A DNA stretch of 35,310 nt from Bacteroidales bacterium. Its GTDB lineage: Bacteria; Bacteroidota; Bacteroidia; Bacteroidales; S143-33. A program made the translations under genes and the position numbers. Shown here piece after piece: positions 1 to 35,310 of the stretch; the stretch's first letter is position 1; every line of letters begins with the position of its first letter. The stretch lies in the NCBI GenBank assembly GCA_027031265.1, contig JALVRO010000184.1, positions 1 through 35,310 on the forward strand, written 5' to 3'. Below the pieces are notes generated by a model. The model was given only the letters and a program-made list of their open reading frames with translations. It searched no databases and was not told the origin of the DNA.

Positions 1-1
1 A

Positions 2-3000
2 ACATTCGAAAACCTTGTTGTAAATAACTATCCTCACAAGCTAATACTTAATTCTGACATTGTAGCCAACGACACCCTTACCTTGAATAGTATGATTAAT
101 GGCAATGGACATACTGTAACTATTGGTCAAGACCTGGGCAACATTGGTACACTTATTTATCAGAGCGGCAAGATAATAGGTAAGGTCAAAAGATGGATAA
201 CTGCTTCGACCAATCCATATCTTTATCCCATTGGCACAGATAATTTCAACACATTTGTTAATGTTACTTTCCCCAGCCTTGCCTCTGGTGGTATAGCTTC
301 ATTCCAGTTCATAGATACAATGCCTGGATCCAATGGACTACCCCTTAAAGATGGCCAGGGAGACACAGCCGTAAACCCATTCAATGACGGGTATTGGATA
401 GCTGACACATCTAATGGTTTTAGCCTGGGAACAAATACTTATTCATTATCACTTCAGGGAAAAGTCTTTAATGCTTTTACCATACACGACTCTACAAAAA
501 TCATTGTTCGTCCACACCAGGATTCTTTATGGCGCTTTGATGGCCAGCAAGGAACTAATGATCCTGCCAACTACACAGTAGCACGAACAGCTCTGGATAC
601 TTTTCCATGGCAGTTTGCCCTGGCAGATACTACACATTGCTCGCCCCCAACACTCACCGTAATTAACGGACCTGCTGACGTATGCCGTGGTGACGCTGGT
701 ATTACATACACAACAGATACCTCTAAAACAAACCTTTACTTCTGGAGCGTCACTGGAGGCACTATTACACAGAATAAAGGAGATACTATTACTATTGACT
801 GGCAAAACGATGGTCAGTTTGCCACAATCTCTGTCTATGCCCAGAATTCATGCTCCTTTGGCAATACTATAAAAAAAACAGTCAAAGTACACTCCATACC
901 TCCAGATGTCATATATGGACCCCGCTCAGTACCTGTCGGTTCCGACAGTGTGCTCTATTATATAGACAGACTACCAGATTATTCATACTCAGGTAGTGTG
1001 ATTGGTAACGCTGTAATTGACTCTATTTCACCAGATATGGACTCAGCCTGGATATCTTTCCCAAAAGTAGGAACTGACACTATCCTGACAATAGCCCAAT
1101 ACAATGCTGGCTGTGCATCTGATACTACTGCATTCCCGGTCTATGTCTATGACGTTATAGAATCAGTCCAATCAGGTGACTGGTATGACCCATCCACATG
1201 GGACTGTAATTGCCAGCCACTGAATACTGACAATGTTAGAATAAAAACAGGCCACACAGTTTTAGTAAATCAATATACAGATACAAGAAGAGGTATAAAT
1301 TACACAAGTTATGACATAAACAATGTTATTATAGAAAAAGGCGGAACTCTTACTCACGATAACGGTATAATACTCAATATTTACGGTGATATTACCAACA
1401 ATGGCGTAATTGATTACAAATATCAAAACTTACAACTTTATGGAACAAATAAAACTATAGATGGTCTTGGTGTTTTCAGTGTAGATACTATCGAGCTAAA
1501 AAACTCGCGTGTCATCAGCACAAATGCTAATCTAACTATTAATGGTAGCTTCTTGCTGAACAACAACTTGCTTAACAATCAAGGAAAATTAATTGTGGGT
1601 AATGACATAAAAGCCAGTACAGGAACCTTTGTCAATGGCCGTAACGCTAACCTATCAATCAAAGGTAGTCTCTTATCATCTGGCGGAGAGCTGATAGCTG
1701 ACTCCACAGATAATACTATCTCTTATATTGGCAAAGACCAGGCTACCACACCCGTATCAACCTCATCCACAGGTTATTACAACCTATTCCTTGGTGGTAA
1801 TGGTACAAAAACAGCAACAGGAGATCTCACAGTACTGGGTGACTTTATTATCACCGATACTGCTTCCTTTGACTTACAGAACCATAATATTACTCTCTAT
1901 GGTGATTGGTATGAATACAGTACTGATCTTGATCCGTTCATTGAAGGCTCGAGTCTTGTCCTATTCAATGCCAGCGGAGACCAGCATATTTATGCCCAAA
2001 ATTGTGAGACCTTTTATGACCTCAAAATAGGCCAGAATTCTATTCTTCACGCCACACCAAATCAGCATTTTACAATCATAAATAATTTCTACCTCGACGG
2101 CTTAGTCAAGCTAGAAATGAACACTTATAACGACACACTACCATCACTGATTTATTACAACGATATTATTTATGGAACAAACGGCGCAGTAGAGACAGAT
2201 CTGATGATAAATGCAAAGCAATGGCATGAAATAAGCCCAGCTATTGTGGGACTGAATAGTGGGCAGTTTACTCGCCTCAATAATGGAGCATTCGATGCTA
2301 ACCTTTATTGGTACGACGAATCTGTTGACCTGAATAGTGACCCATCTACTCCCCCAGCAGATCCATTCGATAACACATATCTGTCACAAGGCTGGAAATT
2401 TGCTCACAACGGATCTAGCGGCGCAGATGTACCACTTAATCTTAACGGTGGTTACCTCTACTACATAGACCGTGACACTACCTTCCAGATGAAAGGGACA
2501 GTGGCCAGAGTCTCTGTCAACTATGACACAATACTGAGCTATAATGCTAATGACCCAATAAGCGATACTCTACCCAACTTCTACGACGGATGGAATCTCA
2601 TCGGTAATCCATATCCAGCATATCTCAATATTGACTCTATCCTCAATAACTCCGTCAACGTGGATAACGGGGTCTTCGTATGGGACGATGCCAATGGTCA
2701 ATACGCTGGATACAAGAACGGCTACAGTATAATGGCTGGTACCTTGGGGAACCTGGTTCCACCTCTACAAGCATTCTTTATCAGAGCTAATGCAACTGGT
2801 GCAGCTGTCAAGATTCGCCCTGAGTATCGTGCACACGGGAAACAGCAATATCTCAAAAACTCAACCACATCCGTATATAAACTCAACGCAATCAAACTTG
2901 GGTTTTCTACTGATAATAGTACTGAATATTTTGCCGCATATTTCTACCCACAGGCAAAAACTGGCTATGATTCTAGATTTGACCTGATTCATCTCTCATC

Positions 3001-4108
3001 AAATGATCCTGCCCGTCCACAACTCTTTGGCGAAAAGAATAACATTAAACTTGCATTACTTGCTCTGCCTGATAGCCTGATGGGTAATACAGTAATTCCT
3101 CTTTATATCCAGACTTCACTCTCTGGTACACACAAGTTGTCTGTCCTGTTCGTCAATGGCATGAACAACAATTTTGTAGTCCTGCGTGACAGTAAAACAG
3201 GCCAGATGTATGACCTGAGACACAAGAAAAACATCGAATTCCAGTACACAGCTGGAGAAGACACACATCGCTTTGACCTGATGATCATTAGAGATAATCC
3301 TCCTGTGGTCAAAGACACTATTCCAGAACTCATTGCCTTTGAGGATAGCATATTTAGTTTCGCATTAAACGGATACTTCGCTGACAATGATATGTTTGAC
3401 ACACTTATCCTGAAAGTTAACAATCTTCCTGCATGGTTACATTTTGATGGTCAAAGACTCTACGGCAAACCTTCACAAACAGACGTTGGACAGACTAGTA
3501 TCACTATCGAGGCCTACGACATCTTTGGCCAGAAAGCCAGTCAGAATGTCAACGTGCAAGTCCTGAACACAAACGATCCCCCAAAAGCAAATTACACACT
3601 TGACGAAATAATAACTATGGCCAATGACCGCTTTATTTACGCATTACCTGGTGATCTGTTTACAGACCCAGATCCTCAGGACAAGCTGACTATTACGGCT
3701 ATCAATTTACCCGGGTGGCTCAATTTTGACGCACAGACACTAACGTTTACCGGATTCCCGAGAACTAATGATGTGGGTATTTACAAAACCACCCTCACAG
3801 CAATAGATCAATCTGGAGAAAAAGCTGCTACTACAATGACGATCAAGGTAGAAACCAAACCACAGCTCCAGGGCAAAGCCGTTAACATTTACCCGGTACC
3901 TGCTAGCCAGGACCTGAACATCCTTCTGGCTACTCCAACAGACAATGACATAATAAAAATCTACACCACAAATGGAAAGCTAATCAAACAAATCAAAGCA
4001 ACAGATGACTTGACACACCTGGATATAACAGACTTACAGGCTGGCCAATATATCATAGAAATACAAAACGGTGGCCAGACATATAAACTAAAATTCACAA
4101 AGATCTAA
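2..4108 (+). CDS. Large secreted multidomain protein with T9SS type A C-terminal sorting domain (5' end truncated by window)
   Basis: Frame 2 stays open to the window edge (TFENLVVNNYPHKLILNSDIVANDTLTLNSM...), so the listed start at 83 is internal. PKD-like segment (INGPADVCRGDAGITYT...FWSVTGGTI), G8-like segment (SGDWYDPSTWDCNCQPLNTDNVRIKTGHTV), two cadherin/He_PIG-like repeats (LPAWLHFDGQRLYGKP; LPGWLNFDAQTLTFTGFP), and a terminal sorting-domain pattern NIYPVPASQDLNI...IKIYTTNGKLIKQ...GQYIIEIQNGGQTYKLKFTKI. Confidence 0.9.
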   Translation, partial: TFENLVVNNYPHKLILNSDIVANDTLTLNSMINGNGHTVTIGQDLGNIGTLIYQSGKIIGKVKRWITASTNPYLYPIGTDNFNTFVNVTFPSLASGGIASFQFIDTMPGSNGLPLKDGQGDTAVNPFNDGYWIADTSNGFSLGTNTYSLSLQGKVFNAFTIHDSTKIIVRPHQDSLWRFDGQQGTNDPANYTVARTALDTFPWQFALADTTHCSPPTLTVINGPADVCRGDAGITYTTDTSKTNLYFWSVTGGTITQNKGDTITIDWQNDGQFATISVYAQNSCSFGNTIKKTVKVHSIPPDVIYGPRSVPVGSDSVLYYIDRLPDYSYSGSVIGNAVIDSISPDMDSAWISFPKVGTDTILTIAQYNAGCASDTTAFPVYVYDVIESVQSGDWYDPSTWDCNCQPLNTDNVRIKTGHTVLVNQYTDTRRGINYTSYDINNVIIEKGGTLTHDNGIILNIYGDITNNGVIDYKYQNLQLYGTNKTIDGLGVFSVDTIELKNSRVISTNANLTINGSFLLNNNLLNNQGKLIVGNDIKASTGTFVNGRNANLSIKGSLLSSGGELIADSTDNTISYIGKDQATTPVSTSSTGYYNLFLGGNGTKTATGDLTVLGDFIITDTASFDLQNHNITLYGDWYEYSTDLDPFIEGSSLVLFNASGDQHIYAQNCETFYDLKIGQNSILHATPNQHFTIINNFYLDGLVKLEMNTYNDTLPSLIYYNDIIYGTNGAVETDLMINAKQWHEISPAIVGLNSGQFTRLNNGAFDANLYWYDESVDLNSDPSTPPADPFDNTYLSQGWKFAHNGSSGADVPLNLNGGYLYYIDRDTTFQMKGTVARVSVNYDTILSYNANDPISDTLPNFYDGWNLIGNPYPAYLNIDSILNNSVNVDNGVFVWDDANGQYAGYKNGYSIMAGTLGNLVPPLQAFFIRANATGAAVKIRPEYRAHGKQQYLKNSTTSVYKLNAIKLGFSTDNSTEYFAAYFYPQAKTGYDSRFDLIHLSSNDPARPQLFGEKNNIKLALLALPDSLMGNTVIPLYIQTSLSGTHKLSVLFVNGMNNNFVVLRDSKTGQMYDLRHKKNIEFQYTAGEDTHRFDLMIIRDNPPVVKDTIPELIAFEDSIFSFALNGYFADNDMFDTLILKVNNLPAWLHFDGQRLYGKPSQTDVGQTSITIEAYDIFGQKASQNVNVQVLNTNDPPKANYTLDEIITMANDRFIYALPGDLFTDPDPQDKLTITAINLPGWLNFDAQTLTFTGFPRTNDVGIYKTTLTAIDQSGEKAATTMTIKVETKPQLQGKAVNIYPVPASQDLNILLATPTDNDIIKIYTTNGKLIKQIKATDDLTHLDITDLQAGQYIIEIQNGGQTYKLKFTKI

Positions 4109-4167
4109 TTTTTTTCGTATTCACGCTGAGATACAAAAAGTCTCAAGCCTATTGCATAATTTTTAAC

Positions 4168-4203
4168 AAAAACGGGCTGGAAAAAAATTCCAGTCCGTTT
4201 TAT
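4168..4203 (+). terminator. Rho-independent-type hairpin downstream of the T9SS protein gene
   Basis: aaaacgggctgg-aaaaaaatt-ccagtccgtttt stem-loop followed by T/A-rich sequence. Confidence 0.6.
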
Positions 4204-4260
4204 TATCAATTTTCCAACCAATTTTATAAATTATTGTCAAAATAATACATACCAGAAGCC

Positions 4261-7200
4261 ATGAAACGCCTTATTCCACTGCTTCTTACCATATCATTTA
4301 CGCTTACAACATTCGCACAATATTATGGCCGTAACAAAATCAAATACGAACAATTCCACTTCAAAGTATACCAAACTCCACACTTCCAGTTATACTCATA
4401 CCTCAAGGACACAACAACAATCAACCGCATAGCACAGATTGCTGAGAAATGGTATGTACGTCATAGCCTGGTATTCAACGATACTATCCATTTCCTCAAC
4501 CCTGTGATTCTGTTCAACAACCACGCAGACTTCCAGCAAAATACAGTTAGCAATCAAATAATAGACGTAGGAACAGGCGGTTTTACAGAGGCGCTGGAAA
4601 ACCGCATAGTCATGCCACTGGGTGTGTCATGGGCACGCACAGACCATGTCCTGGGACACGAGCTAGTGCATGCTTTCCAATATTCACTGATCTTGGAGGA
4701 TTCTTCGTTGTCTATCCGCAGCGTTATGAATATTCCTTTGTGGATGATAGAAGGTATGGCTGAGTACCTGTCCATTGGCAGTAACGACGCTTTCACCTCT
4801 ATGTGGATACGCGATGCTATTGCTACAGATAAATTTCCTGATTTTCGCGATCTTGAAAAAAGCCGTTATTTCCCCTATCGCTGGGGACAGGCTTTTTGGG
4901 CCTTTATTGATGGTGTGTATGGTATTGATATGTTTGTACCACTTTACAAAGAAGCTGCTCGCAGTGGTTATGCCAAGGCATTCAAAAATGTTTTGGGTGT
5001 TAAAGAAGATACCCTTGCACAGGTGTGGAAAAAATATTCTTATGACCATTACGCACCTTATCTAAAAACAAGACAGGTCAAAGGTATTGGCACAAAACTG
5101 ATTAGCCCTGACAATGGCGGTAATATTAACATTAATCCTGTGGTCAGCCCGAATGGCAAACACATTATTTTTCTTTCGGAGAAAGATGTTTACTCTTTTA
5201 ACATGTTCCTGGCAGATGCACAGACCGGACAAATCATTAGACGTCTACATACACGCGCTAATGATGGTCATATAGATGCAGCAGACTTATACGAATCTAC
5301 TGGCACTTGGTCGCCTGATGGTAAGTATATCGCTTTTGTTGTTTATGAACATGGAGATAATGGGCTGATAATCATTGATGCACAGACAGGAAAAATCATT
5401 AAAGACATAACATTCCCACAGTTCGAAGCATTCACGTATCCAGCATGGTCACCTGATGGGCAGTGGATAGCTTTCTCTATTATTAACAATAGCCAGACAG
5501 ACATTGTGCTTTATAATGTTAAAAATGGTCAGACCAGACAGCTAACTAATGATATTTATGCACAATTCCAGCTTTCCTGGTCACCTTCTGGCAAGTATCT
5601 AGCCTTTTCAACAGACTCATTCCCAGGTATTTCCTCTCCTACAAAAAAATTCCACATTGCATACATGGACATGCAAACAGGCCAGATCATTGTGCCCAAT
5701 ATTATGCCCACAGCAAATAACCTTAATCCTATCTTCTCGAGCGATGAAAAATACATTTACTTCCTCTCTGATAATCATGGCTTTAGAGACCTTTACAGGT
5801 ATAATCTAAACACAGGTAGAGTCGAACGCCTTACTAACTTTTATACTGGTATCTGTGGTATAACAGAGCTCTCTCCTGCTATAACCATGGACTACAAACA
5901 TAACCGTATTTTTTACACACTTTACCTGGATAACAAATACACTATTTACAGTATTGCTGTAGATTCACTCATCCCACAACAGGGCATAGCCACACAACCG
6001 GTCGACTCGGCAGCTATCCTGCCTCCACTGGAAAGTACCCACAGCATTGTCAATCGCAACATTGCACGTGACCAAGTTTTGTTTTCCACATTCCAGACTA
6101 TCGAGATAAAACATGTACCATTCCGCCGCAAATTCAAAATTGAATACATTAGCAACATGGGCTTTGGTATCACCAACACATACCGGGGCATGGGCGTTTA
6201 TGGAGGTGTGAACATCCTGCTGGGTGACATCCTTGGCGAAAACAGGGCTTTCGTAGGCTTTAGTGGCGGTGGAAATGGCCTCAGGTCAATAGGAGGACAG
6301 GTTGCCTACCTCAACCAGCAAAGGCGCACATGGTGGGGTGTGACCCTGACACACATGCCTTACCAGCTGGGAACCATGTTTTACGAACCAGCACGCATCC
6401 CTTATGGTAATGACTCACTGGATGTACTAAATGCAGGCCTTGATATTCTGACAATTTTTAACGACAATATCACTTTCTTTGCTTCATATCCTATAACCCG
6501 TACACGCCGTGTAGAAGCAGCCACAGACATGACCTTTTTCTCATTTTTGCACCAAATCGTTAACAACTATTTCTACGGTAATCTCTTTGTGGGCCAGACT
6601 GTTGACCAGGCACCAGCGCCAGAACCTTATGCTGTTGGCTCCACTAATATGTCATACATTGAGGATAATTCTTACATGGGTATGACTTCTCCTCTGGAAG
6701 GCAAAATTTTCTCAATGCACATGTCTGCATTTTATGGCGCTTATAATTTCTACTCAGCAAACCTGGACTGGAGACGTTACCTGCGTCTGCAGCCAGTGAC
6801 CTTTGCTTTTCGTTTGCTGGCCACAGGTAGATTTGGTCATGATGCAGAGGGCCAGGCTTTACCTGACTATTACATCGCATACCCCTGGTACATTAGAGGC
6901 TACAACAATCATACCCTGGCTAATTACATGGCACAAACAGGTAATTACCAGCTTTCCTATGGCCTGACAGGCAGCCGTCTTGCTGTGCTCAACTTTGAAA
7001 TCCGTTTACCTTTCATAGGTATTGACCGTCTGGCAGTCGTTCCATCAAAATTCTTCTTTGCAGACCTTAATGCCTTTGTAGATGCAGGCCTGGCATGGCA
7101 TTCGTATGACAGAGTATCGCTCAATCCCTTCCATTATCAAGATAATGTGCATATCCCTCTTGTTAGCACAGGCCTATCTGCCAGGATTAATCTTTTTGGA

Positions 7201-7293
7201 CAAATGATAATCGAGCCTTATATTGCTCTACCCTTATCATTACAAGGATATAGTGGCCTAAGCCTGGGACTTAACTTAATGTCTGGATGGTAA
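4261..7293 (+). CDS. Outer-membrane protein fusing a peptidase-MA-like HExxH domain, TolB/PD40 beta-propeller repeats and a C-terminal BamA-like barrel
   Basis: Signal peptide MKRLIPLLLTISFTLTTFA; GHELVHAFQ (HExxH) plus WMIEGMAEY; four PD40-like repeats (TWSPDGKYIAFVV, AWSPDGQWIAFSI, SWSPSGKYLAFST, IFSSDEKYIYFLS); C-terminal strands ending FADLNAFVDAGLAW...VSTGLSARINLFGQMIIEPYIALPL as in bacterial surface antigen domains. Confidence 0.85.
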   Translation: MKRLIPLLLTISFTLTTFAQYYGRNKIKYEQFHFKVYQTPHFQLYSYLKDTTTINRIAQIAEKWYVRHSLVFNDTIHFLNPVILFNNHADFQQNTVSNQIIDVGTGGFTEALENRIVMPLGVSWARTDHVLGHELVHAFQYSLILEDSSLSIRSVMNIPLWMIEGMAEYLSIGSNDAFTSMWIRDAIATDKFPDFRDLEKSRYFPYRWGQAFWAFIDGVYGIDMFVPLYKEAARSGYAKAFKNVLGVKEDTLAQVWKKYSYDHYAPYLKTRQVKGIGTKLISPDNGGNININPVVSPNGKHIIFLSEKDVYSFNMFLADAQTGQIIRRLHTRANDGHIDAADLYESTGTWSPDGKYIAFVVYEHGDNGLIIIDAQTGKIIKDITFPQFEAFTYPAWSPDGQWIAFSIINNSQTDIVLYNVKNGQTRQLTNDIYAQFQLSWSPSGKYLAFSTDSFPGISSPTKKFHIAYMDMQTGQIIVPNIMPTANNLNPIFSSDEKYIYFLSDNHGFRDLYRYNLNTGRVERLTNFYTGICGITELSPAITMDYKHNRIFYTLYLDNKYTIYSIAVDSLIPQQGIATQPVDSAAILPPLESTHSIVNRNIARDQVLFSTFQTIEIKHVPFRRKFKIEYISNMGFGITNTYRGMGVYGGVNILLGDILGENRAFVGFSGGGNGLRSIGGQVAYLNQQRRTWWGVTLTHMPYQLGTMFYEPARIPYGNDSLDVLNAGLDILTIFNDNITFFASYPITRTRRVEAATDMTFFSFLHQIVNNYFYGNLFVGQTVDQAPAPEPYAVGSTNMSYIEDNSYMGMTSPLEGKIFSMHMSAFYGAYNFYSANLDWRRYLRLQPVTFAFRLLATGRFGHDAEGQALPDYYIAYPWYIRGYNNHTLANYMAQTGNYQLSYGLTGSRLAVLNFEIRLPFIGIDRLAVVPSKFFFADLNAFVDAGLAWHSYDRVSLNPFHYQDNVHIPLVSTGLSARINLFGQMIIEPYIALPLSLQGYSGLSLGLNLMSGW

Positions 7294-7316
7294 TCCTCAA
7301 AATTTTCACAAATCTA

Positions 7317-7357
7317 TCAATAAGAAGCCTCAGATAAGCCGAACATACACTCAATAT
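7317..7357. repeat. 41-bp direct repeat, copy 1
   Basis: tcaataagaagcctcagataagccgaacatacactcaatat is identical to 7628-7668. Confidence 0.95.
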
Positions 7358-7627
7358 TAGTTATTCCTCTGATACTAAGCTATTTTAAAAAAAAATATTT
7401 ATACAAATAGCATTTGACTAAAATAAAGAGTTGCACCCAAAGAATTTAATATGCCGGCTTTAATCTGCTTCCATTGAGCGGCATTGAGGTATAATAGCTG
7501 GCTTGAGCCAGCGAAAATATCTCAATGAAGGCAAAGCCTTCATTAACACATTTGACTTTTATTTTGCACGAAGCTACATTATTGACAGTTGCAATATCCT
7601 ATCCTCTAAAATCTGAGAAGTTACGGT

Positions 7628-7668
7628 TCAATAAGAAGCCTCAGATAAGCCGAACATACACTCAATAT
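7628..7668. repeat. 41-bp direct repeat, copy 2
   Basis: Identical to 7317-7357, offset 311 bp, both intergenic. Confidence 0.95.
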
Positions 7669-7719
7669 CATCAAACAGGGAAAAACAACTAAGCACAGCC
7701 ACTACAGTTAAAGGCTAAG

Positions 7720-7807
7720 CGGAGGGAGGGGGATTCGAACCCCCGGTGCAGCAGAGCCGCACAGCGGATTTCGAGTCCGCCCCGTTCGACCACTCCGGCA
7801 TCCCTCC
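7720..7807 (-). tRNA. tRNA-Ser (CGA)
   Basis: Minus strand GGAGGGATGCCGGAGTGGTCGAACGGGGCGGACTCGAAATCCGC...GGGGGTTCGAATCCCCCTCCCTCCG; anticodon loop CTCGAAA; long variable arm; no encoded CCA. Confidence 0.95.
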
Positions 7808-7812
7808 ACTGG

Positions 7813-7844
7813 CAAAATTACTAAATCTTAACCTTTTTCCGAAA
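7813..7844 (-). promoter_or_regulatory. Bacteroidetes-type promoter for tRNA-Ser
   Basis: Minus strand TTTC (7844-7841), 20-bp spacer, TAATTTTG (7820-7813). Confidence 0.55.
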
Positions 7845-8057
7845 GCCTGTGAACGGTTCAATTAAGTTTATAAGGCGCACGACTTTGACGGTTTTAGATA
7901 GAAAATACGCTGATTTTCAGATAGTTGTAATTTTAACAGGGCACTACACTTTCTTCTTGCTAATAAGTTAAAAGATAGAGAGTTACATCGTATTTTTTGT
8001 TGAAAATACGATAGATTTCTGTTAACGTTCCGGTTGCATTGATGGAATGAGGGCGCC

Positions 8058-8666
8058 TCACACCACCAGCCACAGCTCATCAAAATTCTCAAAAGTAATA
8101 TTCTGAAAAGCAACAGGTTTATAAGCATTAACAAAACTCGGCGGCAACTTGGCCCGCTTGTACAACTTCATTTCATAAGCATAAATCCGACCATTAACCA
8201 TACGTAACAAATCAACTTCCGAACCGTCTCTTGTGTGCCAGAAATAAAAGTTTGCTCTACCGCCCGAATGTCTCTCGTGCTTAATGATCTCTGAGATTAC
8301 AAAGTTTTCCCACAGCTTCCCCTGCTCCTCTAGCTGACGTACTCCCAATGCTGAAAAGTCCTGTATTATTACGTTTCTCATGCCAACGTCCCAGATCTTT
8401 GCCTTTTTTAACTCTCTACTTTGGTTACGGCTAAATGGGGACAGACGGAACACAACAAAATTCTTTTCTAGCAAGTCAATATAACGCTCCACAGTCGCCC
8501 CATCAATACCTATAAGACGGCTTAGCTCGCTATAAGAAACTTGCGAACCGATCTCATATACCAATGACTTGAGTATTGTAAAAATTTCCCCCGGCTTTTT
8601 TACTATTACACTCCAGAAAAGTAGCGACTTTTTTAGGACTTTATACAGAAAAATAGCCTTCAACAT
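8058..8666 (-). pseudogene. C-terminal remnant of an AAA_14/DUF4143 ATPase
   Basis: VSYSELSRLIGIDGATVERYIDLLEKNFVVFRLSPFSRN...LWENFVISEIIKHERHSGGRANFYFWHTRDGSEVDLL matches the DUF4143 pattern. No Walker A/B ATPase domain upstream in any frame; the N-terminus (MLKAIFLYKVLKKSLLFWS) does not look like the family. Confidence 0.75.
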
Positions 8667-8863
8667 GAAAAATCTTGAACTATAACTAAAAGGAATGGAG
8701 CAACATGTGGAAGAGATAAAAAACTAAAAATCATAACAGTTTGACACTGATTCAAAATTTGGATAGACGGCAGGGCCAGCCACAACAAAAGCTAAAACAC
8801 AAAAGAGTCAATAAAAAACGAAGGAATAACAAAAATGCCGAGACTTACTGCCCCGGCCTTAGG

Positions 8864-8937
8864 CGATCCCGGAGGGACTCGAACCCCCAACCTCCTGATC
8901 CGTAGTCAGGTGCTCTATCCAATTAAGCTACGGGATC
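8864..8937 (-). tRNA. tRNA-Arg (ACG)
   Basis: Minus strand GATCCCGTAGCTTAATTGGATAGAGCACCTGACTACGGATCAGGAGGTTGGGGGTTCGAGTCCCTCCGGGATCG; anticodon loop CTACGGA. Confidence 0.95.
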
Positions 8938-8955
8938 GTTCTCACTTTTGCGTTG

Positions 8956-8987
8956 CAAATATAACACAACCCTTTTTTTTATGCAAA
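8956..8987 (-). promoter_or_regulatory. Bacteroidetes-type promoter for tRNA-Arg
   Basis: Minus strand TTTG (8987-8984), 20-bp spacer, TATATTTG (8963-8956). Confidence 0.65.
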
Positions 8988-9072
8988 TCACCAAAAAAGT
9001 TTTTAAAGAAATTTAGAAATTGTCAATATCACTTTGTTAATAACTTTGAAGCAAACTTCAATCTATGGGCAA

Positions 9073-9444
9073 ATGGAAATTCACACACTTATATGGTTAC
9101 TGGTAATAGGCTTTCTGGGCGGCATACTCAGTGGCTCTATGGGCGTAGGAGGCGGGATTATTATTGTACCAATGCTTGTGCTAATATTGGGAATGAGCCA
9201 GCATCAAGCACAGGGCACGTATCTGGGTATGATGATTGCCCCTATTGCAGCTTTCTCTGCCTACAACTACTGGAAAGCTGGACATATCAACTGGAAATAC
9301 GCTCTTATCCTCATGGCTACATTTGCCATTGGTAGCTTCCTGGGATCCTACATTGCCAATTATTATATCTCAGGCAAGACTTTGCGTAAGCTCTTTGGCA
9401 TTGTTATGCTCCTAACCAGTCTGAAAGTCATATTTACAAAATAA
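9073..9444 (+). CDS. TauE/SafE-family half-size membrane permease
   Basis: MEIHTLIWLLVIGFLGGILSGSMGVGGGIIIVPMLVLILGMSQHQAQGTYLGMM: GxxSGxxGxGGGxxxVP signature. ATG at 9073 gives a better N-terminus than 9034. ~123 aa. Confidence 0.85.
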   Translation: MEIHTLIWLLVIGFLGGILSGSMGVGGGIIIVPMLVLILGMSQHQAQGTYLGMMIAPIAAFSAYNYWKAGHINWKYALILMATFAIGSFLGSYIANYYISGKTLRKLFGIVMLLTSLKVIFTK

Positions 9445-9547
9445 TTCTAAAAGTCTGCTTACTAAAAAAGCGTCAATCTTCGTTCATGTCATCTGCTAAA
9501 ATCCTTTGCCCTGCAATGGTCCTTACTGCATGCCTGTTAGGGAAGTA

Positions 9548-9672
9548 ATACCAATTATTGATTTAATTTATTCTAAACACGAAGTTGCTCTAAGTAGGTC
9601 ACAAAGCATCACCAAGTTTTATTTTAGAGCAAATATATTTTAGAAATGGTATAAGGATAATAGAATTGGTAT
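9548..9672. repeat. MITE-like imperfect inverted-repeat element
   Basis: ataccaatt (9548-9556) and its reverse complement aattggtat (9664-9672) form the outer ends; ttgctctaa (9585-9593) and ttagagcaa (9624-9632) form a nested inner inverted repeat. Intergenic and non-coding. Confidence 0.6.
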
Positions 9673-9679
9673 AAGATGC

Positions 9680-9716
9680 AACAGCGGCTATCCGTATGGA
9701 CAGCCGCTGTATTACT
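9680..9716. terminator. Hairpin between convergent genes
   Basis: acagcggct-atccgtatgg(ac)-agccgctgt stem-loop followed on + by attacttttt. Confidence 0.6.
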
Positions 9717-9753
9717 TTTTGGGCACAAACAAAATGATATATGCAAATGTTCT

Positions 9754-10935
9754 TTAGCATTTGGCCAGAGCCTGCTCCAGGTCTGCAATGAGGTCATCCA
9801 CGTCTTCTATACCTACCGACAGGCGCACAAGACCATCTGTAATATCTGCCTTCAGACGTGCTTCCCTGCTCATTCCAGCGTGTGTCATAGAAGCTGGATG
9901 CTGTATTAGGCTCTCTACTCCACCAAGGGAAACAGCCAGGATTATTAACTTGACGTTATCCATCAAGGTCTTACCTGCCTCTATGCCGCCTTTTAGCTCA
10001 AAACTAATCATTGCACCAGGGCCACGCATCTGTTTCTTTATCAGCTCATACTGTGGATGAGATTCCAGGCCTGGGTATTTAACCCATTCCACTTTTGGAT
10101 GCTGCTCCAGAAAACGGGCTATTTTCATTGCATTCTGCTGTGCCTTCTCCACACGCAGGGACAGAGTCTTGACTCCACGCAAAGTCATATATGCCTGATG
10201 TGGGTCCATATTACCACCAAAAGACACCATAACAGAACGGACAGCTTTGTATGTCTGCTCATCTTTGGTCACTACTATCCCACCTACAATGTCTGCGTGT
10301 CCATTAATGTATTTTGTTACAGAGTGAAGAACGATGTCAGCCCCCAGCAGAAGTGGGTTCTGGAGGTATGGTGTAGCAAAAGTATTGTCAACGGCCAGAA
10401 CCGCACCATATTCGTGTGCTATCTGGGCAACAGCCTCAATATCCGTGACCTCCATAGTGGGATTGGCAGGGGTCTCGATGTAGACAAGGGCTGTATTATC
10501 ACGCATAGCCCCGCGCACAGCCTCCAGATCTGAGGTATGGACAAAAGTAGCTTCTACGCCAAATTGTGTGTAATATTTCTCCAGTACTGTACGACTTGGT
10601 CCATAGACAGAAGCAGAGCATACCACATGTTTACCATGTGCCAGGAAAGCCAGGTAAACCGCATTCACAGCAGCCATACCTGAGCTAAAAGCCACACCAT
10701 CATGACCATGTTCGAGTGCTGCTATTGCTTGCTCGAGTGCACGGATAGTTGGATTGCCGATACGTGTATAAATATAACCTTGTTCTTCGCCCATAAACAG
10801 GCGACGTCCTGCTTCTGCATCACGGAAACGGAAAGTTGAAGTCTGGTAAATAGGTACAGTGGCACTACCAAATTGATCATCCAGTTCACCAGCATGTACC
10901 TGTAAGGAGTCAAATTTTAAGTTGTCAAGATTCAT
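9754..10935 (-). CDS. PLP-dependent trans-sulfuration enzyme (methionine gamma-lyase / cystathionine gamma-synthase family)
   Basis: VPIYQTSTF, YIYTRIGNPT, FSSGMAAVNAV, YIETPANPTM, DNTFATPYLQNPLLLGADIVLHSVTKYINGHADIVGG (PLP lysine), SVGIEDVDDLIADLEQAL. Confidence 0.92.
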   Translation of the reverse strand: MNLDNLKFDSLQVHAGELDDQFGSATVPIYQTSTFRFRDAEAGRRLFMGEEQGYIYTRIGNPTIRALEQAIAALEHGHDGVAFSSGMAAVNAVYLAFLAHGKHVVCSASVYGPSRTVLEKYYTQFGVEATFVHTSDLEAVRGAMRDNTALVYIETPANPTMEVTDIEAVAQIAHEYGAVLAVDNTFATPYLQNPLLLGADIVLHSVTKYINGHADIVGGIVVTKDEQTYKAVRSVMVSFGGNMDPHQAYMTLRGVKTLSLRVEKAQQNAMKIARFLEQHPKVEWVKYPGLESHPQYELIKKQMRGPGAMISFELKGGIEAGKTLMDNVKLIILAVSLGGVESLIQHPASMTHAGMSREARLKADITDGLVRLSVGIEDVDDLIADLEQALAKC

Positions 10936-10947
10936 ATAAATAGCCTT

Positions 10948-12135
10948 TTATTGTTTGTTCTCGAAATTTATCTGGCTCAATGGGCGGGCATACTGCACAA
11001 CATCTTCGGCTGTGATAGGATTGCCTCCAAGTATCATTAAGCGCTCTACAACGTTTTTGAGTTCCCGTATATTTCCAGTCCATTTAATTTTTTGGAGCTC
11101 TTTTATTGCATCCTCTGTAATAGACTTAGCAGGCATGTGATATTCCTCTGCTGCTATTTTTATGAAATAGTCAACAAGCAAAGGTATATCCTCCATTCTG
11201 TCGTTGAGTGTGGGCATTTCTATGATAATAACACTAAGCCTATGGTAAAGGTCTTCGCGGAAATTTCCTTTTTTAATTTCCTCTTTGAGATTTTTATTAG
11301 TAGCGGCAATGACACGCACGTCGATCTTAATTTCTTTGTTACTACCCACAGGTGTGAGTTTCTGTTCTTCCAGTACACGCAGCACTTTTGCCTGAGCAGC
11401 TAGGCTCATGTCGCCTATCTCGTCGAGGAATATAGTTCCGCTGTTAGCGAGCTCGAATTTACCTTTGCGGCTCTTGTAAGCTGATGTAAAAGCACCTTTT
11501 TCGTGTCCAAAGAGCTCGCTTTCGATAAGCTCCGAGGGGATCGCAGCACAGTTAACCTCAACAAAAGGTCCCTCAGCACGGTTACTTTTTTCGTGAAGCA
11601 TGCGGGCCACTATCTCCTTGCCTGTACCATTCTCACCAATTATTAACACGCGTGCATCGGTAGGAGCCACTCGTTCAATTATGTCTTTTACTTTTTTAAT
11701 GGCTTCTGATTCACCAATGAGCTCATAGGATTTATGAATCTTTCGTCTGAGCCGCTTTGCTTCTTTAACCAAATCCTTTTTTTCCAAGGCATTACGTACA
11801 GCAACAAGCAAACGGTTCAAATCCAACGGTTTTTCCAGAAAATCATAAGCACCTTTTTTCAACGCTTCCACAGCTGTGTCCACAGTTCCATGTCCCGTTA
11901 TTATGATTATAGGCAGTTCAGGATTAATTGTTTGTATCTTCTCCAGCACCTCTATTCCGTCAATTTTAGGCATTTTAATATCAAGCAATATCAGATCAAA
12001 AGTGTTTGATTTAACCTTTTCTATAGCCTCGAAACCATCTTTAGCCAGCTCTACCTGGTGTTTTTCATATTCAAGAATTTCTTTAAGTGCTTTACGGATA
12101 GCTTGTTCGTCATCTACGACTAAAATACGGGACAT
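10948..12135 (-). CDS. NtrC-family sigma-54-dependent response regulator (receiver + AAA+), no C-terminal Fis HTH visible
   Basis: Receiver ILVVDDEQAIRKAL...LILLDIKMPKIDG; Walker A GENGTGKE; GAFTSA in place of GAFTGA; GTIFLDEIGDM; protein ends at ITAEDVVQYARPLSQINFENKQ. Confidence 0.92.
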   Translation of the reverse strand: MSRILVVDDEQAIRKALKEILEYEKHQVELAKDGFEAIEKVKSNTFDLILLDIKMPKIDGIEVLEKIQTINPELPIIIITGHGTVDTAVEALKKGAYDFLEKPLDLNRLLVAVRNALEKKDLVKEAKRLRRKIHKSYELIGESEAIKKVKDIIERVAPTDARVLIIGENGTGKEIVARMLHEKSNRAEGPFVEVNCAAIPSELIESELFGHEKGAFTSAYKSRKGKFELANSGTIFLDEIGDMSLAAQAKVLRVLEEQKLTPVGSNKEIKIDVRVIAATNKNLKEEIKKGNFREDLYHRLSVIIIEMPTLNDRMEDIPLLVDYFIKIAAEEYHMPAKSITEDAIKELQKIKWTGNIRELKNVVERLMILGGNPITAEDVVQYARPLSQINFENKQ

Positions 12136-12202
12136 AGTAATATAATTTTTGCAAAGTCTGTTTTACAAAAATACTTTTTTATGCTAAAAAATAAAACTTT
12201 AA

Positions 12203-14302
12203 CTATTGATTACCTGTGACTAAATATTCCTGGGAGAAGGGTATTTGCTCTATTTTACCCTTGAGCAAAGACATTCGCAAAAGGTAGATATTCTGAGCAT
12301 TAACAGTATCAGTCATAAGCAAATTACGTGAAATGCCTGCTAGCACAATTTCTTTATCATTAATTGGGTAAACATCAGTAATTCTGACCTTGTCAAAGAA
12401 TCCGAATCTTTTGCGCAAGAATAGTTTTCCTTTACTATTAAAACCATACACTAATGAAAAATTTCTCCTTGTATAAATACTTAACAACAACATCCCATTA
12501 TCCAGGGCTCTAAGCCTATCAATGCTGCTAATCATCGTTCCAGGATAAAATTTTATAACAGCTATTTCCTTGCCATTGGTGTCAAAGGCATATAAAGCAA
12601 TTCTACATTTCCTTTTGTTGGTAAGAACTGCCACCCAAATTCTATTACCTGCCACATCAATATTAAACCACGTATCATTCCACGACACAGGTGCAGATGA
12701 AATTTGCTGTTGCCATACCAGATAACCTTTCTGATCAAGCGCCACTAATTTTATTGTCCTGTCACTGAAACTATAAAGCTCTATAATAATCAAATTTCCC
12801 ATTAACATAAGATTCCGTGGGACCAAGGAGTCCTGTAAAACATCGCCTTCCAGGGCAAAACTAAACAACTTATTTAGTCTACAGTCACGTTTTTCCACCA
12901 CAACCCTAGCATGCTCAATTGTACTACTATACAAATATTTAAGCAAATACAAATCACAGCCATCAGCCACCACATCCACATAAAAACCATTCTCGTCGGT
13001 TATATAATACGGTTCATAACTTCTCGAACGTATAAGTGTGAGTACCGGAAAAGTCAGATAATTATTAGGGGAATTACCTCCAACCAGAATAATATCATCA
13101 CCAGTAAAGCTCACCCCACCAAGCTTACTATGTCGATAATCCACAACATTTGACGACACAATTTCTCCAGAGTCAAGGTCCACACGCAAATCAAAAACAT
13201 ATTGGCCTTCTGAAGGAGCTATCAGATCCAGCAGGGAACTGCTACGCTGAACAATGAATACTCTATCCAGATATTTTCCTGTAACAAAGTTATAGGCCTG
13301 CGGATTAAAAAACGTCTCATGTACAAATAATCTAGCAAAAAATACAAAGAACAACAACAGAACGACTATCAGAATTGTAAATCTTCTTTTGCTCTTAACC
13401 TTTATCTCATCCAAAATTTTCTCTTCCCGTTTAACTTTATTCCCTGGCAAAATTGGCTTTTCTTCTTGTGTAGTTATCTGTTCTATCAAGGTTTCCCTGG
13501 TGTTTATTGTTGCCTGGGCTAAAATTTCTTCCAGTTGGATCCATTCCCCAAGCCACTGCTCGACAGACTCATATCTATCCTGAGGATTAAGCATTGTGGC
13601 CCTGCGAATAAAAGGAGCAAAAAGATTACCCTCGCTCGCCTCAAGATACTCCGTTTGGTTCATTACATTACGTAAATTCTCAAATCCAGAAACCTGGGAA
13701 AATGGCATCTTACGCTCTGTCATAGCATAAAGCAATGCACCCAGGGAGAAAATATCTGAACTAGCTGTTATTTGTTCCTCTGTAAACTGCTCCGGACTAT
13801 AAAAATTGTAAATATCGATGTTATCCTGACGAATGACAAGGTTTAATGAAGGGAACAAAATATTCTTTATTCCATAGTCCTCTATCAAAACACGGTCATT
13901 CTCAACTAAAATGTGGTCAAAATCAAATTCTCCATTTAGCACATCCTGGCTATGAGCATAAGCTGTAGCCTTTAATATCTGAGTAAAAATATTATAAATT
14001 TTTAGCTCATCAACGTCAGCATCATCAAATAAGTCATAAATTGACGAAAAGTTGGAATCCTCTGTGACAAAAGCAAATCTACCTCCCTCACATACAAAAT
14101 CAATATAATCAACCAGATTGGGATGGCTTAAATTTAGAAGTTTCTCAGCCCAAGCATAAAAACGACTATCAAACTGACTATCAATAAACTGTGTTTTTAC
14201 TTCTTTTAGAATAACTTCTGTGTTATCCTCTTGTCTAAATGCTAAGAAAACTTTACATATATAAGACTCCTTCAGAAGATTGACGACCTTGTAATTCTCC
14301 AT
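12203..14302 (-). CDS. Membrane-anchored Ser/Thr kinase-like protein (probable pseudokinase) with extracytoplasmic propeller-like region
   Basis: MENYKVVNLLKESYICKVFLAF...VILKEVK, LNGEFDFDHILVENDRVLIEDYG in place of HRDxKPxN/DFG, YSPEQFTEEQITASSDIFSLGALLYAMTERKMPF (APE-like and SDIFSLG), one TM helix RFTILIVVLLLFFVFFARLF, then ~370 aa of beta-rich sequence. ATG at 14302 preferred over TTG at 14317. Confidence 0.85.
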   Translation of the reverse strand: MENYKVVNLLKESYICKVFLAFRQEDNTEVILKEVKTQFIDSQFDSRFYAWAEKLLNLSHPNLVDYIDFVCEGGRFAFVTEDSNFSSIYDLFDDADVDELKIYNIFTQILKATAYAHSQDVLNGEFDFDHILVENDRVLIEDYGIKNILFPSLNLVIRQDNIDIYNFYSPEQFTEEQITASSDIFSLGALLYAMTERKMPFSQVSGFENLRNVMNQTEYLEASEGNLFAPFIRRATMLNPQDRYESVEQWLGEWIQLEEILAQATINTRETLIEQITTQEEKPILPGNKVKREEKILDEIKVKSKRRFTILIVVLLLFFVFFARLFVHETFFNPQAYNFVTGKYLDRVFIVQRSSSLLDLIAPSEGQYVFDLRVDLDSGEIVSSNVVDYRHSKLGGVSFTGDDIILVGGNSPNNYLTFPVLTLIRSRSYEPYYITDENGFYVDVVADGCDLYLLKYLYSSTIEHARVVVEKRDCRLNKLFSFALEGDVLQDSLVPRNLMLMGNLIIIELYSFSDRTIKLVALDQKGYLVWQQQISSAPVSWNDTWFNIDVAGNRIWVAVLTNKRKCRIALYAFDTNGKEIAVIKFYPGTMISSIDRLRALDNGMLLLSIYTRRNFSLVYGFNSKGKLFLRKRFGFFDKVRITDVYPINDKEIVLAGISRNLLMTDTVNAQNIYLLRMSLLKGKIEQIPFSQEYLVTGNQ

Positions 14303-14407
14303 ATTACAATCTTTCAAATCATTTCATAAAAATACAATAAAAACAAAGAACAAAGGCAAAAGTTTGACGAAAATATTCCTGGGGACACATTTAAAATCTA
14401 TAAAAAA

Positions 14408-15721
14408 TTACAACAATCTACTAGCCAGTTCTGCCAGATGACTACGTTCACCTTTGTACAAATGGATATGAGCAAAAATCTCCTGTGCTTTCATTTTCTC
14501 TGTCATATACGAAAGTCCATTTGATGTAGAGTCCAGATATGGGGTGTCTATTTGTTCCACATCACCGGTAAATACCAATTTAGCACCTTCACCAGCACGG
14601 GTAATAATTGTCTTAATTTCATGTGGTGTCAGATTCTGCGCCTCATCTATTATAAAAAATATATTAGGCAGACTGCGACCACGTATGAAAGCCAGAGGCT
14701 CAATAATTAGCTGTTCTTCTTTGAGCATTTTATCAATTTTATCAGCAGCTTTACTACCCAGACCTGCTGCTTGCTTGATTACCGTGAGATTATCAAACAA
14801 TGGCTGCATATAAGGACGAACCTTTTCTTGCGCACTACCGGGGAGGTATCCCAGGTCGCGGTCTGCCAGAGCCACAATTGGACGTGCAAGCATTATTTTC
14901 TGGTATTTATTACTCTGTTCAAGTGCAGCAGCCAGGGCCAGCAGGGTTTTTCCTGTACCAGCACGGCCTGTCAGTGAGATAAGCTGGATATCATCCCTGA
15001 GCAAAGCATCCATAGCAAAAGTCTGCTCTGCATTACGAGGTTTAATGTGATAGGCATAATGTTTCTCTACAAGGCGAATAACATTGTCCCTGGCATAATA
15101 AGTAACCAGAGCGTGATTACCATTGCTTTTGAGAATGAAATAATCATTAGCCACAGGAGGGTTGTCAAACTTGCACACATCCAGGTCCAGATATCCTTGC
15201 TGGTAAAGCAGGTTTAGCAGACCTGGGTCAAAATTATCGAATGTATTTGTCTCAGAAAACAATTTTTCATAGTTCTGCACCTTGTCTGTGCGATAATCTT
15301 CTGCTTGTATGCCAATAGCTTTAGCCTTCAGACGCAAGTTTATATCGCGGCTAACGAGTATAACAGGCTCATCTAATATATTTCGCAGATGGTCTGCTAC
15401 AGCCAATATACGGTTGTCTGCAACTTTCTCAGAAAAAGCGCCCTTATATGTTTCGGACAGTTCCTCGTCAAAGAGGATGAATAATTTCCCACGTCCATTT
15501 CCAAGAGGCACTCCTTTCTGGAAGTCTCCTTGTTCTGACAGCTTATCCAGCTCACGCATTACCTGGCGTGCGTGATAGCTGAGTGTATCGTGACCTTTTT
15601 TGAATTTATCAAGCTCTTCGAGCACTGTAATAGGCAGCACAATATCATTGTCTTCGAAATTATAAATAGCTTTGAAGTCATGAAGTAAGACATTCGTGTC
15701 AAGAACAAAAGTTTTTTTCAT
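14408..15721 (-). CDS. PIN domain + PhoH-like ATPase (YlaK/PhoH2 type)
   Basis: MKKTFVLDTNVLLHDFKAIYNFEDNDIVLPITVLEELDKFKKG (PIN), then SLTGRAGTGKTLLALAAALEQ, IMLARPIV, FIIDEAQNLTPHEIKTIITRAGEGAKLVFTGDVEQIDTPYLD. Confidence 0.93.
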   Translation of the reverse strand: MKKTFVLDTNVLLHDFKAIYNFEDNDIVLPITVLEELDKFKKGHDTLSYHARQVMRELDKLSEQGDFQKGVPLGNGRGKLFILFDEELSETYKGAFSEKVADNRILAVADHLRNILDEPVILVSRDINLRLKAKAIGIQAEDYRTDKVQNYEKLFSETNTFDNFDPGLLNLLYQQGYLDLDVCKFDNPPVANDYFILKSNGNHALVTYYARDNVIRLVEKHYAYHIKPRNAEQTFAMDALLRDDIQLISLTGRAGTGKTLLALAAALEQSNKYQKIMLARPIVALADRDLGYLPGSAQEKVRPYMQPLFDNLTVIKQAAGLGSKAADKIDKMLKEEQLIIEPLAFIRGRSLPNIFFIIDEAQNLTPHEIKTIITRAGEGAKLVFTGDVEQIDTPYLDSTSNGLSYMTEKMKAQEIFAHIHLYKGERSHLAELASRLL

Positions 15722-16563
15722 TGCTTTAGTTTTTTTAGTTTTTTCCCTGCTTCATACACACGTCGGTATATCTCCTGTGCCCACCACTGGTCTGATTTTC
15801 CGCTTTGTTTTATTTCTTTCCAGCTAATAGGCTCGAGCGTGTAAATAGATAAATTATAACCATATTGCCTGATCATCTCGCGTGGTAGAAGCATAGTTTC
15901 GATATATAATTTTATACCTGAAAGCTTACGTAATTTAGCTATTAAATAGAAAAAAAACGAATTTCTACCCGAAATAAAACTTGGTACAATGTCCCTGTGA
16001 TATTGGACTGATTTTGTGACAAATGTTTTTTTCCATTGTGGGTCTCTAATACGCAAGCCAATTAAACGGGAGACTTCACCAGATGGGAACATCATAACTG
16101 GTATATCGGATGCAAAAAGCTCATTTAGCTGGCGTGCACGCTCCTTGGGATTGGTACCAAAGACATTAACACCCGTAATAACAGAGTGCAGATTGGGTAT
16201 GTATTCGAACAGCTCATTAGAAGGTGAAACTCCACGTCCATGATGATGATACATCAGATCCATGTGTGCCATAGCATCAATGCCTCCTAGAGGATGATTA
16301 GCCACATAAACATAACGTCCATTGGAATCAATGTTTTCGCCACCAAGGAAATTGACTTTGACCTTTAATTCATCATAAAGGACAGCACGCAGAAAATCAA
16401 TACCATCCAGATGCTTACATTTGTTGTAAATTCTATTCAGGTCTTGCTCGTGGATAGTATTTTTGACAATGCGTACTGCCCATGAGGGTAAATTCCTAAG
16501 AAATTTGTTATTACTTTTGCGAATAAGAGGCTCAACATCAAGCAGTTTAACAAAATCACCCAT
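15718..16563 (-). CDS. PlsC-like acyltransferase
   Basis: YVYVANHPLGGIDAMAHM acyltransferase His-Asp motif; VMMFPSGEVSRL; 4-bp overlap with the downstream PhoH gene. Confidence 0.75.
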   Translation of the reverse strand: MGDFVKLLDVEPLIRKSNNKFLRNLPSWAVRIVKNTIHEQDLNRIYNKCKHLDGIDFLRAVLYDELKVKVNFLGGENIDSNGRYVYVANHPLGGIDAMAHMDLMYHHHGRGVSPSNELFEYIPNLHSVITGVNVFGTNPKERARQLNELFASDIPVMMFPSGEVSRLIGLRIRDPQWKKTFVTKSVQYHRDIVPSFISGRNSFFFYLIAKLRKLSGIKLYIETMLLPREMIRQYGYNLSIYTLEPISWKEIKQSGKSDQWWAQEIYRRVYEAGKKLKKLKQ

Positions 16564-16565
16564 AC

Positions 16566-17312
16566 CTATATGTTTAAAAATTCTATTTCTTTTTGCCAGA
16601 ATAATTTTAAAGAATTTTGCTCAGGAATCTCCAATATCAAGCGGCCATATTGATCAACGCCACGGATTTTTCCTCTGAAGACCTTGTTATCTGCACGAAA
16701 AGTAGAAATCTGGTCATACAGATATAAATGAGCAAAATAAAAACTATCGACTCTATCAAATTTATGCTTTCGAAGTATATCAAGCCAATAAAAAACCTTG
16801 TACACAATCTTATCCAGCAAATAACCCAAATCATAATCCTTTCCTGTTACCAGCCTCATAGACGATGCCTTAATTCCATGTGGGAACTCAGTTTGATTAA
16901 CATTAAGGCCAATACCAATAATTGAGACTTTTATCTTTTTGTGAATAGAGGAGACAGTATTTTCTATCAAAATTCCAGCACACTTCTTGTCCTGGCAGAT
17001 AATATCATTAGGCCATTTGATACTGGCCTGCACTCCAAATTCGTCCAAAAAATCAACAATAGCAGTAGAAGCAGCCTTAGAAAGATAAAATGCCTGGTCA
17101 ATAATCAAATAATCAGGAATATGCACAATTGTAAAAGTCAAGTTTTTTCCATTGTCCGACACCCATTTGTTAATACCCACTCCACGTCCCCTTGTTTGGT
17201 ACTGCGCACAAATCACAGTATTATTAATCTCCTCCAGAGTATAAATCTCCATTAAACGGTGTGCAAAGTCGTTTGTTGAATCTATTTCTTTAAGTTTTAG
17301 ATAGTTAATCAT
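16566..17312 (-). CDS. birA: Biotin--[acetyl-CoA-carboxylase] ligase (catalytic domain only)
   Basis: EIDSTNDFAHRL, QYQTRGRGVGINKWVSDNGKNLTFTIV, SIKWPNDIICQDKKCAGILIEN, IGIGLNVNQ. No N-terminal HTH. Confidence 0.92.
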   Translation of the reverse strand: MINYLKLKEIDSTNDFAHRLMEIYTLEEINNTVICAQYQTRGRGVGINKWVSDNGKNLTFTIVHIPDYLIIDQAFYLSKAASTAIVDFLDEFGVQASIKWPNDIICQDKKCAGILIENTVSSIHKKIKVSIIGIGLNVNQTEFPHGIKASSMRLVTGKDYDLGYLLDKIVYKVFYWLDILRKHKFDRVDSFYFAHLYLYDQISTFRADNKVFRGKIRGVDQYGRLILEIPEQNSLKLFWQKEIEFLNI

Positions 17313-18122
17313 TTAGATGTTATTTTTCACATAACCAAACACACGCCGGATAATGTCATAGCCATATTTGTAAGGATCCTTACGAATCTTCTTTTCCTCC
17401 TGTCCTATCATGTAAAACAAGCCATCGAGAGCCTTATTTGTCACATAATCGGCCAGAGTGTAATTAATCTTTGGTTTTCTCAGAATAGTAGCCACATAAT
17501 TATTATAATATTTAACAGCTGTGTTCCATGCGTCATTAGCCGAGAAACCCAGGCCCAGGTCACGTCCTAAAGCTGCTTCCATCTTAGGTTTATAGAGGTT
17601 AAAAAGCTGTGGTCTTGTCTTATACTCCATATAATGAGTAGCAGCGAGGGAATCAAAGCCCTGAGCCTTGTGTGTGACATCCTGTCCCTTGAGTATATTA
17701 TACGCATCGACTATACTCATTGTTCGGATAGTATTCACAAAAATTGGTTTTGCCTCAATAGCGGCTGCCTCAGCAGAGCGGTTAATAGACAGTACCACGT
17801 CATCTACCTTGCGCTGTAAAACTTTGTCCAGTCCCAGGCGCTTGACAGTACGGTTATTCATAGCAGTATTGAGAACATTCTGTACATCAGGAGGGAGGAG
17901 AATCTTGACAGCCATATTTCTGAAATAGCCATCTTTTTTATGCAATTGATTAACAGCATATTCTGTGCCTACCTCAAGAGCTTTTTTAAGTCCCTGCACC
18001 ACTTCTGACTGACTAGGAGCAGAGGATCCAGCAGACTGCTCAAGGGCCTGCATTAACACATCACAACCTGTGAAAGAAAAAATAAGAATAACACCCAGAA
18101 CAATTGCAAGAAACTTTTTCAT
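17313..18122 (-). CDS. DUF4197-like lipoprotein
   Basis: Lipobox in MKKFLAIVLGVILIFSFTGCDVL; GLKKALEVGTEYAVNQLHKKDGYFRNMAVKILLPPDVQNV; KALDGLFYMIGQEEKKIRKDP. Confidence 0.85.
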   Translation of the reverse strand: MKKFLAIVLGVILIFSFTGCDVLMQALEQSAGSSAPSQSEVVQGLKKALEVGTEYAVNQLHKKDGYFRNMAVKILLPPDVQNVLNTAMNNRTVKRLGLDKVLQRKVDDVVLSINRSAEAAAIEAKPIFVNTIRTMSIVDAYNILKGQDVTHKAQGFDSLAATHYMEYKTRPQLFNLYKPKMEAALGRDLGLGFSANDAWNTAVKYYNNYVATILRKPKINYTLADYVTNKALDGLFYMIGQEEKKIRKDPYKYGYDIIRRVFGYVKNNI

Positions 18123-18202
18123 AGCTTTAATTTTTTAAGATTGGTATAAAATCGTAATTTTGGATATACTAAAAATAAGCCTTTATTCTAAAAAAATAAA
18201 AA

Positions 18203-18709
18203 ATGTTTTATCTAATTGGCACATCAGATACAGTGGCCATACCTTCTATTATACCGCCTTCTGCCTTTGTGCCAGATTTTACACGAAAATTAGCTAATTA
18301 CCTCAAAGATATTGCATACATTCATAATGTGCAGCACACAGAAGATACAGTCAAATTTTCAGGTAGTCCTTTCCGGTTTATCTGGAATGGTTGGAATATT
18401 TTTAACCCTGTATCCCATGGCATTTTCACTGCTTCTGCCACAGGCTCAGTCCTTACTGTGGAATATAAGATCTTCTCCATAGAATTTCTTATCTATAGCA
18501 TTATTTTCAGCATTATTGTGTTTTCTCCATTGTTTTCGTCCCTTATGTTAAAGATAGTATATTTACTGATTATCTGGTCATTATATATTTTTCACATTTT
18601 CTGGGTTAGATACAGGTTAAACAAGTTTCTCAAAAGACTGGCAGCCAGGGTAGTCGAGGAATACATGGATTCATTACGCAAGTTGGAAGAAGAAAATGCG
18701 CTTGGTTAA
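18203..18709 (+). CDS. Hypothetical membrane protein
   Basis: 168 aa with two hydrophobic stretches (FLIYSIIFSIIVFSPLF; IVYLLIIWSLYIFHIFW); no recognised family. Confidence 0.65.
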   Translation: MFYLIGTSDTVAIPSIIPPSAFVPDFTRKLANYLKDIAYIHNVQHTEDTVKFSGSPFRFIWNGWNIFNPVSHGIFTASATGSVLTVEYKIFSIEFLIYSIIFSIIVFSPLFSSLMLKIVYLLIIWSLYIFHIFWVRYRLNKFLKRLAARVVEEYMDSLRKLEEENALG

Positions 18710-18735
18710 AAAAAATCTAATTTTAAAGTGAAAAA

Positions 18736-18767
18736 TTTGTTTGGTTATTGAAAAAAAAATATCTTTG
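18736..18767 (+). promoter_or_regulatory. Bacteroidetes-type promoter of the rpsF-rpsR-rplI operon
   Basis: TTTG (18736-18739), 20-bp spacer, TATCTTTG (18760-18767), upstream of rpsF. Confidence 0.65.
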
Positions 18768-18813
18768 CAAGCCGTTATAAATCAAATTTAAACCAAAAAA
18801 CAAAACAGAACGT

Positions 18814-19179
18814 ATGTACAAGAATCAGTACGAGACCGTTTTCATTTTAACTCCCGTTTTATCTGAAGATCAGATAAAGGAAACGGTCGACAAGTATCGC
18901 CAGTTTATTTTAGACAATGATGGCGAAATGGTATGGGAGGAAAGCTGGGGAATTCGCAAGCTGGCTTATCCTATCCGTCACAAGACAACTGGATATTATC
19001 ATTTATTCGAGTTCAAGGCCAGTCCAGAATTAATTAGTAAATTTGAGACCCAGCTACGTCGTGACGAACGCGTTATGCGTTTCCTGACTGTTAAGCTTGA
19101 CAAGAATGCTATTGAGTACAATGAGCAGCGCCGTAAGCAGATTCAAGCACAGAAGAAAGAAACTGAACTTGAATCATAA
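18814..19179 (+). CDS. rpsF: 30S ribosomal protein S6
   Basis: [23 protein letters not shown]...[23 protein letters not shown]...[10 protein letters not shown]. Confidence 0.96.
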
Positions 19180-19226
19180 TTAATTCTCTATATTTTTTCA
19201 CACTCAAACTAAAAAAATCCATAAAA

Positions 19227-19520
19227 ATGGCAGTACAAAATACAAATTCTCAGGATGATATCAGATATTTGACCCCTCCTGAGATTGAGTTTAAAAAAGT
19301 AAAATACGACTACTTCAAAAAGCACGGCATCAAGCACATTGACTACAAAGACGTAGAGCTTCTCAAGCGTTTTCTCAATGATCAGGGCAAAATCCTGCCA
19401 CGCCGTGTTACTGGAACTTCTCTGAAAAACCAGCGTCGTCTGGCACGTGCTATCAAGCGTGCCCGCCAGCTGGCTCTTTTACCTTATGTTACAGACTTAC
19501 TCAAATCTTCTCAACACTAA
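19227..19520 (+). CDS. rpsR: 30S ribosomal protein S18
   Basis: [51 protein letters not shown]. Confidence 0.97.
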
Positions 19521-19533
19521 AAAATAGTTAACC

Positions 19534-19977
19534 ATGGAAGTTATTTTGCTACAAGATATGCCAGGCCTGGGTCATAAAGACCAGATTATCCGGGTAAAAA
19601 ATGGATACGCTAACAATTATCTTATTCCAAAGGGTATAGCTATTCTGGCTACACCTTCGGCCAAGAAACAGCTGGAAGAAAAACTGCGTCAGCAGGCTCG
19701 TAAAGAGCAGAAACTACGTGATGCAGCCCAGCAGCTACGCGAGAAGATTGAAGCAAAGACTTACACAATCAAAGTCAAAGCTGGTGAAAAGGGTAAAATT
19801 TATGGCTCTGTTTCTAACATCCAGCTTGCAGAGGCTCTCGCAGAGAATGATATTGAGATAGACCGCAAACAGATAGAAGTAGATCACATCAGGAAAATAG
19901 GTAGCTTCGAAGCAAAAGTCCACCTGTTCAAAGACATCTTTGCTACAATGAAATTCGAAGTTGTACCTGAGGAATAA
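19534..19977 (+). CDS. rplI: 50S ribosomal protein L9
   Basis: MEVILLQDMPGLGHKDQIIRVKNGYANNYLIPKGIA...GSVSNIQLAEAL. Confidence 0.97.
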   Translation: MEVILLQDMPGLGHKDQIIRVKNGYANNYLIPKGIAILATPSAKKQLEEKLRQQARKEQKLRDAAQQLREKIEAKTYTIKVKAGEKGKIYGSVSNIQLAEALAENDIEIDRKQIEVDHIRKIGSFEAKVHLFKDIFATMKFEVVPEE

Positions 19978-20000
19978 AACTTCTTTTTTTTACTGATAAA

Positions 20001-20034
20001 AAAGGAGGCTGCCATTGGGTAGCCTCCTTTTTTT
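20001..20034 (+). terminator. Rho-independent terminator after rplI
   Basis: aaaggaggct-gccattgggt-agcctccttt followed by tttt. Confidence 0.85.
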
Positions 20035-20053
20035 GCACGCAGCAGAAAAGGCA

Positions 20054-21229
20054 TCAGCCAAATATCCTTTTTAATCTATCCAAGGCCTCTGTTACCACAG
20101 AACGAGGAGCTGCAATATTCATCCGGAAAAAATTCTCTCCTTGCTGCCCAAAAGCACGTCCATCATTAAAGCCCAGACGGGCCTCATTTATAAGTTTATC
20201 TTTAACATCATCGTGGCTCAAACCTGTGCCAGAAAAATCAAGCCACAAAAGAAAAGTAGCCTCAGGACGCCACACCTTTATAGAGGAAATGTTCTCTCTG
20301 ATAAATTGTACAGTGTGGTCAATATTCTGCTCTAGATATTGCAAAAGACTATCTAACCAGGCATCACCCTTTTGATAGACTTGTTCAAATGCAATGTTCC
20401 CAAAGATATTCCCTAGCCACAGGTGGGCTGCATTGAGCTTTTCATTGTAACGCTCCCTCAGTTCTGTGTCAGGTATTATAACCACAGAAGTGCTCAATCC
20501 GGGTATATTGAAAGTCTTGCTTGGAGAAGTAGCTGTCACTGTTATCCGTGCTATCTCGGGTGATAGGCTCGCAATAGGTGTGTATTTATAGCCACTATAG
20601 ACAAAATCTGCGTGTATATCATCTGATACGATTATCAAGTCGTTGTCCAGAGCAAGGCGTGCCAGCCCGTTTAGCTCCTCCGCTGACCAGGCCCTACCAA
20701 CAGGGTTATGAGGATTGGCCAGAAAGATTAGTTTTGTGTGCCTGTCAATCTTCTGCTTCAGGTCATCCAGATCCATTTTATACCGGCCGTGCCCGTCACG
20801 TATTAGTGGATTGACCACCAATTGACGTCCCAGACCTTTAACTGTCTCAAAAAAAGGCGGGTAGACAGGAGGCTGAATAATTACCCTCTCTTCTGGCTGC
20901 GTGTATGCAAGCACTGACAAGGCTAGAGCCGATACTACCCCAGGGCTAAAAGTAAGCCAGTCGAACTCAACATCAAAACCATAACGGCGGGCAGCCCACC
21001 TCTGATATGCCTGATAAAAAGAGCGGGGGCGAAACGTGTATCCAAGAATTGGGTGGTCCAGACGCTGCCGTAATGCCTCCAGCACAAAATCTGGTGTTGC
21101 AAAATCCATATCTGCAACCCACATTGGTAGAATATCCTCACGACCAAATACAGCCTTACGTCTAACATATTTTATGGCTAATGATTCGCTACGGTCTATT
21201 ACACGATCAAAATCATAATTCATGTGCAT
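20054..21229 (-). CDS. MalY/PatB-family PLP C-S lyase / aminotransferase
   Basis: SLAIKYVRRKAVFGREDILPMWVADMDFATPDFVLEALRQRLDHPILGYT; LANPHNPVGRAWSAEEL; SDDIHADFVYSGYKYTPIAS; SPSKTFNIPGL. Confidence 0.92.
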   Translation of the reverse strand: MHMNYDFDRVIDRSESLAIKYVRRKAVFGREDILPMWVADMDFATPDFVLEALRQRLDHPILGYTFRPRSFYQAYQRWAARRYGFDVEFDWLTFSPGVVSALALSVLAYTQPEERVIIQPPVYPPFFETVKGLGRQLVVNPLIRDGHGRYKMDLDDLKQKIDRHTKLIFLANPHNPVGRAWSAEELNGLARLALDNDLIIVSDDIHADFVYSGYKYTPIASLSPEIARITVTATSPSKTFNIPGLSTSVVIIPDTELRERYNEKLNAAHLWLGNIFGNIAFEQVYQKGDAWLDSLLQYLEQNIDHTVQFIRENISSIKVWRPEATFLLWLDFSGTGLSHDDVKDKLINEARLGFNDGRAFGQQGENFFRMNIAAPRSVVTEALDRLKRIFG

Positions 21230-21233
21230 AACT

Positions 21234-21977
21234 TTATTTTTTTATTTCGTCTAATAATTTTGTCATCACCTCTGTGGCTCTGCCCTGAAGGAAAATATCT
21301 GTAATACCTTGTGTGGTATATTCCGAAGGTTCGAGATTAACTTCTATAATTGTGGCCCCACCTGCCTTAGCCTCCATTGGTATCATAGCTGCAGGATAAA
21401 CAATACCTGTAGTCCCAATAACCAGCATTACATCAGCTCGATGTGCATGATCAAAAGCTTTAGTATAAGCCTCAGTGGGTATAGGCTCGCCGAAGAACAC
21501 AAAATCTGGCTTGAGCAAGCCTCCACATTCAGGACAATGGGGTGGCTGGTCTGTTATCTCTATGCGTGCCACTTCATATTTTTCACCACACTTCATGCAC
21601 ACAAAGTAACGTGTATTGCCGTGAAACTCAATAACTTCTTTATTACCAGCAAGAAAATGCAAATTATCAATATTCTGTGTTATAACTGCTTTGAGCAATC
21701 CCATTTTTTCCAGCTCTGCAAGAGCAAGGTGTGCTTTGTTTGGACGTGCGCGATCAATAACGTCATAAAAAACATTCCTTAGCTCCAGTGCAGCCTGTGG
21801 CCTGGACACATAATAATCAATGTCAAAAATTCTGGGATCATATTTATTCCATATTCCATTCTCTCCGCGAAAAGGTGGAATACCACTCTCAACAGAAATT
21901 CCTGCCCCTGTGAACGATACAAGATATTTTGATTTTTTTATTATATTTACGGCTTTGGAATATAAAGAATAATCCAT
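21234..21977 (-). CDS. Sir2-family NAD-dependent deacylase
   Basis: VSFTGAGISVESGIPPFRG, ITQNIDNLHFLAG, EFHGN, Zn Cys pairs CMKCGEKY...CPECGG, KPDFVFFGEPIP. Confidence 0.94.
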   Translation of the reverse strand: MDYSLYSKAVNIIKKSKYLVSFTGAGISVESGIPPFRGENGIWNKYDPRIFDIDYYVSRPQAALELRNVFYDVIDRARPNKAHLALAELEKMGLLKAVITQNIDNLHFLAGNKEVIEFHGNTRYFVCMKCGEKYEVARIEITDQPPHCPECGGLLKPDFVFFGEPIPTEAYTKAFDHAHRADVMLVIGTTGIVYPAAMIPMEAKAGGATIIEVNLEPSEYTTQGITDIFLQGRATEVMTKLLDEIKK

Positions 21978-22073
21978 TTTTGAATTATTTTTGTAAAATA
22001 GAATGTTTTTAATTTACAAGTTATTACATTTTTTTTATTTTTACACAGATAAAACTATCAAATTCTATGAATA

Positions 22074-22490
22074 ATGGAAAAAGATTTGAAAAAACTTTTC
22101 ACTGAAAAAGGGCTTAAAATGACTATTCAGAGGGTGGCGATACTTGAGTATCTTATGAACACCAAGACTCACCCTTCTGCTGAGATGATTTACGAACATA
22201 TTCGTAAAAAGTACCCTACTATTACGCTGAGCACCGTGTACAACACACTGGAAACTCTGGTTAACAAGGGCATTATTAAAAAGATACCTACGTTCTCAGG
22301 TATTTCTCGTTATGACGCAGATCTGGATCCTCACATTCACATTGTAATGGGTTCGGATAAGAATGTAAAAATTAAAGACATCTATGACGAAGAACTTATC
22401 AACCAGATCCGCCAGGAAGTAGCAAACAAGCTAAATCTCAGTATTGATGACAACAATATTTATCTAATCATTGAGGAACGCAGACAGTAG
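22074..22490 (+). CDS. Fur/PerR-family transcriptional regulator lacking all cysteines
   Basis: FTEKGLKMTIQRVAILEYLMNTKTHPSAEMIYEHIRKKYPTITLSTVYNTLETLVNKGIIKKI...SRYDADLDPHIHIV; no Cys in 138 aa. Confidence 0.92.
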   Translation: MEKDLKKLFTEKGLKMTIQRVAILEYLMNTKTHPSAEMIYEHIRKKYPTITLSTVYNTLETLVNKGIIKKIPTFSGISRYDADLDPHIHIVMGSDKNVKIKDIYDEELINQIRQEVANKLNLSIDDNNIYLIIEERRQ

Positions 22491-22492
22491 GA

Positions 22493-23269
22493 TCAGCTTT
22501 TGTGGATTGCATTGTACACATCCACGCAGCGGCTAAGTATAGATTCTGTTTTATCCATCTGCAACTGGCTAGCCGCATCACTCAGAGCCTGGGCAGGATT
22601 TGGGTGGACTTCCATAAACAGCCCATCTGCTCCTGTAGCAATAGCTGCAAGGGCTAGTGTCTCTATCATTGAAGGATCGCCTCCTGTCACACCTACTGTC
22701 TGATTAGGCTTTTGCACAGAATGCGTACAATCTACAACAACAGGCACACCGATCGATTTCATAATAGGCACTGAACGGAAATCTACTACAAGGTCATGAT
22801 AGCCAAAGGTAGTGCCCCTCTCTGTCAACAGCACCTGACGATTGCCTGTGGAATAAACTTTTTCTACTGCAAAACGCATTGCTTCGGGGGACATGAACTG
22901 TCCCTTTTTTATATTCACAGGTTTACCCGTACGCCCTGCTGCAAGAAGCAAGTCAGTCTGACGGCACAAAAAAGCTGGTATCTGTAAATAATCAACATAA
23001 GCAGACACTTCATCAGCTTCCCAGCTCTCATGAATATCTGTGATAACTGGCACATCAAACTCCTCTCTCACACGTGCCAGTATACGCAGAGCCTCTCCAC
23101 GGTCTATACCAGTAAAGCTACCCAGCTTTGTACGGTTTGCTTTTTTGTATGAGGACTTGAAAATCAGTCTAATACCCAGACGATCTGTTACTTGCTTCAA
23201 GTAGTCAGCAACAGTAAAAACAATATTCTCGCTCTCAATAACACAGGGTCCTGCTATAAGGAAAAACAT
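22493..23269 (-). CDS. kdsA: 3-deoxy-8-phosphooctulonate synthase
   Basis: AGPCVIESENIVFTVADYL, FKSSYKKANRTKLGSFTG, LLTERGTTFGYHDLVVDFRSVPIMK, FMEVHPNPAQALSD. Confidence 0.95.
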   Translation of the reverse strand: MFFLIAGPCVIESENIVFTVADYLKQVTDRLGIRLIFKSSYKKANRTKLGSFTGIDRGEALRILARVREEFDVPVITDIHESWEADEVSAYVDYLQIPAFLCRQTDLLLAAGRTGKPVNIKKGQFMSPEAMRFAVEKVYSTGNRQVLLTERGTTFGYHDLVVDFRSVPIMKSIGVPVVVDCTHSVQKPNQTVGVTGGDPSMIETLALAAIATGADGLFMEVHPNPAQALSDAASQLQMDKTESILSRCVDVYNAIHKS

Positions 23270-23271
23270 GG

Positions 23272-23949
23272 TTACTCCTGTTTTGAATCATTACTCTTAG
23301 GCTTGACAGAAATAACATCAACACTATTGCGTTTCTGGATAGCACGAGACTTACGTCCTAAATAACCAGCATGATGACGCTTGGCATATTCCTCAGGTGT
23401 AAAACCAATTTTCTCAATCATCAAAGACACCAGTATATCTCCAATAACAGTCATTGTTGTAGTGGAGGTAGTAGGTGTCAGGCCCAGGGGACATACTTCT
23501 TTAGGACCACCTGTATATAGGAAAGCATCAGCACTCTGGGCTAAAATACTCCTGGGATTACCCGAGATAACAATCTTTGGTATGTGCACATCTTCAAATA
23601 ATTTTTCTACCAGGTCAAGGAGCTGGACTATTTCCACAGTCTTACCTGAATTAGAAACCAGTAGTAACACATCATTTTGCTGAATCACACCCAGGTCCCC
23701 ATGCTGTGCATCACTAGGATGAAGGAAAACAGCTGGTGTTCCCGTAGAACTAAAAGTTGTTGCTATATTAAGGGCTATCTGGCCTGCTTTGCCCATACCA
23801 CTGGCTACTAACTTACCATTACGGCGATGAACATGCTCGTAAATAAGCTCTATTGCTTTCTGGTAATCTTCTGTAACTGGTATGTTAATAATGGCTTTTG
23901 CTTCGTAGCGTATGATACGCTTTATTTTGTTCTCGATCTCATCTTTCAT
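23272..23949 (-). CDS. SIS-domain arabinose-5-phosphate isomerase (KpsF/GutQ/KdsD type) without CBS domains
   Basis: GKLVASGMGKAGQIALNIATTFSSTGTPAVFLHPSDAQHGDLGVI, LLVSNSGKTVEIVQLL, LTPTTSTTTMTVIGD; ends soon after HHAGYLGRKSRAI. Confidence 0.88.
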   Translation of the reverse strand: MKDEIENKIKRIIRYEAKAIINIPVTEDYQKAIELIYEHVHRRNGKLVASGMGKAGQIALNIATTFSSTGTPAVFLHPSDAQHGDLGVIQQNDVLLLVSNSGKTVEIVQLLDLVEKLFEDVHIPKIVISGNPRSILAQSADAFLYTGGPKEVCPLGLTPTTSTTTMTVIGDILVSLMIEKIGFTPEEYAKRHHAGYLGRKSRAIQKRNSVDVISVKPKSNDSKQE

Positions 23950-24806
23950 TTCTTAGGCTTTTCGAGTATGAGTCTCAGTTGATTAGCGAGAGTCTCTTTT
24001 AAGTCCTTACGCTGGACAATATAATCAAGGAAACCATGCTCCAGTAGAAATTCTGACCTCTGAAATCCCTCAGGTAGGTCACGACCTATTGTCTGACGGA
24101 TAACACGTGGTCCTGCAAAACCAATCAATGCACCTGGCTCTGCAATATTAATATCTCCCAACATTGCAAAAGAAGCTGTCACACCTCCAGTCGTAGGGTC
24201 TGTCATCACTGAAAGATAAGGTAGCTTAGCATCTGCCAGTTGTGTCAGCTTGGCTGCTGTCTTGGCCATCTGCATAAGAGAGAAAGCTGCTTCCATCATT
24301 CGTGCACCACCCGAACGACTAATTATGATCAAAGACATACGATGCTCTATACAATAATCTATAGCACGTGCTATTTTCTCTCCAACCACAGCACCCATTG
24401 ATCCACCGATATACTCAAAATTCATTCCTCCAATAACCACATCCAGGTCATCAAGCTTTCCAGTAGCTATTGAGATAGCCTCTTTGAGTCCAGTTTTTTT
24501 CTGTGCATCCTGTATGCGGTCTGTATAACGCTTGCGGTCAACAAAATTCAAAGGATCGGCAGGTAAAAGATTCTCAAACAAAAGTTCATACTTTCCTTCA
24601 TCAAACAGGAAATTGAAATAATCTACTGTGGGAATTCTATCATGATAACCACAACTCTGGCAAACACCTAGATTCTCTTTGTGCTCAATCATAGTGACAA
24701 TCGTCTTGCACTTTGGACACTTAAACCACAAACCTTCTTTCATCTCCCTACGCTGTGAAGATGGGGTCAATATACCCCTTGTCATTCTTTGAAACCAATT
24801 ACTCAT
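23946..24806 (-). CDS. accD: Acetyl-CoA carboxylase carboxyltransferase subunit beta
   Basis: MSNWFQRMTRG...LWFKCPKCKTIVTMIEHKENLGVCQSCGYH zinc finger; SRSGGARMMEAAFSLMQMAKTAA; TDPTTGGVTASFAMLGD. ATG at 24806 preferred over 24845. Confidence 0.95.
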   Translation of the reverse strand: MSNWFQRMTRGILTPSSQRREMKEGLWFKCPKCKTIVTMIEHKENLGVCQSCGYHDRIPTVDYFNFLFDEGKYELLFENLLPADPLNFVDRKRYTDRIQDAQKKTGLKEAISIATGKLDDLDVVIGGMNFEYIGGSMGAVVGEKIARAIDYCIEHRMSLIIISRSGGARMMEAAFSLMQMAKTAAKLTQLADAKLPYLSVMTDPTTGGVTASFAMLGDINIAEPGALIGFAGPRVIRQTIGRDLPEGFQRSEFLLEHGFLDYIVQRKDLKETLANQLRLILEKPKK

Positions 24807-24996
24807 TGGTGAAATTTTAAAATTAAAGAGGCAGCAAAAAACCACAAGCCACCACGGTAAAATTAAAACTTTTTCCTATGCCAAAAAAATTTTGCAGACA
24901 TTTTAACTTAGCCCTCAGTCTAAAGACTGAATCATAAACACTTACCACAAACCACCTTGACTGGTGAGATTTTGACAAACTGAAAGAAAAAATAAA

Positions 24997-25026
24997 GAGC
25001 CCGCAGGTCTGTTTTACTGCGGGCTC
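24997..25026 (-). terminator. Rho-independent terminator of tRNA-Ile
   Basis: Minus strand GAGCCCGCAG-TAAAACAGAC-CTGCGGGCTC followed by TTTATTTTTT. Confidence 0.8.
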
Positions 25027-25030
25027 CTGG

Positions 25031-25104
25031 TCGGGATGGGAGGACTTGAACCTCCGACCTCCACATTATCAGTGTGGCGCTCTAACCAGCTGAGCTACAT
25101 CCCG
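25031..25104 (-). tRNA. tRNA-Ile (GAT)
   Basis: Minus strand CGGGATGTAGCTCAGCTGGTTAGAGCGCCACACTGATAATGTGGAGGTCGGAGGTTCAAGTCCTCCCATCCCGA; anticodon loop CTGATAA; CCA encoded at 25030-25028. Confidence 0.95.
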
Positions 25105-25122
25105 TCCCTCACAAAAGCAATG

Positions 25123-25154
25123 CAAAAATATATGTTTGGAAAAAAAACTCCAAA
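25123..25154 (-). promoter_or_regulatory. Bacteroidetes-type promoter for tRNA-Ile
   Basis: Minus strand TTTG (25154-25151), 20-bp spacer, TATTTTTG (25130-25123). Confidence 0.65.
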
Positions 25155-25174
25155 TTTTTCCCTGAAAAATTTTC

Positions 25175-26404
25175 TTAATTACGGCGTACCCATATAAACA
25201 GGCTAAATATCAACAAAATAAAACTTGTCACAACAATAGCCAGAGCCACAGACAGATGATCTGCCAATGCTCCTATCATTAACGAAATAACAGCTGTGAG
25301 CAAAGTCTTAATCTGATTTTGTGTGGAAACACCAGAGGCAAAAATCTCTGTCCTGAAAATTTTATTCAAATAAGCCACAGATATTGGTTTTCGCAAATTG
25401 TGGACAATGAAAATCAACATAAACACCACAACTGCCCACACAAGACGATCATAATGCTCAAGGATTCCTGATGTCATACCCAGCAATAATGCAATCACTA
25501 ACAATCCATTTACCCAGAAGGCTAGATTGCTTTTTACTTTAAGAAGCTGTGAAGAACGGCGCGAAGCATAAGAAGTCAACAAATACACAACAAAATATAC
25601 AATGCCTATCCACACTGTAATTTTCTGCTTACCCGACAGGGCCCCCAGCCACACTATAGGCAAAGCAAAAGCCATCTGCTTTATTAACGGCTGTATATAA
25701 TCCTTCAATGCCTTGAAATATGCTTCTACCAGAGAGAGATTGGTCAAATGCCTCAACGCTGTCCAATCCTTAATAGTATGCCAGAACTCACCGAGTACCT
25801 CTCTTGCTGTTTGCTGCTTACCCTTCTTCTTTATACCTTTATCTATCCACGATGGATATGAAGCAATAAGCACAAAACCCAGTACATAAGGCACAATAGT
25901 ATATAAATAAATAGAAGTATAATTTTCTGTGGTAAAAACTATAAAAGCTGCTGCCAGGGACGATAGAGCTGACCCTAGCTGTGAACAAGAGCGTGTGTGC
26001 CCATAATAATCAACTTTATAATCAGACCATCCTTTGACCTCAAGATAATGGTAAATCATAGCTTTGTTGGTCCCACTACGGAAAGCATCTGCCATACCAT
26101 AAAATATTATTGCAATCAAGAAAATCCAAAAACCAGCACCAAAAGCAAAAATCACATAACTGATAATATACAGGATGTATGAAAAAAGCAAAGACTTCTT
26201 ACGTCCCACAGCATCAGCCATCAAGCCCGAAGGTATTTCAAAGACATTTGTGGTTATCTCACGTGCTGCATACAACACCCCTATCTCTGTGAAACTCAAA
26301 CCCTTGTATCGCAAAAACAGAATAAAAAATGGCTCAAAAAAACGAAGGTTCTTCAGAAAACCGTAAAGGCAAAACTTATAATATTGCACATCCTTGCGGT
26401 ACAT
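25175..26404 (-). CDS. MFS transporter
   Basis: FFILFLRYKGLSFTEIGVLYAAREITTNVFEIPSGLMADAVGRKKSLLFSY (MFS loop 2-3 motif); about 12 hydrophobic segments. Confidence 0.88.
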   Translation of the reverse strand: MYRKDVQYYKFCLYGFLKNLRFFEPFFILFLRYKGLSFTEIGVLYAAREITTNVFEIPSGLMADAVGRKKSLLFSYILYIISYVIFAFGAGFWIFLIAIIFYGMADAFRSGTNKAMIYHYLEVKGWSDYKVDYYGHTRSCSQLGSALSSLAAAFIVFTTENYTSIYLYTIVPYVLGFVLIASYPSWIDKGIKKKGKQQTAREVLGEFWHTIKDWTALRHLTNLSLVEAYFKALKDYIQPLIKQMAFALPIVWLGALSGKQKITVWIGIVYFVVYLLTSYASRRSSQLLKVKSNLAFWVNGLLVIALLLGMTSGILEHYDRLVWAVVVFMLIFIVHNLRKPISVAYLNKIFRTEIFASGVSTQNQIKTLLTAVISLMIGALADHLSVALAIVVTSFILLIFSLFIWVRRN

Positions 26405-26588
26405 AATTCTCACTTTATCATTCTTTCGCCCAGGGAATAAATTACAACGTTCAAATTAAGATCAAAATTCCCTTAATCAATGATACAAACTAAGCAAAAT
26501 CTAAATAAAAAGTGTAAATTTAAAACAATGACAGTTTTTTTGTCTTCTAAAATTTCTGTCTGAATTAGATAATAATTCAAAAATTTAC

Positions 26589-26903
26589 GTGATGAAAGTA
26601 CAATTACTCCCACAAACAAAAATGGGCAAATGGTCCATAGGGTTAATAGTGTGCTTTTTTCTAGCTATGGGTATATTTTTCGTCTTTGTATGGTCAGGTG
26701 AGAAAGGTGGTAAAACATTTTTCTCCAATCCCCGGTTAGCTATCCCTGTCCTTATTGCTGCAGCGACAGGTATTTTGTCGTTTCTGATAGGGATAATCAG
26801 CATTATAAAGAGTAGGGATAGAGCAATATTCACTTTTATTTCCTCGCTTATTGGTTTACTTGTCACACTGTGGGTTATAGCAGAGATTATTTCGGCACAC
26901 TGA
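26589..26903 (+). CDS. Small membrane protein, three predicted hydrophobic segments
   Basis: WSIGLIVCFFLAMGIFFVFVW, LAIPVLIAAATGILSFLIGIISII, FTFISSLIGLLVTLWVIAEII. Confidence 0.65.
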   Translation: MMKVQLLPQTKMGKWSIGLIVCFFLAMGIFFVFVWSGEKGGKTFFSNPRLAIPVLIAAATGILSFLIGIISIIKSRDRAIFTFISSLIGLLVTLWVIAEIISAH

Positions 26904-26957
26904 AGTTTCTAGTGTGCGTCGGTCATAACAGACTGATGTTATTAGCCATAGACAAAA

Positions 26958-26986
26958 GCAGCCAGACAGTCCTATTGTCTGGCTGC
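26958..26986. terminator. Hairpin between convergent genes
   Basis: gcagccagaca-gtcctat-tgtctggctgc; minus side continues TTTTGTC. Confidence 0.6.
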
Positions 26987-27008
26987 AGAAATATTCGAAG
27001 AACGAGCG

Positions 27009-27884
27009 TCAGGACAGCAAGTCCTTTATTTTCTGGTATGTCCTTTCATTCACAGGGACGAGAGGCAAACGTAGCTCATTCTTAATCATTCCCTTAATAC
27101 TAAGCGCAGCCTTGACGCCTGCCGGGTTACCATCCTCAAATATTGCATTTGTCATTGGCAGGATCTTGTAATGAAGCTGGCGTGCCTGTGCATATTTGCC
27201 CTCCAGTGCCAGGCGTACCATCTGTGACATCTCCTCTGGGTAGACCATTACCACTACAGAGATAACGCCCTCCACACCAATAGAAATAAGAGGCAAGGTA
27301 ATAGCGTCATCACCCGAAAGGACTGTGAAATCCCCTGGTTTGTTGCGAACAATCTCCATTATCTGGCCAAAATCACCAGAAGCTTCCTTAATAGCCATAA
27401 TATTGGCATGCTCGGCCAGACGGAGCGTTGTCTCAGCACTGATATTAGACCTGGTGCGGCCTGGGACATTGTAAAGAATAACCGGCACTGGCGAAACTTC
27501 TGCTATTGCGATGAAATGTTCGTAGAGGCCACGCTGGTTGGGTTTGTTGTAATACGGCGCAACAGAAAGAATTGCATCTATACGGGAGAAATCACCACGT
27601 GCCTTGATGCTATTAATTACTGCCTGTGTGTTATTGCCACCAAACCCTGCAACAATAGGCAGGCGACCATTATTTACTTCAATAACAAAGTCAAGTACCT
27701 GATTACGTTCGTCCGATGTAAGAGTGGCGCTTTCGCCTGTGGTTCCCAGCACTACCAGGAAGTCAATACCTCCTTTTATGAGATATTCCACAAGGTTGCG
27801 CAAGGCCGGGAAATCTATAGTTTTATCTTCATTGAATGGTGTGACTATAGCTACACCTGTTCCGCGTATTTTTTTATGTGCCAT
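27009..27884 (-). CDS. dapA: 4-hydroxy-tetrahydrodipicolinate synthase
   Basis: RGTGVAIVTPFNEDKTIDFPALRNLVEYLIKGGIDFLVVLGTTGESATLTSDE, YNVPGRTRSNISAETTLRLAEH, AIKEASGDF, LSGDDA. Confidence 0.96.
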   Translation of the reverse strand: MAHKKIRGTGVAIVTPFNEDKTIDFPALRNLVEYLIKGGIDFLVVLGTTGESATLTSDERNQVLDFVIEVNNGRLPIVAGFGGNNTQAVINSIKARGDFSRIDAILSVAPYYNKPNQRGLYEHFIAIAEVSPVPVILYNVPGRTRSNISAETTLRLAEHANIMAIKEASGDFGQIMEIVRNKPGDFTVLSGDDAITLPLISIGVEGVISVVVMVYPEEMSQMVRLALEGKYAQARQLHYKILPMTNAIFEDGNPAGVKAALSIKGMIKNELRLPLVPVNERTYQKIKDLLS

Positions 27885-27885
27885 A

Positions 27886-28398
27886 TTATCTGGTTTTTAT
27901 TATGGTTAAAAAATTAATGATCTGCTCGACAAAGCCTTCAGGTGATCCTGCATTTGTCTTTATTAAAATATCTGCCTGTGTATCATCAGAGAAATAAGGC
28001 ATAGCCACCTGTGTGGTATTAAGGGTAGAAAGGAAATATTCCAAAACCATATTTCGCTCAGTATCATAGCCTATTACAAGATCGTATTTAACATTAGAAT
28101 TTTTATCATGCTGGGAATCAAACCTGACATTACCCAGAAAACGGCGGTATCTTATGATGTGTGGCTGCGGTTGCTGTTGCTTTTTTTTTGTCAAAAGAAT
28201 AAGATCCACATGCTTACCGTCTTTTTTTAATCTTTCTACAGCTCTGTGCACCTGTCCCAGATCAATATCTCTGTCACTGTCAGCCACCAGGCTAATGTGT
28301 TTAATCTGCTGGTAAGGCACAAAAGCATATTTATGTCTGGAACGGTTTTGCTTGGTTTTCCTGAGGATAAGTCTATCCCAAAAACTTAATTCATCCAT
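27886..28398 (-). CDS. DUF6913-like hypothetical protein
   Basis: MDELSFWDRLILRKTKQNRSRHKYAFVPYQQIKHISLVADSDRD...YDLVIGYDTERNMVLEYFLSTLNTTQVAMPYF; ATG at 28398 preferred; adjacent to dapA. Confidence 0.65.
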   Translation of the reverse strand: MDELSFWDRLILRKTKQNRSRHKYAFVPYQQIKHISLVADSDRDIDLGQVHRAVERLKKDGKHVDLILLTKKKQQQPQPHIIRYRRFLGNVRFDSQHDKNSNVKYDLVIGYDTERNMVLEYFLSTLNTTQVAMPYFSDDTQADILIKTNAGSPEGFVEQIINFLTIIKTR

Positions 28399-28490
28399 GA
28401 ATCTCAGCTGTGCTTTGTTCAAATTTAAGACAAATTTAAAAAAATAAATAACTTTACACACTGTTTTAAAAAAACGTAAAAACTACTACA

Positions 28491-29330
28491 ATGCTCGAAC
28501 TAGATTTTATCATAAAAAAAGCACTGGAAGAAGACTTACGCGAAGGCGATCACACCACACTTTCAATAATACCTCCTGACGCACAGGGATCTGCACACTT
28601 ACTCATCAAAGATACAGGTATAATGGCAGGCATAGAGGTAGCCAGACGGGTCTATGAAATCTTTGACTCAGAGCTGAAGATGAAAATCTTCATTAATGAC
28701 GGCGAAAAAATCAAGCCAGGGGACATAGCCTACGAAGTCATTGGCAGTGCCCGCTCTATACTTCAGACCGAGCGACTGGTGCTTAATATCATGCAGAGGA
28801 TGAGTGGTATAGCCACACAGACCAGCCGTTATGTCCAGGCCGTGCAGGGTACCAAAGCAGAGGTATTGGACACACGCAAGACCAGCCCTTGCCTCAGATT
28901 GCTGGAAAAGATGGCTGTACGGATCGGAGGCGGACACAACCACAGATATGGGCTCTATGACATGATAATGATTAAGGACAATCACATCGACTTTGCCGGT
29001 AGCATTGAAGAAGCTATTGATCGCGTTCACAAATACTTAAAAGAAAAAAATCTTGATCTGAAAATCGAAATAGAAGTACGCAACTTTGATGAACTGGATC
29101 GCGTGCTAAATAAGGGTGGTGTGCATCGAATTATGCTGGACAATTTCACACCTGAAGAGACACAAAGGGCCATTGGACTTATTGCAGGCCGCTATGAAGT
29201 AGAATCATCCGGAGGTATCACCCTGGAAAACATACGTCAATACGCCCTCTCAGGTGTGGATTATATTTCTGTCGGAGCGCTAACACACCAGATCCATAGC
29301 CTGGACATGAGCCTGAAAAAGAATATTTAG
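28491..29330 (+). CDS. nadC: Nicotinate-nucleotide diphosphorylase (carboxylating)
   Basis: ALEEDLREGDHTTLSIIP, ILQTERLVLNIMQRMSGIATQTSRYV, VLDTRKTSPCLRLLEKMAVRIGGGHNHRYGLYDMIMIKDNHI, VESSGGITLENI, DYISVGALTH. Confidence 0.97.
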   Translation: MLELDFIIKKALEEDLREGDHTTLSIIPPDAQGSAHLLIKDTGIMAGIEVARRVYEIFDSELKMKIFINDGEKIKPGDIAYEVIGSARSILQTERLVLNIMQRMSGIATQTSRYVQAVQGTKAEVLDTRKTSPCLRLLEKMAVRIGGGHNHRYGLYDMIMIKDNHIDFAGSIEEAIDRVHKYLKEKNLDLKIEIEVRNFDELDRVLNKGGVHRIMLDNFTPEETQRAIGLIAGRYEVESSGGITLENIRQYALSGVDYISVGALTHQIHSLDMSLKKNI

Positions 29331-29377
29331 CACAAAAAATATTTCTCAAAACTGTTGAATTAATTAAATAGCCGTTT

Positions 29378-29977
29378 GTGCAGAAAGAAAAAAATAAAAC
29401 TTTAATCATCCTCTTGATAATCATCATCGTGAACAATGGCTGTGGCCTTTATATGAAAAAAGTTATTGGATATCATAATATCCAAAAGAAAGACTATCCA
29501 CAAATTCTGGCAATACAGGATAGCACAACGAATTATCGGCATCTTAGAGTAAACAATGACTATTTTAAAAAAATAATAGAGCTAGAAATTCCTGACACAG
29601 TAAAAAAGTATTTCCTGCAACCAATCCAAATATTATACATTAAAGAAGGCAAGCCTTATGCTTTTGTTGCCAATTGTTTCATTAAGGGTAGTTTAAAAGG
29701 CTTGAAATGGACAGAAGACTCTTTTTTTAATTCTTTCCCACCTGGTTCTCATATTCCCAGGCATTATCTCAGCGAATTAACAAATCTTATGCATCTTGAG
29801 AGGCATAAATTAACGAATAATACTTTTGTTCTGCTCTGGTCTAATATAGCCACGAATGAAGCTTACAGAGCTTTGGATGCCCTGAGTTATTACATAACCA
29901 AAAACAAAATCACCGATGCCCTGGTTATTATCGTTAACACTGATAATACCTTTAAAGAAATTCTCAACGAAAAATAA
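29378..29977 (+). CDS. Hypothetical lipoprotein-like protein
   Basis: GTG start; LIILLIIIIVNNGCGLY lipobox-like N-terminus; no recognised family. Confidence 0.55.
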   Translation: MQKEKNKTLIILLIIIIVNNGCGLYMKKVIGYHNIQKKDYPQILAIQDSTTNYRHLRVNNDYFKKIIELEIPDTVKKYFLQPIQILYIKEGKPYAFVANCFIKGSLKGLKWTEDSFFNSFPPGSHIPRHYLSELTNLMHLERHKLTNNTFVLLWSNIATNEAYRALDALSYYITKNKITDALVIIVNTDNTFKEILNEK

Positions 29978-30023
29978 ATTACGGCAGTTTCTGGGAATTC
30001 TTTCCCAGAAACTGCCGTAATTT
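29976..30023. terminator. Strong bidirectional terminator
   Basis: aaattacggcagtttctgggaa-ttct-ttcccagaaactgccgtaattt: 22-bp perfect stem, 4-nt loop, between convergent genes. Confidence 0.85.
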
Positions 30024-30073
30024 TCCATGAGTACTGACATGAGTGCATTGAAGCCTCCAAAGCTAAATCTATG

Positions 30074-30373
30074 CTACTTCATAGCATCAATCTTTTTCTC
30101 CAGTTCTTTGATACGTTTTCGGACCTGATCCAATTCTCTCTTGCGCACAAGCTGCAAACTCTCCAAAGTACTGTGGATCAATTCATCTAATTTTTTCTTA
30201 ATATCATGCGAATATTTTTCAGTAGCTTGCTGAAACTCCTGTTTTATTTTCTTTGCATCTATCTCGCTAATCTTTGATTCTTTGACCAGAGTGTCGAGAG
30301 TCTCGCCCAGTTTACGTCCCAGATCTACAGTAAGACCTAGACTTATGTAGAAAAATTTTTCTAGCTGGTTCAT
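30074..30373 (-). CDS. Phasin-like coiled-coil protein
   Basis: MNQLEKFFYISLGLTVDLGRKLGETLDTLVKESKISEIDAKKIKQEF...QVRKRIKELEKKIDAMK; resembles PHA granule-associated (PhaF/PhaI-like) proteins and the neighbouring ORF. Confidence 0.65.
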   Translation of the reverse strand: MNQLEKFFYISLGLTVDLGRKLGETLDTLVKESKISEIDAKKIKQEFQQATEKYSHDIKKKLDELIHSTLESLQLVRKRELDQVRKRIKELEKKIDAMK

Positions 30374-30386
30374 TGTAATGAATTTT

Positions 30387-30731
30387 TTATTTATCCTTTT
30401 TGTCTGATGGTAGCTGTTTCTGCTCCAGCTTTTGCTCTAATTCTTCGAGTTTTTGCATTAGTTTGTCAAGATCTTTTTTCCTGGCAAATTTCATTTTTTC
30501 AACAAAATCTTTGATATAGTCGTCCATCTCTTTCTGAAGCTGGTCTTTTTTACCAGCAATATCTTTGACCATCTTGTTAATGTGTCCTTTCAGATCATCA
30601 AGGCTAACCTTGTTTTCCTTAATAAGCTTAGAGACAGATTTTTCCAGCTTTTCCACAGCAATAGCTCCCAGTCCTACTCCTGCATAAAATAAACGTGTGA
30701 AAAGGGATTCTTTTTTTCCTTCGTTGGACAT
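30387..30731 (-). CDS. Phasin-like coiled-coil protein, paralog of the neighbouring ORF
   Basis: LFTRLFYAGVGLGAIAVEKLEKSVSKLIKENKVSLDDLKGHINKMVKD...LDKLMQKLEELEQKLEQK. Confidence 0.65.
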   Translation of the reverse strand: MSNEGKKESLFTRLFYAGVGLGAIAVEKLEKSVSKLIKENKVSLDDLKGHINKMVKDIAGKKDQLQKEMDDYIKDFVEKMKFARKKDLDKLMQKLEELEQKLEQKQLPSDKKDK

Positions 30732-30810
30732 AGTTCCATTATTTTACATTGGTAATCAAATTTACAAAAAATTTCAGGTTTTATTTTCTTAATAAATTTA
30801 AAGTTTAGAA

Positions 30811-32379
30811 TTATTCTCCGGCTAGCAATGCACCTTTATCGTCTGGAAAATCCAATCCAGAAGGTTGCTGATAAACGACCAGGTCAAACAAAGAAGCCAC
30901 TGCCATCAGATGCTCAAAAAGCTCAGATTGTATTTTCTCATAACGGCCCCAGTCAGTAGTAGCTGCAAACACATAAACCTCTATAGGCAGCCCTTTGTCA
31001 GTAGGACTCAGGTCCCGCACAAGCAAAGTCAGATCGTCACAGAAAAGCCCATCTTTAACCAGAATCTTCTCTGGCACCTGAATCTCAACAAGAGCACCTT
31101 TGCGAATAACTTCACGCCGAACCTTGCGAATCTTATACAAATAATTATTCTCAAGCATATAATAATCACTGTAATGCATCAGAAACTTTGAAACATTCTC
31201 AAGCACTGTCTTGCCGTCAATCTCCCTGATATAACGACGGACCTCTGTGCCCAGCTCTGCGACAAAACCGTCCACATCATCTATGACAAAACGCTCTACC
31301 TCCACATCATTATAGACAAATTTTTGCTTCTTGTATTTCTTGTAAACACGTAAATTAGCACGTAGATAGCGTTCAATATATTCCCTGTAGAGGCTAACAT
31401 TTGTATATGCCTTACCAGTAAGTAAAGAATATTTATCGCTTTTGTCCGTGATATTCAGCTCTTTTTTTACTTTCCTGGCATAATCACTCATCAAAGGGAT
31501 TTTCTCCATATTGGCCAGCAGATCAGGTTCTGCAACTTTTATGGTCTGCATATCAATATAAATAGCCCGCTTTATACGGCGGCCACCGGCCATCTGCATA
31601 CCTTTCCAGTTGATAAAGGACTCCTGGATAAGCGCATAAGTCGGCAGAGTGGCTATTGTCTTGTCAAAATTGCGAATCTTGACTGTGGTAAGATTAATAT
31701 CCAGCACATCGCCATCAATACCGCGCTTGGGTACTGTTATCCAGTCACCTTCGTGTACCATATCATAAGCCGACAGCTGTATGCCAGCCACAAAGCCCAG
31801 GATAGTATCACGAAATATCAACATCAACACAGCTGTCATTGCACCCAGACCAGCTATAATACTACCCGGCTTCTGGCTCAGAACTATTGATATTACCAGG
31901 ATAATGGCAATTATAATCACAATAATTTTAACAACCTGGACATACTGTTTAAGTGTGAGACGGTAACCTTTTTTCTCGGAAATAATCTCATAAATATCAT
32001 TCAACGCATTAAGGAAAGCATTAATAACGATTGTCAAAGCAATAATAACATAAATGGCCACAAAATCATCTACTATTTTAAGTATCAAAGGATTATCCGT
32101 AGCCAGAGGGGCAAGAAAATAAATTATCGCAGAAGGTATCAGATGCGAAAGGTTATTAAACACACCCTGCTTGAGAAAAATATCATCGTATTCGTTCTTT
32201 GATTTTTTTATAATCTTGGCTACGATCTTTATAATGACTCGCTTTGTCAGCCAGTTACCCAGAATAGCCAGCAGGATTATTCCAATGCCTAGTAATATTC
32301 CACGGGCTACTTCGGCCTGCATGCTGTTCAAACCCCACTGGTTAAGCAAACTGGCCAAATCTGCGCCAATATTTTTCAT
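30811..32379 (-). CDS. MscS-family mechanosensitive channel (YbdG-like)
   Basis: IIAGLGAMTAVLMLIFRDTILGFVAGIQLSAYDMVHEGDWITVPKRGIDGDVLDINLTTVKIRNFDKTIATLPTYALIQESFINWKGMQMAGGRRIKRAIYID. Confidence 0.93.
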   Translation of the reverse strand: MKNIGADLASLLNQWGLNSMQAEVARGILLGIGIILLAILGNWLTKRVIIKIVAKIIKKSKNEYDDIFLKQGVFNNLSHLIPSAIIYFLAPLATDNPLILKIVDDFVAIYVIIALTIVINAFLNALNDIYEIISEKKGYRLTLKQYVQVVKIIVIIIAIILVISIVLSQKPGSIIAGLGAMTAVLMLIFRDTILGFVAGIQLSAYDMVHEGDWITVPKRGIDGDVLDINLTTVKIRNFDKTIATLPTYALIQESFINWKGMQMAGGRRIKRAIYIDMQTIKVAEPDLLANMEKIPLMSDYARKVKKELNITDKSDKYSLLTGKAYTNVSLYREYIERYLRANLRVYKKYKKQKFVYNDVEVERFVIDDVDGFVAELGTEVRRYIREIDGKTVLENVSKFLMHYSDYYMLENNYLYKIRKVRREVIRKGALVEIQVPEKILVKDGLFCDDLTLLVRDLSPTDKGLPIEVYVFAATTDWGRYEKIQSELFEHLMAVASLFDLVVYQQPSGLDFPDDKGALLAGE

Positions 32380-32439
32380 AATAAAAGTTTTTTACTTTTT
32401 TAGCTAAATTAGATTGTTTTACAACAAAAAACAATAATC

Positions 32440-32922
32440 ATGAAACGTAAAGCCGTATTCCCAGGATCATTCGATCCTTTTACCATTGGGCATGAGCTGA
32501 TTGTGCGCCGTGCCCTGAACCTTTTTGACGAAATAATCATTGGCATTGGTATAAACATTGAAAAAAAACATCTATTTCCGCTGGAAGTTAGACAGAAATG
32601 GATAGAGGAGATTTTTGCCAGTGAATCGAAAATAAAGGTTATGACTTACAATATGCTCACAGTGGATTTCTGCCGTCAGCAAGGTGCCAGGTTTATCCTT
32701 CGTGGGCTGAGAACATCTGCTGACTTTGAATACGAAAGAATTATTGGACAGATAAACAGGCAATTGGGTGAATTTGAGATCGAGACTGTTTACCTGCTCA
32801 CCCTGCCCGAACACACTTATATCAGTTCAACTTTTGTGCGCGAGGTTATCAAATACAAAGGTGATATACGCAAGTTTGTTCCCGAAAACATAGCCCGCGA
32901 TATTATGCAAAACTGGTATTAA
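32440..32922 (+). CDS. coaD: Pantetheine-phosphate adenylyltransferase
   Basis: AVFPGSFDPFTIGHELIVRRAL, RFILRGLRTSADFEYE, YISSTFVREVIKYKGDIRKFVPENI. Confidence 0.96.
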   Translation: MKRKAVFPGSFDPFTIGHELIVRRALNLFDEIIIGIGINIEKKHLFPLEVRQKWIEEIFASESKIKVMTYNMLTVDFCRQQGARFILRGLRTSADFEYERIIGQINRQLGEFEIETVYLLTLPEHTYISSTFVREVIKYKGDIRKFVPENIARDIMQNWY

Positions 32923-32949
32923 TTTTTTATCTTGGTTAAAAACACACCT

Positions 32950-33498
32950 ATGCGCTGGATAATAATTTGCTTATTAACATTATTCTCTTACATGACCATA
33001 GCACAAAAATTCGAAAGCATCAGCACTGTATGGTCTGGTCAGGACGCCTGGGAACAATGGCGTATCAACTCTTCTGAGGGTAGCGGCAAATTACATACAA
33101 TATGGCCTGACGATCCTTATGAATGGAGATTCTACTTGCCTGGAGATGATGGCACAATACAAGCGGTCTGGTCTGACGATGACTCCAGGTGGCGACTTTC
33201 TTCGGATAAATCCCACTGCCAGATAAGGCAAGAATGGATTGATGACTGGCATTCATGGGAGATAACATGCGACTCTACCGAGATAGATGTACGAACCAGC
33301 TGGAGCGGAGACGATGCCTGGGACGAATGGCGTGCTACCAGCAACCAGGGAGAAATACGAATACGGGCCCGCTGGTCTGATGACTGGACAGACTGGGATA
33401 TTGACGACCAGATGAAGGCTCCTGTTTCGGAAAAATTAGCAGTAATATTTATCGCTATTTACACAGCACAAAAGATCGGTAAAAAACAACAAAAATGA
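32950..33498 (+). CDS. Secreted protein with six tandem ~22-aa W-x-D-D...W repeats; family not recognised
   Basis: Signal peptide MRWIIICLLTLFSYMTIAQ; repeats ISTVWSGQDAWEQWRI / LHTIWPDDPYEWRF / IQAVWSDDDSRWRL / IRQEWIDDWHSWEI / VRTSWSGDDAWDEWRA / IRARWSDDWTDWDI. ATG at 32950 preferred over TTG at 32932. Confidence 0.85.
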   Translation: MRWIIICLLTLFSYMTIAQKFESISTVWSGQDAWEQWRINSSEGSGKLHTIWPDDPYEWRFYLPGDDGTIQAVWSDDDSRWRLSSDKSHCQIRQEWIDDWHSWEITCDSTEIDVRTSWSGDDAWDEWRATSNQGEIRIRARWSDDWTDWDIDDQMKAPVSEKLAVIFIAIYTAQKIGKKQQK

Positions 33499-34277
33499 AA
33501 CTTTTTTACCGCAGATATGGTCATGGCAAACCCATGGTGATCCTTCATGGACTTTTCGAAATGTCCGACACATGGGTAGGCTTTGCCAAACATTGGGACG
33601 GAGACTTCCAGGTTATCCTCCCAGACATGAGAAACCATGGCTTTTCGCCCCATTCACCCGATCATAACAGCCAGGTCATGGCCGACGATATACTGGAGCT
33701 CACAGAGGAACTAAAACTTCGAGACATTATACTTATCGGCTATTCCATGGGTGGTCGTGTGGCAATGAACTTCACACAACGTTTCCCACACCTGGTGAAA
33801 AAACTTATTGTCATTGACATGGCGCCTGATAGATACAAACCCGGTGATTTTCTTGGCGAGCACTCATATCTAATGAAAATGAACCTTGTGCTCGACATAA
33901 ACCCCTCATTATACAACTCACGGGAAGAGCTCCTCCGCGAGGTACAAAAATTCATTGACAATCCTCGCCTCACAGGTCTGATAATGAAAAATCTAAAAGC
34001 CCGCACAGGACGTTATGAATGGAAATTTAATGCTTTAGCGCTGAAAAAATACATAAATAACCTGCGTGACTATCCAATTGACATAAACCAACAGATAAAT
34101 ACACCAACCCTGTTTCTTCGTGCTGAGCAGAGCCCCTACATTGGAGAAAAGCAGATAGAAATAATCAAGCATGTTTTCACAGACCACAAGATCATAACCA
34201 TTCCCGGCACAACACACTTTCTGCAGGTCGAGCGGCCTGGAGAGGTCATGCGTGCAATTGATGAGTTTTTACAATAA
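33495..34277 (+). CDS. Alpha/beta hydrolase (YbfF-like esterase)
   Basis: MVILHGLFEMSDTWVGFAKHW, DMRNHGFSPHSPDH, ILIGYSMGGRVAMNF (nucleophile elbow), GTTHFLQVERP; ATGA overlap with the upstream gene. Confidence 0.9.
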   Translation: MKLFYRRYGHGKPMVILHGLFEMSDTWVGFAKHWDGDFQVILPDMRNHGFSPHSPDHNSQVMADDILELTEELKLRDIILIGYSMGGRVAMNFTQRFPHLVKKLIVIDMAPDRYKPGDFLGEHSYLMKMNLVLDINPSLYNSREELLREVQKFIDNPRLTGLIMKNLKARTGRYEWKFNALALKKYINNLRDYPIDINQQINTPTLFLRAEQSPYIGEKQIEIIKHVFTDHKIITIPGTTHFLQVERPGEVMRAIDEFLQ

Positions 34278-34303
34278 CACAAAAATTTTCTCCACAAATA
34301 AAC

Positions 34304-34333
34304 GAAGAGGCTGTCCTGCAGGACAGCCTCTTC
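34304..34333. terminator. Hairpin between the convergent hydrolase and atpD genes
   Basis: gaagaggctgtcc-tgca-ggacagcctcttc: 13-bp perfect stem. Confidence 0.7.
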
Positions 34334-34362
34334 TATGTGCATAATATGTATAAATCCACACT

Positions 34363-35310
<948 letters not shown>

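Follow-up and report, generated by a model that had tools for sequence, protein, structure and literature searches.

Background

Beta-flowers are small proteins of 8, 10 or 12 short strands, arranged as petals with four-, five- or sixfold symmetry, and [DNEQ]xxG is their semi-conserved repeat motif (PMC10584680). Many of them enclose a C-terminal hydrophobic helix, some carry lipoprotein motifs, and the sixfold members resemble the Tubby C-terminal domain (PMC10584680). The scramblase, LURP-one-related and Tubby C-terminal domains (PF03803, PF04525 and PF01167; clan CL0395) form a barrel in which 12 strands surround a hydrophobic helix (PMC10584680). In the present work, we describe a gene for an exported six-repeat protein in a window of 35,310 nucleotides (the whole stretch of Bacteroidales DNA analysed; coordinates are those of the window unless another locus is named). 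The repeat family to which it belongs is not assigned to any existing Pfam family and, in our judgement, is probably built like a beta-flower.

The repeat gene and its neighbours

The open reading frame begins with ATG at 32950 and its last stop base is at 33498; an alternative in-frame TTG start is possible at 32932. The gene and its immediate surroundings are as follows.

32440..32922, + strand: coaD (phosphopantetheine adenylyltransferase), upstream neighbour (NCBIfam TIGR01510 above cut-off; synteny)
32950..33498, + strand: gene of the predicted six-hairpin exported protein, 182 aa + stop (ORF list, synteny, dN/dS)
32950..33006, + strand: putative signal peptide MRWIIICLLTLFSYMTIAQ, residues 1-19 (read from the sequence by eye)
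33495..34277, + strand: alpha/beta-fold hydrolase, downstream neighbour (Pfam PF00561)

The stop codon of the repeat gene overlaps the start of the hydrolase gene as ATGA. Directly after coaD is where the gene was found in all genomes of its genus (4/4), and the alpha/beta hydrolase lies downstream, overlapping or abutting, in three of the four. Comparison with the nearest relative gave a dN/dS of 0.19, which, together with the presence of the gene in 4/4 genus genomes, indicates a real gene and not a chance open reading frame; the repeat protein is maintained under purifying selection. The preliminary description had called the product a secreted protein with a signal peptide, and this agrees with the export signal as read from the sequence, which is probably cleaved after A18. 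Many relatives are lipoproteins as judged by a Cys motif at the signal-peptide site.

Further upstream in the window, two adjacent small coiled-coil-like ORFs resembling phasin-type proteins by eye were seen at 30074-30731 on the minus strand, with a mechanosensitive-channel-like membrane protein, also recognised by eye, beside them at 30811-32379. A 199-aa ORF with a GTG start at 29378-29977 (+) has a possible lipoprotein signal (NNGCGLY) and no Pfam or NCBIfam match.

Six predicted hairpin repeats

The six repeats quoted in the preliminary description were all present in the protein, and a strict W/D pattern finds exactly 6; when the protein was shuffled 5,000 times, it found 0.10 on average and never more than 2. 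Each repeat coincides with a predicted beta-hairpin; all six were delimited by the pattern/shuffle test and the predicted strands.

33019..33066, + strand: predicted hairpin 1, ISTVWSGQDAWEQWRI, residues 24-39
33091..33132, + strand: predicted hairpin 2, LHTIWPDDPYEWRF, residues 48-61
33157..33198, + strand: predicted hairpin 3, IQAVWSDDDSRWRL, residues 70-83
33223..33264, + strand: predicted hairpin 4, IRQEWIDDWHSWEI, residues 92-105
33289..33336, + strand: predicted hairpin 5, VRTSWSGDDAWDEWRA, residues 114-129
33361..33402, + strand: predicted hairpin 6, IRARWSDDWTDWDI, residues 138-151

An alignment of 124 repeats from 21 relatives gave the column order hydrophobic (100%), polar, Thr, variable, aromatic, an S-x-D and Trp-rich turn, Trp, polar, hydrophobic (99%). 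Among the 124 repeats the hydrophobic share was 100% at position 4, 3% at position 5, 5% at position 20 and 99% at position 21. The acidic turn is conserved, with D at one position in 81/124 repeats, and the Trp that follows, at position 19, is far better kept (123/124). The unit of strand, Trp, acidic turn, Trp and strand that had been proposed earlier fits both the repeat alignment and the predicted strands. From this hydrophobic/polar alternation and the predicted strands, we infer that each unit is a beta-hairpin with one hydrophobic face, on which the alignment places bulky Trp and Ile in every hairpin.

The family is divergent, down to about 20% identity, and the repeat number is nonetheless six in nearly all members and five in one. 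Cys90 and Cys107 lie on either side of hairpin 4, where they would be opposite one another; they co-occur in 3/4 genus members, so that a disulfide between them is plausible.

A conserved C-terminal hydrophobic segment

After hairpin 6 the protein carries a hydrophobic stretch, LAVIFIAIYTA, a feature missing from the preliminary description, as are the near-fixed repeat number and the ATGA overlap with the hydrolase gene.

33424..33492, + strand: predicted C-terminal helix, residues 159-181 (AlphaFold secondary structure; conserved columns)

The segment was retained in the aligned full-length relatives, with F and A columns conserved across 21 relatives, takes the form of AASFIPIFTSS-like sequences in other relatives, and persists in family members at only about 20% identity. 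Its 11-13 hydrophobic residues are short for a membrane anchor, and the predicted helix is hydrophobic on all sides.

Searches of known families

The repeats had earlier been described as matching no recognised family, and Pfam and NCBIfam indeed gave nothing above cut-off for any member. At a limit of E 10, no member had a Pfam match to PF21784-6, PF03803, PF04525 or PF23728; for PF21784-PF21786, neither the 21 members (limit E 10) nor the family consensus gave a match. No scramblase or LOR match was found in the source genome.

The family-profile search of 396 genomes returned three non-family matches, including one true PF03803 scramblase (E=5e-4; Pfam 3e-20). The scramblase profile-profile score was 27.8, versus at most 17.4 in shuffles, and it disappeared when the query was reversed or the target shuffled. 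When ranked among 94 other proteins, one scramblase came first and most others fell in the noise; one of eight scramblases ranked above null proteins. In 15 genomes with a known scramblase, LOR or beta-flower protein, the family profile recovered only the same one scramblase among these proteins. The LOR and beta-flower profiles gave no signal, except that the C-terminal segment matched marginally. A control repeat of the DUF285/BspA-like type, W/D-rich and unrelated, scored 28.5 against the 27.8 of the scramblase, that is, equally well, so that scramblase kinship by sequence is not established. Membership of CL0395 by sequence is not proven.

Predicted fold

AlphaFold modelling of the mature protein with one relative gave 12 strands followed by a helix at 141-163 (pLDDT 70, pTM 0.71), and the full-length protein with its signal peptide gave the same topology (pLDDT 65, pTM 0.63); confidence is moderate, as the input comprised two sequences and the remaining four models reached 46-55. 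The preliminary description had suggested a Foldseek search with such a model. That search was carried out against PDB and viral models and yielded no significant match (nothing at E < 0.001), and the beta-flower fold is likewise reported to lack PDB matches (PMC10584680, Durairaj et al. 2023). The 50 best matches listed for either model included no Tubby, scramblase or LOR structure, which, with models of moderate quality, is weak evidence.

The reading that we favour, with somewhat better than even confidence, on the basis of the sequence pattern and the models, is a closed six-petal barrel around the C-terminal helix, as in sixfold beta-flower and Tubby-like domains (CL0395). After export through the putative signal peptide, the protein would fold as a closed, roughly sixfold-symmetric barrel in which each repeat would be one petal, an antiparallel beta-hairpin. 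Within a petal, the first strand would end in the aromatic residue, the S-x-D-D-W turn would form the hairpin tip, and the second strand would begin with the near-invariant Trp. The hydrophobic face of the twelve strands would point inward and pack on the short C-terminal helix filling the barrel, and the acidic, Trp-bearing tips would form one rim. The count of petals, six by pattern with 12 predicted strands, lies within the four to six hairpins of beta-flowers. Of the 39 conserved Gly in two columns, 21 occur as [DNEQ]xxG, against a background of 26%, and Gly is well kept at only 2/6 inter-repeat positions. As far as it can be read from the sequence, the architecture agrees with that of beta-flowers.

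The alternative that survives best, though we consider it unlikely, is an open, single-layer or solenoid-like sheet of hairpins in the style of OspA or MORN repeats, in which Trp ladders would run along one face and the C-terminal helix would serve as a cap. Linear stacking is possible for hairpins of this length, and OspA and junctophilin (MORN repeats) were among the weak top Foldseek matches. However, open arrays rarely keep their repeat number, which here is near-fixed at six down to about 20% identity and thus argues for a closed ring; moreover, every hairpin has a hydrophobic face, and one short helix would hardly be enough to cover an open sheet of 12 strands. For the same reason, the solenoid of the preliminary description finds no support, since an open solenoid would vary in repeat number and the protein here ends in a helix.

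Less probable still is an up-and-down barrel like that of lipocalins or FABPs, with a cavity for a small hydrophobic ligand and the C-terminal helix lying outside or serving as a lid. Tardigrade SAHS proteins, which are FABP-like, had the highest TM-scores (0.40-0.48) among the matches listed for the second model, and lipid could be the cargo of an exported barrel encoded close to lpx genes. Nevertheless, the Foldseek E-values were 0.1 or worse, and the bulky Trp/Ile faces together with the all-round hydrophobic helix suggest a filled core, not a cavity.

The small beta-propeller or Ca2+/glycan-binding repeat protein that was first proposed is very improbable: it has the regular Trp/Asp spacing in its favour and a match to designed Cake propellers (E 1e-6; phmmer, PDB sequences), but a blade needs about four strands, so that six hairpins, or 12 strands in six two-stranded units without four-stranded blades, make three blades at most, where propellers usually have four or more, and in the model the strands are followed by a conserved helix. 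Kinship with Cake itself was rejected, as no single Cake stretch passes alone and the profile search drops Cake to E 0.3, so that the resemblance is one of shared W/D composition. Nothing in the sequence or model analysis speaks for Ca2+ or glycan binding. A repeat number that hardly varies, an alternation that leaves one side of each hairpin hydrophobic, and the topology of the AlphaFold models together favour the closed barrel over both propeller and open solenoid.

Distribution in Bacteroidota

The preliminary description had asked whether the repeat defines a Bacteroidetes-wide family. Profile searches found the same architecture in roughly 1-3% of the Bacteroidota genomes sampled. Among the sampled genomes, relatives were detected in 9/393 from the order (with one marginal and doubtful case), in 13/395 from the class and in 5/396 from the phylum, the last after removal of three non-family matches; the three counts include the source genome, and the samples partly overlap. 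The family is spread across several taxonomic families of Bacteroidota, and the nearest named relative was a Bacteroidales MAG (L002). No relatives were found on viral contigs or plasmids. Two relatives from different taxonomic families, L010 (952-2007) and L026 (736-1749), carry roughly 160 additional residues at the N-terminus, a domain with the pattern DEGLSSxVHKxxxGKIxFSxxxIxFQ...GDPIYGR and no Pfam match.

Gene neighbourhood and possible function

Within one genus, the repeat gene lies in the lipid A operon, directly after lpxA, in 4/7 genomes, these being all four that hold the gene, and the order is lpxD-lpxC/fabZ-lpxA-[repeat gene] (L077, L078 at 1617-6752, L079 and L081). An ABC ATPase and efp follow the lpxA-adjacent repeat gene in three of the four, the contig ending in the fourth, and the repeat gene is duplicated in L078. 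Outside this genus the neighbours differ, so that the link to lipid A serves as a lead in a single lineage; in another taxonomic family of the class, for instance, genes of AhpC/TSA type and DUF3127 type flank the repeat gene in three genomes (L083, L084 and L086).

Export, the predicted barrel and the lpx neighbourhood together suggest a role in the envelope. As its likeliest role, the protein might serve as a small, non-enzymatic structural or binding domain, periplasmic or facing the outer membrane, whose rim perhaps contacts lipid or a partner protein; this assignment of function is a tentative guess. More speculative, and in our view doubtful, is the wider proposal of a family so far confined to Bacteroidota, of exported six-petal barrels, each held together by an aromatic ring around the C-terminal helix, that would act in outer-membrane lipid or LPS handling and be the counterpart, among exported proteins, of the Tubby/scramblase fold. 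The lpxA neighbourhood offers a concrete place to seek function. At present, what the repeat protein represents is a plausible fold in a domain family yet to be characterised, not a new mechanism. Being absent from Pfam and NCBIfam yet spread across several taxonomic families of Bacteroidota, the family would make a clear-cut new entry, probably within clan CL0395, and, should the barrel reading be true, it would link exported Bacteroidota lipoproteins to the Tubby/scramblase fold.

Comparison with known systems

Two further kinds of protein came up in the searches. The PCC/MCC BT domain (PF18140) is an antiparallel barrel around a helix, with eight strands and an N-terminal helix, and is part of a carboxylase subunit. 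It gave weak Pfam matches in 6/21 members (best E 0.03) and weak Foldseek matches to MCC, but the Pfam matches lie far below cut-off. L044 and L045, which we take to be DUF285/BspA-like surface repeats, share the 'DWD' wording of the repeat and matched the family profile at E ~1e-3, but are long multi-repeat proteins (767 and 2222 aa as open frames); these matches were taken as false positives of composition.

The scramblase, LOR and Tubby domains have a hairpin spacing that is alike by eye, whereas the bacterial examples examined lack, again by eye, a signal peptide and have no regular Trp repeats. The beta-flower proteins (PF21784, PF21785 and PF21786) differ in that the repeat described here is Trp-rich, acid-tipped and without a Pfam match in any member, and in that their profile-profile scores stay at noise except for the marginal match of the C-terminal segment. 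Like the protein described here, they are exported or lipoprotein-anchored, are made of short repeated beta-hairpins in fixed number, and end in a hydrophobic C-terminal segment, KKEWAAVVYFFF in a fivefold example (L050) and EKLAVIFIAIYTA in the present protein.
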